DNA of 64,000 nt from Actinoalloteichus caeruleus DSM 43889. Its GTDB lineage: Bacteria > Actinomycetota > Actinomycetes > Mycobacteriales > Pseudonocardiaceae. The position numbers and the translations under genes were made by a program. The stretch spans positions 2,356,001-2,420,000 of the forward strand of contig NZ_AUBJ02000001.1 of NCBI RefSeq assembly GCF_000429185.2. Reading direction: 5' to 3'. Position 1 is the stretch's first letter, and the number at the start of each line of letters is the position of its first letter. Below are positions 1 through 64,000 of this stretch, piece by piece. The notes beneath the pieces were generated by a model, which was given only the letters and a program-made list of their open reading frames with translations, searched no databases and had not been told where the DNA came from.

Positions 1-2625
1 GAGGCGTACTGCTTCGCGAATCCGTTCTTCTACGACGTCCCCTCCCAGGACGGCCCGGAAGCGGCCGGTTTCCTGGCGGAACTGCCATCACCACCGGATG
101 ACTGGGACGTCACCACCCGCGACGTCTGGCAGGTCCTCCGCCCCTCGGGCACGTCGATGGCCGCGCAGGGCTGGAAGATCCACGTCTCGGCGACCCTGGC
201 CAACGCCCGGCACGTCCTCGCCGTCGTCTACCAGCACTGCCTGACCACCGGCACACCCCTGAAGTTCCTGCGCACCGAGGACATCCTCCTCGCGCGGAAC
301 TCCAAGTACGCCGCCCGGGAGTCCAGCGGGAAGTTCGTCACCGTGTACCCGCCGGACGAACGGTCCCTGCGCGACACCGTCACCACGCTCAACGACCTCC
401 TGCGCGGTCAGGCCGGCCCGTTCGTCCTCAGCGACCTCCGGTACGAGGCGGGCCCCCTCTACCTCCGCTACGGCGGATTCCTCGAACAGTGGGTCACCGG
501 GGACGACGGGGAACCCGTGACCGCCATCGCCCGGCCCGACGGGACCCTCGTCCCCGACCTGCGGCGCCCGGTATTCCACACCCCGGACTGGGTGGAGGTG
601 CCCCCGTTCCTTCGGCCCCAGCTCGCCGCGCGGAAGGCCCGGGCCGGCGGCGAGCAGCCCTTCATCATCGAACGCCCCCTGCACTTCTCCAACGGCGGCG
701 GCGTGTACCGGGCGGTCCGGGTCAGCGACGGCCGCCCCGCGATCCTCAAGGAAGCCCGCCCGCACGCCGGCCTCGACCGCGACCGCCGGGACGCCGTCGC
801 CCGCCTCGACCAGGAACACCAGGCGCTCAGCGCCCTCGACGGAGTGACCGGCATCCCGGCCGTCCTGGGCCGCTTCCGGTACTGGGAACACGAGTTCCTC
901 GCCCTGTCCGTCCAACCGGGGATCCCCCTCGGGCAGTGGCTGGCCCGGCACTACCCGCTCAGCCGGCCACGCTCCACCCCCGGCGAACGCGCCGACTTCA
1001 CCGAACGGGCCTTCCGCATCCTCGACCAGGTGGAGGCGCTGCTCCACCGGGTCCACGACCTCGGCTACGTCTACGGGGACCTGCACGACCGCAACATCCT
1101 CGTCGACGAGAACGACCAGGTCTCCCTCGTCGACTTCGAGCTGGCCCGCCCCTCGGCCGAAGCCACCCGCTCCGCGCTGGGCGCCCCCGGCTTCGCCGCA
1201 CCCCCCGACCGGGTCGGCGTCGACGCCGACCTCTACGCCGCGGCCGTCCTCCGGCTGTGGATGTTCCTGCCCATGACGGCGCTCACCGCACTGGACCCGG
1301 GCAAGGCCGAGACCTTCGTCCGCTTCGCGATCCGGGCGTTCCCCCTGTCCAGCGCCGACTTCGGCGACGCCGTCCTCGGCCAGTTGCGCCCCCGCACCCC
1401 GGCCACCACCCCCGCCGACGCGCCGCCGCCCTCGGCGGGCCTGCGGGCGCTGGCCACCGACCGCCCGGACTGGGCCTCGGTGCGCGAGTCGGTGGCCACG
1501 GCGGTCCTGCGCAGCGCCACCCCGCACCGCCGGGACCGGCTGTTCCCCGGCGACATCGAACAGTTCCGGGGCGGCGGCGCCACCCTCGCCCACGGCGCGG
1601 CCGGTGTGCTCCACGCCCTCGCCGCCACCGGCCACGGCCGGCATCCCCACCACGAGACCTGGTTGGCGGACTCGGTCCGCCGGGACCCGCCGCGCCGCCC
1701 CGGCCTCTACGACGGCGCGCACGGCATCGCCCACGTCCTGGAGGAACTGGGACGGCACGAGCTGGCCGACGAACTCCTCACCGAGTTCGACCCGCTGCTC
1801 CCCCACCTGACCCGGCACGGCCTCGGCTCGGGACTGGCCGGCATCGCCCTGAACCTCCTGCACTTCGGCGCCCGCCGAGCCGATCCTGGGCGCACCGACC
1901 AGGCGCTCGTCCTCGGCGAACGGCTCCTCGCCGCCGTTCCACCACCGGCCGCCGCCGGACCCAGGGGCAAGGGGCGCGCCGGGCTGCTGCACGGCTGGTC
2001 GGGACCCGCCCTGCTGTTCCTGCGGCTGTTCGAACTCACCGGGGAACGGCGGTGGCTGACGGCCGCCGACGACGCCCTGGCCGCCGACATCGCCGAGTGC
2101 GGGGAGACCGAGCACGGAGCGCTGCTCGTCCGCGACGGCTCCACCCGCATGTTGCCCTACCTGGAGGTGGGCAGCGCCGGGATCGTCGTCGTGCTGGAAC
2201 AGCTGGCCGGACACGCCCCGGACAGCCCCACCGCCGGCCAGCTGCCCGGGCTGCGCCGCGCGTTGCTCGGCGAGTTCGCGATCCAACCGGGGCTGTTCCT
2301 GGGCCGGGCGGGTCTGATGGTGGCGCTGGCCGCCGGGGTCCGCCGCGACCAGGACCCGGAACTGGTGGCCGCGCTGCGCCGGCACCGCGCCCGCCTCGCC
2401 CTGCACGCGATCCCCCACGAAGGGGAGGTCGCGTTCCCCGGCAACCAGCTGCTGCGGCTGTCGATGGACCTGGCCACCGGCGGCGCCGGTGTCCTGCTGG
2501 CCCTCGCCGCCGTCGAGGGGGACCTCCACCTGCCGTTGCTGCACCCGGGGGCGTCCTCCAGCGGGAGCGGTGAGCCCACCGGCCGCCAGGACTCGGCGGC
2601 GGCCACCCAGAACCCCCGCCCGTGA
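1..2625 (+). CDS. lanKC: Class III lanthipeptide synthetase LanKC (RamC/AmfT type), 5' end missing
   Basis: The frame is open from the first base, so the gene starts upstream of the window; about 874 residues are visible. Family knowledge: LanKC enzymes phosphorylate Ser/Thr of a small precursor, eliminate the phosphate and form (methyl)lanthionine or labionin rings. Visible in order: an N-terminal lyase-like part with GWKIHVSAT (from about 169); a kinase-like domain with YVYGDLHDRNILV (from about 1063) and DFE in place of DFG; and a LanC-like C-terminal half with repeated Gly-rich helical-pair motifs (LYDGAHGIAHVL, GLGSGLAGIAL, GLLHGWSGP, GLFLGRAGL). The Cys/Cys/His zinc ligands of classical LanC are not visible, as expected for class III. 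The precursor gene follows 46 bases downstream. No transporter or regulator gene lies downstream. Confidence 0.95.
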   Translation, partial: EAYCFANPFFYDVPSQDGPEAAGFLAELPSPPDDWDVTTRDVWQVLRPSGTSMAAQGWKIHVSATLANARHVLAVVYQHCLTTGTPLKFLRTEDILLARNSKYAARESSGKFVTVYPPDERSLRDTVTTLNDLLRGQAGPFVLSDLRYEAGPLYLRYGGFLEQWVTGDDGEPVTAIARPDGTLVPDLRRPVFHTPDWVEVPPFLRPQLAARKARAGGEQPFIIERPLHFSNGGGVYRAVRVSDGRPAILKEARPHAGLDRDRRDAVARLDQEHQALSALDGVTGIPAVLGRFRYWEHEFLALSVQPGIPLGQWLARHYPLSRPRSTPGERADFTERAFRILDQVEALLHRVHDLGYVYGDLHDRNILVDENDQVSLVDFELARPSAEATRSALGAPGFAAPPDRVGVDADLYAAAVLRLWMFLPMTALTALDPGKAETFVRFAIRAFPLSSADFGDAVLGQLRPRTPATTPADAPPPSAGLRALATDRPDWASVRESVATAVLRSATPHRRDRLFPGDIEQFRGGGATLAHGAAGVLHALAATGHGRHPHHETWLADSVRRDPPRRPGLYDGAHGIAHVLEELGRHELADELLTEFDPLLPHLTRHGLGSGLAGIALNLLHFGARRADPGRTDQALVLGERLLAAVPPPAAAGPRGKGRAGLLHGWSGPALLFLRLFELTGERRWLTAADDALAADIAECGETEHGALLVRDGSTRMLPYLEVGSAGIVVVLEQLAGHAPDSPTAGQLPGLRRALLGEFAIQPGLFLGRAGLMVALAAGVRRDQDPELVAALRRHRARLALHAIPHEGEVAFPGNQLLRLSMDLATGGAGVLLALAAVEGDLHLPLLHPGASSSGSGEPTGRQDSAAATQNPRP

Positions 2626-2671
2626 CACACGGGCGGGCAACCAGGGAATCATCCAGGAAAGGAAGTGCGCT

Positions 2672-2803
2672 ATGGAGTCGGTTCTCGACCTTCAGGCGAT
2701 GGAGGCCACCGAGGACGCCGCCGAGTTCGCCAGCCCCGGTGGCAGCCAGGCCAGCCTGCTGCTCTGCGGTGACAGCGGCCTGAGCGTCCTCACCTGCCGC
2801 TGA
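2672..2803 (+). CDS. lanA: SapB/AmfS-like class III lanthipeptide precursor (43 aa)
   Basis: A 43-residue ORF begins ATG after a purine-rich ribosome site (AGGAAAGGAAG at about 2655-2665). The leader contains LDLQAME, matching the leader motif of RamS/AmfS-type precursors. The C-terminal core has two Ser-x-x-Ser-x3-Cys units, SQASLLLC and SGLSVLTC, joined by GD. This closely resembles the SapB core as I remember it. The expected product is a two-ring amphipathic peptide with morphogen or surfactant activity on aerial hyphae; that function is inferred from SapB. It lies 46 bases after the synthetase stop and is followed by two hairpins. No export ABC pair (ramAB-like) is adjacent, unlike the canonical ram/amf order. 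Confidence 0.93.
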   Translation: MESVLDLQAMEATEDAAEFASPGGSQASLLLCGDSGLSVLTCR

Positions 2804-2810
2804 GCCGGCA

Positions 2811-2828
2811 CGTGGCCTGAGGGCCACG
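2811..2828 (+). terminator. Hairpin directly after the lanthipeptide precursor
   Basis: A 7-bp perfect stem (CGTGGCC / GGCCACG) with a 4-base loop starts 7 bases after the precursor stop codon. It could stabilise the 3' end of the short mRNA or attenuate read-through. There is no T-tract. Confidence 0.5.
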
Positions 2829-2856
2829 CGACCGGGAACGATCGAGAACGGAGGAT

Positions 2857-2887
2857 GGGAGCGGCACACTCGTCCTGTGCCGCTCCC
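2857..2887 (+). terminator. Strong hairpin terminator of the lanthipeptide unit
   Basis: A 12-bp perfect stem (GGGAGCGGCACA / TGTGCCGCTCCC) with a 7-base loop lies 53 bases after the precursor stop. Flanking GAGGATGGG (2851-2859) and CCCATCCTC (2891-2899) can form an alternative outer pairing. There is no T-run, which is usual for actinobacterial terminators. The opposing DUF397 operon also runs toward it, so it may serve both directions. Confidence 0.7.
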
Positions 2888-3685
2888 AGTCCCATCCTCG
2901 ACCATCACCCACCCGCGCGGAACCCGGTCCCACCGGCGCCGGAGGCGCGTGGGCACTGGAGTGGGCGGCCGTGCCGAACCGACCAGGTAGCCATCCGCGA
3001 ACCGTGGTGAGGCGCGCGGGCACGCATGCCGTCATCGTCCTGTGCCCGGTCGGCGAGGCCGGTGATGAACCGTTGCTCGGCCTCAAGTGGATGACCGAGT
3101 ACCTGCGCGAGGAGCTCGCCGAGACGCCCGTCACGGGGATACGTCGTGTAGGTGAGCGGTCAGCGCGGACGAACGAGTTCCGGCTCGCGGGAGAACGCGC
3201 GAGCCGGGACGTCGGAAGTCCTCGGGGTCCTTCAGTGGCGAGCGGGCAACGGAGACGACTGGGCAGGGCGGCTTGTCGCTCATCCATCGGGCCGAGCGGT
3301 CTTGCTGCTGCGCTGCGCAGGGTGCCTTCAGCGCAGCACGAGACCGTCAGGACTCACCCGTGAGCTAAGCGGCCCTGCTCGGCTGCGAGGCGGCCGATGA
3401 TGTCATCGTCCTCCCGGCAGGTGTCGACGAACCTCACGCCTCGTCGGGGCACAGGCTCGCGCCGCCTGTTGGCCGCCGATTCAGCCCCACGCCCCTCACC
3501 CTCACCGGCTGAGCGCCTGGCTGATCGCCGGGCATGAACTCCTCGGTGAAGGTGGATCACCGGCGTTGAGCTCGGGCGGTTCTGGTGGGGCTCCTCCTGG
3601 TGGGACGTGTTGCGCCATGCCGTGCGGCAGTGGGGGTGGGCGGGAGGTGCCCGCCGGCCACCCCATCGGCCGGCGGGCTGACAGG
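2888..3685. other. About 800 bases with no convincing gene; possible decayed coding DNA
   Basis: No ORF here resembles a family I recognise. Plus-strand frames give protein-like but short stretches: around 3020-3130 (AVIVLCPVGEAGDEPLLGL) and, in another frame, around 3210-3290 (GVLQWRAGNGDDWAGRLVAH). Neither continues into a credible domain. This pattern would fit an eroded gene with frameshifts, but chance ORFs in GC-rich DNA are equally possible. The segment is bounded by the lanthipeptide terminator and the end of the DUF397 operon. Confidence 0.4.
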
Positions 3686-3883
3686 TCAGAGGCGGTCTGC
3701 CTTGACGGCGGTGATGAAGCTGTCGAAGGCCTGCCGGCTGACGACAAGAGTGCCACCGGCGCGGTTCTTCGTGTCCCGGATACCGGCGAGACCAGGTGCG
3801 CCACCGACCTCGACGCAGCTGTTCATGCCGTTGGTGCTCCGGGTGGACTTCCGCCAGTTGGTCAGAGTGGTACTCGCGTCCAT
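3686..3883 (-). CDS. DUF397 domain protein, distal copy
   Basis: The 65-residue protein contains the DUF397 pattern: WRKSTRS near residue 10, NSCVEVG near 20, then GIRDTKN and a C-terminal AFDSFITAVK. The family function is not firmly established; members usually sit beside an XRE/DUF5753 regulator, as here, and several such pairs affect development or antibiotic production in Streptomyces (whiJ/abaA-like loci). The start ATG follows a strong GAGGAGG. It is clearly a duplicate of the copy at 4149-4349, with long stretches of near-identical DNA, and is separated from it by 265 bases without a gene. Confidence 0.88.
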   Translation of the reverse strand: MDASTTLTNWRKSTRSTNGMNSCVEVGGAPGLAGIRDTKNRAGGTLVVSRQAFDSFITAVKADRL

Positions 3884-4148
3884 CTGCTACCTCCTCGAGG
3901 AGTGGAAACCGTTCTGGCTGGGGAACTTGAGGTGGACCCCACCGACTTCCCGCTTGGCCGGAGAGAGGGAGGTGCTCCTAGCCTGCCGGCTACTGGATGG
4001 ATGTGGTATCCGTCGACTGGTACTTCTCTACCCCTGTTCGACGTAGTGCGGTGGTCAGGTTCGTCGGTGTGGTGGTGTCGCAGATGCGGCTGACTATGGG
4101 GTCTGAGATAGTTGCCCGCCGCCCGATGGGGTGCCGGCGGGCTCCTGG

Positions 4149-4349
4149 TCAGAGGCGATCTGCCTTGATCGCCGTGACGAAGCTGCTGAAGGCATGGCGG
4201 GTGACGACAAGAGTGCCACCGGCACGATTCTTCGTGTCGCGGATGCCAACGAGACCAGGTGCGCTACCAATCTCCACGCAGTTGTTCGCGCCGTTGCTGC
4301 TTCTTCTTGGCTTCCTCCACCTGCGGAGGATGGTGGCTAGCTCGCTCAT
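4149..4349 (-). CDS. DUF397 domain protein, proximal copy
   Basis: This 66-residue protein has the same architecture as its neighbour: WRKPRRSSNG, NNCVEIG, GIRDTKN, AFSSFVTAIK. It starts 3 bases after the stop of the XRE gene, with the Shine-Dalgarno AAGGAG lying inside the end of that gene, so the two are translationally linked. By analogy with XRE-DUF397 pairs it probably binds or modulates the adjacent DNA-binding protein; a toxin-antitoxin-like relation has been proposed for such pairs. That role is inference. Confidence 0.88.
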   Translation of the reverse strand: MSELATILRRWRKPRRSSNGANNCVEIGSAPGLVGIRDTKNRAGGTLVVTRHAFSSFVTAIKADRL

Positions 4350-4352
4350 CTC

Positions 4353-5198
4353 TTACTCCTTGATCTCGTCCCGGACCTGAAGCAGCAGTGCGTGGCTGTC
4401 CTCGACGTCCAGTGAGGCGCTGGCAACACGTTCGAAGGCTGCGGTGAATCTCTCCAGATACGGCGGGCCGTCGTACCACTCGCCGTCCACCAGCGTCTCC
4501 GTCAGCGCAAAGGTGGCACACGGTTCCCCTACGTCCAGCAACATGAAGGAGGTGCCAAGCGCTGCGTACTCACCGGCTACGAAGGGAAGGACCTGTAGCG
4601 TGACGTGGTCCGCCTCGGCGAACTCGCTGAGAGTACGCAATTGTTCCCGCATTACCTTCGGTCCGCCGACCAACCGGCGAAGTGCCGCCTCTCCTAGAAG
4701 GAGATGCACGTTCGGTGCGTCTGGTCCTGTGATGCGCTGTTGACGCGTCAGCCGAGCCGTTACCGCAGCCTCTACTCCGTCGCGTGCGGGTACCAGCGCT
4801 GTGGACAAGATCGCTCGCGCATAGCTGGCAGTTTGGATGAAGCCTGGTATCAACTCTTCCTGGAACACACGTACCTGCGTTGCTGCTGCTTCGACAGCTA
4901 CGTACTCGAGCGCCCAGCCTGCGACGGGCGGGGTGACCATGTCTCGCCTACGGGCTTCGGAGGCCAGGTTCAGGACACGTTCCCGCTCAGCCGGCGACAG
5001 CTGGAACAGCTCTGACAGGCGTTCTGCCTCGGCCATTGCGATCTTGCGGTGCCCTGACTCGACGAAGCCGACCTTGCGTTGGTACCAGCCGAGCGCCTTG
5101 GCGACATCGTTCGGCTCCAGCCCCGCCCGCTCACGGTGGGCGCGGAGAGCCTGACCCAACAGCAACCTGTACGCGAGGGGCGGCGGGTTGTTGCGCAT
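4353..5198 (-). CDS. XRE-family helix-turn-helix regulator with DUF5753 domain
   Basis: The 281-residue protein has an N-terminal lambda-repressor-like HTH (residues about 12-70: LGQALRAHRERAGL, then KALGWYQRKVGFVESGHRKI). A DUF5753 domain follows, with its typical start after the HTH (EELIPGFIQTASYARAIL) and a late EWYDGPPYLERF region. The start at 5198 was chosen because GGAGAA lies 9 bases upstream; a longer frame to 5267 has no ribosome site. It heads an operon with a DUF397 gene and probably a second copy. A palindrome at 5343-5353 upstream is a candidate autoregulatory site. WhiJ-like regulators of this type influence aerial development, which fits the neighbouring SapB-like locus. Confidence 0.9.
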   Translation of the reverse strand: MRNNPPPLAYRLLLGQALRAHRERAGLEPNDVAKALGWYQRKVGFVESGHRKIAMAEAERLSELFQLSPAERERVLNLASEARRRDMVTPPVAGWALEYVAVEAAATQVRVFQEELIPGFIQTASYARAILSTALVPARDGVEAAVTARLTRQQRITGPDAPNVHLLLGEAALRRLVGGPKVMREQLRTLSEFAEADHVTLQVLPFVAGEYAALGTSFMLLDVGEPCATFALTETLVDGEWYDGPPYLERFTAAFERVASASLDVEDSHALLLQVRDEIKE

Positions 5199-5342
5199 CC
5201 CCGTATCTTCTCCATTCCTTTGGAGCGGTGGTACCTGCGACGGCGGGCGCGGAAGACCCAGTTTCACCCGGTTGGGCTACGCTCCGCAACGGGTTTGACC
5301 TTGTACGCGTCGAGCGAGAACCGTACTCTCATAGTAAGTCGA

Positions 5343-5353
5343 GTCACAGTGAC
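5343..5353. promoter_or_regulatory. Palindrome in the XRE/cassette divergent region
   Basis: GTCAC-A-GTGAC is a perfect 11-base palindrome located 145 bases upstream of the XRE start. A TACTAT box lies close by on the minus strand. It is a reasonable operator candidate for the XRE protein; this is inference only. Confidence 0.35.
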
Positions 5354-5417
5354 GCTCGCGGCGTGGTTACTAGGTCTTGCTGCGGTGTGTCCTCCCTCGT
5401 CAGCCGGAGAAGAAACA

Positions 5418-5455
5418 GAGGGGCCGGGCCAACTGTCCAGGCCGCCCGGCCCCTC
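5418..5455 (+). promoter_or_regulatory. Hairpin in the leader of the small-gene cassette
   Basis: A 12-bp perfect stem (GAGGGGCCGGGC / GCCCGGCCCCTC) with a 14-base loop ends 22 bases before the first start codon of the cassette. It could be an attenuator, a terminator for upstream transcription, or an mRNA-stabilising leader structure. Confidence 0.5.
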
Positions 5456-5477
5456 CTTGAAGAGAGGAACCGACGCT

Positions 5478-5933
5478 ATGACCGTCGATCCCATCCCGGT
5501 AGCCATGCTACTGGCCGTAGCCGTCCTGCTCGCCGAGGTGTACCGCCGGCACCGAGGGCGCCCTGACCAGCCACTCCGTGCCGTGGTCACCGTCAGCGGC
5601 GTGGTCTTCCTCAGCGGCCCACCCCCCGGCGATGGCATCCCCCGGTCCACCTCGGACACCCCGTGGTCGACCCCGTCACCCCCGAGTCCCGCTGGTTCCT
5701 GGCACACCACCCGAACCCGGCCGGGACCCGCGACCGCCCACGCCAGCACCCACCCCAGCACCGACGCCGAGTGGGGCGGCGACGAGCAGGACACCGGCCG
5801 CCATCACTGGCGCCCCACCCCCACCACCCTCCCGCCTGCGGTCGGGAATCCCGACCCGGGGTGGGTCACCGTCCTCACCGGACACCTCCCCCTCCCGGCC
5901 CCATCCCGACACCCCCGGGGGCGGGTCGCGTGA
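5478..5933 (+). CDS. Unknown protein with N-terminal membrane segment, first gene of the cassette
   Basis: I do not recognise this 151-residue protein. It starts with a single hydrophobic helix (PVAMLLAVAVLLAEVY, residues 7-22) followed by RRHRGR. The N-terminus would therefore be membrane-anchored, with the positive end in the cytoplasm. The rest is Pro/Thr/Ser/His-rich and probably disordered. Third codon positions are mostly G/C, supporting real coding in this frame. GAGAGGAA precedes the ATG. Its stop overlaps the next start by four bases (GTGA). Confidence 0.6.
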   Translation: MTVDPIPVAMLLAVAVLLAEVYRRHRGRPDQPLRAVVTVSGVVFLSGPPPGDGIPRSTSDTPWSTPSPPSPAGSWHTTRTRPGPATAHASTHPSTDAEWGGDEQDTGRHHWRPTPTTLPPAVGNPDPGWVTVLTGHLPLPAPSRHPRGRVA

Positions 5934-6193
5934 TCCTGTCCGCAGCCCTCGGAGCCTGGGCCGCCCTGACCCTGCTGTGGGCCGTGGAATGGGCCGACCG
6001 TGTCCTGCTTCCCCCGCTCCGCGGAACCATCCGGCTGCGTCGGGTCCGGCGCACCACCCGTCAGGCTCTGGTCGCCGCCGGGCATCCCTGGCCCCGCCCT
6101 CGTCGCCCCCGCCGCAGGCCACCCTCCGCGCCTCGGCCGAGACCGGTCGGTGCGGTCGTCATCCCGAGGGATGACGTCCCCACCGACTCCTGA
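5930..6193 (+). CDS. Small unknown membrane protein (87 aa)
   Basis: The GTG start overlaps the upstream stop codon (GTGA), implying translational coupling. A hydrophobic stretch near the N-terminus (AALGAWAALTLLWAVEW, residues about 5-21) is followed by a strongly basic Arg/Pro-rich tail ending in VIPRDDVPTDS. The layout suggests a bitopic protein with a cytoplasmic basic tail. I know no family for it. Confidence 0.6.
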   Translation: MILSAALGAWAALTLLWAVEWADRVLLPPLRGTIRLRRVRRTTRQALVAAGHPWPRPRRPRRRPPSAPRPRPVGAVVIPRDDVPTDS

Positions 6194-6290
6194 TCGCAGC
6201 CGCTCACCCCCGGTGCCTCCCCTTCGGGCCGTGTCCTCCCGCCTCCCCGTGTGTGGAATCGCGCGGCCTGTCGGGGGTGGTGGCTGCCCG

Positions 6291-6355
6291 GTCGCCCGGT
6301 GGGTCGAACCGGGACACCCCGGCCCCCCTGTTGTTCCCGGTTCCCACCGGGCGAC
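6291..6355. repeat. Long imperfect hairpin (21 paired bases) between cassette genes
   Basis: GTCGCCCGGTGGG (6291-6303) pairs exactly with CCCACCGGGCGAC (6343-6355). AACCGGGA (6307-6314) pairs with TCCCGGTT (6335-6342). A 3-base bulge and a 20-base loop interrupt the structure. It sits in the only sizeable gap (about 225 bases) inside the cassette and could split it into two transcripts or set their ratio. Confidence 0.75.
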
Positions 6356-6419
6356 CACCCCATCCCTGTCGCGCACCGCCCGCGCGGCGCACCCCTGCTG
6401 ACCGAAGGACCCCTCACTC

Positions 6420-6578
6420 GTGATCGTCCTCGTCCTCGTCGCCGTCGTCGTCTCGGTCCTCACCGGCTGCTTAGCCCTGAGCGTCGTGGTGGGCCTGGTC
6501 GCCTCGTTCCGCTCGGCCGTCGAGGACCACCCGCTGTCCCGGTCGCTGACCACCCTGTTCCCCGGACCCACCCCGTGA
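6420..6578 (+). CDS. Very small membrane protein (52 aa) with a TTA codon
   Basis: The GTG-initiated ORF begins with an almost uninterrupted Val/Leu hydrophobic run (residues 1-30) and then a short polar tail (SFRSAVEDHPLSRSL). It is a plausible single-pass peptide. Codon 18 (6471-6473) is TTA, the rare leucine codon whose use in Streptomyces ties translation to the bldA tRNA and thus to development. No clear Shine-Dalgarno precedes the start (only GAAGGACC, rather far away), so the start is less certain than the frame. Confidence 0.5.
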   Translation: MIVLVLVAVVVSVLTGCLALSVVVGLVASFRSAVEDHPLSRSLTTLFPGPTP

Positions 6579-6662
6579 CCCCGGCTCCCGAGGACACCGA
6601 GACGGTGTCGCCGCTGGTGGTCCGGTCGCGGCGGGTCCGCCCCTACCTGCCGGAGGACGACC

Positions 6663-7016
6663 ATGACCGACACCGCGACCCGGACCGCGCTACGAGCGGT
6701 GCCGGAACTGGCCGGGATCTACGCGTTGACCCGCCGAGGCTGGCAGTGGACCTCGTTGTCCCCGGGCACCGGGACGCTGGTCGGCTGGTTCGCCTGGTCT
6801 GGCGGGCCGTTCGTGGACTGGTGCGTGATCCGGGGCTACGGGGAGGTCGAGGCCGTCCGGGTCCGCGACGGCGACGGGCTGGTCTGGCAGCGCTGCGGAT
6901 CGGTCGGCGTGGTCGCCGCTGAGCTGCGGGACCTTCCCCCACCGCACGCCCCAGGTGCGCCGCGCCTGCTGACAGGACGCCGGTGGCGACCACCCGGCGC
7001 ACTGCGCCTGCGGTAA
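6663..7016 (+). CDS. Unknown cytoplasmic protein (117 aa)
   Basis: The ATG start follows CCGGAGGACGACC. The protein has a compact, Trp-rich globular region (residues about 10-85: RRGWQWTSLSPGTGTLVGWFAWSG, then DWCVIRGYGEVEAVRVRDGDGLVWQRCG), with no membrane segment or signal peptide. The alternating hydrophobic pattern suggests a small beta-rich fold. I cannot assign a family. The 85 bases before it are also open in the frame that starts GTG at 6575 and overlaps the previous stop, hinting at a lost small gene. Confidence 0.6.
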   Translation: MTDTATRTALRAVPELAGIYALTRRGWQWTSLSPGTGTLVGWFAWSGGPFVDWCVIRGYGEVEAVRVRDGDGLVWQRCGSVGVVAAELRDLPPPHAPGAPRLLTGRRWRPPGALRLR

Positions 7017-7030
7017 CCACCCTCCCCCAA

Positions 7031-7070
7031 TTCCTTTTCCTTTTCCTTCTCCTTCTCCTTCTCCTTCTCC
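7031..7070. repeat. Hexanucleotide pyrimidine repeat in front of a cassette gene
   Basis: More than six tandem units of TTCCTT/CTCCTT form a 40-base pure pyrimidine tract ending 19 bases before the GTG at 7090. Slippage here would change the spacing between promoter or upstream gene and this start without altering a reading frame. The opposite strand is a pure GGAGAA-type purine repeat. Confidence 0.9.
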
Positions 7071-7089
7071 TGCGGACAGGAAGAACTCC

Positions 7090-7419
7090 GTGTACTACGT
7101 CATCAACCGCTGTCTGGAGCCGATCAACGCCCGCTCCTATCTCGGCCCGTTCCCCCGCTACCCGCAGGCGTTGCGGGCCTGGGGGTTCCGGGGCCAGGTC
7201 GTCCTGGCCGCCCTGGGCACCGCCGCGATGCGTTCGGAGGTCAGCACGGCGGGCCGCCTGTACTACCTGCTGCCCCGTGACCCCAGTCCTGGTCCCACCG
7301 GTGTTCCCGAGCTGGCACGGGGGCCGCTGCGGTGTCGGTACACCGCCGAGGCCCAGGCCGGTGAGGGGTTCCTCCTCGCGTCCCAGTTGCTGCCCGACCC
7401 CGTGCTCAGCGGCGCGTGA
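7090..7419 (+). CDS. Unknown cytoplasmic protein (109 aa)
   Basis: It starts GTG after ACAGGAAG. The sequence opens MYYVINRCLEPINARSYLGPFPRYPQALRAW and looks like a small soluble domain with no hydrophobic helix. GC3 is high and consistent with real coding. Its last codon overlaps the next start by four bases (GTGA at 7416-7419), so it is coupled to the downstream gene. I find no recognised domain. Confidence 0.6.
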   Translation: MYYVINRCLEPINARSYLGPFPRYPQALRAWGFRGQVVLAALGTAAMRSEVSTAGRLYYLLPRDPSPGPTGVPELARGPLRCRYTAEAQAGEGFLLASQLLPDPVLSGA

Positions 7420-8060
7420 CCACCATGAACCAGACACCAGAACCCACCGGTCACGCCGCTCTGTCGTTGGCGGGGGCCGCCCCACCGGCTGGGCCCTACC
7501 CGGCGCGGACACCCCTCGCTGAGGAACCGACCTCGCCCGCCGAGGCAACGACCGGGGCGGGCAGTGCCGGGGTGCGCGACGGGGACGACATCACCGGAGC
7601 CTGGCTCACCCGATGCGCGGTGCGCACCCCGATCGTGGGCCGGCTCTACGGGCATGTCGATGTGAACACCGGCCACGGGCCTCCTGTCGGACCGGGCCTG
7701 CGTTACCTGGTAGGGACCTTCGACCACCGTCGCCTCGTGCTGTGCGGGGCGGTGGTGCGGCACTGCGCCGAGTTCGACGAGCTCACCACGGCCACGATCG
7801 CCGAGATGCGGGACCTGGCCCGGCGGTGGCGGCTGGGGGAGTTCCTGCCGCCACCGACCACGATGAAACGCCGCCGCCGACGCGTCCCGGCGTGGGCGCG
7901 GGTGCGGTTCTGGTCCTGGGAGCCCGAGGTCGAGCTGGGCATCAGCTACGCGGGTCGGGTCAGTTTCAAACACGGCGACTGGGCCCGCATCGGCCCACAT
8001 CCGTCCAGCGTCCTCCCCATCGCGGACAGCAGTGGGGAGGACCGCAGCTACCCGACGTGA
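7416..8060 (+). CDS. Unknown protein (214 aa), last gene of the cassette
   Basis: The coupled GTG start is at 7416; an internal ATG lies three codons later. An N-terminal Pro/Ala/Thr-rich linker of about 55 residues leads into a conserved-looking region (DDITGAWLTRCAVRTPIVGRL, then RYLVGTFDHRRLVLCGAVVRHC, then ELTTATIAEMRDLARRWRLGEF). A basic patch MKRRRRR follows near residue 150, and then a Trp-rich end. The basic patch could bind nucleic acid, but no known motif is visible. No other gene follows on this strand until the pectate lyase. Confidence 0.62.
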   Translation: MTTMNQTPEPTGHAALSLAGAAPPAGPYPARTPLAEEPTSPAEATTGAGSAGVRDGDDITGAWLTRCAVRTPIVGRLYGHVDVNTGHGPPVGPGLRYLVGTFDHRRLVLCGAVVRHCAEFDELTTATIAEMRDLARRWRLGEFLPPPTTMKRRRRRVPAWARVRFWSWEPEVELGISYAGRVSFKHGDWARIGPHPSSVLPIADSSGEDRSYPT

Positions 8061-8363
8061 CCCCGCCGGGCACGACCTGCGGGATACCGCCGATCCTCCC
8101 GCGATCGCCACACCGGTTCCTCCTCCACGCGGGGGCCGTCGATGGGTCGTCACCGGGCGGGGCGCCGGCGGCCGCGACCGATGACGTGCGACGCCATTCC
8201 ACGTGTGTTCCGAATGGCGCAGCCATTGCTACCACCGCGTTCGCAGCTGACGGATCCACCCGGCGGAATCGGCGGAGGGAAAACGGTCGACAGGTATCGA
8301 ACGTACCGTCGACCGAATGTCGGACAAGGGCACCGAGGTGGTTAATCATTTGCCAACAGAGTG

Positions 8364-8393
8364 TTGACAGGGTGGAAACACGAGTCGTAGCCT
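8364..8393 (+). promoter_or_regulatory. Predicted sigma-70-type promoter of the pectate lyase
   Basis: A perfect -35 TTGACA (8364-8369) is followed after 18 bases by TAGCCT (8388-8393). Transcription would begin near 8400, about 210 bases before the start codon. Confidence 0.6.
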
Positions 8394-8403
8394 CCATCCC
8401 ACA

Positions 8404-8417
8404 GGGAAACGCTTTCC
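8404..8417. promoter_or_regulatory. Candidate LacI-family operator at the pectate lyase transcription start
   Basis: GGGAAAC|GCTTTCC is an imperfect palindrome centred on CG, matching at 5 of 7 symmetric positions. This is the layout of LacI-family operators. It lies just after the predicted transcription start, a position suited to repression. LacI-type control of polysaccharide-degrading enzymes is common in actinobacteria (CebR/CelR); the regulator itself is not in the window. Confidence 0.45.
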
Positions 8418-8611
8418 TCCTGGTAGAGACCTTGAGGACAACGGAGTCCAGGTCGCGCAACCCCCTAGGTCCCGAGCGGCGGACACGCCGGACGGGAAAC
8501 CCAGCGGAACGGAAAGAACCGGTCCGCGCGCACCCTGCCGCGAGCCGAATTCCACCCCCTCCACCGGTCGCCGCGCCCTCACTCCGACAACGGAAGAAGA
8601 GAGAGGCTGAC

Positions 8612-9607
8612 ATGAGGAAACGACTCGTCGGACGCCGGCTCGTCGCCGCCGGCGCGCTGTCCGCGCTCGCCGTGGGCTCGGTCCTGGGCGGCTCGGTGCT
8701 GGCGGCCGCCGAACCCTCCGAGCCCTGGTCAGCGCCGTACCAGGACGACCGGCCGATCGGCTGGGCCAGCGTTGACGAGAACGGCCAGAACGGCACCACC
8801 GGCGGGGCCGGCGGCGACACGGTGACCGCTTCCAACGCCGACCAGTTCCTCGACTACATCTCGCGGGACGAACCGCTGGTCATCGAGGTCGACGGCACGA
8901 TCCAGCTGTCCGGGATGGAACGGGTCAGCTCGGACAAGACGATCATCGGCGTCGGCACCAACGGCCACATCACCGGCGGCGGGCTCAAGCTGCGCTCGGT
9001 GAGCAACATCATCATCCGCAACCTGCACTTCTCCGACGCCAACGACGACTCGATCGACATGGAGGAGGGCACCCACCACGTCTGGGTCGACCACAACAGC
9101 TTCACCAACGCCAACGACGGCGCCGTCGACATCAAGCGTGAGTCCGACTTCATCACCGTCTCGTGGAACCGGGTCTACGAGCACGACAAGAGCATGATCC
9201 TGGGCCACTCCGACAACCACACCGCCGACATCGGGCACCTGCGCGTCACCTACCACCACAACTACTTCGACGGCAGCGACACCCGGCACCCGCGTGTGCG
9301 GTTCGGTGACCAGGTCCACGTGTTCAACAACTACTACCGGGCCAACAAGGAGTACGGGGTCGCCTCCACGATGAACGCGGGCGTCATCGTCGAGGGCAAC
9401 TACTTCGAGGACGTCGACACCCCCACCGAGGTCGGCTACGGCAGCTCCAGCGACGGCCGCATCGTCGCCAGGAACAACGTCCTCGACAACTCGGGTGAGA
9501 TCGCGACGGCGGGCAGCGTCGACGACCCGCCCTACTCCTACACCGTCGACAACCCGCAGAACATCCCGTCGCTGGTCGGCGGCGGCGCCGGGTACGGCAA
9601 CCTCTGA
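8612..9607 (+). CDS. pel: Secreted pectate lyase, polysaccharide lyase family 1
   Basis: The 331-residue enzyme cleaves de-esterified pectin (polygalacturonate) by calcium-dependent beta-elimination outside the cell. A Sec-type signal peptide is clear (MRKR, then a hydrophobic core, with probable cleavage after VLAAA). Family PL1 parallel beta-helix motifs follow in order: VWVDHNSF, DGAVDIKR with the catalytic-site Asp, SWNRVYEHDKSMILGHSD, TYHHNYFDGSDTRHPRVRFG with the catalytic Arg region, and VHVFNNYY. The ATG has a purine-rich AAGAGAGAGGC upstream. It is a single-gene unit with its own promoter and terminator, and implies growth on plant material. Confidence 0.97.
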   Translation: MRKRLVGRRLVAAGALSALAVGSVLGGSVLAAAEPSEPWSAPYQDDRPIGWASVDENGQNGTTGGAGGDTVTASNADQFLDYISRDEPLVIEVDGTIQLSGMERVSSDKTIIGVGTNGHITGGGLKLRSVSNIIIRNLHFSDANDDSIDMEEGTHHVWVDHNSFTNANDGAVDIKRESDFITVSWNRVYEHDKSMILGHSDNHTADIGHLRVTYHHNYFDGSDTRHPRVRFGDQVHVFNNYYRANKEYGVASTMNAGVIVEGNYFEDVDTPTEVGYGSSSDGRIVARNNVLDNSGEIATAGSVDDPPYSYTVDNPQNIPSLVGGGAGYGNL

Positions 9608-9681
9608 CCCCGCCCCGGCGGCCGAGCGCGTCGACCCGCCCAGGCGAGGTCCACCACCCCGACAGGTGACCCGCGCTCCCC

Positions 9682-9710
9682 GATGCCCCTGGCCCTCGGC
9701 CAGGGGCATC
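9682..9710 (+). terminator. Terminator of the pectate lyase gene
   Basis: A perfect 13-bp stem (GATGCCCCTGGCC / GGCCAGGGGCATC) with a 3-base loop lies 75 bases after the stop codon. Confidence 0.8.
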
Positions 9711-9756
9711 GTCGCCGTCCGGGACGGTCGCGGCCGCACGGGCCGAGGAGCGGCCG

Positions 9757-9784
9757 CCTCCCCTCCCCTCCCCTCCCCTCCCCC
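9757..9784. repeat. CCCTC pentanucleotide tandem repeat
   Basis: Five or so units of CCCTC run through this non-coding segment between the pectate lyase terminator and the kinase promoter. I see nothing else in the 9711-9930 stretch. Confidence 0.85.
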
Positions 9785-9931
9785 GCCCTCCCTGCCCGCC
9801 CAGCCGCCGACCGCCACGCGGGCGGCGGGCACGCAGCGCCGCCGACCAGCCACCCCGGGTGTCCCCGCTGGACGCCGCGCCCTCCCACCCGATCCGGACG
9901 GCCTCCCCGGGCCCGGTACGCGGGTTGGCTG

Positions 9932-9992
9932 TTCGGGCTTCGCGCCGGCCCTCTAACCTGTCGCGGTGGAACCGACGGGGAGACTCGGGTGA
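9932..9992 (+). promoter_or_regulatory. Leaderless mini-ORF and promoter coupled to the kinase start
   Basis: A -10-like TAACCT (9954-9959, with TTCGGG 16 bases before it) lies 6 bases upstream of GTG 9966, the spacing expected for a leaderless transcript. That GTG opens an 8-codon frame (VEPTGRLG) ending in TGA at 9990-9992. The stop overlaps the kinase GTG (9989-9991) as GTGA, so the mini-ORF may feed ribosomes to the kinase. Confidence 0.45.
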
Positions 9993-11564
9993 GCCAGGAG
10001 CAACGGAGGGTCGCCGACCGCTACCGGCTGGATGAGCGGATCGGCAGCGGAGCCATGGGCATTGTCTGGCGAGCCCATGATGAGCGGTTGAACCGCACCG
10101 TCGCCGTCAAACAGCTGCTCCAGCAGCCCGGACTGACTCCGGAGGAGGCCGAGGAGGCCCGGCAACGCGCGCTGCGCGAGGGCCGGATCGCGGCACGGCT
10201 GCAGCACGCGAACGCCATCGGCGTGTACGACGTGACCGAGCACGAGGGCCAGCCCTGCCTGATCATGGAGTACCTGCCCTCGCGGAGCCTGGCCACCGTG
10301 CTGGCCGAGGAGGGCACGCTCACCCCCGAACGGGCGGCGGCGATCGGAGCGCAGATCGCCACGGCGCTCAGCGTCGCGCACGCGGCCGGCATCGTCCACC
10401 GCGACGTCAAACCGGCCAACGTCCTGCTCGGGGAGGACGAGGTCGTCAAGATCACCGACTTCGGGATCTCCCGGGCGACCGGCGACGTCACGGTCACCAA
10501 GACGGGCATGTTCGCCGGCACCCCCGCCTACCTCGCCCCGGAGATCGCCCGGGGCAACGACTCGGTCTCCGCCTCCGACGTGTTCTCCCTGGGTGCGACC
10601 CTCTACGCCTCCGTGGAGGGCGACCCGCCCTTCGGCACCGAGGGCAACAGCCTCGCCCTCCTCCAGACCGTCGCCAAGGGCCGCATCAACCCCCCGCAGC
10701 AGTCCGGGCCCCTCGCGCCCGTCCTGGTGCACATGCTGCGGGCCGAGCCCCAGGACCGGCCGACGATGGCCGAGGTCCGGGAGGCGCTGCAGGCCGTCGC
10801 CGAGGGCTCCCCGCTCCCGCCGACCGTCCTGGCCGTCCCCGGCCTGACCCCCAGCACCCCGGCGGAGCCGACCGCGACCCGCGCCATGCCCGCGCCCCCC
10901 ACCCGCGGCCTGGCCGACACCGGCCCGATGACCGGCCCCATGACGGGCCCGATGACCGGCCCGATGACCGCGGTCGGCGGCGGACCGAGCGCCGAGACGG
11001 TGCCCGCCAAGACCGTGCCGGCCGCCAAGGCACCCGGGAACCCCACCCGGGTCAACCGGCCCACGGCCGCCGCCGCCCCGGCACGTCAAGCCGAGCCCGC
11101 CCCCGCCGAGGAGGAGTGGTGGCGGCGCCCTGCGGTGCTGGCCGGCGCCGGCGCGGCCGCCGTCGTGGTGGTCATCGTCGTCATCGTCACCGCGCTGTCC
11201 CTGGGGGACGACAACGAGACCCCGTCCGTGGCCCCGACACCGACACCACCACCACGACACCCGCCCCACCACACCCTCCGAGATCCCGACCACCGAGGAA
11301 CAGGGACCGGTCGACGAAGGGGCCGACCCCGGGTGGCAGCAACCCGCCCCACCACCCGCCAACGACTACCAGCCGGCACCCGACCAGGGCAGCGACACCA
11401 TCGACCAGCCCTCGGCCCCCGAGGTGACCGACGATGACCCCGTCGACCCACCGGACGACGACGACACCGAGCCCGCCGACCCGCCCGACACCGGCAACCC
11501 GCCCGGCGGGGACGAACCACCCCCCGGCCAGGGCAACCCGGAGAACACCCACAACACGCCGTGA
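9989..11564 (+). CDS. Membrane-anchored Ser/Thr protein kinase (PknB-like), extracellular tail frameshifted
   Basis: The Hanks-type kinase domain is complete: GSGAMGIVW loop, AVKQ lysine, HRDVKPANVLL catalytic loop, DFG, and AYLAPEIA. A Pro/Thr-rich linker with four TGPM repeats follows, then one transmembrane helix (AAAVVVVIVVIVTALSL). No PASTA domains are present. As read, the frame continues past the helix into Arg/His-rich sequence and stops at 11437. A second frame from about 11275 to the TGA at 11564 encodes an acidic, Pro-rich tail (SEIPTTEEQ, then DDDDTEPADPPDTGNPPGG) of normal actinobacterial type. A one-base change in the CACC-rich stretch 11235-11275 would join them. GGGGAGA precedes the GTG start. 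Substrates are unknown. Confidence 0.85.
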
Positions 11565-11577
11565 CGGCGCGCGCTCC

Positions 11578-12753
11578 TCACCGGAACGCGGCGATGCCCG
11601 TCAACGCACGGCCGATGGTGAGGGTGTGCACCTCGGCCGTGCCCTCGTAGGTGAGCACCGACTCCAGGTTGTTGGCGTGCCGCAGCGGCGAGTAGTCCAG
11701 GGTCACCCCGTTCGCGCCCAGTACCGTGCGGCACTCCCGGGCGATGCCGATCGCCTCGCGCACGTTGTTGAGCTTGCCCGCGCTCACCTGCTCCGGCCGC
11801 AGCCGGTCCCGTTCCTTCAACCGTCCCAGGTGGACGGCGAGCAGCGCGCACCCGCCGAGGCTGACCGCCATGTCCGCCAACTTGGCCTGCGTCAGCTGGA
11901 AACCGGCGATCGGCCGTCCGAACTGCTCCCGCGTCGACGCGTAGTCCAGGGTCGTGCGCAGGCAGTCCCGCGCCGCGCCCACCGCCCCGAAGACGATGCC
12001 GAACCGGGCCTCGTTCAGGCAGGACAGGGGAGCGCCGAGACCCTCGGCGTGGGGGAGCCGGGCCGTGTCCGGGAGGCGGACGTCCTCCAGGACCAGTTCG
12101 GAGGTGACCGAGGCCCGCAACGACAACTTCGCGGGGACGTCCACGGCACGGAAGCCCCTGGCCGTGGTGGGCACGAGGAAGCCGCGCACCCCATCCTCGG
12201 TGCGGGCCCACACCGTGGCGACGTCGGCGATCCCGCCGTTGGTGATCCACGTCTTCGTGCCGGTGAGCACCCAGTCGGAGCCGTCACGCACCGCGCGCGT
12301 CCGCATCGCGGCCGGGTCGCTGCCCGCGTCGGGTTCGGTCAGCGCGAAACAGCCGACAGCCTCCCCCGCCGCCAGCCGGGGCAGCCACTCCCGCTTCTGC
12401 TCCTCCGACCCGTACCGCCAGATCGAGAACATCGACAGCGACCCCTGCACCGACACGAAGCTCCGCAGGCCGCTGTCCACCGACTCCAGCTCCAGGCACG
12501 CCAACCCGTAGGCGACGGGGCCGAGCCCGGCGCAGCCGTACCCCGTCAGGTGCATGCCCAGCACCCCGAACGCGCCCAGCTCCCGCGCGAGGTCGCGGTC
12601 GAACACCCCTCGCTCGAAGCGGTCGGCGACGCCGGGCCGCGCCCGCGCGTCGAGGAAGTCGGCGAGACCACGTTGGATCTCCCGTTCCTCCTCGGTCAGC
12701 AACGAGTCGATGTCCAGTAGCGCCAGCGGATCCGGCATCGGGGGACGTGCCAC
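11578..12753 (-). CDS. gcdH: Acyl-CoA dehydrogenase, glutaryl-CoA dehydrogenase type
   Basis: The 391-residue FAD enzyme belongs to the acyl-CoA dehydrogenase family. Visible features: RSFVSVQGSLSMFSIWRYGSEEQK and LTEPDAGSDP (FAD/substrate region), KTWITNGG, STREQFGRPI, and TYEGTAEVHTLTIGR near the C-terminus, holding the catalytic glutamate position of the glutaryl-CoA branch. Family members oxidise and decarboxylate glutaryl-CoA to crotonyl-CoA in lysine/tryptophan breakdown; exact substrate is inferred. It starts GTG 12753 with GAGG upstream; ATG 12738 is an alternative. It ends 13 bases from the convergent kinase and stands alone. Confidence 0.88.
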   Translation of the reverse strand: MARPPMPDPLALLDIDSLLTEEEREIQRGLADFLDARARPGVADRFERGVFDRDLARELGAFGVLGMHLTGYGCAGLGPVAYGLACLELESVDSGLRSFVSVQGSLSMFSIWRYGSEEQKREWLPRLAAGEAVGCFALTEPDAGSDPAAMRTRAVRDGSDWVLTGTKTWITNGGIADVATVWARTEDGVRGFLVPTTARGFRAVDVPAKLSLRASVTSELVLEDVRLPDTARLPHAEGLGAPLSCLNEARFGIVFGAVGAARDCLRTTLDYASTREQFGRPIAGFQLTQAKLADMAVSLGGCALLAVHLGRLKERDRLRPEQVSAGKLNNVREAIGIARECRTVLGANGVTLDYSPLRHANNLESVLTYEGTAEVHTLTIGRALTGIAAFR

Positions 12754-13041
12754 GGTGTCGACCTCGCCTTCGTCGGCGGTTCAGGGCCTTCCGCGGCAGA
12801 GCCTGCCACAACTCGGGGCTCCCGCGTCGGCGACGTCGGCCCTCGCCGCCGCTCGCCGGCGGCGCTCCGGGCCCACCGGGGACGCCTCCGCGTGGAGCAC
12901 CCCACCGGGGTCGGGTGGCGTTCACGCCGAAGGGCGGTAGGGCGCGGCGACGGTGCCGGTTCCGGTCGGTCGGCCGGGGAGGGACGTCGACCGCGTCCTG
13001 GCCTCGGCGGCGCGTGCGCACCGCCAGGCGAGGAGCCGCGA

Positions 13042-13451
13042 ATGAGGACGTCCGCACGTCGGAGCCGCACCGCCCTGGCCGCGCTGTTCCTCATGCTCGT
13101 CGCCTCCGTGGTCCCGCCCGGCGCCGCGGCGGCCGCCTCCTACGGCGGGCAGCGCGGCTCCGGGTACTCGGTGGTGAACTCCCTGGACCTCGTCGAGGCC
13201 ACCGTCTTCCTCACCTACAACGCGGGCAACGGGAACAACCGCGTGGCCGTCGGGAACACCCCCGGCGACCGGCTGTTGACGAACGTCTGGCTGAAGCGGT
13301 CGCCCGAGACCCCCGCCGACTGGCGGCACGACCGCGGTTTCCTCACCACCTACGCGGGGCCGGTGCACCGGCCGCCGCCGGCACCCGCGTGGACTGGGGC
13401 GGGTACCACAACGGTTCGGAGGACACCCGGTACGGCACGAACCGCGGCTGA
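13042..13451 (+). pseudogene. SapA-like (spore-associated protein A) secreted protein, frameshifted and cysteine-less
   Basis: ATG 13042 follows GCGAGGAG and opens a signal peptide (MRTSARRSR, hydrophobic core, cleavage near GAAAAAS). The mature part, GYSVVNSLDLVEATVFLTYNAGN and TTYAGPV, matches the SapA-type family as I recall it. After TTYAGPV (13365) the match moves to another frame (GTRVDWGGYHNGSEDTRYGTNRG, stop 13449-13451), so a one-base deletion is likely in 13365-13385. The four positions where I expect conserved cysteines (QRGSGY, NNRVAV, GTRVDW, TNRG) all read Arg (CGC instead of TGC). It is either a decaying gene or a sequence error plus real divergence. Confidence 0.65.
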
Positions 13452-13507
13452 CCCGGCATCAGCGCGGCCAGCCCGCCGCCGGGGCGCTGACGACCCCGTG
13501 CCGCCGG

Positions 13508-14179
13508 CTAGGAGCCGACGACGGCCAACGCGAAACCGTCGTAGCCCTTGGCGCCCACGGTCTGCACGGCGGTCGCCGACAGGCGCGGCTCGTCCGCCAC
13601 GAGCTCCAGGAAGGACCGGACGCCCTCCACGGCCCCGTCACCGCTGTCCGGGTCCGCGACCCGCCCGCCCCGCACGACGTTGTCGGCGATCAGCACGGTT
13701 CCCGGGCGGGACAGGCTCAGCGAGTAGTCCAGGTAGGCCGGGTACCCCTGCTTGTCCGCGTCGAGGAAGATCAGGTCGAACGGGCCCATCCCCGCCGTGA
13801 CGAGCTGCGCCATCGTCTGCTGGGCCGGGCCGATGTGGATGTCCACCTTCCCGAGCAGCCCGGCCGCCTCCAGGTTCGACCGCGCGACCTCGGCGTGCCT
13901 CGGGTCCCCCTCCAAGGTGACGAGCCGCCCGTGTTCGGGGAGGGCACGACCCAACCACACGGTGCTGTACCCGCCGAGCGTTCCCACCTCCAGGATCGTG
14001 TGGGCCCGGGTGATCACCGCGAGGAGGTGGAGCAGCTTCCCCTGGTTGGGGGCGACGTTGATCGGGGGGAGCCCGGCCGCCGCGCTGGCGGACAGGACGT
14101 GGTCGAGCACCGGGTCCTCGGGCACCAGCAGCCCGGTCAGGTAGTCGTCGACCTCGGCCCAGCGGTCCTGCGACGGCAT
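13508..14179 (-). CDS. SAM-dependent O-methyltransferase (caffeoyl-CoA OMT family)
   Basis: The 223-residue class I methyltransferase has the family signature: LEVGTLGGYSTVWLGRAL (SAM motif I), LVTLEGD, DLIFLDADKQGYPAYLDYSL and ADNVVRGGRV (metal/SAM region). Such enzymes methylate catechol-type hydroxyls with Mg2+; the bacterial substrate is usually unknown. Start 14179 was chosen for the strong GGGAGGAGG upstream. It is monocistronic and converges with the SapA remnant. Confidence 0.9.
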   Translation of the reverse strand: MPSQDRWAEVDDYLTGLLVPEDPVLDHVLSASAAAGLPPINVAPNQGKLLHLLAVITRAHTILEVGTLGGYSTVWLGRALPEHGRLVTLEGDPRHAEVARSNLEAAGLLGKVDIHIGPAQQTMAQLVTAGMGPFDLIFLDADKQGYPAYLDYSLSLSRPGTVLIADNVVRGGRVADPDSGDGAVEGVRSFLELVADEPRLSATAVQTVGAKGYDGFALAVVGS

Positions 14180-15254
14180 CAGCGCCTCCTCCCGAACGGC
14201 CCGTCCGACTCTACTGCCACGGGAGGCCGACGGCGGGCCGCGCGCGATGAGGAGGTCGCACGGCACCCCCGACCGGGCGGATGGCCTCGGGCCCCCAACC
14301 CGAGGCCGGGCCCGTGCCCCGTGCGAGGCCGCAGCCAGCCACCCCCATGGCTGGCGCCGTCCACGCACGAGGCACCTTCCTCCCCCGAGGACGCGTTCCC
14401 TCCGCCCCGTTCCCCCCTCCGGTGAAACGGAACCCCCGCGATGGGACGCTGTCCGAATGGAGGCGAACCGCGCCGGTACCACCAACGTGGTCTCCTCCGT
14501 CGTGCTGTCCGCGCTTCACCTGATTCAGCCGTTCCCGTTCACGAGAACACTCGCGAACGGGATCCGGATGCTCCCCCAGCATTGCGCGGACACCCCCATG
14601 CCCGGTGACCGACGGTCGGTCAGTCACCAGCTGAATTTCTAACACGGATGACCGACGGAACCGCAATCGACTCCGGGTTCCCCAATCCCCCGAACGAGCG
14701 GGTCCCACCTCGGCCGCGCCGCGACCGCCAAGCGCGGGATGCGGCATCCACGCTGGTCACACACGCATTCTTCCCTCCACGGCGAATAGGGCCAGCCTCG
14801 GAGGGTGTCGACCGTCGACAGTGAATTTCCTTCTATCGGAGTAACGATAACCGCGATGTGGGGGATACGCTGCGGAGTCCCGCGTGCACGCAGCGCACTA
14901 ACGCGCTCGCTCAAATCAAGATCATCTTCTCGCGCGCACCACGAGCGGGGCGCCACACGCCACGCAATGCGAGCGAATTGCCCTCGGAAAGACGCTCCGA
15001 GGCAATCACCGTCAACTTTCCACGACCACTCCCGACACCTCGAAACAATCAGCCGGAACCAACGGTCCGGCGGATTCCCACCGGACCGGAACACCACTCA
15101 CCCCAGACCGCCCGGCTGGCTGGCGGACGGCGGACGGCGGACGGCGGACGGCGGACGGAACCCCCACCCCGGGAACCTCGCCGCCCAGGACCGGGACCAC
15201 CCACCCGCCGACACACCACCGGAAATCCCGTTGTCGCCCCGGTACCCCCGCGCG
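14180..15254. other. Gene-free region of about 1 kb
   Basis: No ORF here looks real on either strand. The segment 14420-15060 is clearly less GC-rich than its surroundings. It has two inverted repeats: TCCCGTTC (14533-14540) with GAACGGGA (14555-14562), and GGTGAC/GTCACC near 14604-14629. A heptanucleotide repeat (15122-15156) is listed separately. It may hold the O-methyltransferase promoter and a lost gene. Confidence 0.5.
15122..15156. repeat. Five tandem GGCGGAC units
   Basis: Five perfect, contiguous copies of GGCGGAC span 35 bases of non-coding DNA about 100 bases before the P-loop kinase gene. It is a simple variable-number repeat, with no spacers. Confidence 0.95.
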
Positions 15255-15857
15255 ATGCTGCTGCCCGTGACCGAACCCCCGAACACCTCCACCAGCGACA
15301 CCCCACCCCCGCTCACCGGCGTGCTCGTCCTCACCGGAGTGATGGCCGCCGGCAAGACCACCGTCGCGCGGACCCTCGCCGACCGCCTCCCGCGCTCGGC
15401 CCACGTCGGCGGCGACGCCTTCCTCCGCATGGTGCGCGGCGGCCGCGAGGACATGACCCCCCACCCCACCCAGGAGGCCCGACGACAGCTGCGCCTCCGA
15501 CACCGCCTGACCGCGCACACCGCCGACCTCCTCGCCGAGGAGGGCTTCACCGTCGTCGTCGAGGACATCCTGATCGGACCCGACCTGACCCGGTTCCTGG
15601 CCACGCTCCGCACCCGACCCCTGCGCCTCGTCGTCCTCGCCCCCACCCCTCGGGCCATCGCCGACCGCGAACGCGAGCGCACCAAGGACGGCTACCTGAC
15701 CTGGGACGTCGCCACCCTCGACGGCCTGCTCCGCGCGGACACCCCCCGCCAGGGGCTCTGGTTGGACACCTCCGACCAGACGCCCGCCGCCACCGTCGAG
15801 GACATCCTGGCCCGCGCGGACGAGGCACTGGTGACCCCGGACCGGCGGGACGACTGA
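15255..15857 (+). CDS. P-loop phosphotransferase (AAA_33 / chloramphenicol phosphotransferase-like)
   Basis: The 200-residue protein has a Walker A motif GVMAAGKTT (about residue 28), then HVGGDAFLRMVRGG (the HVxGDxFR-type substrate loop), EEGFTVVVEDILIGPDL (Walker B-like strand) and a lid with RERERTKDGYLTWDV. Members of this kinase fold phosphorylate small molecules or nucleotides, including antibiotics; the substrate here is not deducible. No Shine-Dalgarno precedes ATG 15255; GTG 15267 and GTG 15319 are alternatives, and translation may be leaderless. It reads toward the metallophosphoesterase 128 bases downstream. Confidence 0.75.
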   Translation: MLLPVTEPPNTSTSDTPPPLTGVLVLTGVMAAGKTTVARTLADRLPRSAHVGGDAFLRMVRGGREDMTPHPTQEARRQLRLRHRLTAHTADLLAEEGFTVVVEDILIGPDLTRFLATLRTRPLRLVVLAPTPRAIADRERERTKDGYLTWDVATLDGLLRADTPRQGLWLDTSDQTPAATVEDILARADEALVTPDRRDD

Positions 15858-15973
15858 CCGGCCCCGGCCCCACCTCGGGCGTCCACCTCGGACCAGCACC
15901 CCGCACCGCCACGCCGCCACCTCGAAGGACCCGGGCCACCGCGACGGGGACCCGACCACCGGGCGCGCTCGGG

Positions 15974-15985
15974 TAGCCTGCCGGG
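15974..15985 (+). promoter_or_regulatory. -10 box implying a leaderless transcript
   Basis: TAGCCT (15974-15979) is followed by exactly 6 bases before the ATG at 15986, and no Shine-Dalgarno is present. Transcription would start at or next to the ATG. Confidence 0.5.
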
Positions 15986-16855
15986 ATGGCCCGGTCCCTG
16001 CTCGCCACCAGCGATCTGCACGTGTCACACGAGGGCAACAGCGAGGTGGTGGAGCGGCTCCGCCCCTACACGCCCGAGGACTGGCTCATCGTCGCCGGCG
16101 ACGTCGGGGACACCGTCACCGAGATCACCTGGACGCTCGACCTGCTGGCGCGGCGGTTCGCCAAGGTCATCTGGGTGCCGGGCAACCACGAACTGTGGAC
16201 GACCTCGCGTGACACGGTCAAGGCACGCGGCGAGGAGCGCTACCGCATCCTGGTCGACGTCTGCCGCGAACTCGGCGTCCTGACCCCGGAGGACCCCTTC
16301 CCCGACTGGGAGACCGAGGACGAGACCTTCACCATCGCCCCACTGTTCACCCTCTTCGACTACAGCTTCCGCGAACCCGGGCTCTCCTTCGAGGCCGCCA
16401 TGAGGGACGCCCACGAGACCGGCGTCGTCGGCACCGACGACATGCTGCTGCACCCGGACCCGCACCCCACCCGGCAGGCGTGGTGCGCGGAACGCATCCG
16501 CTACTCCGAGAGCCGGCTCGACGCCGTGGCCCCGGACCGCCGCACCATCCTCGTGTCGCACTGGCCGCTGCACCGCGGCCCCACCACCATGCTGTGGTAC
16601 CCGAGGTTCGCGATGTGGTGCGGCACCACCGCCACCGGCGACTGGCACCTGCGCTACCGGGCGGCCGTGGCGGTGTACGGGCACCTGCACATCCCGCTGA
16701 CCTTCGACTTCGACGGAGTCCGGTTCGAGGAGGTCTCCCTGGGCTACCCCCGCGAGTGGCGGCGGCGCACCCCCACGCCCTACCCGATCCGCCGCATCCT
16801 GCCGGCCGACCCGAGCCGCACGACCTCGAACCACCTGCTGCCCGGTCACCGGTGA
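15986..16855 (+). CDS. Metallophosphoesterase (calcineurin-like)
   Basis: The 289-residue cytoplasmic protein shows the dimetal phosphoesterase motifs in order: SDLHVSH at the N-terminus, GDVGD (about residue 39), PGNHELW (about 70), LVSHWPLHRG (about 190) and YGHLHIP (about 232). The activity is hydrolysis of a phosphomono- or diester with two bound metals; the substrate is unknown. Similar proteins occur near phosphopantetheinyl transferase genes in other actinobacteria, but none lies here. It ends 37 bases from the convergent GH15 gene. Confidence 0.9.
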   Translation: MARSLLATSDLHVSHEGNSEVVERLRPYTPEDWLIVAGDVGDTVTEITWTLDLLARRFAKVIWVPGNHELWTTSRDTVKARGEERYRILVDVCRELGVLTPEDPFPDWETEDETFTIAPLFTLFDYSFREPGLSFEAAMRDAHETGVVGTDDMLLHPDPHPTRQAWCAERIRYSESRLDAVAPDRRTILVSHWPLHRGPTTMLWYPRFAMWCGTTATGDWHLRYRAAVAVYGHLHIPLTFDFDGVRFEEVSLGYPREWRRRTPTPYPIRRILPADPSRTTSNHLLPGHR

Positions 16856-16892
16856 GCCGCCAGGCCGAGGACCCCGGCCCGCCCCGGCTCGC

Positions 16893-18728
16893 TCAGCCCA
16901 TCGCCCGGTCGAGGTTGACCGCCGCGCTGATCAACGCGAGGTGGGTGAAGGCCTGCGGGAAGTTGCCGAGCTGCTCCCCGGTGAGGCCGATCTGCTCGGC
17001 GTAGAGACCGAGGTGGTTGGCGTAGGTGAACGTCTTCTCCAGGGCGACCCGCGCCTCCGACAGCCGACCCGCCCTGGTCAGCGCCTCCACGTACCAGAAC
17101 GAACAGATGGAGAACGTCCCCTCCGAACCCCACAGGCCGTCCGGCGCCTGTTCCGGGTCGTAGCGGAAGACGAGGCTGTCGACGACGAGGCCCTCGCGGA
17201 TGGCGTCCAGGGTGGACAGGAAACGCGGGTCGGTGGGTGAGCAGAACTTGACCATCGGCATCAGCAGCAGCGACGAGTCGAGCACGTCGTCGTCGTAGTT
17301 CTGCACGAACGCCTGCCGGCGTTCGCTCCACCCCCGCTCCATGATCTGCCGGTACACCCGGTCGCGGGTCCGCATCCACGAGTCCAACGGCCCGGGGAGG
17401 CCGCGCTGCCGCGCCATCCGGATCATGCGCTCGAACGCCACCCAGGTCATCAGCCGGGAGAAGGTGTGGTCCCTCGGACCAGACCGCACCTCCCAGATGC
17501 TCTCGTCCGGCTGGTCCCAGTGCTCACCCAGCCAGTCCAGCACGCCGATGAGGTCCTGCCAGCTGTCGTAGGAGATGCCGGTCCCGTACTTGTTGTAGAG
17601 GTAGACGGAGTCGATGATCTCGCCGTAGATGTCGAGCTGGAGCTGGTCGGACGCGTCGTTGCCGATCCGCACCGGCCGGGCCCCCCGGTATCCCTCCAGG
17701 TGGTCCAGGGTGCGCTCGGGGAGCTCGGGGTCCCCGTCGATCGAGTACATCACCCGCAGCGGACCGGCCTGGCCCTCCCGGGGCCGGCGGAACCGCCGCG
17801 TCAGCCACTCCATGAAGGCGTCCGCCTCCGAGGTGAAGCCGAGCCGGAGCAGGGCGTAGAGCGAGAAGGCCGCGTCCCGCATCCACACGTACCGGTAGTC
17901 CCAGTTGCGTTCACCACCCAGGTCCTCGGGGAGGCTGGCCGTCGGCGACGCGATGACGGCGCCGCTGGGCTCGTGCGTCAGGAGCTTGAGCGTCAGGGCC
18001 GACCGGTGGACCTTCTCCCGCCAGCGGCCGCGGTAGGTGGACCTGGCCAACCAGCCCCGCCAGAAGTCGACGGTCCGCCGGAACAGCTCCTCGGCGTCCT
18101 CGGCGTGGTGGTGGTTGGCCCGCTGGCCGCTCTCCAGGGCCTCCAGCACGAAGAGCTCGGTCTCCCCCGCGCTGACCACGAACTCGCCGTGCGCGTCGCC
18201 GTTCCGGTCCACGTCGAGATCGACCGTCGCCCCGACGCCCAGCACGGTGTCGCGGCCGACGAAGCACAACCCGTCGCGGTCGCGGCGCACCTCGTGGGGG
18301 TCACGGCCGTAGTCGAGCCGGGGGGCGAGGGTGACCCGCATCCGCATGGACCCCCGGAGCCCCAACACCCGCCGCACCAGCCGCTGGTGGTGGTCGGGGT
18401 CCCGTTCCCGCAGCACCGGCATGAAGTCGTGGACCTCGACCATGCCCTCCTCGGTGAGGAAGCGGGTGATGAGGACGTTGGTGTCCGGGAAGTAGAACTG
18501 CTGGGTGCCGGCGACCCGGCAGTCCGGGCTGATCCGCCAGTACCCGCCGCGCTCCGCGTCCAGCAGGCTCCCGAACACGCTCGGGGAGTCGAAACGCGGG
18601 CAGCAGAACCAGGAGACGGTGCCGTCGGTGCCCACGAGGGCGGCGGTGCGCAGGTCCCCGATCAGGCCGTGGTCGGCGATGGGGGGATAACGGCTGTCGT
18701 CGGTCCGCTCGGCATCGTCGGGGCGCAT
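16893..18728 (-). CDS. Glycoside hydrolase family 15 (glucoamylase/trehalase-like)
   Basis: The 611-residue protein has an N-terminal beta-sandwich region (PPIADHGLIGDLRTAALVGTDGTVSWFCCPRFDSPSVFG) followed by an (alpha/alpha)6 barrel. Barrel motifs are NWDYRYVWMRDAAFSLYALLRLG, DIYGEIIDSVYLYNKYG, WEVRSGPRDHTFSRLMTWVAFER, EGTFSICSFWYVEAL (catalytic Glu region) and GNFPQAFTHLALI. Mycobacterial members act as trehalases; others release glucose from alpha-glucans, so the substrate is open. No signal peptide is present, so it acts in the cytoplasm. GAGGGATG precedes the ATG. It stands alone. Confidence 0.92.
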   Translation of the reverse strand: MRPDDAERTDDSRYPPIADHGLIGDLRTAALVGTDGTVSWFCCPRFDSPSVFGSLLDAERGGYWRISPDCRVAGTQQFYFPDTNVLITRFLTEEGMVEVHDFMPVLRERDPDHHQRLVRRVLGLRGSMRMRVTLAPRLDYGRDPHEVRRDRDGLCFVGRDTVLGVGATVDLDVDRNGDAHGEFVVSAGETELFVLEALESGQRANHHHAEDAEELFRRTVDFWRGWLARSTYRGRWREKVHRSALTLKLLTHEPSGAVIASPTASLPEDLGGERNWDYRYVWMRDAAFSLYALLRLGFTSEADAFMEWLTRRFRRPREGQAGPLRVMYSIDGDPELPERTLDHLEGYRGARPVRIGNDASDQLQLDIYGEIIDSVYLYNKYGTGISYDSWQDLIGVLDWLGEHWDQPDESIWEVRSGPRDHTFSRLMTWVAFERMIRMARQRGLPGPLDSWMRTRDRVYRQIMERGWSERRQAFVQNYDDDVLDSSLLLMPMVKFCSPTDPRFLSTLDAIREGLVVDSLVFRYDPEQAPDGLWGSEGTFSICSFWYVEALTRAGRLSEARVALEKTFTYANHLGLYAEQIGLTGEQLGNFPQAFTHLALISAAVNLDRAMG

Positions 18729-19111
18729 CCCACATCCCTCACGCTCGTCCGCCAGGCGGCCCGACCCCGACTCGTCGGTGCCACGACCGGACGCGCCCTT
18801 CCCTTCCTCCGATCGACCGTAACGCGACTGGCTGGTCGTCGCTGATGACGAGATCGCCGGGGGAAGGCACCAGGAGCACCAGGGAGGTGAATTTCATTCA
18901 TGACTGATGGGACAGGGCGGACGAACCCCACGGGGGAGGCGACCTCGCGGAAGGGTGGGCCGCGGGCAGGATGGGCGCGCGCCGGCACCGGTGAGCCGAC
19001 CGGCCTGGGCGGGGACGGCCGCCGCCGCTCCGGGGAGGGGAGGGGCGGATCGGGCCGGCGGGAGTGGGCGCGCGGAAGAATCCGGTGGACACGCCCCCTA
19101 CCGTCGCCAGG
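18729..19111. other. Divergent intergenic region with small palindrome
   Basis: This holds the promoters of the GH15 gene (minus) and the hydrolase gene (plus). TGAAT-TTC-ATTCA (18888-18900) is a 13-base palindrome next to GGAGGTG, itself a perfect-looking ribosome site ahead of ATG 18900. The 71-codon frame that follows is Arg/Gly-rich with poor codon bias and I do not call it a gene. Confidence 0.45.
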
Positions 19112-19909
19112 GTGATCACTCGTCGTTCCGTCACCCTGAACGGTCGTGCCCACTCCGTCCTCGACTCCGGCGGCGACGGACCGCCGCTGCTGGCCCTGCA
19201 CGGCACCTTCGGGCGGTCGGACATCTTCGCCAGGCTGGCCGCCGACCTCGCCCCCGACTGGCGCGTCATCGCCCCCGACCAGCGCGGGCACGGCCGCTCA
19301 CCCCGGGGTGGGGACTTCTCCCGGCGGGCCTTCGTCGACGACGCCGCCGCCCTCGCCGCCTCGCTCGCCACCGGCCCGGTGGCCGTCCTCGGTCACTCCC
19401 TCGGGGGGCTGAACGCCTACCAGCTGGCCGCCCACCACCCCGACCTGGTGCGCGCGCTGGTCGTCGTCGACAACGGGGCCGTCACCGGCCCGCCCGAGGT
19501 GCCCACCCCGATCCTCGACGTCCGCGACTGGCCCCGGCTCGCGCCCAGCAGGCAGGCCCTCGCCGACCACCTCGCCGAAGCGGGGATCCCGGTGGCCGAC
19601 TACTTCCTCGCCAGCGCGGAGCCCGCCCCGGGCGGCGGCTGGCGGTACTGCTTCGACCTCGACGACATGATGGCCGTGCAACGGGCCGGGGTGGGCGACT
19701 GGTGGCGGGACTGGCTGGGATCGTCGTGCCCGGCGCTGCTGCTGCGGGGGGAGCACAGCCACCTGCTGTCAGCCGACCACGCCCGGGACATGGTGCGCAG
19801 GAGGACCGCGCCCACCTCCCTGGTGGAGTTCCCCGGCTGCGGCCACTGGCTGTACGAGGACGACCCCGTGCGCTTCGCCGACACCGTCCGGGAGTTCCTC
19901 GGCCGCTGA
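19112..19909 (+). CDS. Alpha/beta hydrolase
   Basis: The 265-residue protein has the alpha/beta hydrolase layout: LLALHGTFGRSD (oxyanion strand), VIAPDQRGHGRS, VLGHSLGGLNAY with the nucleophile Ser, and GCGHWLYEDDP with the catalytic His. Substrate is not predictable; there is no signal peptide. I prefer GTG 19112 because TACCGT (19099-19104) stands 7 bases upstream, a leaderless arrangement. An upstream GTG at 19064 gives 281 residues but adds an atypical basic extension. Confidence 0.85.
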   Translation: MITRRSVTLNGRAHSVLDSGGDGPPLLALHGTFGRSDIFARLAADLAPDWRVIAPDQRGHGRSPRGGDFSRRAFVDDAAALAASLATGPVAVLGHSLGGLNAYQLAAHHPDLVRALVVVDNGAVTGPPEVPTPILDVRDWPRLAPSRQALADHLAEAGIPVADYFLASAEPAPGGGWRYCFDLDDMMAVQRAGVGDWWRDWLGSSCPALLLRGEHSHLLSADHARDMVRRRTAPTSLVEFPGCGHWLYEDDPVRFADTVREFLGR

Positions 19910-19943
19910 CGCCCGCCAGTGGTGCCGCGGACGTCAGCCCCTC

Positions 19944-19972
19944 CCCGGCCCCCGCCGCCAGCGGGGGCCGGG
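19944..19972. terminator. Bidirectional hairpin between hydrolase and PH-domain genes
   Basis: A perfect 12-bp stem (CCCGGCCCCCGC / GCGGGGGCCGGG) with a 5-base loop lies between two convergent genes. Confidence 0.75.
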
Positions 19973-20016
19973 ACCCGGCGACCTCACCTCGGCGGGGCCA
20001 CCGGGCACCGGCTGGG

Positions 20017-20541
20017 TCACCTCGCGGTGGGCGCCGAGGGTTCCGCCCCCTCGACCGCCGGTTCCACGACCTCGACGCCGGTGTGCCGCCGGTGCAGACG
20101 ACGGACCTCGCGCATCGCCCGCACCGCCCGGTGCCGGTCGGCGGCCTGGATCGCCATCACGGCGATGTACTCGTCGTCCGGCAGTTCGATCCGCGCCCAC
20201 GGCACGCCCTCGGGGAAGGTCACGGCCCGCACCAGCGGCCACTCCACCGTCCGGCTGACGAGGATGTTCCGCACCTCGACACCCTGGGGCCCGACCCGCA
20301 ACCGGGGGCGCGCCAACAGCAGGGCGGCCCCGGCGAGCAGACAGCCCAACAGCACCATCGCCACCTGGTCCGAGGTGCCGAAGAACGCCCCGGTGGGGGT
20401 CTCCTTCAGCAGCACGGCCACCACCGTGAACACCGAGACGAGGGACACTGCCGCGCCGACGGCCACCAGCCGCACCCGCCAGGGACGGACCACCAGCGTC
20501 CCGTCGCCGCCCTCCGGCCCGGTCTGGTCCTCAGTCAACAC
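20017..20541 (-). CDS. PH-domain membrane protein linked to ribH
   Basis: The 174-residue protein has two transmembrane segments (residues about 27-47 and 60-82), followed by a bacterial PH-like domain (LRVGPQGVEVRNILVSRTVEWPLVRAVTFPEG, then ARIELPDDEYIAVMAIQAADRHRA). A protein of this type commonly follows ribH in actinobacteria; its function is not known. GTG 20541 or TTG 20538 are both possible starts after GAGGAG; the TTG has the better spacing. The C-terminal tail is Glu/Pro/Ala-rich. Confidence 0.85.
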   Translation of the reverse strand: MLTEDQTGPEGGDGTLVVRPWRVRLVAVGAAVSLVSVFTVVAVLLKETPTGAFFGTSDQVAMVLLGCLLAGAALLLARPRLRVGPQGVEVRNILVSRTVEWPLVRAVTFPEGVPWARIELPDDEYIAVMAIQAADRHRAVRAMREVRRLHRRHTGVEVVEPAVEGAEPSAPTAR

Positions 20542-20594
20542 CCGCTCCTCACACTCACTCCGGCCGCTCGCCGGACCGACAGGACCGACACGCC

Positions 20595-22992
<2,398 letters not shown>

Positions 22993-23199
22993 GATGCGTG
23001 CTGCCTCCTCACGAGCCCGACCGAGGGCTCACCCCGTCCGACACCTCTACTCTCCCACTGGACACGGCGCGCGGACAGGATCGGGTTGACCAGTTGACGG
23101 GCCTCACACACGGCACCGGCCGCTGACCAGGCGTGATCGGTGGGGGTGAGCCTGGCCGGCCGACCGGTTGACCAGCGTCGACCCAGGGTTCCCGGCCGC

Positions 23200-23895
23200 T
23201 CAGCCCCGGTCGGGGGCCGCCGAGCGGGCCCGGTCCCGCAGCGCCTCCACCGCCGCCCCGGGGTCCTCCGCCCCGTACACGGCCGACCCCGCCACGAAGC
23301 AGTCCACCCCGGCCTCGGCCGCCGCCTCGATGGTGTCGGCGCTGATGCCGCCGTCGATCTCGACCAGCACGTTGAGGTGCCCGGTGTCCACCAGCCGGCG
23401 GACCTGGCGCACCTTGTCCAGGACCTCCGGCATGAACGCCTGCCCGCCGAAACCGGGCTCGACCGACATCACCAACAGCGTGTCGTAGTGCCGCAGCACG
23501 TCCAGGTACGGCTCCAGCGGGGTTCCCGGCTTGAGGGACAGGCCGGCGAGGGCGCCGGCGGCCCGGATGTCCCTGGCCACGCCGATCGGGTCGGTGGCCG
23601 CCTCCACGTGCACCGTGACGTTGTGCGCACCGGCCTCCGCGTAGCCGACCGCCCAGCGGTCCGGGTCGGAGATCATCAGGTGGCAGTCCAGCGGGATGTC
23701 CGTGGCCGCGCGCAGCGAGGTGACGACCGGCAGGCCGAGGGTCAGATTGGGCACGAAGTGCGCGTCCATCACGTCCACGTGCAGCCAGTCCGCGCCTCGC
23801 CGGTCGGCGCTCGGAGCCACGGCGGCGGCCTCCTCGGCGAGGCGGGCGAAGTCGGCGGAGAGGATGGAGGGCGCGATCATGAGCTCGGAGGACAC
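23200..23895 (-). CDS. rpe: Ribulose-phosphate 3-epimerase
   Basis: The TIM-barrel enzyme interconverts ribulose-5-P and xylulose-5-P in the pentose phosphate pathway. Motifs: [29 protein letters not shown] (metal ligands), [28 protein letters not shown] and EIDGGIS. The 231-residue length is normal. GTG 23895 was chosen because TAGACT lies exactly 6 bases upstream with no Shine-Dalgarno, indicating a leaderless message; ATG 23880 is the alternative. It is a close neighbour of the riboflavin operon, as in other actinobacteria. Confidence 0.95.
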
Positions 23896-23907
23896 GGGGG
23901 CAGTCTA
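23896..23907 (-). promoter_or_regulatory. -10 box for leaderless rpe
   Basis: On the minus strand TAGACT (23907-23902) is followed by 6 bases and then GTG 23895. This is the same geometry as at 15974. Confidence 0.5.
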
Positions 23908-24066
23908 GGAGCGGGCCGACCGGCGGGGCGCGCCCAGGCGCCCAGGGCAACGGTGGGAGGCCGCCGGCCACGGCGCTCCGACGACCCCGGACCGACGGGA
24001 AGGAGCCGCCGGGCACGGCGCTTCACGGGGTGGACCACGCGGCGGAACGCCTCCGACGCCCCCGGC

Positions 24067-24993
24067 TCAGGGCCGGTGGCCCGCCGGGCCGGCCAGTGCC
24101 GCCGCCACCTTCGCGACACCGGCCGGCCCCACCCGACAACACCCCCCGACGAGGCGGGCACCGGCCGCCACCCAGGACCGCACCTCGCCGGCGTCGAACA
24201 CGGCGGGACCACGCCAGCTCGCCGACCCCGCGTCCCACTCCTCGCCGCTGTTCGGGTAGGCCACCACCGGCTTGCCGCTGGCGCTCGCGGCCAGCCGCAC
24301 GACCTCGGCGAGCCCCACGGGCGAGACGCAGTTCACCCCCACCGCCAGCACCTCGGGCCGCTCCCGCACCAACGCGAAGGCCTCGTGGAGGTCCTGACCA
24401 GCCGAGGTGCGGCCGTCCCGGACGGTGTAGGAGAGCCAGGCCGGCGGTCCGCCGAGGGCGGCCAGCTCGTCGAGGAGCACCTCGGCCTCCTCGACGTCTG
24501 GCACCGTCTCGCAGGCCAGGAGGTCGGCTCCCGCCTCGGCGAGAACGGCCAGCCGGGGCCGGTGGAACTCGCGGAGCGACGCGCGGCTGACGCCGTACCG
24601 CCCCCGGTACTCGGACCCGTCGGCCAGGTAGGCCCCGTACGGGCCGACCGAGGCCGCCACCAGCAGTCCCGGGGGGACCCCCCGGCCCACCGCCCGGTCG
24701 GCCGCGTCCCTGGCTACCGCCACCCCACGCCGGAGCACCCCTTCGGCGTCGCGGCGGTCCACGCCGCAGGCGGCCAGGCCCGGGAAGCTCGCCTGGTAGG
24801 TGGCCGTCGTGGCGACCCGCGCGCCCGCCAGGTAGAAGGCGAGGTGGGCACGGGCCACGGCCTCGGGGCGTTCGGCCAGCACCCGCGCCGACCACAGCCC
24901 ACCGGACAGGTCGAGACCGGCACGTTCCAGTTCGGTGGCCAGCCCGCCGTCGAGGGGCAGGGGGGTGGTCAGGTCGGGCGCGGCGGGCGTCAT
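24067..24993 (-). CDS. mmuM: Homocysteine S-methyltransferase
   Basis: The 308-residue enzyme transfers a methyl group from S-methylmethionine or SAM to homocysteine to make methionine. Motifs: LPLDGGLATELE at the N-terminus, TTATYQASF, SVGPYGAYLADGSEYRG, ETVPDVEEAEVLL, GVNCVSP and GGCCRVGP, the last two holding the zinc cysteines. No Shine-Dalgarno is visible before ATG 24993; CACAGT stands 6 bases upstream, so it may also be leaderless. It has its own unit between rpe and a gene-free stretch. Confidence 0.93.
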   Translation of the reverse strand: MTPAAPDLTTPLPLDGGLATELERAGLDLSGGLWSARVLAERPEAVARAHLAFYLAGARVATTATYQASFPGLAACGVDRRDAEGVLRRGVAVARDAADRAVGRGVPPGLLVAASVGPYGAYLADGSEYRGRYGVSRASLREFHRPRLAVLAEAGADLLACETVPDVEEAEVLLDELAALGGPPAWLSYTVRDGRTSAGQDLHEAFALVRERPEVLAVGVNCVSPVGLAEVVRLAASASGKPVVAYPNSGEEWDAGSASWRGPAVFDAGEVRSWVAAGARLVGGCCRVGPAGVAKVAAALAGPAGHRP

Positions 24994-25667
24994 CGCGCCA
25001 CTGTGCCACGGCCTCGCGGCCGTCGACCCGTCCGCACCGCCCTGGACCCCCACCGTATCGAGGTGGGACCGAAGCGTCCCGGCCTGGGCTGGCCCGCCAG
25101 CGGAGCGCTCGGCCGCGCACGAGCCGCCCCACCCACCGCCGGCCCGGCGGTGTCCCCCGCCACCGGGCTCCCGCCGGACGCGCCCGCCCATGCCAACCCG
25201 CTCCCGGGACTCCCCTGGGGAGCACGACACCACGCCGCCCGCGACGCCGGCGACGAGTGGCATGGGGCGGGACACCGTCCGCGCGGCGTGCGCTGACACC
25301 AGGCGCGCGGCGGCACCGTGTCACGGCGCGACCTCGCTCACCGCTGGTCGCCGCCCCACCGCACTCCCGAGGCGACCCGCTGAGCACGACCGGCGGGCCG
25401 CACGGCACGCACCAGCGCCATCCGCCCCGAACCCGGCCGGCGGACCGAGGGGGTCGGAGCGGCTGGCCCCGCCTCCCCCCGGACGACCGGCCGGCGGCGC
25501 GGATCGCGGAACCGCCAGCGGTGGCGGCAGCGGTGGCGCCGGTGGGGGCGGGGAGAAACCCCGCATGACGGGAGGATCACGGTGGTCACGAGGCGTGGAC
25601 CGGCGGTCCCGCCAGCGCATAGGGTGATCTCGTCCCGCTCGCGGTGGACTGGTCACAGGGGGCCGAG
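24994..25667. other. Gene-free region between divergent mmuM and the flavoprotein gene
   Basis: About 670 bases of GC-rich DNA with no credible ORF, repeat or strong hairpin. TAGGGT at 25620-25625 may be the -10 of the downstream flavoprotein gene. Confidence 0.5.
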
Positions 25668-26510
25668 ATGAGCCTGCCGATGGGGTTCTCCTTGCTGCGC
25701 GTCACCGCCGTCCGGCGGATCACCCCCCGCCTGGCGCGCATCAGCTTCGGCGGGGACCTCGACGGTTTCCGCGATGTCGCTCCCGACCAGCAGGTGAAGC
25801 TCTTCTTCGCCAAGCCCGGCCAGGCCGTCCCCGCCCCGCCGCCGATGCCGGAGGACGGCGACGCCCTGCGCTGGTACCAGGCGTACCTGGCGATGCCGGA
25901 CGCGGAACGACCGTGGATGCGCGCCTACACGGTCCGCCGCCACGACCCGCGTGCCGGCCGCATCGACATCGACTTCGTGCTCCACGACCACGACGGCCCG
26001 GCCGGCACCTGGGCGGCGTCCGCCCGGATCGGTGACCTGGTGGGGATGGTGGGCCCCGCGCCCAGCCACCGCCGGACGGCGGTGGAGCACGACTGGCAGC
26101 TCCTCGTGGGGGACGAGACCGCGCTGCCCGCCATCGCGGCGATCCTGGAGAGGCTGTCGCCCGGCGACCGGGCGGTCGCCTTCGTCGAGCTCGCCGACCC
26201 GGCCGAGCGCCAGGTCATCGACAGCGCCGGAGACGTCGACCTGCGCTGGATCGGCCGCCGCCCCGGGGCGCACGGCGCGGCGTTGCTCGACGCCGTGCGC
26301 GCGGCCACGTTCCCGCCCGGTCGGGTGGCTCCCTGGATCGCCGGCGAGGCGTCGACCGTCCGGGCGGTGCGCCGCCACCTGGTCGGCGAACGCGGTGTCG
26401 ACCGGCGGTCCATCGCCTTCACCGGCTACTGGCGCGTCGACCGCAGCCAGGACGACCCCGCCCCCGAGGAGGACCCCACCGACGCGGAGGACCGGGTGGC
26501 GCGCGCCTGA
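25668..26510 (+). CDS. Siderophore-interacting FAD/NAD(P)H reductase family protein
   Basis: The 280-residue flavoprotein resembles ViuB/SIP ferric-siderophore reductases, which release iron by reducing the ferric complex in the cytoplasm. Seen: a FAD-binding N-terminal barrel with RAYTVRRHD (flavin motif), HDHDGPAGTWAAS, then the NAD(P)H side with LLVGDETALPAIAAIL, GEASTVRAVRRHL and the family end FTGYWRVDRSQDD. ATG 25668 has GGGGG close upstream; GTG 25644 in frame is possible. No siderophore genes lie nearby. Confidence 0.92.
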   Translation: MSLPMGFSLLRVTAVRRITPRLARISFGGDLDGFRDVAPDQQVKLFFAKPGQAVPAPPPMPEDGDALRWYQAYLAMPDAERPWMRAYTVRRHDPRAGRIDIDFVLHDHDGPAGTWAASARIGDLVGMVGPAPSHRRTAVEHDWQLLVGDETALPAIAAILERLSPGDRAVAFVELADPAERQVIDSAGDVDLRWIGRRPGAHGAALLDAVRAATFPPGRVAPWIAGEASTVRAVRRHLVGERGVDRRSIAFTGYWRVDRSQDDPAPEEDPTDAEDRVARA

Positions 26511-26584
26511 GCACCGGCCACCGCTCCCCGCGCCCCGACGCCGGGCCACCGCTCCCGACACCACGGGTGACGCCGGTGCCTCGC

Positions 26585-26590
26585 TAGACT
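26585..26590 (+). promoter_or_regulatory. -10 box of the def-fmt-rsmB operon
   Basis: TAGACT lies 55 bases before the def start; the intervening leader contains the GGGGAGGAG ribosome site. No clear -35 is seen. Confidence 0.4.
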
Positions 26591-26645
26591 CTCGGGCCCG
26601 TCCCCGTCAGGAGGCGACCCGCGCCCGTGAGGGGAGGAGCAACCC

Positions 26646-27194
26646 GTGACCGCCCAGCCCCTCCGGCTCTTCGGGGACCCCGTGCTCCGCGCACCCGCCG
26701 TCGAGGTCACGGCGTTCGACGACGACCTCCGCCGACTGGTGCGCGCCCTGTGGGACACGATGGAGGCCCACCGGGGCGCCGGCCTGGCCGCACCCCAGAT
26801 CGGGGTGGGCCTACGGGTGTTCACCTACCACTGCGACGGCGCCGCCGGTCACCTCGTCAACCCCACCCTGGAGGTGCTGGGCGACGAGGTCCGGGAGGCC
26901 GGGGAGGGGTGCCTATCCATCCCCGACCTGACCACCTCCTGCCGCCGCCACCGCTCCGTCGTGGCCCGTGGCTGGAACATGCGCGGGGAGCCCGTGGAGG
27001 TGCGGGGCGGTGAACTGCTGTCCCGCTGCCTGCAACACGAGACCGACCACCTCAACGGGGTGCTCTACCTCGACCGGGTCTCCTCCGACACCCGGCAGGA
27101 CGCCCTGGAGCGGATCCGGACGGCCGACTGGTTCGGTCACGGCCGCTCCACCCCCGACGACAACCCGAACCCGTCTCCCGGAAGGGGCCGCTGA
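26646..27194 (+). CDS. def: Peptide deformylase
   Basis: The enzyme removes the N-formyl group from nascent proteins. All three metal/active-site motifs are present in the 182-residue protein: GAGLAAPQIG, EGCLSIPD and QHETDHLNG (HExxH). GTG 26646 follows GGGGAGGAG. The C-terminal 20 residues are polar and not conserved in the family. It leads a three-gene operon with fmt (3-base gap) and rsmB, joining formylation and deformylation. Confidence 0.96.
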   Translation: MTAQPLRLFGDPVLRAPAVEVTAFDDDLRRLVRALWDTMEAHRGAGLAAPQIGVGLRVFTYHCDGAAGHLVNPTLEVLGDEVREAGEGCLSIPDLTTSCRRHRSVVARGWNMRGEPVEVRGGELLSRCLQHETDHLNGVLYLDRVSSDTRQDALERIRTADWFGHGRSTPDDNPNPSPGRGR

Positions 27195-27197
27195 CTC

Positions 27198-28127
27198 GTG
27201 CGACTCGTCTTCGCCGGAACCCCGGAGGTCGCGCTGCCCTCGCTGCGCGCGCTGCTCGCCTCCCCACGGCACGAGGTGGCGGCGGTCGTCACCCGCCCCG
27301 ACGCCCGCGCCGGCCGGGGCCGCCGCGTGCTGCGCTCCCCGGTCGCGGAACTCGCGGCCGACCACGGCGTGGAGGTCCTCTCCCCCGCCAGGGCCGGCGA
27401 CCCCGAGTTCCGGGCCACCCTCACCGACCTGGCGCCGGACTGCTGCCCGGTCGTCGCCTACGGGGCGCTGCTCCCGCAGGCCACGCTCGACATCCCCCGC
27501 CACGGCTGGGTGAACCTGCACTTCTCGCTGCTGCCCGCGTACCGTGGTGCCGCCCCGGTGCCCGCCGCGGTGCGGGCCGGGGAGGACCACACCGGTGCGT
27601 CCACGTTCCGCCTGGTGCGTGAGCTCGACGCCGGCCCGGTGTACGGGGTGGTGACCGAACGGATCGACCGGCGGGACACGGCGGGGGACCTGCTGGACAG
27701 GCTCGCGGTGTCCGGGGCCGACCTGCTCCTCGCCACGCTCGACGGCATCGAGGACGGCTCGCTGCGGGCCCGGGACCAGCCGGCGGAGGGCGTCAGCTAC
27801 GCCCCCAAGATCGAGGTGGCCGACGCCAGGGTCGACCTGACCAGGCCGGCCCTCGCGGTCGACCGCCTGGTGCGGGCCGTCACACCGGACCCCGGTGCCT
27901 GGGCGGAGTTCCGGGGCGAACGGTTGAAACTGGGCCCGGTGCTGCCGGTCGTGGTCGACGACCGACCGCCCCCGGGCCGGATCGTCGTGGAACGCCGGCG
28001 GGTGCTGGTGGGCACGGCGACCGACCCGGTGGTCCTCGGCGAGGTCCAGGCACCGGGGAAGAAGCGGATGGCCGCCGTCGACTGGGCGCGCGGCGCCCGA
28101 GTCGAGGCAGGAGAGGAACTGGCGTGA
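27198..28127 (+). CDS. fmt: Methionyl-tRNA formyltransferase
   Basis: The 309-residue enzyme formylates initiator Met-tRNA using 10-formyl-tetrahydrofolate. Motifs: [14 protein letters not shown] at the N-terminus, [28 protein letters not shown] (folate/catalytic loop), ATTFRL-like [13 protein letters not shown], and the C-terminal OB-type domain (from about residue 205) ending [16 protein letters not shown]. The GTG start is 3 bases after def. Its stop overlaps the rsmB start (GTGA). Confidence 0.96.
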
Positions 28128-29560
28128 GCAACCCCGACCGACACGGCCGACGCAGGCCCCGACCGAACGACAGGTCCCGGCCGCCCCGGGGCAGGAAGGG
28201 ACCGGCCCGACCCCCGGTGGAGGACGCCGCCAGGCAGGCCGCCCTGGACACGGTGGCGGCGGTCCGCGAACGCGACGCCTACGCCAACCTGGTGCTGCCC
28301 GGGCTGCTGCGGGAACGGCGGATCTCCGGCCGGGACGCGGCCCTGGCCACCGAACTCGCCTACGGCACCTGCCGGGCCAGGGGCCTGCTCGACGCCATCC
28401 TCGACGAGTGCAGCGACCGGCCCTTCGACAAGGTCGACGGCCCGCTCCAGGACGTCCTGCGGCTGGGCGCGTACCAGCTGTTGCGCACCCGGGTTCCCGA
28501 GCACGCCGCGGTGTCGACCACCGTGGATCTGGCCAGGGCCGCCGTCGGGTCCTTCGCAGCCGGGTTCGTCAACGCGGTGCTGCGGCGGGTGCTGGAGCAC
28601 GACGAGGCGGGCTGGGTGGACCGGTTGGCTCCGGACCCCGCTCGCGACGCGGTGGGGAACCTGGCCTTCCGCCACGCCCACCCCCGGTGGATCGCGCAGG
28701 CCTTCGCCGACGCGCTCGGCGACACCGGCGAGGAACTGCGGGAGGCCCTGGCTGCCGACGACGCCCGGCCGGCCGTGCACCTGGTCGCCCGCCCCGGTGA
28801 GGTCAGCGCCGACGAACTCGCCGCGATGACCGGCGGCGACGTCGCCCCCTACTCGCCCTACGCGGTGCGGCTCGACCCCGGTGCCGGGGACCCGGCCGAC
28901 CTGGAGCCGCTGCGGGAACAGCTCGCGGCGGTGCAGGACGAGGGCAGCCAGCTCGCGGCACTGGCGCTGACCAGGGCCCCGCTGACCGGGTCGGACCAGC
29001 GGTGGCTGGACCTGTGCGCCGGGCCGGGCGGCAAGGCGACCCTGTTGGGCGCGTTGGTCGGGCTGGACGGGGGCACCCTGGACGCCGTGGAACCGTCCGC
29101 GCACCGCGCCGCCCTGGTACGCGGGGTGACGGGCGACCTGCCGGTCACGGTCCACGAGGCCGACGGTCGCGCGCCGGAGCTGCCGGCCGGCTCCTACGAC
29201 CGGGTCCTGGTCGACGCGCCGTGCACCGGGCTGGGAGCGCTCCGCCGCCGCCCGGAGGCCCGGTGGCGTCGCCAACCCTCGGACCTCGCGGCGTTGGCCC
29301 GGCTCCAACGGGAACTGCTGGCCTCCGCCCTGGGCCTGGTCCGACCGGGCGGGGTGGTCGCCTACGTCGTCTGCTCGCCCCACCTGCGGGAGACCGTGGA
29401 GACGGTGGACGACGTGCTGCGCGGCGGCGGGGTGGAACAGCTCGACGCCCGTCCCGCGTTCCCCGGGGTCGACCAGCTGGGCGACGGGCCGCACGTCCAG
29501 CTGTGGCCGCACCGGCACGGCACGGACGCGATGTTCTGCGCCCTCCTCCGGAAGCTCTGA
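28124..29560 (+). CDS. rsmB: 16S rRNA m5C967 methyltransferase
   Basis: The 478-residue protein has a basic N-terminal extension (about 30 residues), a NusB-like RNA-binding domain (residues about 35-165: [45 protein letters not shown]) and a class I methyltransferase domain. The latter shows [43 protein letters not shown] with one catalytic Cys, and YVVCSPH with the second. It is translationally coupled to fmt and ends the operon. Confidence 0.95.
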
Positions 29561-29676
29561 CCCACGAGGTCGCGCGCGGGCCGGCGCCGGACGCGGTCCG
29601 TCGGCCTCTGGTGGGGAGCCGTGGCCGGCCTGGTGGCGCTCGGATCGCCCGGGCGGTGGGTCAGTTGGCGGCTGCC

Positions 29677-29705
29677 GCCCCGCCGACCGGTCGGGTCGGC
29701 GGGGC
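29677..29705. terminator. Bidirectional terminator between rsmB and priA
   Basis: A perfect 12-bp stem (GCCCCGCCGACC / GGTCGGCGGGGC) with a 5-base loop lies between two convergent genes. Confidence 0.75.
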
Positions 29706-29790
29706 GCGCGCACGCCGTCCCGCCCGCGCCTCCCGGGGTTCGCGGCCCCGACCCGGGCCGACGTCGCCCGCCGTTCGGCCGCGCCGCCCT

Positions 29791-31830
29791 TCAGAGCGGG
29801 TCGGGCGGATCCACCCGCACCCGGACCACCTCGGTGTCCTTCCGGGCGGACCGCACGGCCGTCGCCGCCGCCACCGCCGCCACCAGCTCCCGTCCGTGCT
29901 CGACCGGCACCCGCAGCAACACCCGCTCCCTCGGCCCGCCCGCGTCGTCGCCACCACCGGCTCCCGGCCCCGGCGCGCCCCGGGGCTCCACGGGGACCGG
30001 GCCGAGCACCTCGGCCGTCGGGGGGAGGGTGAGGGTGTCGAGCATCTCGGCGAGCGCGGCGGGACCACCGTCCAACGCGCACATCCGCACCGTCGGGGGG
30101 AAGCCGAGTTCCCGCCGCTCCGCCAGCTCCCGTGAGGCGTGCCAGGCGGGCGCCCACCGGACCAACGCCCGCACCGGGGACAACCCGGGGTCCGCGACCA
30201 CCACCACCCGACCGCCCTCGCCGGCCGGTCGCACCAGGGCCGCGGCGGTGAACCAGCGGCGCAACGCCTCCTCGGCCGCCCGGAGGTTCGGCCGTCCCAG
30301 GAGCGCCCACCCGTCCAGCAGCAGCGCGGCGCCGTACCCACCGGGAACGACGGGTTCGGCGCCCGGGGTGCACACCACCAGCGCGGGTCCGGCGGGGACG
30401 TCGTGCAGCACCTCCTCCCCCCCGGAGGTGCGCACCACCGCCCCCGGGAAGGCCCGGCCGAGCTCCTCCGCCGTCCGCCGCGCGCCGACGACGGTGGCCC
30501 GCAGGCGGCGGGAGCCGCACTGGACGCACCGGAAACCCGCCTCCGGGCTGCCGCACCACCGGCAGGCCGGGGGCAGCGGCGTGCCGTCATCCCCCGCCGG
30601 CAGCGCCAACGGCCCGGCGCACCGCCGGCACCGGGCCGGGGCCCGGCAGCTCGCGCAGGCCAACGCCGGCACGTAACCGCGCCTCGGCACCTGCACCAGG
30701 ACAGGTGCTCCCGAGGACAGCGCCGCCCGCGCCGCCTCGAAGGCGATCCCCGGCAGCCGCGCCGACCTGGCAGCCGGGTCCCGGGCCAGCTGCGTCTCGT
30801 CCCCGGCCGCGTCCACCCTGGGCGCGGCCACCCGGACCTGCTCCCGGGTGGGCGCGATCTCCCGCGCCCACCCGCTCTCGACGAACAGCTGGGCCTCCAC
30901 GGAGCGGGTGAAGGCACCGACGAGCAGGGACGACCCGGCGACCCGCGCCCGCGTCGTGAGGATCTCCCGCACGTGGGGGTAGGGGACCCGGGGGAAGGCG
31001 TGCTCCTCGTCCCCGTCGTCCCAGATCGCCACCAGCCCCGGATCACGCACCGGGGCGAGCGCCGCCGCCCTGGTGCCCACCACGACCCGGGCCTGACCGC
31101 GCGACACCCGGAGCCACTGCCGGTAGCGCTTGGCCGGCCCGAGGTCAGCGGACAGGGTCGCCACCACGTCCGGCCCCATCAACGAGGCGCAGGCCTGCCC
31201 CACCCGGCGCAGGTCGCGGTAGTCGGGGACCACCAGCAGGGCCCCTCGACCGGTGGACGCGGCGGCCGCGGCGAGTTCGGCGAGACGCGCGGGCCAGTCC
31301 TCCCCCGGCATGGCCTGCCAGACCGCGCGCGCCGGGCGCCCCCCGCGCACCGCCTCCAGGAACGCGCCACCCAGGGGGTAGCGGTCCCATGCCTCCCCCG
31401 GTGGCGGTGCGGGGTCGGGGGCCGGCTCCCCGACCGGTTCCCGCTCCACCCTGGCGTGACGGGGAGGCACCGCCAGCCGGAGCAGGTCGTAGTGCGATCC
31501 GGCGTAGCGGTCGGCCAACGTCCTGGTGAGCTCCGCCATCTCCCGGTCGAACACCGGTTCGGGGGACACCACCCGCTCCAGCCACACCAGCCTGGCCGGG
31601 GGGACCTCGCTGCGCTCGACCCGCTCCAGCAGGAAACCGTCGAGGTGCTGCCCGGCGAACCGCACGCGGACCCGGACGCCCGGTGCGGCGTCCTCGTCGA
31701 GGTCGGCCGGCACGAGGTAGTCGAAGGCGTGGTTCAGGTGCGGGTTGGACAGGTCGACGCAGACCCTGGCGATCGGCAGGCGTTCCGCCGGCCTCCGCTC
31801 ACCCCGTCGACCCGGGTCCCTCCCTGCCAT
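29791..31830 (-). CDS. priA: PriA-like replication restart protein, helicase-degenerate actinobacterial form
   Basis: The 679-residue protein matches the actinobacterial PriA (primosomal protein N'). The N-terminal 3'-BD-like part (ARVCVDLSNPHLNHAFDYLVPADL) and the zinc-binding segment with paired cysteines (LACASCRAPARCRRCAG, PACRWCGSPEAGFRCVQCG) are clear. The Walker A lysine motif of PriA helicases (GxTGSGKT) is missing: the equivalent stretch reads AVWQAMPGEDWPARL. This suggests a DNA-binding or scaffold role rather than helicase activity, which is known for actinobacterial homologues. Start 31830 was chosen over upstream frames because the family N-terminus begins here. Confidence 0.9.
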   Translation of the reverse strand: MAGRDPGRRGERRPAERLPIARVCVDLSNPHLNHAFDYLVPADLDEDAAPGVRVRVRFAGQHLDGFLLERVERSEVPPARLVWLERVVSPEPVFDREMAELTRTLADRYAGSHYDLLRLAVPPRHARVEREPVGEPAPDPAPPPGEAWDRYPLGGAFLEAVRGGRPARAVWQAMPGEDWPARLAELAAAAASTGRGALLVVPDYRDLRRVGQACASLMGPDVVATLSADLGPAKRYRQWLRVSRGQARVVVGTRAAALAPVRDPGLVAIWDDGDEEHAFPRVPYPHVREILTTRARVAGSSLLVGAFTRSVEAQLFVESGWAREIAPTREQVRVAAPRVDAAGDETQLARDPAARSARLPGIAFEAARAALSSGAPVLVQVPRRGYVPALACASCRAPARCRRCAGPLALPAGDDGTPLPPACRWCGSPEAGFRCVQCGSRRLRATVVGARRTAEELGRAFPGAVVRTSGGEEVLHDVPAGPALVVCTPGAEPVVPGGYGAALLLDGWALLGRPNLRAAEEALRRWFTAAALVRPAGEGGRVVVVADPGLSPVRALVRWAPAWHASRELAERRELGFPPTVRMCALDGGPAALAEMLDTLTLPPTAEVLGPVPVEPRGAPGPGAGGGDDAGGPRERVLLRVPVEHGRELVAAVAAATAVRSARKDTEVVRVRVDPPDPL

Positions 31831-32167
31831 ACCGCCGGGTTTACCAGACCTCACCGACCCGGGGTGCCGGTGGTGCCGCCGGGGCCACCCGGGGGAGCGG
31901 GCCGGTCCGGCCCGGGTGGTGGTCAACCGCCGCCGGGCCGGGAGGGGACCGGCGCGGCCGACGGCGGACCGGCCCTGAGCCCCCACCCCGCCGAACGATG
32001 CCAAACCCTTATTTGTCATTCCTCCCGCGACTTCCGTCAAGTTGGTTCACCCACTCCAACAGAAAATAACTCTGACGGGCGACATTGATTTTGCCTGCCG
32101 AATACCCGCTTCTACGCTGCCCCGGAACGTGACACCTACCGCCGGACAGACAGGTGGACAACGCGCG
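31831..32167. promoter_or_regulatory. Divergent promoter region of priA and ctaD
   Basis: The segment 31995-32130 is distinctly AT-richer than anything nearby. TTGCCT (32091-32096), 16 bases, then TACGCT (32113-32118) is the best promoter-like pair for ctaD, giving a leader of about 45 bases with GGTGGA as ribosome site. No operator is recognised. Confidence 0.45.
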
Positions 32168-33946
32168 ATGACGACCTCGGCGACTCGGCCCACGCCCACG
32201 ATCATTGAGGTAAGCCACCCGCCGCAGCCGAGGGGTTCGTCCTTCACCGTCTACCTGCGCACCACCGACCACAAACGGATCGGGCTGCTCTACCTGGTCA
32301 CGGCGATGATGTTCTTCCTGGTGGGTGGTGTCCTGGCGCTGCTGATGCGCGCCGAACTCGCCCAGCCGGGGCTCCAGTTCCTCTCCAACGAACAGTACAA
32401 CCAGCTCTTCACCATGCACGGCACGATCATGCTGCTGCTGTTCGCCACCCCCATCGCCTTCGGTTTCGCCAACTACGTCATGCCGCTCCAGATCGGCGCC
32501 CCGGACGTCGCGTTCCCCCGGCTGAACGCCTTCTCGTACTGGCTTTTCCTCTTCGGCGGCGCGATCGCGACCGCCGGGTTCCTCACCCCCGGCGGGGCCG
32601 CCGACTTCGGCTGGTTCGCCTACGCCCCGCTGCACAACGCCGAGCACTCGCCAGGGCTGGGCGGGGACCTGTGGGTGAGCGGCCTGATCGTCTCCGGCCT
32701 CGGCACCATCCTGGCCGCGATGAACGTGATCACCACGATCATCTGCCTGCGCGGCCCGGGGATGACGATGTTCCGGATGCCCATCTTCACCTGGAACATG
32801 TTGTTGACCAGCGTCCTGGTCCTGATGGCGTTCCCGATCCTGACGGCGGCGCTGTTCGGCATGATGGTCGACCGGCACCTCGGCGGAAACGTCTTCGACC
32901 CCGCCACCGGGGGCGCGATCCTCTGGCAACACCTGTTCTGGTTCTTCGGCCACCCCGAGGTCTACATCGTGGCGCTGCCGTTCTTCGGCATCGTCAGCGA
33001 GGTCATCCCGGTGTTCAGCCGGAAACCGCTCTTCGGCTACAAGGGCCTCGTCTTCGCCACCCTGGCCATCACCGGGCTCTCGGTCACCGTGTGGGCGCAC
33101 CACATGTTCGCCACCGGGGCGGTGCTGCTGCCGTTCTTCGCCTTCACCTCGTTCCTCATCGCGGTGCCGACGGGGGTGAAGTTCTTCAACTGGATCGGCA
33201 CGATGTGGCGGGGTCAACTGACCTTCGAGTCCCCGATGCTCTTCAGCGTGGGCTTCCTGGTGACCTTCCTGCTGGGCGGCCTGTCCGGGGTGCTGCTCGC
33301 CTCACCGCCGGTCGACTTCCACGTCTCGGACACGTACTTCGTGGTCGCCCACTTCCACTACGTGCTGTTCGGCACCATCGTGTTCGCGGTCTTCGCCGGC
33401 ATCTACTTCTGGTTCCCCAAGATGACCGGCCGGATGCTGGACGAACGGCTGGCCAAGCTCCACTTCTGGACGACCTTCATCGGCTTCCACGGGACCTTCC
33501 TCGTCCAGCACTGGCTCGGGGTGGAGGGGATGCCCCGCCGCTACGCGGACTACCTGCCCAGTGACGGGTTCACCACGCTGAACACCCTGTCCACCGTGTT
33601 CTCGTTCCTGCTGGGCGCGTCGACGTTGGCGTTCCTGTGGAACGCGGTGAAGAGCTACCGCTTCGGGCAGCCGGTGACCGTGGACGACCCCTGGGGCTTC
33701 GGCAACTCGCTGGAATGGGCGACGAGCTCTCCCCCGCCCCGGCACAACTTCCTGGAACTGCCCAGGATCCGTTCGGAACGGCCGGCGTTCGAGCTGCACT
33801 ACCCGCACATGATCGAGCGGATGCGCCTGGAGGCGCACACCGGCGGCGGTCACGGCCCGGCGGAGGACGCGCCGGCACCGTCCGAACGGGCCGCCCACGC
33901 CCTCCAGCCGCCGGAGGAGCGGCCCTCCGACCCCCGGGAGCACTGA
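32168..33946 (+). CDS. ctaD: Cytochrome c oxidase subunit I (aa3 type), stand-alone copy
   Basis: The 592-residue, roughly 12-helix membrane protein is the catalytic subunit of an A-type haem-copper oxidase. Every key ligand motif is visible: TMHGTIML (low-spin haem His), [18 protein letters not shown] (CuB His and cross-linked Tyr), WAHHMFATG (CuB His pair) and [10 protein letters not shown] (haem a3 and haem a His). The C-terminal tail of about 60 residues is polar and charged. No subunit II/III, ctaE/ctaF or assembly gene is adjacent, so its partners must be encoded elsewhere; it may be a second copy. Confidence 0.96.
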
Positions 33947-33971
33947 TCGGGGAGCTTCCGGCAGGGGCGAG

Positions 33972-33999
33972 CGGGCGGCGGGTGGAGACCCGCCGCCCG
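33972..33999. terminator. Bidirectional terminator between ctaD and metK
   Basis: A perfect 12-bp stem (CGGGCGGCGGGT / ACCCGCCGCCCG) with a 4-base loop lies 25 bases after the ctaD stop codon, between two convergent genes. Confidence 0.8.
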
Positions 34000-34087
34000 A
34001 GGTGCGCCACGGGGCCGGGGGCGGCCCGGTCCGGCGGCCGGTACCGGGGATGGCGACGCCCCGACGGGGGATGGGGGTGGGTGCGGG

Positions 34088-35302
34088 TCAGGCGCCCGCG
34101 CTGGCCCGCAGCGCGTCCACCCGGTCCGCGCGCTCCCAGGGCAGGTCGAGGTCGGCCCGCCCGAAGTGCCCGTAGGCGGCGGTCGGCGCGTAGATCGGGC
34201 GCAGCAGGTTCAGGTCCCGGATGATCGCCGCCGGTCGCAGGTCGAAGACCTCGTTGATGGCAGCCTGGATCTTCAGCGGGTCCACCGTCTCGGTGCCGAA
34301 GGTCTCCACGAACAGGCCCACCGGGGCCGCCTTGCCGATCGCGTAGGCGACCTGCACCTCGACGCGGGTCGCGAGCCCGGCGGCGACGACGTTCTTCGCC
34401 ACCCACCGCATCGCGTAGGCCGCGGACCGGTCGACCTTCGACGGGTCCTTGCCGGAGAAGGCGCCACCGCCGTGCCGGGCCATCCCGCCGTAGGTGTCGA
34501 CGATGATCTTGCGTCCGGTCAGCCCGGCGTCGCCCATCGGGCCGCCCAGCACGAAACGGCCGGTCGGGTTGACCAGCAGGCGGACGTCGCTGGTGTCCAG
34601 GCCGATGTCGGCGATCTCCGGGGCCATCACCTGCTCGCGGATGTCGACGGCGAGCATCCGCTCCAGGTCGATGTCCGCCGCGTGCTGCGAGGAGACCACG
34701 ACGGTGTCCAACCGCACCGGCTGGTCGCCGGCGTACTCGATGGTGACCTGCGTCTTGCCGTCCGGCCGCAGGTAGGGCAGCACGCCGTCCTTGCGGACCC
34801 TGGTGAGCCGGCGCGACAGCCGGTGGGCCAGGGCGATCGGCAGCGGCATCAGCTCGGGGGTGTCGGTGCAGGCGAAGCCGAACATCAACCCCTGGTCGCC
34901 GGCGCCCTGGCGGTCGATCTCGTCCTCGGCCCCGCCGACCCGGGACTCGAACGCGGTGTCCACGCCCTGCGCGATGTCGGGGGACTGCGCTCCGATCGCG
35001 ACGTTCACCCCGCAGGAGTTCCCGTCGAAGCCCTTCGCGGAGGAGTCGTACCCGATGTCGAGGATGACGTCACGGACGATGGTGGGGATGTCGGCGTAGG
35101 CCTCGGTCGTGACCTCACCGGCCACGTGGACCTGGCCGGTCGTCACCAGCGTCTCCACCGCGACCCGCGAGCGCGGGTCCTTGGAGAGCAGGGCGTCCAA
35201 CACCGAGTCGCTGATCGCATCGCAGATCTTGTCCGGATGTCCCTCGGTCACCGACTCCGAGGTGAACAATCTGCGCCCTTGCTCGCTCACGTGACTCTCC
35301 AT
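34088..35302 (-). CDS. metK: S-adenosylmethionine synthetase
   Basis: The 404-residue enzyme makes SAM from ATP and methionine. Motifs: [71 protein letters not shown] and [20 protein letters not shown]. Start 35302 is preceded by GGGAGAAC; longer frames upstream lack a ribosome site. It follows coaBC on the same strand after 76 bases. I see no SAM riboswitch ahead of it. Confidence 0.97.
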
Positions 35303-35378
35303 CTGTTCTCCCTGCCCGGACCGTCCGAGGCGCCGCATGCTGATCCTGTCCGTAACCGACACGGGAACGCACGTGGAT

Positions 35379-36641
35379 TCAGGCTAGCGTTGAGCCCTCG
35401 CCTCGATCTCGTCCGGCGGTGGCACGTGCCACCGCGTCCCAGAGTGTGGACGCCAGCAGGTTCTTACTGCCCACGGGGATCCGCCGTTCGGAGCCGTCGC
35501 CGCCCAACAACCAGCCGGAGTTGACCGGGACCTCGAAGGCCAGCCCGTCCCCGACGACGTTGACGAGCAGGAAGTCGACGCCCTTCCTAGCCAGCTTCGC
35601 CCGCCCGTGGTGCAGCGGGTCACCGGTCCCGTCACCGGTCTCCGCGGCGAAGCCCACCACCAGCTGACCGGGGCGCCGCCGCTCCACCAGCTCGGTGAGG
35701 ATGTCGGGGTTGCGGACGAGGCGGACCGGTTCCGGGTCGCTCCCCGCCTTCTTGATCTTGGACGGCGCGGTCGACTCGGGCCGGAAGTCTGCGACGGCGG
35801 CGGCCATCACCAGGATGTCGGCCTCCGGCGCTGCCTCGTGCATGGCCTCGCGGAGCTCGGCGGCGGTGCGCACCCGCACGACGCGCACCCCCGAGGGCAC
35901 GGGGAGGTCCGTGGTGTTCGCCGCCACCAGCGTGACGTCGGCGCCCCGCTGCGCGGCGACCCTGGCCAGGGCGTGCCCCTGCCGACCGGAGGACCGGTTG
36001 CCGAGGAACCGCACCGGGTCGAGGGGCTCGCGGGTGCCGCCGGCGGAGACCACGACCCGACGACCGACCAGGTCGCGGGGCAGCGCGTCCGCGCGGTCGA
36101 GCAGCAGCTCCGCGAGCTCGACGATCTCCTCGGGGTCGGGCAGGCGCCCCTTGCCGGTGTCGGAGCCCGTGAGCCGCCCGGAGGCGGGTTCCAGGACGAC
36201 GACGCCCCTGCGGCGGAGGAGGGCCACGTTGTCCCTGGTCGCCGGGTGCTCCCACATCTCGGTGTGCATGGCGGGCGCCATCAGCACCGGGCACCGGGCC
36301 GTCAGCAGGGTGTTGGTCAACAGGTCGTCCGCGAGACCGTGCGCGGCCCTGGCCAACAGGTCAGCCGTGGCGGGGGCCACCAGCACCAGCTCAGCCTGAC
36401 GGCCCAGCCGCACGTGCGGCACCTCGGGCACGTCCGCGAAGACGTCGGACCGGACGGGTTGCCCGGACAGGGCCTCGAAGGTGGCCGCTCCCACGAACCG
36501 CAGCGCCGAGGCGGTGGGCACGATCCGAACCCGGTTCCCCGCCTCGGTGAGCCGCCGGGAGACCTCGCAGGCCTTGTACGCGGCGATACCGCCGCCCACA
36601 CCGAGAACGATGTCGTGGGCGGCTGCCGGGTTCGGGGTCAC
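35379..36641 (-). CDS. coaBC: Bifunctional phosphopantothenoylcysteine decarboxylase / synthetase
   Basis: The two fused domains carry out consecutive steps of coenzyme A synthesis. The N-terminal CoaC flavoprotein (about residues 1-185) shows [40 protein letters not shown] and [14 protein letters not shown]. The C-terminal CoaB synthetase shows [29 protein letters not shown] and SKIKKAG. The length of 420 residues is normal. The GTG start overlaps the rpoZ stop by four bases. Confidence 0.96.
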
Positions 36642-36928
36642 TCGCCTTCGGTGTGCTCGAGCAGGCCGCTGTGGATCTCGCGCAGGGCGATCGACAGGGG
36701 CTTCTCCCTGGGGCCGGGCTCCACCAGCGGACCGACGTACTCCAGCAGGCCCTCGCCGAGCTGGGCGTAGTAGTCGTTGATCTGGCGCGCGCGCTTGGCG
36801 GAGTAGATCACCAGGGCGTACTTCGAGCTGACCTGGCCGAGCAGGTCGTCGATCGGAGGGTTGGTGATGCCCTCCAGGTTGGTGCTCGACGGGGCACCGA
36901 GAGTGCCCAGTTCGGTGGGGGTGATCAC
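36638..36928 (-). CDS. rpoZ: RNA polymerase omega subunit
   Basis: The 96-residue protein carries the actinobacterial omega pattern: [50 protein letters not shown] and [16 protein letters not shown]. It helps assemble and stabilise RNA polymerase. GTG 36928 was chosen because AGGAG lies 8 bases upstream and the family starts here; an upstream GTG would add 23 unusual residues. It is coupled to coaBC. Confidence 0.95.
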
Positions 36929-37046
36929 GTGTGCGCTCCTGCTGTCGACGGTGTGGTCCGATTCTAGACGGCCATGCGTGCTCCGGGCCGGTGCCACGGT
37001 CGCGGGGCCGGCCGGTCGCCCGTGGCGGCCGGTGCGCGGACGTCTG

Positions 37047-37670
37047 TCAGGGGCCGTGGTCCGAGGCGTCCGCCGTGTTCCGGTGTCCTGCTCTCGGGTC
37101 AGGCCCGGTCAACAAGGCTAGCAACCGCTCGGCGGCGCTGTTCACGTCCTCGTTCACCACGACCACGTCGAACTCGGAACGGGCCGCGAGCTCGGCGCGG
37201 GCCGTCGCCAGCCGGCGCTCCACGACCTCCGGGCTCTCGGTGCCCCGGCCGACGAGCCGTTCCACCAGGACCTCCCAGCTGGGCGGCGCGACGAAGACCA
37301 GCAGGGCCTCGGGGAGCACCGCGCGCAGACTCCTGGCGCCCTGGAGGTCGAGCTCCACGAGCGCCGGCCGGCCGCTGGCCACCCGGTCCTCGACCGGTTG
37401 CCTGGGGGTGCCGGAGCGGTGGGTACCGCCGTGGATCTCGGCCCACTCGAGCAGGTCGCCGTGCTCGATCATCTCGTCGAACCTGTCGGGGCCGACGAAG
37501 TGGTAGTCCCGGCCGTCCACCTCGCCCGGCCTGGGCTGGCGGGTGGTGGCCGAGACGCTGAACCACAGGTCGGGCAGCAGCTCACGAAGCCTGCCGACCA
37601 CACTGCTCTTGCCTACGCCCGAGGGGCCGGCCAGGACGACCAGCCGACCCCTCTGATCAGGACTTCTCAC
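37047..37670 (-). CDS. gmk: Guanylate kinase
   Basis: The 207-residue enzyme phosphorylates GMP. P-loop [33 protein letters not shown] (GMP-binding), [20 protein letters not shown] and [12 protein letters not shown] are all seen. GTG 37670 overlaps the mihF stop (GTGA), as in other actinobacteria. A Gly/Asp-rich tail of about 20 residues ends the protein. Confidence 0.96.
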
Positions 37671-37984
37671 TCCGCGCTGAACTCGGCGAGCAGCGCCTTG
37701 CGCTGACGGTCGCCAAGTCCGCGGAGACGACGACTGGGGGCGATTTCCAAGCGTTCCATGATCTGCTGCGCCCGGACCTTGCCGACACCGGGCAGGGCTT
37801 CCAGCAGGGCGGACACCTTCATCTTGCCCAGGACCTCGTTCTCGTCCGCGGCGGTCAGCACCTCCTTCAGGTTGGTGCCACCGCGCTTGAGGCGCTCCTT
37901 GAGCTCCGCCCGGGCACGGCGGGCAGCAGCCGCTTTCTCCAACGCTGCGGCCCGCTGCTCCTCGGTCAGCTGGGGAAGGGCCAC
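37667..37984 (-). CDS. mihF: Actinobacterial integration host factor
   Basis: The 105-residue nucleoid protein is the actinobacterial IHF, which binds DNA through a helix-two-turn-helix and a C-terminal helical region. It affects DNA topology, sporulation and antibiotic production in Streptomyces. Seen: [35 protein letters not shown], then [40 protein letters not shown] 37984 has a strong GGAGGAGA at 5 bases. It leads mihF-gmk and probably rpoZ-coaBC-metK. Confidence 0.95.
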
Positions 37985-38888
37985 GATCTCCTCCGTGGTG
38001 TGGGTTCCTCTGAATCGGTGCCGCGACCGTACCGACCGCGCGTGACGCGGCACAACACGGGTACGGCATATCCAGGCGATTTGGCCCGGACACCGCCAAC
38101 AAACTGGCGTGGCGGCACAACGTACCGCTCGCCTCCGGACGGTTGTTACCCAGGGTACGGATCTTGTCCGAAGGGGATCCCGCCGGACGGCGGCCCGGGC
38201 ACCAAATGAGATGATCTTGAATCAGGGAAGGGTGACGCACCTGCCCGGCGCGGCGGTGCGGCACGGTCCGGCGCCCACCGCCGGGCACCGGATCACCGCC
38301 ATCACCGAGGAGGGGACCACCAGGTGGACGAGGCAGGAGGCCCCGACACACGCCACGGGACGTCTCGACTGGTCAGAGCGCTGTCGTGCTCCCCGCCGCC
38401 CTGATCCGGCCCCAGCCGGGCCCCGGCGGGAAGGGGGGCGGGGCGCCCTCGACCCCGGCGGCGGCGTCCGCTGGTACACCCTCCGCGCCCGACCCGAGGA
38501 GCGGCGCGGAAGGCTACCGCCGCCCGCCGCCAACCCGGCCGGGACGCGCCCACGGCCTCACCAGCGGCGGAGCGGTGGCCGGGGGTGAACTCCCCGACCC
38601 CGAACCCGAGGAGCGGCCTGGGCACCGTTGAAAGTGGCCACGCTCACAGCCGAAAGCGGGACATGGTCCGGTTCGCCTCCCGACCACCGACCGATCCGCC
38701 GCCGACAACCGGTCCGAACCCGGCCACCTCCGGCCCACTCGCCCGCATCCCGGCGGCACCCGTCCGGCGGCGTGTCCCGCGCCACGGGGTGGTCCCGGTG
38801 CCCCGGGCGCGCGGGCTCGCCCGGGCGCTCCCACCACCGGTCGGCCCGTACCGGCCCGCTCCCGCACCCCGGGCCGGGGGGACAGCGG
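37985..38888. other. Gene-free region of about 900 bases between pyrF and mihF
   Basis: In other actinobacteria I know mihF follows pyrF closely; here 0.9 kb with no credible gene separates them. The part next to mihF (38040-38240) is less GC-rich and should hold its promoter; TTGTGC - 18 bases - TACGGT on the minus strand (around 38060-38030) is a weak candidate. The part next to pyrF (38400-38880) is extremely GC-rich with only chance ORFs. Confidence 0.5.
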
Positions 38889-39740
38889 TCAGCCGGCCAG
38901 GTCGGCCACCGCGTCCCTGGTCCGCCGTGCGGCGTCCCGCAGGGCGGCCACGTCGGGTCCGTGCCGCAGGACGTCCCGGGACGAGGTCGGCAGCACGTGC
39001 CGGAGCACCCCGCCGAAGTTGCGCCGCAGGTCCGCCACGGTGCCGCCCTGCGCCCCGAAACCCGGTGCCAGCACCGGGCCGTTGAGCCGCGACAGGTCCA
39101 GGTCGAGCCGGGGTAGGTTCGCGCCGATCACGACGCCGACCGCGCCCGGCCCCTCCCCTTCGGGGTTGTGCCGGCCGGCGGCGTCCACGATCCCCTGGGC
39201 GACGGTCCCCGACCCGGCGTCCGCCCGTTGCACCTCGGGGCCCTCCAGGTTCGAGGTCGCGGCGAGGACGAACAGCCCCCGGCCCGTCTCCCTCGCCGCC
39301 GCCAGTGCCGGGTCGAGCGACCCGAACCCCAGGTAGGGCGAGACCGTCAGCGCGTCGGCGGCCAGCGGGGCGCCCTCCGCGAGGTACGCGGCCGCGTAGG
39401 CGGCCATCGTGGAGCCGATGTCGCCGCGTTTGGCGTCGAGCAGGACCAGCGCCCCCGCGGCGCGCACGTCGGCCAGCACCCGTTCCAGCACGGCCACGCC
39501 CCGCGCGCCGTACGCCTCGAAGAACGCCGACTGCGGTTTCACGACCGCGACCTCCGAGGCGAAGGCCTCCACGCAGCTCCGCGCGAACGTCTCCAACCCG
39601 TCGGCGGTGGCGGGCAGCCCCCAGTCCGCGAGCAGCGCCGGGTGCGGGTCGATCCCGACGCACAGCGGGCCACGCTCGGCGCGCAGCGCGGCGAGCCGAC
39701 GGCCGAAGGGTTCCCGCCGGCCGGAGTCCTGATCCGTCAC
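38889..39740 (-). CDS. pyrF: Orotidine 5'-phosphate decarboxylase
   Basis: The 283-residue enzyme, of the longer actinobacterial group, makes UMP. Motifs: [47 protein letters not shown] (catalytic DxKxxD), [11 protein letters not shown] and [10 protein letters not shown]. Its GTG overlaps the carB stop by four bases, so it is the last gene of the pyr operon. pyrD, often between carB and pyrF in relatives, is absent. Confidence 0.96.
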
Positions 39741-42700
39741 GCGCGTCCCTTCCGCAGCGCCGCCTGCAGGTCCTGCAACGAGCGGACCCCGATGTCGTCC
39801 CTGATGGCGGCCTCGATGCCCTGCACGGCCGCTGCGGCGCCCTGCACGGTGGTGATGCAGGGGATGTCCCTGGCGACCGCCGCCGTGCGGATCTCGTAGC
39901 CGTCCACGCGGGGGCCGTGGTTGCCGTAGGGGGTGTTGATGACCATCTGGACCTCACCGGCCCTGATCTGGTCGACGATGTTCCCGCTGCCCTCGTAGTG
40001 CTTGCGCACCACGGTGGAGGCGATGCCGTTCCGGCGCAGCACCTCGGCGGTGCCCGAGGTCGCCAGGATCTCGAAGCCCAGGTCGACCAGCCGCTTGACC
40101 GGGAAGACCAGCGAGCGCTTGTCCCGGTTGGCCACGGAGACGAACACCCGGCCCGAGGTGGGCAGCGACCCGTAGGACGCGGCCTGCGACTTGGCGAAGG
40201 CCGGGCCGAAGGCCACGTCGATCCCCATCACCTCACCGGTGGACTTCATCTCCGGCCCCAGCAGCGAGTCCACCCCGTGCCCCTCCGGGGTGCGGAAGCG
40301 GTGGAAGGGCAGGACCGCCTCCTTGACGGCGACCGGGCTGTCGGCCGGCAGGTCGAGCCCGTCACCGGTGGCCGGGAGGAGCCCCTCCCCGCGCAGCTCG
40401 GCGATCGTCGCGCCGAGCATGATCCGGGCGGCCGCCTTGGCCAGGGGGACGCTGGTGGCCTTCGAGACGAACGGCACGGTCCGGCTGGCCCGGGGGTTGG
40501 CCTCCAGGACGTAGAGCACGTCCTCCTTCAGGGCGAACTGCACGTTGAGCAGGCCACGGACCCCGAGGCCCCTGGCGAGCCGTTCCGTGCAGCGCCGCAC
40601 CTCCTCCAGGTCGGTCTGGCCGAGGGTGATCGGGGGGAGCGCGCAGGAGGAGTCGCCGGAGTGGACACCGGCCTCCTCGATGTGCTCCATCACGCCGCCC
40701 AGGAACACGTCGTCGCCGTCGCACAGGGCGTCGACGTCGATCTCGACGGCGTCGTCGAGGAACCGGTCCACCAGCACCGGGTGCTCCGGGGTGACCTCGG
40801 TGGCCCGCTCGATGTAGCTGGCCAGGGACTCCTCGCCGTAGACGATCTCCATGCCCCGACCGCCGAGCACGTAGGAGGGCCGGACGAGCACCGGGTACCC
40901 GATCTCGTCGGCGATGCGCCTGGCGCCCTCGAAGGAGGTGGCGGTGCCGTACCGGGGAGCGGTGAGCCCCGCCTCGCGGAGCACCTCCCCGAAGGCGCCC
41001 CTGTCCTCGGCCAGGTGGATCGCCTCGGGCGGCGTGCCCACGACCGGCACCCCGGCCTCCGCGAGCCGCCGGGCCAGACCGAGGGGGGTCTGACCGCCGA
41101 GCTGGACGACGACGCCCGCCACCGTCCCCGACCGCTGCTCGGAGTGGACGACCTCCAGGACGTCCTCCAGGGTCAACGGCTCGAAGTACAGCCGGTCGGA
41201 GGTGTCGTAGTCGGTGGAGACGGTCTCCGGGTTGCAGTTGACCATGACGGTCTCGAAGCCGGCCTCCCGCAGCGCCATCGCGGCGTGCACGCAGGAGTAG
41301 TCGAACTCGATGCCCTGACCGATGCGGTTCGGGCCCGAACCCAGGATGATGACCTTCGGGCGTTCCCGCTGCTCGGTGACCTCGGACTCCGCGGCGGGGT
41401 CGGCCTCGTAGGCCGAGTAGTGGTAGGGCGTGCGCGCGGCGAACTCGGCCGCGCAGGTGTCCACCGTCTTGTACACCGGGCGGACACCGAGCCGGTGGCG
41501 CAGCGCGCGCACCCCGTCCTCCCCGGCCAGTTCGGGGCGCAGGGCGGCGATCTGGCGGTCGGAGAAGCCGCACCGCTTGGCCCGCCGCAGCAGGGCCTCG
41601 TCGACCACCGGGGCCCCGATGACCGTGGCCCGCAGCTCGACGAGCGAGGCGATCTGGTCGACGAACCACGGGTCGATCCCGGAGGCCTCGGCCACCTGGT
41701 CGACGGTGGCCCCCAGCCGCAGCGCGCGCTCCACGGTGTAGAGGCGGCCGTCGTGGCCGGTGGCCAGCGCGGCGAGGGTGTCCTCCAGGCTGGTGCCCGC
41801 CGGGTCCTGCCTGGTCCAGAACCCGACCGCCTTGGTCTCCATCGAACGCAGCGCCTTGCCCAGCGCCTCCACGAAGCTGCGGCCGAGGGACATCGCCTCG
41901 CCGACGCTCTTCATGGTGGTGGTCAGGGTCGGGTCGGCGCCCGGGAACTTCTCGAAGGCGAAGCGGGGGATCTTGACCACGACGTAGTCGAGGGTCGGTT
42001 CGAAGCTCGCCGGCGTCTCGCCGGTGATGTCGTTCTGGATCTCGTCCAGGGTGTAGCCGATGGCGAGCTTCGCGGCGATCTTGGCGATCGGGAACCCGGT
42101 CGCCTTGGATGCCAGCGCGGAGGACCGCGACACCCGGGGGTTCATCTCGATCACCACCAGCCTGCCGTTCGCCGGGTTCACCGCGAACTGGATGTTGCAG
42201 CCGCCGGTGTCGACGCCGACCTCGCGGAGCACCGCGATGCCCACGTCGCGCATCCGCTGGTACTCGCGGTCGGTCAGCGTCATCGCGGGCGCCACGGTGA
42301 CCGAGTCCCCGGTGTGCACGCCCATCGGGTCGACGTTCTCGATGGAGCAGACGACCACGACGTTGTCCGCGCGGTCCCGCATCAGCTCGAGCTCGTACTC
42401 CTTCCAGCCGAGCACGCTCTCCTCGATGAGCACCTCGTGCACCGGGCTCTCGGTGAGGCCGATGGTGGCGAGCCGCTCCAGCTCCTCCTCGGTGTGGGCC
42501 ATGCCCGAGCCGAGACCGCCCATGGTGAAGCTGGGGCGGATCACCACCGGCAGCCCGAGTTCGGCGACGCACTCGCGGACCTCGTCCATCGAGCGGCACA
42601 CCCGGCTCCCGGGGACCTCACCGCCGACGTCCCGGACGATGTCCTTGAACCGCTGCCGGTCCTCGCCCCGCTGGATCGCCTCGATGTCGGCGCCGATCAG

Positions 42701-43042
42701 CTCGACCCCGTACCGCTCCAGCACACCCCGCTCGGCCAGGGCGACCGCCGTGTTCAACGCGGTCTGGCCGCCCAGGGTGGCCAGGATCGCGTCCGGCCGC
42801 TCCGCGGCGATGACCTTCTCCACGAACTCGGGGGTGATCGGCTCCACGTAGGTGGCGTCCGCGAACTCGGGGTCCGTCATGATCGTCGCCGGGTTGGAGT
42901 TGACCAGGCTGACCCGCAGCCCTTCCTCCCGCAGCACCCGGCAGGCCTGGGTGCCGGAGTAGTCGAACTCACACGCCTGGCCGATCACGATCGGTCCGGA
43001 GCCGATCACCAGGACATGGGAGATGTCGTCGCGCTTGGGCAT
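39737..43042 (-). CDS. carB: Carbamoyl-phosphate synthase large subunit
   Basis: The 1101-residue enzyme uses two ATP, bicarbonate and ammonia delivered by CarA. Two tandem ATP-grasp halves are visible: the first begins [21 protein letters not shown] and the second, near residue 555, begins [21 protein letters not shown]. The C-terminal MGS-like regulatory domain ([14 protein letters not shown] to [17 protein letters not shown]) follows. The length and all parts are normal. It lies 86 bases after carA, with AAAGAGGGG as ribosome site. Confidence 0.98.
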
Positions 43043-43128
43043 CGGGTTCGCCCCGCCCCTCTTTCGTCGTCAGCTCGCGGTCACCGGAAGCCGGCTCACC
43101 GTCGGTGTGCAGTGGTCAGGTGTGGGCG

Positions 43129-44253
43129 TCAGCGCCCGGAGCGGTCCATCAGCCCGGCGAAGCGGTCGAACAGCGGCGCCGCGTCGTGGGGTCCGGCGGC
43201 GGCCTCCGGGTGGTACTGCACGCTGAAGGCGGGGGCCTCCAGGCACCGCAGCCCCTCGACCGTGCCGTCGTTCGGGCAGTAGTGGCTGACCTTGGCCGGG
43301 CCGAAGTCGGTGTCGAACACCTCGCCCGGCTCGCCCTCGACGGCGAAGCCGTGGTTCTGCGCGGTGATCGCGACCTGCCCGGTCTCCACGTCGATGACCG
43401 GGATGTTGATGCCCCGGTGGCCGTACCGCATCTTGTAGGTGCCCCGCCCCAGGGCGCGGCCGAGGATCTGGTTGCCGAAGCAGATGCCGAACAGCGGCAC
43501 CCGGGCGGCCAGCACGGCCCTGGCCAGGGCGACGGCGGTGTCGGCGGTGGCGGGGTCGCCGGGGCCGTTGGAGAGGAACACCCCGTCGGGCGCGGCGGCG
43601 AGCAGCTCCTCGGCCGACGTGCCCAGGGGGAGGACGTGGACCTCCATGCCCCTGGCCGCCATCATGCGCGGCGTGTTCGACTTGATGCCCAGGTCCAGGG
43701 CGGCGACGGTGTACCGGCGTTCGCCGACGGCGGGGACCACGTACGGCTCGCTCGTGGTGACGTCGCCGGCGAGGTCGGCTCCCACCATGCCCTCGGAGCC
43801 CAGGACCCGGGTGAGCAGTTCCTCGTCACCGGCCACCGCGTCGCCGGAGAAGACCCCGGCCCGCATGGCCCCCCGCTCCCGGAGGTGGCGGGTCAGCGTG
43901 CGGGTGTCGACGCCGGCGATGCCGACGACGCCCTGCTCGCGCAGCGCGTCCTCCAGCGAGCGGGTGGACCGCCAGTTGGAGGGGACCCTGGCGGGGTCGC
44001 GGACGACGTAGCCGGAGACCCAGATCCGGTGGGACTCGTCGTCCTCGTCGTTCCACCCGGTGTTGCCGATCTGCGGGGCGGTCTGCACCACGATCTGGCG
44101 GTGGTAGGAGGGGTCGGTCAGCGTCTCCTGGTAGCCGGTCATCCCGGTGGAGAAGACGACCTCGCCGAGGGACTGCCCCACGGCTCCGTACGCCTCGCCC
44201 CGGAACACCCTGCCGTCCTCGAGTACCAGCGCCGCTGCGGAACGGTCGATCAT
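43129..44253 (-). CDS. carA: Carbamoyl-phosphate synthase small subunit (glutaminase)
   Basis: The 374-residue protein hydrolyses glutamine and channels ammonia to CarB. An N-terminal CarA domain (LVLEDGRVFRGEAYGAVGQSLGEVVFSTGMTGYQETLTDPSY) precedes a class I amidotransferase domain with VFLSNGPGDP, LFGICFGNQILG (nucleophile Cys) and SVQYHPEAAAGP (catalytic His and Glu). Start 44253 follows GGAGG. It is preceded by the PH-like gene with a 64-base gap. Confidence 0.97.
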   Translation of the reverse strand: MIDRSAAALVLEDGRVFRGEAYGAVGQSLGEVVFSTGMTGYQETLTDPSYHRQIVVQTAPQIGNTGWNDEDDESHRIWVSGYVVRDPARVPSNWRSTRSLEDALREQGVVGIAGVDTRTLTRHLRERGAMRAGVFSGDAVAGDEELLTRVLGSEGMVGADLAGDVTTSEPYVVPAVGERRYTVAALDLGIKSNTPRMMAARGMEVHVLPLGTSAEELLAAAPDGVFLSNGPGDPATADTAVALARAVLAARVPLFGICFGNQILGRALGRGTYKMRYGHRGINIPVIDVETGQVAITAQNHGFAVEGEPGEVFDTDFGPAKVSHYCPNDGTVEGLRCLEAPAFSVQYHPEAAAGPHDAAPLFDRFAGLMDRSGR

Positions 44254-44317
44254 CGCGCCTGGACCTCCGATGTGGTCGTGTGGGGGGCCGCCGCCGCGGC
44301 GCTGCTCGCGCGCGGCG

Positions 44318-44842
44318 TCACGGCGTGGTCCTGGTGGTGGTGCTCTCCTCGGCCACCGCGCGGATCCGCTCGACCCAGGTCTCGTCGTCGGCGCGGTCGT
44401 CGGCCCGGAACGCGAGGTCGAGGACGTACTCGCCGTGCTGCCATGACACCACGAGCAGGCCGTCACCCGGCATGACCTTGCCGGCGAGCTTGCTGTCCAG
44501 CCGGGCGTCGACGAGGTCGGCCGCGGCGATCCAGATCGGGCTGGCGGCGACCCGGTCGACCAGCAGCCCCGCCGGCAGCAGCCGGAGGGTGGCCACCGAG
44601 CGGTGTCCCAGGTCACCGACCACGATGCGGTCCTGCCAGTTGCCACCGCTGGTGGCGCCGACGTAGACGCCGGTCAGCTCGGGCAGCAGCGCGGGGTCGG
44701 TGAGGGCGCCGGCTGGCGGGGCGGGGAAGTCGCCGAGCAGGGCTTCCTGCCGAGTGGCCCGGCGCTGCCAGCCGCGCCACATGCCGTACACGCACAGCGC
44801 GAACACCGCGAGCACCAGCAGGGTGAGAAGCAGTCGGATCAC
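44318..44842 (-). CDS. PH-like membrane-anchored protein between pyrC and carA
   Basis: The 174-residue protein has one N-terminal transmembrane helix ([19 protein letters not shown]) followed by a soluble domain of beta character ([44 protein letters not shown]). A gene of this kind commonly sits in this place in actinobacterial pyr operons; no function has been shown that I know of. Its GTG overlaps the pyrC stop (GTGA), so it is translated with the pathway. A link to membrane-associated pyrimidine synthesis is speculative. Confidence 0.85.
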
Positions 44843-46146
44843 GAGAGAACCTTCCCGTCTAGCGAGGTCAACCGGCCGCGGAGCATCGTCGCGGCCACGG
44901 TGGCCGGCAACTCCATGCCCTCGAAGGGCGTGTTGTCGGCGATGCTGGCCAGCTCACCACCCCGCACGACCCAGCGGGCCTCGGGGTCGACCAGGGTCAG
45001 GTTCGCCGGCTCGCCGACGCGGAGGGGTCGCCCCTGGTCCGCGAGCCCGGCGATCTCCGCCGGGCGCTCGCTCATCACACGGGCGACCCCGCGCCAGTCC
45101 AGCAGACCGGTCTCCACCATCGTCAGCACCACCACGGACAACGCGGTCTGGAGCCCGAGCATCCCCGGACGTGCGCAGGCCCACTCCGTGTCCTTCTCCT
45201 GGGGGGCGTGCGGCGCGTGGTCGGTGGCCACGCAGTCCACCACCCCCTCGGCCAGGGCGGTGCGCAGCGCCTCGGTGTCGGCGGCGGTGCGCAGCGGCGG
45301 GTTGACCTTGTTCACCGGGTCGTAGGTGGCCAGCCGCTCGTCGGTGAGCAGCAGGTGGTGGGGGGTGACCTCGGCCGTGATCGTGCCCTCACCCCGGCCC
45401 CGGGCCCACCGGAGCACGTCGGCGGTGCCGGCGGTGGAGACGTGGCAGACGTGCAGCCGCCCACCCGTGTGGTGGGCCAGCAGGCAGTCCCGGGCGACGA
45501 CCGACTCCTCCGCGGGGGCCGGCCAGCCCGCCAGCCCCCGCTCGGCGGCCGCCGGCCCCTCGTGCGCCTGGGCGCCACCGGTGAGCCTCGGGTCCTCGGC
45601 GTGCTGGGCGACGACCCCGCCGAGCGCCCGGGTGTACTCCAGCGCGCGACGCATCAGCAACGGGTCGGACACGCAGTGGCCGTCGTCGGAGAACAGCCGG
45701 ACCCCGGCCCGGGACCGGGCCATCGCGCCGAGTTCGGCGAGCCGTTCGCCGCGCAGGCCCACACTGACGGCCCCGATCGGGTGGACGTCGACGAGGCCGA
45801 CGTCCCGGCCGCGCTGCCAGACGTACTCGACGATGACGGGGTTGTCGGCGACCGGGTCGGTGTTGGCCATCGCGAACACGGCGGTGTACCCGCCCAGGGC
45901 CGCCGCCTCCGAGGCGGTCTGGACGGTCTCGGTGTCCTCCCGCCCCGGTTCCCGCAGGTGGGTGTGCAGGTCGACGAACCCGGGCAGGGCCACCAGCCCC
46001 TGGGCGTCGACCACCCGGTCGGCCCGCTGGGTGACCCGCCCGATCTCGGCGATCCGGCCGTCGGCGACGAGCACGTCGACCGGCTCCCCCTCGCCGTAGG
46101 GCAGGACGCCCCGGAACAGGGTCGTTCCCGCGTCGGTCCCGCTCAT
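44839..46146 (-). CDS. pyrC: Dihydroorotase
   Basis: The 435-residue zinc hydrolase closes carbamoyl-aspartate to dihydroorotate. Metal-binding and active-site motifs: [57 protein letters not shown] and [15 protein letters not shown]. The protein is complete. Both ends overlap neighbours by four bases. Confidence 0.97.
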
Positions 46147-47075
46147 ACCGCGGTCTCCTCTCCGGCCAGCAGGTGGTAGAGCACCGCCATCCGCACGTGC
46201 ACGCCGTTGCGGACCTGGTCGGTGACGAGCGACCGGGGCGAGTCCGCGACGGCGTGGCTGATCTCCATGCCCCGGATCATCGGGCCCGGGTGCAGCACCG
46301 GCGCGTGCTCGGGCAGCCGCGCGAGCCGGCGCTCGTTCAGGCCGTAGGCGATGGCGTACTCGCGGGCCGACGGGAAGAAGCTGCCGTGCATCCGTTCCGC
46401 CTGCACGCGCAGCACCATCACCGCGTCGGCGCCCTCGAGGGACTCGTCGAGGTCGTGGGTCACCCGCACCGGCCAGTCCCGCACCCCGGTCGGGAGCAGG
46501 GTGGGCGGGGCCACGAGGACGACCTCGGCGCCGAGGCGGTGGAGCAGGCGCACGTTGGACCGGGCCACCCTGCTGTGCAGGACGTCGCCGACGATGACGA
46601 TCCGCCGGCCGGTCAGCTCGCCGAGGCTCTCCCGCAGGGTCTGGGCGTCCAGCAGCGCCTGGGTGGGGTGCTCGTGGGTGCCGTCGCCCGCGTTGACCAC
46701 GGAGGTGCCGTGGTCTGCGAGCCAGTCCGCGACCCGGCGGGCGGCGCCGGACGCCGGGTGCCGCAGGACCACGCAGTCGGCGCCGGCCGCGGCCAGGGTG
46801 AGAGCGGTGTCACGCAGCGACTCCCCCTTGCCGACGGAGGACCCGGTCGCCGAGACGTTGATGACGTCGGCGCTCATCCACTTGCCGGCGACCTCGAACG
46901 ACACCCTGGTCCGGGTGGAGTTCTCGTAGAAGGCGGTGACGACGGTGCGGCCCCGCAGCGTGGGCAGCTTGCGCACCTCCCGGCCGAGCAGGGTCTGTTT
47001 GAGCTTGTCCGCGGTGTCCAGGATGGCGGCGACGTCCTCGCCCCCCAGGTCGCTGGCGGACAGCAGATGCCTCAT
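46143..47075 (-). CDS. pyrB: Aspartate carbamoyltransferase catalytic subunit
   Basis: The 310-residue enzyme makes carbamoyl-aspartate. Signature motifs: [17 protein letters not shown] (carbamoyl-phosphate loop), [43 protein letters not shown] and [11 protein letters not shown]. No regulatory PyrI gene is present. It is coupled to both pyrR and pyrC. Confidence 0.97.
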
Positions 47076-47671
47076 CGGCTGGTCTCCGTTCCCCTTCTCC
47101 GCAGCAGGACGGCGTCTGTCCCGTCGGTTTCGCGCAGCTGGACGGAGACGCCCTCGTCCCGCGCGGTCGGCACGTTCTTGCCCACGTAGTCGGCGCGGAT
47201 CGGCAGCTCGCGGTGGCCCCGGTCGATGAGGACGGCCAGCTGCACGGCGCGTGGTCGCCCGTGGTCGCGCAGGGCGTCCAGCGCGGCCCGCACGGTGCGA
47301 CCGGAGAAGAGGACGTCGTCGACCAGGACCACCAGCGCGTCGTCGATGCCGTCAACCGGAAGGCTGGTCGATTCGAGCGCCCGGGTGGGCCGGCGGCGGA
47401 GGTCGTCCCGGTAGAGGGTCACGTCGAGGGTGCCGGTGGGAATAGTCACACCGCTGAATTCCGCGATCTTCGCGGCCAGCCTGCGGGCCAGCGGGGCACC
47501 CCGGCTGGGGATGCCCAACAGCAGCACCCGGTCGGCGTCCTCCGCGTCGGGAGTGGTGCGCTCGATGATCTGGTGCGCGATCCTGGCGATGGTGCGCGCG
47601 ACGTCGGCGGCGGCGAGCAGCTGGCGCTGTTCGCCCTGGTCCGCCGCGCCCGCGCGGGTGCGTGGCGCCAC
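47072..47671 (-). CDS. pyrR: Pyrimidine operon regulator PyrR / uracil phosphoribosyltransferase
   Basis: The 199-residue protein folds as a type I PRTase with the PRPP loop [22 protein letters not shown], and [14 protein letters not shown] upstream. PyrR binds UMP/UTP and pyr mRNA to lower expression; in mycobacteria it acts by translational repression. GTG 47671 was chosen because GGGGAAGGGG precedes it at 9 bases. A PyrR-binding-loop sequence immediately upstream (47688-47705) overlaps this ribosome site region. It is first in the operon. Confidence 0.95.
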
Positions 47672-47687
47672 GAAGTGGACCCCCTTC

Positions 47688-47705
47688 CCCGCCTCGCTGG
47701 ACGGG
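47688..47705 (-). promoter_or_regulatory. PyrR-binding loop at the head of the pyr operon
   Basis: On the minus strand CCCGTCCAGCGAGGCGGG forms a short CCC(G)/(C)GGG stem presenting GUCCAGCGAGGC, which fits the PyrR-binding consensus (GUCCNGNGAGG). It ends directly before the purine-rich ribosome site of pyrR. Binding of PyrR-UMP here should block translation start. Confidence 0.8.
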
Positions 47706-47849
47706 TCATTAAAGGACGTCTGGTCTCCGGCTGGGCCGGACACCCCGGACAGTAGCAGGCTGCGATGTGTCAATCTTCCGGGTGGTGTCACAAACTCGCC
47801 CGGCCGTCGCAGCGTCATCAGCTTGACCTAGTGACGTTGCCGAGCGACC

Positions 47850-47864
47850 ATTACTCTGCGTATT
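47850..47864. promoter_or_regulatory. BldD box in the bldD promoter
   Basis: ATTACTCTGCGTATT matches the published BldD operator NTNACNC(A/T)GNGTNAN at 8 of 9 fixed positions. It lies 65 bases before the bldD start and just downstream of TTGACC (47823-47828). Autorepression of bldD, known in Streptomyces, is the expected role. It also lies between the divergent pyr and bldD units. Confidence 0.75.
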
Positions 47865-47928
47865 GATTTAGGTCTTCCCGCAGCCCTGTCTAGCGGCTGA
47901 CGGGGCGAATGAAACGGAGAACCGCTAC

Positions 47929-48417
47929 ATGGGCGACTACGCCAAGGCGCTGGGCGCCAAGCTCCGCGCGATCCGCCAGCAGCAGGGCCTGTCGCTGCAT
48001 GGTGTCGAGCAGAAGTCCGGCGGGCGGTGGAAGGCCGTCGTCGTCGGGTCGTACGAGCGTGGTGACCGGGCCGTCACCGTCCAGAAGCTCGCGGAGCTGG
48101 CCGACTTCTACGGCGTCCCCGTGGCGGAGCTGCTGCCTGAGGGGCGGGTTCCGTCCGGGGCGGAGCCAGCCACCAAGATTGTGATCAATCTGGAACGGCT
48201 GCAACAGCTCCCCGCGGAGAAGGTGGGTCCGTTGGCCCGCTACGCGGCCACCATCCAGAGCCAGCGTGGCGACTACAACGGCAAGGTGCTGTCCATCCGC
48301 ACCGAGGACCTGCGCTCGCTGGCCATCATCTACGACATGTCGCCGGGCGAACTCACCGAGCAGCTCATCGACTGGGGTGTGCTGCCGCCGGAGGCCCGGC
48401 CCGCCAAGGAGGACTGA
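47929..48417 (+). CDS. bldD: Developmental master regulator BldD
   Basis: The 162-residue protein has an XRE-type HTH at the N-terminus (LGAKLRAIRQQQGLSLHGVEQKSGGRWKAVVVGSYERGDR) and a C-terminal domain that in Streptomyces binds tetrameric c-di-GMP to allow DNA binding. The RSQRGD-type signature used for that ligand appears here as IQSQRGDYNGKVLSIRTEDLRSL. ATG 47929 has ACGGAG upstream. Its place beside pyrR, nusB and efp is conserved in mycelial actinobacteria. Confidence 0.97.
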   Translation: MGDYAKALGAKLRAIRQQQGLSLHGVEQKSGGRWKAVVVGSYERGDRAVTVQKLAELADFYGVPVAELLPEGRVPSGAEPATKIVINLERLQQLPAEKVGPLARYAATIQSQRGDYNGKVLSIRTEDLRSLAIIYDMSPGELTEQLIDWGVLPPEARPAKED

Positions 48418-48422
48418 GCCGA

Positions 48423-48451
48423 ACCGGGCCCGCACCCCTCGCGGGCCCGGT
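48423..48451. terminator. Bidirectional terminator between bldD and nusB
   Basis: A perfect 11-bp stem (ACCGGGCCCGC / GCGGGCCCGGT) with a 7-base loop lies between the two convergent genes. Confidence 0.8.
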
Positions 48452-48462
48452 CACCGCTCCCG

Positions 48463-48882
48463 TCAGCGGGTGGCCCGCAACCGGTGGGCTATCCGCCCGA
48501 TCCGGTCCAGGACTCCGTTGACGAACCTCGGCGAGTTGTCCGTCGACAGGGTCCTGGCCAGCTCGACCGCCTCGTCGATGGCGACGGCGTCGTCGACGTC
48601 GTCCGCCCAGAGCAGCTCGTAGAGGCCGAGGCGGAGCACGGCCCGGTCCACGGCCGGCATCCTGGCCAGGGTCCACCCCTCGGCGTACTGGGAGATCAGC
48701 TCGTCGATCCTGGCCCGGTTCGCCGTGATCCCCTCGACCAACGTCACGGTGTACTCCCGGACGGGGGGCAGGTCCGGGTGGCCCATCCGCTCGGTCAGCA
48801 TGGTCACCGCGTCCTCGCCACGCACGTCGGCCTCGAACAGGATGTCGACCGCGCGTTTGCGGGCCTTGCTGCGGGCACCCAT
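48463..48882 (-). CDS. nusB: Transcription antitermination factor NusB
   Basis: The 139-residue RNA-binding protein acts in rRNA antitermination. Family pattern: ARSKARKRAVDILFEADVRG, MPAVDRAVLRLGLYELLW and AIDEAVELARTLSTDNSPRFVNGVLDRI. The ATG overlaps the efp stop by one base (TAATG), giving reinitiation-type coupling. Confidence 0.96.
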   Translation of the reverse strand: MGARSKARKRAVDILFEADVRGEDAVTMLTERMGHPDLPPVREYTVTLVEGITANRARIDELISQYAEGWTLARMPAVDRAVLRLGLYELLWADDVDDAVAIDEAVELARTLSTDNSPRFVNGVLDRIGRIAHRLRATR

Positions 48883-49445
48883 TACGAGTTCACGCGCCCC
48901 AGGTAACGACCGTCGCGAGTGTCGACCTTGACCTTGTCCCCGGTGTTGAGGAACAGGGGCACCTGGATCTCCGCGCCGGTCTCGAGGGTCGCCGGCTTGT
49001 TGCCCCCGGTGGAGCGGTCGCCCTGGAGCCCGGGGTCGGTGTGCTTCACGACGAGCTCGACCGAGGCCGGCAGTTCGACGTAGAGCGGCGTGCCCTCGTG
49101 CACCGCCACGATGGCGGTCTGGTTCTCCAGCATGAACTTGGCGGCGTCCCCGACGGTCTCGGCCGGCACCGGGAGCTGGTCGTAGGTCTCCGCGTCCATG
49201 AACACGAAGTCGCCGCCGTCGGGGTAGAGGTAGGTCATCTCCCGCTTGTCGACGTTGGCGGTCTCCACCTTCACGCCGGCGTTGAAGGTCTTGTCGACAA
49301 CCTTGCCGGACAGCACGTTCTTCAGGGTGGTGCGGACGAACGCACCACCCTTGCCGGGCTTGACGTGCTGGAACGACACCACGGACCACAACTGTCCGTC
49401 GAGGTTGAGCACCAGTCCGTTCTTGAGGTCGTTAGTGCTGGCCAC
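48882..49445 (-). CDS. efp: Elongation factor P
   Basis: The 187-residue protein relieves ribosome stalling at polyproline. Three beta-barrel domains are expected; the tip loop [17 protein letters not shown] carries the conserved Lys, and the C-terminus reads [22 protein letters not shown] 49445 has AGGAGAG at 10 bases; upstream in-frame codons are less likely. It is placed between pepQ (108-base gap) and nusB, as in relatives. Confidence 0.96.
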
Positions 49446-49553
49446 TGTGGTGGTCTCTCCTGTGATACATGGCCCCAGCATGGGCCGGTACATGGGCGTG
49501 CCGCGGCCCTGCGGTGCGCACGGCCGCGGCGATACGGGTCTTAGCCTGTCGCG

Positions 49554-50663
49554 TCAGACGACCACGAGATCCTTCGTGGTCAGGGTGAGGAGCTCGGGGC
49601 CGCCCTCGCGCACGACCAGCGTGTCCTCGATGCGCACACCGCCCCGGCCAGCGAGGTACACGCCGGGCTCGACGGTGACCGCCATACCTTCCTCGAGTGT
49701 ACCTTTGCCCAGCTGCGAGAGCGTTGGTGCCTCGTGCACCTCCAGGCCGACGCCGTGGCCCAGACCGTGCAGGAACCGCTCCCCGTGGCCCGCATCCTCG
49801 ATGACCGACCGGGAGGCCGTGTCGACGTCCCGCAGTGGGACCCCCGGCGCCAACGCCTCCCTGCCGGCGGCCTGCGAGCGGGCCACCACCTCGTAGAGCT
49901 CCCGCTGCCAGTCGGCGGGCTCCCCGAGCACGACCGTCCTGGTCATGTCGGAGTGGTAGCCGTCGACCAGTGCGCCGAAGTCCATCTTGACGAAGTCACC
50001 GGCGGCCAGGACCGTCTCGGTGGGGCGGTGGTGGGGCACGGCCGAGTTCGGCCCGGCCGCCACGATGGTGTCGAAGGACGGACCGGCGGCACCGTTGGCG
50101 ACCATCCGGCGCTCCAGGTCGCGGGCCACCTCCAGCTCGGTCCGGCCCGGCCGCAGCTCGCCTTCGGCGATCAGCTCGGCCAGTGCCCGGTCGGCGGCCG
50201 CGCACGCCATCCGCAGCGCCTCGACCTCGCCCTCGTCCTTGATCGCGCGCAGTCGCTCGACCAACTGGGGTGCCCGGACCAGTTCGACGGCCCCCGCCGC
50301 CTCGGCCAGGGTGTCCAACCCGTCGACGGTCACGTGCTGCGACTCGAACCCGGCCCGGCTGACGCCCGACCCGCCCCGCGACGCCCGCTCCGCCAGGGCC
50401 GCCCCGCTGCGGCGCTCGATGATCCGTTCGAGGTCGGGGACCTCGACGCCGGCCTGGGTCAGGTACCGGCCGTCGGTGCAGAAGATGGTGCGGGACTCGT
50501 CCCCGGCCGAGTCCCCGGCGTGGACGAGCAGGGCGGCGTTGGACCCGGTGAAACCGCTGAGGTACCGCACGTTGAGCAGGTCGGTGACGAGCAGGGCGTC
50601 GATCTCCCGCTCCCGCAGCAGCTCGCGCAGCGCCCCACGGCGGCGAAGGTGTGTTTCTGGCAT
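49554..50663 (-). CDS. pepQ: Xaa-Pro peptidase (M24 family, PepQ-like)
   Basis: The 369-residue metallopeptidase removes residues next to proline. It has a creatinase-type N-domain (LLVTDLLNVRYLSGFTGSNAALLV) and a pita-bread catalytic domain with metal ligands in DFGALVDGYHSDMTRT, HGLGHGVGLEVHEAP, TVEPGVYL and GGVRIEDTLVV. ATG 50663 lies only 10 bases after the ferredoxin stop, so pepQ may now be transcribed with the P450 unit. Confidence 0.94.
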   Translation of the reverse strand: MPETHLRRRGALRELLREREIDALLVTDLLNVRYLSGFTGSNAALLVHAGDSAGDESRTIFCTDGRYLTQAGVEVPDLERIIERRSGAALAERASRGGSGVSRAGFESQHVTVDGLDTLAEAAGAVELVRAPQLVERLRAIKDEGEVEALRMACAAADRALAELIAEGELRPGRTELEVARDLERRMVANGAAGPSFDTIVAAGPNSAVPHHRPTETVLAAGDFVKMDFGALVDGYHSDMTRTVVLGEPADWQRELYEVVARSQAAGREALAPGVPLRDVDTASRSVIEDAGHGERFLHGLGHGVGLEVHEAPTLSQLGKGTLEEGMAVTVEPGVYLAGRGGVRIEDTLVVREGGPELLTLTTKDLVVV

Positions 50664-50673
50664 GTCGGGCAGC

Positions 50674-51036
50674 CTAGTTAACCCTGGGCCCACCGCCGAC
50701 CCCGTTCCTCCTCGGGGCAGGGTCCGCGCCGTCCGCCGGCCGCCGCTCGGTCGCCTTCGTGTGGTCCGCACCCGGTCCGGCGAGCGGTCCAACCCGGATG
50801 GCACCGACCGGGCACATCTCCTCGGCCATCCGGACCGCCGCCCCCTCGCCGGCCGGCGGAGCGGGGTCGAGGAGGACCACGACCCCGTCGGACTCCCCCT
50901 GGTCGAAGACCGCCGGGGCGAGCTGGGCGCACTGGCCGGAGGCGACGCAGCGCTCGACGGCCACCGCGACCCGGAGCGGGCCCTCCGCCGCGGCGCCGCC
51001 GGCCGTTCCGCCGCGTCCCGGGTGTCCGGCGCTCAC
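50674..51036 (-). CDS. P450-type [3Fe-4S] ferredoxin
   Basis: The 120-residue protein carries electrons to the cytochrome P450 next to it. The cluster-binding pattern is VERCVASGQCAQLAPAVFDQ followed by AEEMCPVGAIRV, typical of single-cluster ferredoxins from CYP105-like operons. The C-terminal 30 residues are polar and unusual for this family. GTG 51036 overlaps the P450 stop by four bases. No ferredoxin reductase is nearby. Confidence 0.9.
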   Translation of the reverse strand: MSAGHPGRGGTAGGAAAEGPLRVAVAVERCVASGQCAQLAPAVFDQGESDGVVVLLDPAPPAGEGAAVRMAEEMCPVGAIRVGPLAGPGADHTKATERRPADGADPAPRRNGVGGGPRVN

Positions 51037-52238
51037 CACGTCACCGGCAGGGCGCGGATGCCGTAGACGAAGCCGTCGTCCTTGAAGTCGAGCTCGCCGA
51101 CCTCGGTGGCCAGCCGGAGCGCGGGCAGCCGACGCGCCACCGCACCGACCACCTCCTGGAGCTCGACCCTGGCGAGGGCGTGGCCGAGGCACTGGTGCAC
51201 CCCGTGACCGAAGGCGAGGTGGCGGCGGGAGTTCCTGGTCAGGTCCAGGGTGTCGGGATCGGGGAACACGTCCTCGTCCCGGTTGGCCGGCCCGAGCAGC
51301 ACCAGGACCCCCTCCCCCGCCCGGATCCGCACGCCGCCGACCTCGACGTCCGCCACGGCCACCCGGCGGGGGAAGAACTGGGCGGCCGTGGTGTACCGGA
51401 GGAGTTCCTCGACGGCGACCGCCACCCTGGCCTCACTGGGATCCTCGGCGAGCCAGGCCAGCTGGTCCGGGTGGCGGAGCAGCGCGAGCAGGCTCAGCGC
51501 CACCGTGTTGGAGGTCGTCTCGTGCCCCGCCAGCAGGACCATCGTGGCCAGCGCGACCACCTCGTCCCGGCTCAGCCGGTCCGCACCCCAGTGCTCGACG
51601 GCGAGCCGGCTGATCACGTCGTCCGCCGGCTGCTCGCGGCGGTCGCACACGAGCGCCGTCATCGCCATCCGCAACTCGCCGAGCACCCCGGCCAGCAACG
51701 CCGGGTCCGGTTCGGTCGCCTGGATGAGAGCGGAGTGCCGCTCGAAGAAGAGGCGGACGCCGCTGGGGAGCCCCAGCACGCGGGAGATGGTCAGGGCCGG
51801 CAGGGGGACGGCCAGCCTGGCCACCAGGTCCGAGGGACGACCGTCCCCGCACACCCGGTCGAGGAGCCGCCCCACGTCGGCGCGCACCGCGGGTCGCTGT
51901 GCCTCCATCGCCCGGGGGAGGAACCCGCGGCTCAGCGTCAGCCGGTAGTGCCGGTGCTCAGGCGGATCGAGGTTCACCAGGCTCAGCCCCCTGGCGACCG
52001 GAACGGCCGGAGCCACCTCGGGGAAACCGGGGCGGGTCGGATCCGCGCTGAACCGCTCGTCCCGCAGGACCGACCTCACCTCCTCGTACCGGGAAACGAC
52101 CCACGCCCGCGCCCCATTCCAGAGCGTGACCCGCGAAACGGGTCCACGACGCCGCTGATTCGAATAGCACGGGGGCGGGTGGAGCGGGCATCCACGGGGG
52201 ACCGGAAAACGGGGTTCCTCGGGCAGGACGGTTGTCAT
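51033..52238 (-). CDS. Cytochrome P450 (CYP105-like)
   Basis: The 401-residue soluble monooxygenase has an I-helix LLAGHETTSNTVALSLL, the ExxR motif EELLRYT, PRRVAVADVEVGG and the haem loop FGHGVHQCLGHALARVEL. The N-terminus EPRFPVPRGCPLHPPPCY is typical of the CYP105 family, which often oxidises antibiotics and xenobiotics; the substrate is unknown. ATG 52238 is preferred by family alignment though its ribosome site is weak. It is coupled to the ferredoxin gene. The upstream region holds paired 12-bp inverted sites. Confidence 0.93.
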   Translation of the reverse strand: MTTVLPEEPRFPVPRGCPLHPPPCYSNQRRRGPVSRVTLWNGARAWVVSRYEEVRSVLRDERFSADPTRPGFPEVAPAVPVARGLSLVNLDPPEHRHYRLTLSRGFLPRAMEAQRPAVRADVGRLLDRVCGDGRPSDLVARLAVPLPALTISRVLGLPSGVRLFFERHSALIQATEPDPALLAGVLGELRMAMTALVCDRREQPADDVISRLAVEHWGADRLSRDEVVALATMVLLAGHETTSNTVALSLLALLRHPDQLAWLAEDPSEARVAVAVEELLRYTTAAQFFPRRVAVADVEVGGVRIRAGEGVLVLLGPANRDEDVFPDPDTLDLTRNSRRHLAFGHGVHQCLGHALARVELQEVVGAVARRLPALRLATEVGELDFKDDGFVYGIRALPVTW

Positions 52239-52711
52239 CGACTGTTCGCAATCGGACGGTGGGACGGAGGAATCGGCCGCCGGAACGGAGAACACCGGGC
52301 CGGGCACGTGCCGGAGCGCCCCGCCAGCGATGACGTGGTCCGCCCAGCGTCGTCGAGGTTGTCCCCCAGGTCGCGTCGACGCGGTACCGCCGCCGCGCCG
52401 GTCCGCCGGGTAGTGGTCGACTCCCCGCTCGGCACCTGGCGACGGGGACAGCTTAGGGCCCGACCACCGCGAAAACCAATTCGACCACTACCACCTATCG
52501 GGTTAAATTCCCGCCCGGTCCCCCGACCGGGAGACGCGCTCTCGGGAACGAAAACCGCGAATCGAAAAAACACTCGGAATTGTTGTCTGAGTGAGCAAAC
52601 AGTTCGACGATTGCCGGTGCCGTTTTCCGCGTCAGGACGGTACCGAATGGGCCGCCGGCGCGCGGGGAGGACGCGGAGCACCGGAGGGGAACGCCCGAGG
52701 AGGAGCGGCGC
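52239..52711. other. Upstream region of the P450 gene
   Basis: About 470 bases without a convincing gene. The part 52450-52620 is markedly AT-richer, including a run of six A at 52564-52569, and should contain the P450 promoter. The paired inverted sites at 52409-52420 and 52481-52492 are listed separately. A plus-strand GTG frame at 52591 (60 codons) is not convincing. Confidence 0.5.
52409..52492. promoter_or_regulatory. Widely spaced perfect 12-bp inverted pair upstream of the P450
   Basis: GGTAGTGGTCGA (52409-52420) is exactly repeated in reverse as TCGACCACTACC (52481-52492). The sites are 72 bases apart, near seven turns of DNA, so two bound regulators could face the same side and loop the DNA. 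A long hairpin in mRNA is the alternative. Confidence 0.6.
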
Positions 52712-52740
52712 GGTCGGCCCCCGCCACGCGGGGGCCGACC
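52712..52740 (-). terminator. Terminator of glyA
   Basis: A perfect 13-bp stem (GGTCGGCCCCCGC / GCGGGGGCCGACC) with a 3-base loop lies 8 bases after the glyA stop codon (minus strand). Confidence 0.85.
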
Positions 52741-52748
52741 GGGAGGGT

Positions 52749-54014
52749 TCACGCCCAGCCGGGCATCGGGTAGCCGGACAGCAGTTCGGAGATCTCGGCG
52801 GACACGGTGGGCAGCACCTCGCCCTGCTCGCCCTTGGCGGTCGCCGTCACCACGGTGTCGATCCACTCCGCGACCCGGGGCATCTGCTCGGGCCGCAGGC
52901 CCCTCGTGGTGATCGCGGCGGTCCCGAGCCGGACCCCGGACGGGTCGAAGGGCTTGCGGGGGTCGAAGGGCACGGTGTTGTAGTTGAGCTCGATCCCCGC
53001 CTCGTCGAGCGCCTTGGCGGTGGGCTTGCCCGCCACGCCCTTGCTGGTGAGGTCCACCAGGATCAGGTGGTTGTCCGTGCCGCCGGACACCAGGTCGAAG
53101 CCGCGCTCGACGAGCGCCTCCGCCAGCGCCCTGGCGTTGGCGACCACCGTGTGGGCGTACTCACCGAAGGCGGGCGCCGAGGCCTCCCGCAACGCCACGG
53201 CGATCGCCGCGGTGGTGTGGTTGTGCGGCCCGCCCTGGAGACCGGGGAACACCGCCTTGTCGAGTGCCTTGGCGTGCTCCGCCGTCGACATCAGCATCGC
53301 GCCACGCGGACCCCGCAGCGTCTTGTGCGTCGTCGTGGAGATCACGTCGGCGTGCCCCACCGGGGACGGGTGCGCCCCACCGGCGATCAGGCCGGCGATG
53401 TGCGCGATGTCGGCGACCAGCACCGCGCCGACCTCCCTGGCGATCTCGGCGAACGCCGGGTAGTCGATGGTGCGGGGGATGGCGGTGCCGCCGCAGAAGA
53501 TCAGCTTGGGGCGGTGTTCCCTGGCGAGGTCGCGCACCTCGTCCATGTCGACCCGGCCGGTGTCGGCACGGACCCCGTAGCGCACGCTGCTGAACCACTT
53601 GCCGGTGGCCGACACGCTCCACCCGTGGGTCAGGTGACCCCCGAAGGGCAGCCCCATGCCCATCACCGTGTCGCCGGGCTTGGCGAAGGCGAGGTACACG
53701 GCCAGGTTGGCCGGCGAACCCGAGTAGGGCTGGACGTTGGCGTGCTCGACGCCGAACAGCTCCTTCGCCCGGTCGACGGCGAGCGTCTCGACGGGGTCGA
53801 TGAACTGCTGGCCCTCGTAGTAGCGGCGACCGACGTAGCCCTCGGAGTACTTGTTGGTCAGCACGGTGCTGGAGGCCTCCAGCACCGCCTGGGAGACGTA
53901 GTTCTCGGAGGCGATCAGGCGGAGCTTGTCGAACTGGCGCTGGGCCTCCCCCTCCACGAGGTGGGCGATCTCCGGATCGGTGGCGGCCAGGCTGGGCAGT
54001 GGCGGCTGGTGCAT
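52749..54014 (-). CDS. glyA: Serine hydroxymethyltransferase
   Basis: The 421-residue PLP enzyme interconverts serine and glycine and loads tetrahydrofolate with one-carbon units. Motifs: IASENYVSQAVLEA, NKYSEGYVGRRYYEGQQFID, VQPYSGSPANLAVYLA and STTTHKTLRGPRGAML with the Schiff-base Lys. ATG 54014 follows AGGAG. It is a single-gene unit. TATCCT on the minus strand (54134-54129) may be its -10, giving a leader of about 110 bases; I see no glycine riboswitch. Confidence 0.97.
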   Translation of the reverse strand: MHQPPLPSLAATDPEIAHLVEGEAQRQFDKLRLIASENYVSQAVLEASSTVLTNKYSEGYVGRRYYEGQQFIDPVETLAVDRAKELFGVEHANVQPYSGSPANLAVYLAFAKPGDTVMGMGLPFGGHLTHGWSVSATGKWFSSVRYGVRADTGRVDMDEVRDLAREHRPKLIFCGGTAIPRTIDYPAFAEIAREVGAVLVADIAHIAGLIAGGAHPSPVGHADVISTTTHKTLRGPRGAMLMSTAEHAKALDKAVFPGLQGGPHNHTTAAIAVALREASAPAFGEYAHTVVANARALAEALVERGFDLVSGGTDNHLILVDLTSKGVAGKPTAKALDEAGIELNYNTVPFDPRKPFDPSGVRLGTAAITTRGLRPEQMPRVAEWIDTVVTATAKGEQGEVLPTVSAEISELLSGYPMPGWA

Positions 54015-54395
54015 CAGGGCTCCTGGGGGGTTCGTTCGTACCTGGCCCCGGCACCCAGGCGCGCGGCGCCGGGATCTTCGCTCCACGGTGGTCGTTTCCA
54101 CCTCGTACACGCCAGTCGCGACGGCGCGAGGATAACGCACCGCGCGGTGGCCGCCGGCGGTCAGTCCAGCCCGTTCCCGCTGGCCGGGAAGCATGCCGCG
54201 AGCCGAGGCCCGTGCTCCTCACCGGCCCGCGCGCGGACCCGACCGGCCGAGGGCGGGAAGCCGGGGACACCCTCGGGGCGGCGGGACGGCGGCAGGACCC
54301 GGCGAGGCACCCGGCCGCGCGAGGAGCCCCGACCGGGATCCCGGCCGGGGCGGCCGCTCGACCGGGAGGGGTCGACGGCGGCGGAACCCGCCGCC
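54015..54395. other. Leader of glyA and GC-rich spacer
   Basis: The half near glyA holds its probable promoter and leader. The rest (54180-54395) is very GC-rich with no gene or strong hairpin that I can support. Confidence 0.5.
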
Positions 54396-55961
54396 TCAGC
54401 GGCTACCGGCGTGCAGCACCGCTCCCAGCTCGTGCCGTTCCCAACGCTCGACGGAGGTGTCGACGATGGTGGAGTCGTTCAGCTCCGCCACCTCCGGATC
54501 GACCACCGGCCACAGCCGGTCGTCCTCGAGCAGCAGGGCCAGCGGGCGGTCGGGCGCGTTGACCACCGTCGCACCGGGGTTCACCCGCGCGATCACGGGG
54601 AGCCCTTCCAGCGCCGGCACCCGCTCGTCCAGCACCCGCACCGCCAGCCGCTCGGCCACCGACCGGCGTTCGACCCGGACGAGCGCCCCGTCGACCACCA
54701 GGTCGACGGTCCGTTCGGGGGAGGGCACGGCGAACCCGTCGAGGACGGCGGCGGCGCGGTCCTGATCGCGACACCCGTCGATGCCGTGGATGTCGAGGCC
54801 GAAGTGGGCGATGCCGGTGGGCGCGGTCTCCTCCGTCGTCGCCCGGAGCAGGTCGATCGGAACCCGACCGCAGGGATCGGTGACGCTGGTGGGAGCGTGG
54901 CCGAGCGGGTCGCGCACCAGGCCCGGTCCCTCCCGCCAGGGCCCCTCGACGAGGATGCGTTGGTAGGGGTGGTACCGGAACTCCCGGTCCCAGAAGGTGA
55001 TCGAGGTGCCGGTCTCGGTCTGGTGGGCGATGGCGAAGGCGTCCAACGCCTCCACCCACATCCAGTCGGCGCTGAAGGCGTCCACCACGGAGAAGGTGCG
55101 GGGCTCGGCGGCGGAGGCCACCGGGCGGAAACCGTCCTCGGTCAGGGCCTGGAGATCGGTGCGGAACTCGGGGTCGCGCGCCCGGAGGACGAACTGGCCG
55201 GCCCCGTTCCAGCCGGCGGCGGCGGCCGTGGTGTCGGTGAACATCACGTGGAACCAGCCGTCGAGGTGGAGGACGGCGGGCTGGCCCGCGCCGTAGGCGT
55301 TGTCCCGGATCTCGTCCTCGGCCGCGGTCACCACCGGCTGCCCCTCGGCGAGCCGCGTCCAGCTCAGACCGTCGTGGCTGCTGGCCACCCCGATCGCGTT
55401 GCCGTCGGCGTGGTCACCCGGCGCGCCCGTGTAGTAGAGGTAGTAGACGCCGTCGACCTTGATGACGGACGGATCGCAGGTGTGCATCCCGTCGAAACCG
55501 CCGGGGTTGCCCGAGAAGACGGCGACCGCCGGGCTCCCGTCGGCGGCGCGGTACTGACCGCCCGGTTCGGTGGCCTCCGCGTGGAGGATGTCGTCCCCCG
55601 GCGGCGGGGAGTACGGCACCTGGCTGCACCACCAGGCCCGGTACCGCCCGCCGTCGCGCAACACGGTGGGGCCGTAGTTGTAGGGGGCGCTGGCCCCTCC
55701 CGAGGCGACGACGCCGGGGCTCGACCGGTGGGCGTCGGTGGCCAGCGGCACCGGTTCGGCCGGCGGCTCGTCCCCCTCGGCGGGCACCACGAGGGGTTCG
55801 ACGGCGTCGACGTGGACCGATGGGGAGCCCTCGGCACCGGTGCACCCGACGAGCAGCGTGACGGCGGCGAACCCGGCGCACAGCCGGCCCAGGTGGACGG
55901 CCCCCGTCCGGCGTCCCACCGACGGCCCGCGCTTCTCGGTCAACCAACCGGGCAACGCCAA
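54396..55961 (-). CDS. Secreted lipoprotein with GH43/GH32-like five-bladed propeller domain
   Basis: The 521-residue protein has a lipoprotein signal: hydrophobic segment then LLVGC with the lipid Cys near residue 40. The following domain shows repeated blade motifs typical of GH43/GH32/GH68-like folds: NYGPTVLRDGGRYRAWWC, CDPSVIKVDGVYYLYYTGAPGDHADGNAIGVASSHDGLSWTR, and GAGQPAVLHLDGWFHVMFTD. It may bind or cleave a polysaccharide at the cell surface, but I could not identify a full catalytic set. The start is uncertain: TTG 55961 or TTG 55955, the latter better spaced from GAAGGGG. It has no operon partner. Confidence 0.75.
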   Translation of the reverse strand: MALPGWLTEKRGPSVGRRTGAVHLGRLCAGFAAVTLLVGCTGAEGSPSVHVDAVEPLVVPAEGDEPPAEPVPLATDAHRSSPGVVASGGASAPYNYGPTVLRDGGRYRAWWCSQVPYSPPPGDDILHAEATEPGGQYRAADGSPAVAVFSGNPGGFDGMHTCDPSVIKVDGVYYLYYTGAPGDHADGNAIGVASSHDGLSWTRLAEGQPVVTAAEDEIRDNAYGAGQPAVLHLDGWFHVMFTDTTAAAAGWNGAGQFVLRARDPEFRTDLQALTEDGFRPVASAAEPRTFSVVDAFSADWMWVEALDAFAIAHQTETGTSITFWDREFRYHPYQRILVEGPWREGPGLVRDPLGHAPTSVTDPCGRVPIDLLRATTEETAPTGIAHFGLDIHGIDGCRDQDRAAAVLDGFAVPSPERTVDLVVDGALVRVERRSVAERLAVRVLDERVPALEGLPVIARVNPGATVVNAPDRPLALLLEDDRLWPVVDPEVAELNDSTIVDTSVERWERHELGAVLHAGSR

Positions 55962-56155
55962 ACCCCTTCGCGCTCGCCGCGACCCGGAGGAACCAGACCG
56001 GGCCCCCGGAACGGACGACCCGGGCAGCGTCAGTCTAGAGAGGGCCCGAGGCGCGCCGGGACACCTTCACCGACTTGTGGGCGAGTCCGATCCGTTCGAC
56101 CTGACCAGGCCCGGTTCGCAGGGAGCCGGCGCGGCCCAGGACGACCGGCCGTGGC

Positions 56156-56617
56156 TCACTCTGCGCAGGGACCGGCGGGGTCGACCTCGGCCAGCACCGC
56201 CTCGGGCACCACGAGGGGGAACTCCAGCACGTTCATGCCGAGCGCGGGCGCGCTGGCGAGGACCTCCACCCCTCCCCCCTCCGAGGGCGGGCAGCCCGTC
56301 AGCGGCAGTGCGACGCGCGCGGCTCCCCCGGCGGCGATCACCCCGACCTCGGATGGGGGTTCCTCGGCCCTCGGTTCCGCCCCCGCCCACGTCACCCGGC
56401 GTACGACGGTCTCCAGGGGTCCACCGTTGGCGACCTCGAGTTCGAGGGCTGGGGCGTCCGTGCCGCTGACTCCCACCACCTCCACCGACAGGTGGGGCCA
56501 GAACACGCCGGCCCACCAGAACAGCACGCCCACGGCCCCGGTTCCCAGCACCGCGCCCAGCGCGCCGAGCACCCTGCGCCGCGCGCCCCAGTTCGTCTCC
56601 ACCTCGGAGCTCCTCAC
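56156..56617 (-). CDS. Unknown membrane-anchored protein (153 aa)
   Basis: After about 13 residues a hydrophobic helix (VLGALGAVLGTGAVGVLFWWAGVFW) anchors the protein. The exported part is beta-rich (LSVEVVGVSGTDAPALELEVANGG) with two cysteines. I recognise no family. GTG 56617 is divergent from the GntR-linked operon and only 24 bases from its palindromic operator, so the same regulator may control it. Confidence 0.6.
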   Translation of the reverse strand: MRSSEVETNWGARRRVLGALGAVLGTGAVGVLFWWAGVFWPHLSVEVVGVSGTDAPALELEVANGGPLETVVRRVTWAGAEPRAEEPPSEVGVIAAGGAARVALPLTGCPPSEGGGVEVLASAPALGMNVLEFPLVVPEAVLAEVDPAGPCAE

Positions 56618-56640
56618 CGTCCACCGCCCATGTGAGCTAA

Positions 56641-56660
56641 TGTATCAACTCGATGATACA
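56641..56660. promoter_or_regulatory. Perfect inverted repeat, probable GntR operator
   Basis: TGTATCA-6-TGATACA is a perfect 7+7 palindrome in the 60-base divergent region between the 153-aa gene and the membrane/GntR operon. It stands 17 bases before the GTG at 56677. YtrA-type GntR regulators bind such AT-rich repeats over their own promoters. Confidence 0.7.
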
Positions 56661-56676
56661 CCGAGGGAGGAACACC

Positions 56677-57504
56677 GTGCCCGACGCCAACTCGATCGCG
56701 CTCCTGCTGGGCCTCACCCTGCTGGTGCCGCTGTGGACCTTCGTCGCCGCCACCCAGCCCATCGCCCGCCGCTCCCTGCGCACGTTCGCCGCGTGGCACA
56801 ACCTGCCCGCGACGGCGGCGGAGGCCCCCGCGCTGGTCAGCGCCCTCGGTCGGAGCCGTAGGTACGCACTGGTCGGCGGTGGCCTGGGCTGGCTGACCGC
56901 TCCCCTGACCCAGGCGCCGGGCACCCGGGCCGTCCTGTTGGGGCTGGCGGGCTCCCTCGGCGGGATCGTGCTGGCCAGCGCGCTGCGGCAGCGGCGCCTC
57001 GCCCGACGCCCACCCGACGACCAGCCCCGGGCCGCCCTGCTGGCCCCCCGCCTGGCGGAGCACTACGTCAGCTCGTGGGTTCGGGCCGTGCCCGTGATCG
57101 CCCTGAGCTGCACGGCGGTGTTCCTCGTCCTCGCCGTGGCGCTGCCGACGCCCGAGGGGTACTCACCCTGGGCCTCGTTCGCGATCGCCTGCCTCACCAT
57201 GACCGTGGGCCTGGCCAGCCTGCTCGCCCGACGCCGGCTGCTGGAAAGCCCCGCTCTCGACGGCGAGGACGAGGACCGCGCCGTGGGGGAGTCGATCCGG
57301 TCCCACGACGCGCAGCGCCTCACCGCGACCGCCGGAGCCCTGCTGTGCCTGCTGGCGGGCGCGGCGATGCCGCCGGCGGCGGCGCTCCCACCCTGGGCCG
57401 GGTGGACGCTGCTCGCGACGGGCACCGCGCTGGCCGGGCTCGCGCTGGCCTGCTGGCTGCACGGCCGCGAGGCACCGCCGGTGCGGGGCAGGATGGCGGC
57501 GTGA
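56677..57504 (+). CDS. Multi-pass membrane protein in a GntR operon
   Basis: The 275-residue protein has about six hydrophobic segments (starting at residues 6, 68, 87, 138, 162 and 223), with charged cytoplasmic loops between. It resembles proteins co-encoded with YtrA-type GntR regulators, where the regulator controls a membrane component that responds to envelope stress; no transport motif or ATP-binding partner is visible. GTG 56677 follows GAGGGAGGAA; an in-frame ATG at 56653 overlaps the operator. Its stop overlaps the regulator start. Confidence 0.75.
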   Translation: MPDANSIALLLGLTLLVPLWTFVAATQPIARRSLRTFAAWHNLPATAAEAPALVSALGRSRRYALVGGGLGWLTAPLTQAPGTRAVLLGLAGSLGGIVLASALRQRRLARRPPDDQPRAALLAPRLAEHYVSSWVRAVPVIALSCTAVFLVLAVALPTPEGYSPWASFAIACLTMTVGLASLLARRRLLESPALDGEDEDRAVGESIRSHDAQRLTATAGALLCLLAGAAMPPAAALPPWAGWTLLATGTALAGLALACWLHGREAPPVRGRMAA

Positions 57505-57872
57505 TCCTCGAGATCGACCCGAAGGCGCCGGTTCCCCCGTACGAACAGGTCAGGGCACAGCTCGCCACGGTGATCGACACCGGCGCGCTGCCCGCCGGTT
57601 CGCGTCTGCCGAGCATCCGGCAACTGGCCCAGGACCTGGGGATCGCGACCGGGACCGTGGCGCGCGCCTACCGCGAACTGGAGGGGGCGGGCTACCTGTC
57701 CAGCCGGGTCGGGAGGGGCACCGTCGTCCTCGACCGCCTCCAGCTCGGTGAGGAGGAACGCGAGGAGCTGGTGCGGGCGGCGGCGCGGGACCTGGTCGCC
57801 GCCGCCCGGCGGTGGGGCGTTCCCCCCGACCGGGTGCGCGCCGTGCTCGACGAGGAACTGGACCGGCACTGA
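57501..57872 (+). CDS. GntR-family regulator, YtrA subfamily
   Basis: The 123-residue protein consists of a winged helix-turn-helix (PPYEQVRAQLATVIDTGALPAGSRLPSIRQLAQDLGIATGTVARAYRELEGAGYL) and a short C-terminal dimerisation helix pair, without the large effector domain of other GntR proteins. This size and layout is the YtrA type. GTG 57501 overlaps the upstream stop (GTGA). It probably represses its own operon through TGTATCA-6-TGATACA. Confidence 0.9.
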   Translation: MILEIDPKAPVPPYEQVRAQLATVIDTGALPAGSRLPSIRQLAQDLGIATGTVARAYRELEGAGYLSSRVGRGTVVLDRLQLGEEEREELVRAAARDLVAAARRWGVPPDRVRAVLDEELDRH

Positions 57873-57883
57873 GAACGCCGGGC

Positions 57884-57912
57884 GGCGGGTGCCCGAGCCC
57901 CGGGCACCCGCC
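57884..57912. terminator. Bidirectional terminator between the GntR gene and aroQ
   Basis: A perfect 12-bp stem (GGCGGGTGCCCG / CGGGCACCCGCC) with a 5-base loop lies between convergent genes. Confidence 0.8.
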
Positions 57913-57934
57913 CTCGGTCGAGGGCCGTGGCCGG

Positions 57935-59982
<2,048 letters not shown>

Positions 59983-60927
59983 ATGGCGTACGCGACCTGG
60001 CTGGCCGACGCCCTGCGCGCCCAGGGACTGCGGGTGCACGAGGAGGGCGGCTGGACCAGCCGAGGACACGGGCAGCTCAGCGCGATCAGAGGCGTCATGC
60101 TGCACCACACCGCCGGCGCCGCGACCGGCAACTTCCCCTCGCTCGGGGTGGTGCGCGACGGCACCGGCTCCCTGGCCGGTCCGCTGGCCAACCTGGGCCT
60201 CGCCCGCGACGGCACCTGGTTCGTCATCGCCGCCGGACTCGCCTACCACGCGGGCGCGGGTGGTCCCTGGCGCGATGTCGCCGCCAACGCGGGCAACCAG
60301 CACCTGTTGGGGATCGAGGCGGAGAGCGTGGGCACCAGGAACGACTGGACCGAGGCCCAGCTGGACTCCTACCCCCGCGGGGTGGCCGCGCTGCTGGCGC
60401 ACCTGCGGATGGGCGCCGACCGGGTCGTCGCCCACAAGGAATGGGCGCCGACGCGGAAGATCGACCCCGCGCACTGGCCAGGGGACATTCCCGGTTTCCG
60501 GGACTCGGTAGCCCGCATTCTCGAAGGAGACACCGTGAACTGGTCGCAGACCTGGACCAATCCCGTCACCGGAACCACCGAACCGGCGTCGGTGACCCTC
60601 CGGTACATGGAGGACCGCATCGTCAAAAGGCTGAGCGGCGCGATCGCCAACGCCGGTCTCGACTCGACGGTGAGCAACCCCGTGGTGAACACCACCGAGA
60701 AGGCGCGGACCGCCATCGGTTACGCGGAACAGCGCATCATCAACGGCGTGGTGCGGTCGGTGGCCAGCCTGTTGGACGGCCAGCAGACCGAGCCGGCCAC
60801 CCCGGAGGCCATCGCGAACGCCCTCGCACCGCTGATCACCTCGGCCGTCACCGACGCGCTCGGCCAGGACAACGAGGAACAGGCCAACGCGATCGTCGAA
60901 GCGCTCGCCAGGAGACTGGCCGAGTAA
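59983..60927 (+). CDS. N-acetylmuramoyl-L-alanine amidase, phage endolysin type
   Basis: The 314-residue protein begins with an amidase_2/PGRP-like domain: IRGVMLHHTAGAA (zinc His), GLAYHAGAGGPWRDV, GNQHLLGIEAESVGTRNDWTEAQ and VVAHKEWAPTRKIDPAHWPGD (zinc His and catalytic Lys region). It would cut the amide between muramic acid and L-alanine. It lacks a signal peptide, as endolysins do. The C-terminal 135 residues (YMEDRIVKRLSGAIANAG, ANALAPLITSAVTDALG) look helical and may be a cell-wall or holin-interaction region. GAGGTGATC precedes the ATG. It sits alone between aroB and aroK. Confidence 0.88.
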   Translation: MAYATWLADALRAQGLRVHEEGGWTSRGHGQLSAIRGVMLHHTAGAATGNFPSLGVVRDGTGSLAGPLANLGLARDGTWFVIAAGLAYHAGAGGPWRDVAANAGNQHLLGIEAESVGTRNDWTEAQLDSYPRGVAALLAHLRMGADRVVAHKEWAPTRKIDPAHWPGDIPGFRDSVARILEGDTVNWSQTWTNPVTGTTEPASVTLRYMEDRIVKRLSGAIANAGLDSTVSNPVVNTTEKARTAIGYAEQRIINGVVRSVASLLDGQQTEPATPEAIANALAPLITSAVTDALGQDNEEQANAIVEALARRLAE

Positions 60928-60945
60928 CCGGAGTGGACCGGCTCC

Positions 60946-61467
60946 TCAGCCGGTGCCCGTCAGCTCCGCCACGACGAGGTCGACGACCCGCGTCGGCTCG
61001 ATCCCGTCCGTGCTGATCTCGATGGTGGCGACCTCCCGGTACAGCGGCAGCCGCGCTTCCAGCAGCGCGCGGAAGGTGGCCCGGGGGTTCAGACCGGCCA
61101 GCAGCGGGCGGGCGGTGGACAGCCCGGTGCGCCGGGCTCCCTCGGCGAGGCCGACGTTGAGGAACACGACGCGGTGGTCGGCGAGCAGCGCCCTCGTGCC
61201 GGGAGCGAGCACCGCACCGCCGCCGAGCGCCAGCACCCCGTCGTGCTCGACGAGGGCCCGGCGGACGGCCTCCTCCTCCAACTTCCGGAAGGCGGGTTCG
61301 CCGTCCTCGGTGAAGATGTCGCCGATGGCCTTGCCGGTGGCCGCGACGATGTCCTCGTCGACATCACGGAAGGGCACCCCCAGCCGCTCGGCGGCGAGTC
61401 GACCGACGGTGGTCTTCCCCGCGCCGGGAGGGCCGACGACCACCAGGACGGGTTGGACGCCGGTCAT
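60946..61467 (-). CDS. aroK: Shikimate kinase
   Basis: The 173-residue kinase phosphorylates shikimate. P-loop VVGPPGAGKTTVG, shikimate-binding DVDEDIVAATGKAIGDIFTEDGEPAFRKLE, LALGGGAVL and the lid STARPLLAG are present. ATG 61467 is preferred (GGAG about 9 bases upstream); GTG 61476 overlaps the aroC stop. It converges with the amidase gene 18 bases away. Confidence 0.96.
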   Translation of the reverse strand: MTGVQPVLVVVGPPGAGKTTVGRLAAERLGVPFRDVDEDIVAATGKAIGDIFTEDGEPAFRKLEEEAVRRALVEHDGVLALGGGAVLAPGTRALLADHRVVFLNVGLAEGARRTGLSTARPLLAGLNPRATFRALLEARLPLYREVATIEISTDGIEPTRVVDLVVAELTGTG

Positions 61468-61468
61468 C

Positions 61469-62653
61469 TCAGCCACGCTCCAGTTCGACGAGGTAGGCGC
61501 GCGCGTTGCGGGTCGTCTCGGCCAGCGAGTCGCCGCCGAACTTCTCGAGCGCCGCGTCGGCCAACACCAGCGCCACCATCGACTCGGCGACGACACCCGC
61601 CCTCGGCACCGCGCAGATGTCCGACCGTTGGTGGATCGCCTGCGCCGGCTCGCCCGTGGTCACGTCCAGGGTGGCCAGGGGCCGGGGGACCGAGGAGATG
61701 GGTTTCATCGCCACCCTCGCCCGCAGCGGTTCCCCGTTGCTGATGCCCCCCTCGACGCCGCCGGCCCGGTTGCTGCGGCGACGCACGCCGGTCCCGGTGG
61801 GCACCGGGTCGATCTCGTCGTGGGCCTGGCTGCCCCGGCGGCGGGCCGTGGCGAAGCCGTCACCGATCTCCACGCCCTTCATCGCCTGGATCCCCATCAA
61901 CGCGCCGGCGAGCCTGGCGTCGAGCCGCCGGTCGGCGTGCACATGGGACCCGAGACCGGCCGGCAGGCCGTAGGCGATGACCTCGATGACGCCACCGAGG
62001 GTGTCCCCGTCCTTCTTCGCGGCCTCCACCTCGGCCATCATCGCCTCGGTCGCGTCGGCGTCGAAGCAACGCACCGGGTTCTCGTCGATGGCGGCGAGGT
62101 CCTCCGGGCCGGGCAGCAGATCGCTGGTGGACTCGGCGGGGCCGATGGACAGCACGTGGCTGACGATCTCGACGCCCAGCGCCTGGCGGAGGAACTGCCG
62201 GCACACCGTGCCGAGCACGGTCCTGGCGGCGGTCTCCCGTGCGCTCGCCCGTTCCAGGACGGGACGGGCCTCGTCGAAGCCGTACTTCTGCATCCCGGCC
62301 AGGTCGGCGTGACCGGGGCGGGGCCGGGTCAGCGGCTTGTTGCGGGCGAGCCCGGCCAACACGTCCTCGTCGACCGGGTCGGGGGACATCACCTGTTCCC
62401 ACTTCGGCCACTCGGTGTTGCCGATGCGCACCGCGACCGGGCCGCCCTGGGTCAGACCGTGCCGCACCCCGCCGATGATCTCGATGTCGTCGGCCTCGAA
62501 GGACATCCTCGGACTGCGGCCGAAGCCGAGCCGACGTCGGGCGAGCTGCTCGTTCAGGTCGGTGGTGGTGACGCCCACCCCCGCCACCATGCCCTCGAGC
62601 ACCCCGACCAGGGCGGGACCATGCGACTCACCAGCGGTCATCCAGCGCAACAC
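61469..62653 (-). CDS. aroC: Chorismate synthase
   Basis: The 394-residue FMN-dependent enzyme makes chorismate. Motifs: [92 protein letters not shown] and [13 protein letters not shown] 62653 gives the normal N-terminus. It is first of aroC-aroK and lies 63 bases from the prepilin peptidase gene. Confidence 0.97.
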
Positions 62654-62716
62654 GCGCCGATCCTGCCATGTCCGGCCTCGCTCACCCCTTCCGGGCGGCG
62701 GGTGGGCGGTACGGGC

Positions 62717-63358
62717 TCAACCGAACACCGGCCAGGCCGTCACCAGCCACGCGCACCCGAGCATCGGCAGCCCGTGCGGCAGGGTGGCTCGCGGGCCGCA
62801 CCCGACGAGCAGGGCCAGCACCCCCGCCAGCCCGGTCACCAGCACCGCGCCGAGCGCCCCGAGCAGCAACGCCGGCCAGGACACCGCAGCCAGCACGGTG
62901 CCGGTGCTGGCTGCGAGCTTGACGTCCCCAAGGCCCAGTGCCCCGGGTGCGCACCGGTGCGCCACCAGGTAGAGACCGGTGAGCAGGATTCCCCCCAGCG
63001 CCGCGCGGGCGAGCATGTCGGGATCCGGGGCGAGGGCACCGGCGAACCAGACGACGACCAGGGCGGCGGGCACCGCGGGCAGGGTCAGCGCGTCGGGCAG
63101 CCGCCGGTCGGTGAGGTCGGTGGCGGCGAGGAGCACGGCGAGCCAGCCGAGGGCGAGTGGGACGGGCAACCACCACCAGGGCAGGTCGCCAGTGGCCGAC
63201 CGGAGCAGGGCCGCCGCCCACAACGCGGCGAGCGCGAGCTCGCACCACGGCGCTGGCACCCGGATCCCCCGGGGTGGCCGGCGGAGGAGCCGCCGGCCGA
63301 GGGTGGCGGCTCCCCCGCCCAGGGCCGCCCCCAGCGCGAGGTGGACGGCGAGGAGCAC
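62717..63358 (-). CDS. A24-family prepilin peptidase
   Basis: The 213-residue multi-helix membrane protease has both active-site aspartate motifs: ATDLTDRRLPDALTLPA and GALGLGDVKLAAS (GxGD). It lacks the N-terminal methylase domain and its cysteines, as in short actinobacterial forms. It would process type IV pilin-like (Flp/Tad or competence) precursors; none are in the window. The position next to aroC is common in actinobacteria. Start GTG 63358. Confidence 0.88.
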   Translation of the reverse strand: MLLAVHLALGAALGGGAATLGRRLLRRPPRGIRVPAPWCELALAALWAAALLRSATGDLPWWWLPVPLALGWLAVLLAATDLTDRRLPDALTLPAVPAALVVVWFAGALAPDPDMLARAALGGILLTGLYLVAHRCAPGALGLGDVKLAASTGTVLAAVSWPALLLGALGAVLVTGLAGVLALLVGCGPRATLPHGLPMLGCAWLVTAWPVFG

Positions 63359-63414
63359 CGGCGCAGCCTCGCCGGTCCCGGCGTCCCGGGGCTATCCCAC
63401 GGAGGGGTGATTCC

Positions 63415-63870
63415 TCAGCGATTCCAGGTGAACAGGGCCGCACCGCTCTCGACGGTGCGGGGCACGACGAGGTCGGACAGGTCCTCCGCCGTCGCGTCCA
63501 ACGCGATCACCGGGCAGGTCGAGGAGTAACCGGCCTCCCGGACCGCGTCCGGTTCCCACTCGACGATCGGCTGACCGGCTCGCACCTTCTCCCCCTTGAC
63601 GACGCGCAGGGTGAAGCCCTCACCTCGAAGTTTCACCGTGTCGATCCCGAGGTGCACCAACACGCCCAGGCCGTCGTCACCGGCGATGACGAAGGCGTGG
63701 GGGTGCAGGGTGGCGACGGTGCCGCCGATCGGGGCGCGCACCTCGGTGGACTCGGGGTGGGGCTCGATGGCCACCCCCGGGCCCACCATCGCTCCGGCGA
63801 AGACCGGGTCCGGGACGGCGGAGAGCGGCACGACCTCCCCGGCGAGGGGGGCGGCCACCTGGAGGGTCAC
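63415..63870 (-). CDS. crr: PTS glucose-type IIA component
   Basis: The 151-residue phosphocarrier passes phosphate from HPr to the sugar-specific IIB/IIC. Motifs: HPESTEVRAPIGGTVATLHPHAFVIAGDDGLGVLVHLGIDTVKLRGEGF, with the phospho-His in VHLGIDTVKL, and VKGEKVRAGQPIVEW. Its GTG overlaps the upstream IIB stop by four bases. In actinobacteria this arrangement often belongs to an N-acetylglucosamine or glucose system. Confidence 0.95.
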   Translation of the reverse strand: MTLQVAAPLAGEVVPLSAVPDPVFAGAMVGPGVAIEPHPESTEVRAPIGGTVATLHPHAFVIAGDDGLGVLVHLGIDTVKLRGEGFTLRVVKGEKVRAGQPIVEWEPDAVREAGYSSTCPVIALDATAEDLSDLVVPRTVESGAALFTWNR

Positions 63871-64000
63871 AGCAGGTCCTCGATGTCGCTGGCGATGGTG
63901 TCGGCGTCCGGGCCGACGACGATCTGCACCGCGCCACCAGCGCGGAGCACGCCGTGCACGCCGAGCGCGCGCAACGCGGGCTCGTCGATCAGGGCCGCGT
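63867..64000 (-). CDS. PTS glucose/GlcNAc-type IIB component, 3' end only
   Basis: The last 44 codons are visible; the gene continues past the right edge. They read ALIDEPALRALGVHGVLRAG and then QIVVGPDADTIASDIEDLL, the C-terminal half of an EIIB domain of the glucose family. The active-site Cys would lie outside the window. It is coupled to crr. Confidence 0.88.
   Translation of the reverse strand, partial: AALIDEPALRALGVHGVLRAGGAVQIVVGPDADTIASDIEDLL

Follow-up and report, generated by a model that had tools for sequence, protein, structure and literature searches.

A multicopy cassette of small genes divergent from an XRE/DUF397 locus in Actinoalloteichus caeruleus, a probable output operon of the WhiJ/BldB type

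The chromosome of Actinoalloteichus caeruleus DSM 43889, an actinomycete of the Pseudonocardiaceae, was analysed here over a stretch of 64,000 nucleotides (the window; contig NZ_AUBJ02000001.1, positions 2,356,001 to 2,420,000), in which a row of six small genes, A to F, lies back to back with an XRE/DUF397 regulator locus. A sequence-only reading of the window had singled out these genes as the best candidate for an undescribed system. It is of interest to know whether they are genes at all, whether they form a unit, and whether that unit is new or belongs to a known kind of locus.

The regulator side of the locus is readily recognised. The gene at 4353-5198 on the reverse strand encodes an XRE/DUF5753 (WhiJ-like) regulator, for which an upstream GTG start at 5267 is also possible. 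Its product carries both an XRE HTH domain (HTH_31, PF13560, 2e-10) and a DUF5753 domain (PF19054, 2.1e-48), the combination that defines the regulator of a WhiJ/BldB locus, and it matches the NCBIfam model of the Sco1979 family at 1.3e-46, which is below the cut-off of that model. Directly downstream, as expected of a WhiJ/BldB locus, are two DUF397 (BldB-like) genes on the same strand, gene a at 4149-4349 (PF04149, E = 5.8e-18) and gene b at 3686-3883 (PF04149, E = 2.4e-18; dN/dS 0.15 against A. spitiensis); DUF397 is matched 38 times in the genome. The divergence of this operon from the six ORFs, as first described, is borne out, with the XRE gene and both DUF397 genes on the opposite strand. 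The intergenic region between them, 5199-5417, presumably contains the promoters and the operator, and is not homologous between the copies of the cassette described below. No clear repeats, promoter or palindrome were found in this region, and a search for an operator gave neither WhiJ9-type CGNNCTCAAC nor direct repeats or palindromes above those of shuffled sequences; repeats above shuffles were found only in a copy from A. spitiensis (L034).

On the forward strand, the ORFs of 151, 87, 52, 117, 109 and 214 amino acids were all recovered at the lengths originally given, together with the GTGA overlaps at 5930 and 7416. Gene A (5478-5933, 151 aa) encodes an N-terminal hydrophobic stretch followed by Pro-rich low-complexity sequence, and its conservation is highest in the first 14 codons. 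Gene B (5930-6193, 87 aa), GTGA-coupled to A, encodes one hydrophobic segment and a basic tail, and gene C (6420-6578, 52 aa) a small single-span membrane protein. The products of D (6663-7016, 117 aa), E (7090-7419, 109 aa) and F (7416-8060, 214 aa, GTGA-coupled to E) are soluble, and the motifs RLYGHVD and KRRRRRVP are invariant in F. The earlier division into three membrane and three soluble proteins holds: A, B and C each have one N-terminal hydrophobic stretch, and D, E and F have none. No match of convincing score was obtained for A-F in Pfam, NCBIfam, PADLOC or PHROG, nor was any known toxin, antitoxin or defence protein convincingly matched in Pfam, NCBIfam or PADLOC, and the HATPase_c domain, the hallmark of AbaA, had no Pfam match among them. 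In addition, a GTG at 6575 overlaps the stop codon of C (again GTGA-coupled) and opens a possible extra small frame, 6575-6662 on the forward strand, which carries the motif R-[VI]-R-P-[YH]-[LV] and in the window copy stays open into D. Most copies, and likewise the type-2 cassettes described below, keep this motif in the same relative frame, and the C-D spacer is unusually conserved (98.8% identical between copies); the frame could represent a further, seventh gene or else an element of the DNA or RNA.

Are these frames translated? Long chance ORFs are common at 73% G + C, and longer antisense ORFs do exist in the region, so that ORF length alone says little and comparison was used instead. 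Of the indels that distinguish the window from the copies, 10 of the 11 within ORFs are multiples of three, but only 2 of the 8 within spacers (Fisher P = 0.006). The dN/dS ratio is 0.35-0.43 for B, 0.17-0.36 for D, 0.27-0.61 for E and 0.38-0.47 for F. Together, the in-frame indels and these ratios of 0.17-0.6 constitute comparative evidence which shows that B, D, E and F are translated. For A (0.73-1.0) and for C (0.9-1.8, with few changes) the ratio is of no help in deciding whether the gene is coding. One could accordingly regard the block as decaying duplicated DNA in which only D-F, or D alone, are genic and A-C with the hairpins are leader or spacer; the value near 1 for A, the unsupportive value for C and the decay of A in one copy (L027) agree with that view. 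It is nevertheless highly improbable, since the indels of A keep its frame, as does a 12-nt insertion of C in one copy, and the start region and the leader hairpin are conserved. Moreover, the codon score ranks the frame of each ORF from A to F as the best of six.

The leader hairpin itself (5418-5455, forward strand) has perfect arms of 12 bp and a 14-nt loop and immediately precedes the ribosome-binding site of A. Each of the four complete cassettes of the genome has it, as does A. spitiensis, and over the whole chromosome no place but the four loci keeping the 5' end scored significantly for the leader; the existence of the hairpin is confirmed, and it is conserved in the copies that retain that end. 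One compensatory change (C-G/U-A) was seen, in a single copy; as 174 of 500 shuffles scored as high, it is not above shuffles and is no more than suggestive. The B-C spacer contains an inverted repeat (6290-6303/6343-6356, forward strand; 14-nt perfect arms) whose arms are nearly unchanged in four copies and whose loop varies in sequence and length. The two other elements of the sequence-only reading fared differently. Its internal hairpin of 21 bp exists as an inverted repeat, though with arms of 20 nt that are 90% complementary (6146-6165/6168-6187), and its hexanucleotide repeat is present as TCCTTC x 6.7 (7032-7071, forward strand), but neither is kept in the copies. Both were rejected as conserved elements and, because they are not conserved, are probably not regulatory; the D-E spacer is only 48-59% identical between copies. 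RNA family searches gave no Rfam match.

The copies referred to above make the cassette more than a single curiosity. It occurs at five loci of the same complete 6.04-Mb chromosome: the window locus, with A-F complete; 4274464-4277013, also complete and 88% identical over 2.6 kb; 2181884-2184589 (L026), with A', B, C, D then a MarR-like gene where E would stand, and lastly F; 5139245-5140858, with A', B and D; and a remnant, 4249015-4249818, with truncated E and F adjoining a truncated XRE gene. Gene B is present in four of them. All five are divergent from an XRE/DUF397 locus, and the fragmented assembly of A. spitiensis contains orthologous pieces of the cassette at several loci. Homologues with conserved order therefore do exist, and the linkage to XRE/DUF397 genes suspected earlier recurs at five loci here, at several in A. 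spitiensis and, for D homologues beside XRE/DUF5753 genes, in other genera. In BLAST comparison, the DNA shared by the copies has its left limit precisely at the base of the leader hairpin (5418/5419) and its right limit close to the 3' end of F. From this left limit, and from the restriction of the leader to four loci, the hairpin is taken to mark the left end of a module which is combined with different regulators. Sequence comparison between copies thus shows a fixed position and orientation relative to XRE/DUF397, a recurrent gene order and a module boundary at the hairpin. At the orthologous locus of A. spitiensis, dS is 1.7 for the XRE gene but only 0.11-0.33 for the adjacent DUF397 genes and 0.29-0.42 for B, D and E; because its dS is so far above theirs, the XRE allele has probably been replaced there and the rest of the locus retained.

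Such a multicopy, modular distribution, with one truncated copy (L025), invites the view that the cassette is a remnant or cargo of a mobile element (an AICE, a plasmid or a prophage) scattered in the genome, its link with XRE/DUF397 reflecting shared cargo only. The difference in G + C content between the XRE/DUF397 region (64%) and the cassette (73%) and the phage-like genes seen by eye near some D homologues (L108, L123) would agree with this. On the other hand, homology blocks end at the cassette, a plasmid search by tblastn gave nothing for D or F, an IMG/VR scan gave no relative of F, and inspection by eye of the gene calls in 13-14 kb around the copies revealed no integrase, replication or transfer gene in the flanks read, which makes a mobile origin improbable.

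The position of the cassette is also informative when other regulators of the same genome are considered. There are about twenty XRE/DUF397 loci, several of which have other small-protein genes in the same divergent position. A second type of cassette, encoding two soluble small proteins, is found at L230, at L236 and, more distantly related, at L231, and the sequence immediately preceding its last gene is common to it and the window cassette and corresponds to the sequence upstream of D. Because this second type occupies the corresponding position at other XRE/DUF397 loci, the site upstream of the XRE gene looks, from these comparisons, like a socket for different small-protein operons.

Comparable arrangements have been described in Streptomyces. 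In S. venezuelae, the region between iosA and whiJ9 is bound by the XRE protein WhiJ9, an activator of iosA, and iosA rises about 750-fold without BldB; BldB, a DUF397 protein, does not bind DNA but hetero-oligomerises with BldB9, and overexpression of iosA together with abaA6 mimics the bldB phenotype (PMC10294661). The iosA-whiJ9-bldB9 locus resembles the present one in that a small gene of uninformative sequence shares an intergenic region with the XRE (WhiJ) gene, which is followed by a DUF397 (BldB) gene, and in that the product is basic and soluble (IosA, 15 kDa and pI 10.3; D, 117 aa and pI 10.9). IosA and the cassette proteins are likened here by position and product properties, not by sequence. 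Unlike iosA, the cassette is a six-gene operon with membrane proteins and exists in several copies, its leader is structured whereas the iosA mRNA is leaderless, and the WhiJ9-type repeats are those not found in the intergenic region of the window. The whiJ/SCO4542/abaA-like clusters of S. coelicolor (PMC4255298) are similar in their large paralogous sets of XRE and DUF397 genes with a third associated gene and in their locus-specific diversification, but their third component is the anti-sigma-like AbaA (HATPase_c), which is absent from the cassette, and all three protein types there are predicted to be cytoplasmic, whereas A-C are membrane proteins.

On these grounds the locus is, in our judgement, rather likely to be of the WhiJ/BldB type, with a genus-specific effector (output) operon in the abaA/iosA position. 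In its favour, two cassettes are 88% identical while the XRE proteins at the four intact loci share only 22-39% identity with one another. That no operator was recognised in 5199-5417 counts against it. The notion of an undescribed system is to be modified accordingly: undescribed small genes do form a coupled cassette in linkage with a WhiJ/BldB-type regulator, but the cassette is not free-standing and would most likely serve a locus of known kind (whiJ-bldB-abaA/iosA) as its variable output operon.

Relatives beyond the genus were found for D only. With a profile from four D sequences, relatives were detected (E <= 0.01) in 141 of the 297 Pseudonocardiaceae genomes, representing 37 of the 46 genera, whereas a broader profile from 46 sequences detected none (E <= 1e-5) among 395 further genomes that sample the phylum; no Pfam model covers the family. 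For E and F, profile searches of the same 297 genomes gave matches at background level only; a GTDB scan matched F only in A. spitiensis, and the single weak match to F (G092, 29% identity) contains three stops. By these profiles, D is the founder of an unannotated Pseudonocardiaceae family, and E and F are restricted to the genus. The idea of six unknown families, correct in that A-F have no convincing family match, becomes one family-wide protein (D), two genus-restricted ones (E, F) and small membrane or leader genes (A-C). Outside the genus, 9 of 39 non-redundant D members are preceded within 1.5 kb by a divergent XRE/DUF5753 gene and two others have such a gene in a different arrangement, but at a distance of 3-4.5 kb there was none; the bias in orientation is significant (P = 1e-4). 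Only about a quarter of these homologues thus adjoin an XRE/DUF5753 gene, which speaks against the output operon and indicates that D may have a wider role. The position of the cassette could also be due in part to recombination between homologous DUF397 genes, and not to function.

The AlphaFold2 model of D (pLDDT 86.7) consists of two helices, five strands and a further helix; that of F (pLDDT 49.5) is unusable. No fold was assigned to D, the best Foldseek E value being 0.36 and the VIA-align Z scores, all below 6, falling on a mixture of unrelated folds, and sequence profiles of D and F against the PDB gave nothing significant. Among the structural matches are CDI and Rhs immunity proteins (7zhm_C, Z 5.2; 6cp9_H, Z 4.8), to which D aligns weakly. 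This bears on the reading of the locus as a toxin-antitoxin or conflict module in which A-C are small membrane toxins, D, E or F immunity proteins or antitoxins, and XRE/DUF397 the regulator. Small hydrophobic proteins, a patchy multicopy distribution and swapped XRE alleles would suit such a module, and XRE/DUF397 was earlier proposed as a toxin-antitoxin pair (Makarova et al. 2009, PMC2701414); the predicted pairs consist of XRE and DUF397 genes as here, but the cassette is an additional divergent operon outside that prediction. The structural matches, however, lie within the noise and score level with unrelated folds, A-F have no PADLOC match, D occurs without A-C in other genera, and DUF397 overexpression was non-toxic for 14 pairs in S. 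coelicolor (PMC10364602). A conflict module is therefore considered unlikely, and both it and the mobile element are less likely than an output operon of a known regulatory locus.

If the output operon is accepted, the following mechanism can be proposed. Because the cassette occupies the place of iosA in the S. venezuelae locus, the XRE/DUF5753 protein would bind 5199-5417 and switch the divergent transcription of A-F, and the DUF397 proteins would tune it by protein contact. The transcript would begin with the stable hairpin, which precedes the ribosome-binding site and probably governs how stable the mRNA is or how well it is translated, and A-B and E-F would be translationally coupled. Most likely the three small membrane proteins (A-C) cooperate with the three soluble ones (D-F) in a membrane-associated effector or modulator, which would influence growth and development as IosA and AbaA do in Streptomyces. 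Duplication and recombination would carry the cassettes as modules from one XRE/DUF397 locus to another, and a given cassette could thereby come under different XRE specificities. More tentatively, and as a possibility rather than an expectation, XRE/DUF397 loci of the Pseudonocardiaceae may serve as sockets for interchangeable polymorphic effector cassettes, of at least two types here, that encode small membrane and soluble proteins, are exchanged between regulators of different specificity and form a diversifying developmental or self/non-self switch, with D founding an uncharacterised family that has no clear structural relative.

BldB and WhiJ have been studied for decades, and the targets of their paralogous loci are known for very few (abaA, and iosA in one species). 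A multicopy cassette with a conserved leader boundary and different XRE genes is a natural experiment, the same output genes under different regulators, by which the question of what XRE/DUF397 pairs switch becomes testable outside Streptomyces. Furthermore, an unannotated protein family, D, is named that is found in 37 of the 46 sampled genera of one large actinobacterial family.

The XRE/DUF397 region of the window (3600-5200), comprising the WhiJ-like regulator gene (XRE) and the BldB-like genes (DUF397), has a GC content of 64%, as against 73% in the cassette of small genes and in the window. Directly 3' of this cassette lies a gene assigned by eye as a secreted pectate-lyase-like gene (window 8612-9607), and the downstream flank is 92% identical to that of A. 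spitiensis.

In one copy of the cassette (L026) a MarR-like regulator gene (6298-6666) occupies the position of E, and another copy (L025:5768-6268) is truncated, the 3' part of XRE being joined after a deletion to the 3' part of E, a junction which is present in both species. Additional D-family genes occur outside the cassette on the same chromosome (G000 C1:5019158, C1:2112087, C1:1929742, C1:5351355 and C1:3653139), and the one at C1:2112087 has as its immediate neighbour a DUF397 gene with the same orientation.

A second type of small-protein cassette (type 2) is found at L230:7600-9193, L236:4542-5700 and L231:4691-5800, in each case divergent from XRE/DUF397 genes other than the window's; all three are on the chromosome that carries the window's cassette. 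Type-2 cassettes and the window's cassette have in common, 5' of the last gene, sequence and an RRVRPYL-like frame. The very conserved spacer of the window (6575-6662) between the membrane protein gene C and D possibly holds a seventh small gene frame with the motif R-V-R-P-Y-L, which would overlap the stop of C and continue to 6922, and in type-2 cassettes the end of the corresponding frame overlaps the following gene at an ATGA.

Follow-up and report, generated by a model that had tools for sequence, protein, structure and literature searches.

A SapA-like gene of Actinoalloteichus caeruleus with arginine at all four cysteine positions of its family

In Streptomyces, spore-associated protein A (SapA) is a protein associated with the spore surface. 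For small exported proteins more generally, the cysteines that form disulfides are among the last residues to change. Here, we analyzed a window of 64,000 nucleotides from Actinoalloteichus caeruleus DSM 43889 (contig NZ_AUBJ02000001.1, positions 2,356,001 to 2,420,000), in which an earlier note, made from the sequence alone, had pointed out a SapA-like protein with arginines at all of its expected cysteines. The natural loss of a single disulfide in a secreted protein is described for drosomycin variants with three disulfides (PMC4999892). The window protein resembles these variants in belonging to a disulfide-stabilized secreted family with members that are missing bridges, but whereas the drosomycin variants keep three bridges of four, the window protein keeps no family cysteine, and all four are replaced by arginine. 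Among the matches listed from the SapA and disulfide-loss literature, no title or abstract opening describes a cysteine-free SapA.

The region at 13042-13451 of the window (forward strand, as are the parts of the gene given below) encodes a single-domain SapA-like protein with a predicted signal peptide, the open frame of which is not intact but is interrupted by a single slip. Just upstream of the ATG at 13042, an AGGAG resembling a ribosome-binding site is found at about 13030-13034. From this start codon, frame 1 runs through a predicted Sec-type signal peptide (13042..13137), recognized by eye on the translation from its arginine-rich start, hydrophobic core, and alanine run and with a putative cleavage site, and then continues into the SapA domain to about 13365. 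While this first part of the domain (13138..13368) is identified by both its composition and its homology to other SapA proteins, among them a single-domain gene from genome G023 of the same taxonomic family (L003), the remainder starts at about 13368 in a frame shifted by one and ends with the stop codon TGA at 13449-13451 (13368..13451). A frameshift had been noted near 13365-13385, and one is present in this assembly, as a slip by one base at 13366..13374 that the L003 alignment supports. Here, codon positions 1, 2, and 3 have a G+C content of 0.65/0.56/0.97 ahead of the slip (13042-13365) and of 0.62/0.65/0.92 beyond it (13374-13451), and the cysteine-bearing L003 gene has values of 0.55/0.59/0.91. 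As the codon-position signal is unfaded, translation of the frame probably lasted until recent times, or continues today if the slip should be an error.

The gene as it stands today probably gives a truncated and inactive product. Alternatively, the cysteine-free protein could be functional at present and the slip an assembly or sequencing error, given that the coding signal is seen both before and after the slip, that the ribosome-binding-like site, start codon, and predicted signal peptide are all intact, and that the slip sits in a repetitive GC-rich stretch. We regard this as unlikely, however, since the gene is lost in the sister genome of the genus (G001) and since, of the 12 proteins predicted in the window that could be matched to the sister contigs, 11 are aligned in one frame, by which frame errors are seemingly uncommon. 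The one that breaks is the predicted protein at 157-2625, which matches sister contig L122 in two frames with the break at residue 275, so that one or the other assembly has a frameshift there.

With regard to family membership, the window protein shares 49% sequence identity with L003 over residues 7-135 (E 2.4e-27), with both halves of the frame covered, and a profile built without the window gave 54 bits for its first part. None of the Pfam and NCBIfam models was significant when the window protein itself was scanned, and the family is one that we take to be the spore-associated protein A (SapA) family of Streptomyces. Like L003, a Streptomyces humidus gene (L010), and a Kitasatospora fiedleri plasmid copy, the last of which is annotated as 'spore-associated protein A', the window protein has the same domain length and, judged by eye, a signal peptide. 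Moreover, the G-x-G-Y, L-x-Y-N, A-G-P-V, and V-D-W-G-G stretches are conserved between the window protein and its single-domain relatives, though it differs from them in lacking all four family cysteines and in its one frame slip. Searches of the same genome show one other SapA domain, at a distance of about 13.8 kb and a little beyond the left end of the window (C1:2355245; L002:961-1800), as the C-terminal part of a protein that we presume from its sequence to be M23-peptidase-like. This paralogous domain is homologous to that of the window protein (38-40% identity), but the paralogue has two domains, four cysteines, and an intact frame, and its four cysteines are kept in both genomes of the genus. 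Within the taxonomic family, SapA matches were found in 181 of 390 genomes, and many of the fetched loci have the two-domain M23-SapA form. Up to three single-domain SapA genes in a row occur at L083, L084, L090, and L094, all from family f31 of the class, presumably Micromonosporaceae.

To look for a wider cysteine-free subfamily, the cysteine-free window protein was used as the query against 60 genomes, 394 genomes from the class, and 390 from the taxonomic family, and sequences were fetched for three sets of 30 loci and for another 40 regions, which are part of the matches. SapA domains were located in the open frames of the fetched loci using a profile made from seven homologues without the window, and this gave, from the fetched part of the database matches, 133 distinct domains from 109 genomes or records, among which the same domain may be included more than once when cut at different ends. 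This count includes neither the window copy nor the sister orthologue, nor any loci that duplicate them. All letters in the four family columns are cysteine (131/131, 133/133, 133/133, and 124/124, respectively), and the rows with a gap there (2, 0, 0, and 9) have it at ragged ends. Since no other letter is found in these columns, the cysteine positions given in the earlier note are the right ones, and we confirmed that the window has CGC (Arg) at each of them, i.e., at 13153..13155 (Cys 1), 13240..13242 (Cys 2), 13386..13388 (Cys 3), and 13443..13445 (Cys 4). At Cys 2, the loop of the window protein lacks one residue compared with that of L003, for which reason the MAFFT alignment has a gap in the window row. 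Here, the sister gene reads R-V-V-T (translated by eye), which settles the register and puts an arginine on the Cys 2 position. As for how these codons came about, all 36 cysteine codons in the domains of nine relatives are TGC, which makes one T-to-C change each the likely path to CGC.

We also asked how selective this loss is, using the conserved columns of a 118-domain alignment. Of the 13 columns with at least 95% conservation, the window protein keeps all nine non-cysteine residues and none of the four cysteines. At the thresholds of at least 90%, 80%, and 70%, it keeps 15 of 16, 21 of 23, and 28 of 33 non-cysteine residues, respectively, and again none of the four cysteines. The corresponding hypergeometric P values are 0.0014, 0.0010, 0.00085, and 0.0019 (95, 90, 80, and 70%). 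A neutral joint probability was also calculated as the maximum over time for losing the four cysteines while keeping 15 other residues, with the 16th column (lost in the window) left out. For four codon models with varied bias, the largest value was 7e-5 to 1.1e-4, while for a model with T-to-C plus A-to-G changes it was at most 1.2e-4 and for the most generous, T-to-C-only model at most 2.1e-3, these figures being for the one observed pattern and not tail tests. As the cysteine pattern was picked after the fact for looking striking, all of these probabilities serve as guides. Nonetheless, the hypergeometric and neutral models both agree with the original remark that chance would hardly remove both disulfides through one and the same kind of change, with the disulfides themselves being presumed. 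The replacement of the four cysteines in the window protein is a real and correctly read anomaly, with fair statistical support for a cysteine-specific loss, and one for which neutral decay by itself accounts poorly.

We predicted the structure of the L003 domain from an alignment of 55 rows, and this gave a model with eight strands and a mean pLDDT of 96.6. In this model, the cysteines at residues 7, 36, 84, and 103 are found within strands 1, 3, 7, and 8 or next to them, and the strand order would suggest that they pair as 7-36 and 84-103 (Cys1-Cys2 and Cys3-Cys4). That the cysteines of the SapA family form disulfides is likewise a presumption. Structure searches with the L003 model revealed no clear fold relative but only middling matches to beta-sandwiches of a fibronectin-III-like or CBM56-like kind, with a best E of 0.021 in Foldseek and a best Z of 7.3 in VIA, which is within the usual background. 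Two arginines side by side where a disulfide had been should destabilize the fold, and this counts against the explanation that we favor below.

Selection for a basic surface had been offered as one reason for the arginines, though this is not borne out by the charge of the protein. The net charge of +1 is mid-family (range -9 to +10, median 0, n=55), and the pI of 8.36 is also inside the family range and under the upper quartile (8.43, with a median of 6.26), by which we rejected this candidate. That the four changes are all of one type could instead suggest a local process turning T into C, be it hypermutation targeted at the gene or systematic errors in base calling. This is very improbable, however, as out-of-frame TGC is kept at 13094 and 13364 and 18 TG dinucleotides are left in the window gene, which argues against a TGC- or TG-directed mutator, and as the M23-SapA paralogue just outside the window still has its cysteines. 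Moreover, the separately assembled sister genome has CGG, GGG, and CGG rather than CGC at the positions that it retains. Another candidate, that the genus lost its extracellular machinery for making disulfides and exported cysteines became useless, would account for a purge of exported cysteines. Yet both the window genome and its sister encode VKOR, which suggests that exported disulfides can probably be made there and rules out a loss of the machinery as far as VKOR goes. As the M23-SapA paralogue also keeps its four cysteines in both genomes, we consider this candidate close to negligible.

The genus sample comprises two genomes, i.e., that of the window and the sister G001, and in both of them the sapA gene has the same neighbors, with what we take to be an acyl-CoA-dehydrogenase-like gene on the left and an O-methyltransferase-like gene on the right. 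Among 25 acyl-CoA-dehydrogenase loci fetched together with some 1.5 kb of flanking sequence, none but those of these two genomes has a methyltransferase beside this gene, and there is therefore no outgroup at the sapA place. The sister orthologue is dead, with the start codon gone, an in-frame TGA, several small indels, and the loss of a stretch of about 90 bases in which Cys 1 lay. The codons at Cys 2, 3, and 4 are the aforementioned CGG, GGG, and CGG, which read as Arg, Gly, and Arg. Before the slip, the differences between the window and sister genes are spread over codon positions 1, 2, and 3 (24/78, 30/77, and 16/78; 0.31/0.39/0.21), which argues that there is no protein-level constraint in this part of the sister gene. 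After the slip, the differences are lower and nearly flat (3/24, 5/24, and 5/23). In addition, the G+C content by codon position is partly faded in the sister gene (0.745/0.723/0.911 versus 0.657/0.604/0.96), and the sapA-plus-intergenic stretch has a G+C content of 0.80 in the sister versus 0.76 in the window. The intergenic region at 12754-13041 differs at 90 of 277 sites (global alignment) and has diverged as much as sapA, as unconstrained DNA would behave.

When identity to the sister genome was followed in 250-base bins over the aligned part of the window (6863-23947), the lowest value (0.72) was in the bin at 13250-13499, where sapA ends, and the other bins outside 13750-17000 were at 0.77-0.99. 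A stretch of near-identity is seen at 13750-17000 (0.976-1.00 per 250 bases), and in sequence terms the region at 13700-17000 looks like a recently exchanged segment, its left edge being just to the right of the sapA gene.

From these comparisons, the cysteine loss common to the window and sister genes, with arginine shared at two of the positions, would most simply be ancestral. On the other hand, 9 of the 22 window T sites that align to the sister differ there, and so the cysteines may also have been lost independently in the dying sister gene. The earlier note had raised the possibility of a cysteine-free subfamily, and this stands for a lineage of one genus, in which the window copy has none of four cysteines and the sister none of the remaining three, but no cysteine-free homologue from outside the genus was seen among the 133 domains from the fetched part of the matches. 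The tree gives the window row no firm placement, though its end branch (0.76, against a median of 0.22) is longer than most and fits with relaxed constraint.

Decay had also been suggested in the earlier note, and part of this is upheld, in that the sister orthologue is dead and the window copy has a single slip, but why the cysteines were singled out stays unexplained by it. In its plainest form, the gene would have died in the ancestor, and a GC-ward mutation bias would have hit the four cysteine codons with nothing special about them. This fits with the dead sister copy and its very GC-rich sapA-plus-intergenic stretch, with the frame slip in the window copy, and with the first-base T-to-C change being the only transition that raises the G+C content of TGC. 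Nevertheless, we find it doubtful, as the other conserved residues are kept, including five that are sensitive to T-to-C changes (three Tyr, Leu, and Trp), as the codon-position composition of the window gene is unfaded, and as there is one frame-breaking indel in the window against several in the sister.

The explanation that we favor, while holding it to be about evenly poised between right and wrong, is that the ancestor of the genus purged both presumed disulfides while its fold was under selection and that the gene later died or became frame-slipped. The ancestral protein would have been a secreted, single-domain SapA-like protein of beta strands, with two presumed disulfides that could be dispensed with. 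One partner of a disulfide may have been lost, after which the orphaned partner would have followed, and this would have happened twice. In the window copy, each cysteine would have become arginine by a T-to-C transition, as favored by a GC-rich genome, with the remaining domain presumably staying under selection during the stepwise replacement. Later, the gene would have become needless, ending up as a pseudogene in the sister and frame-slipped in the window, the latter either recently or through an assembly error. The order of these events and the selection on a cysteine-free fold are suggested by the selectivity of the loss and by the sister gene, whereas the dead sister gene and the frame slip are seen directly, in one assembly each. 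A stronger proposal is that one genus had a functional family member with arginines in place of both disulfides, that selection favored this form itself, and that the gene disappeared only afterwards, but we give it little credence.

The weight of the finding is modest, as it concerns a single and probably already inactive gene of one small genus, with a depth of two genomes. This is a minor gene and a probable dead end, and there is probably little consequence for the cell. Even so, it is unusual to see the presumed disulfides of a protein shed so cleanly, and the case raises the question of whether disulfides can be shed while a fold is under selection or whether disulfide loss is the first step of gene death. 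If the reading of a functional cysteine-free protein is true, this gene would represent a natural experiment in which every disulfide of a beta-strand domain was removed at once.
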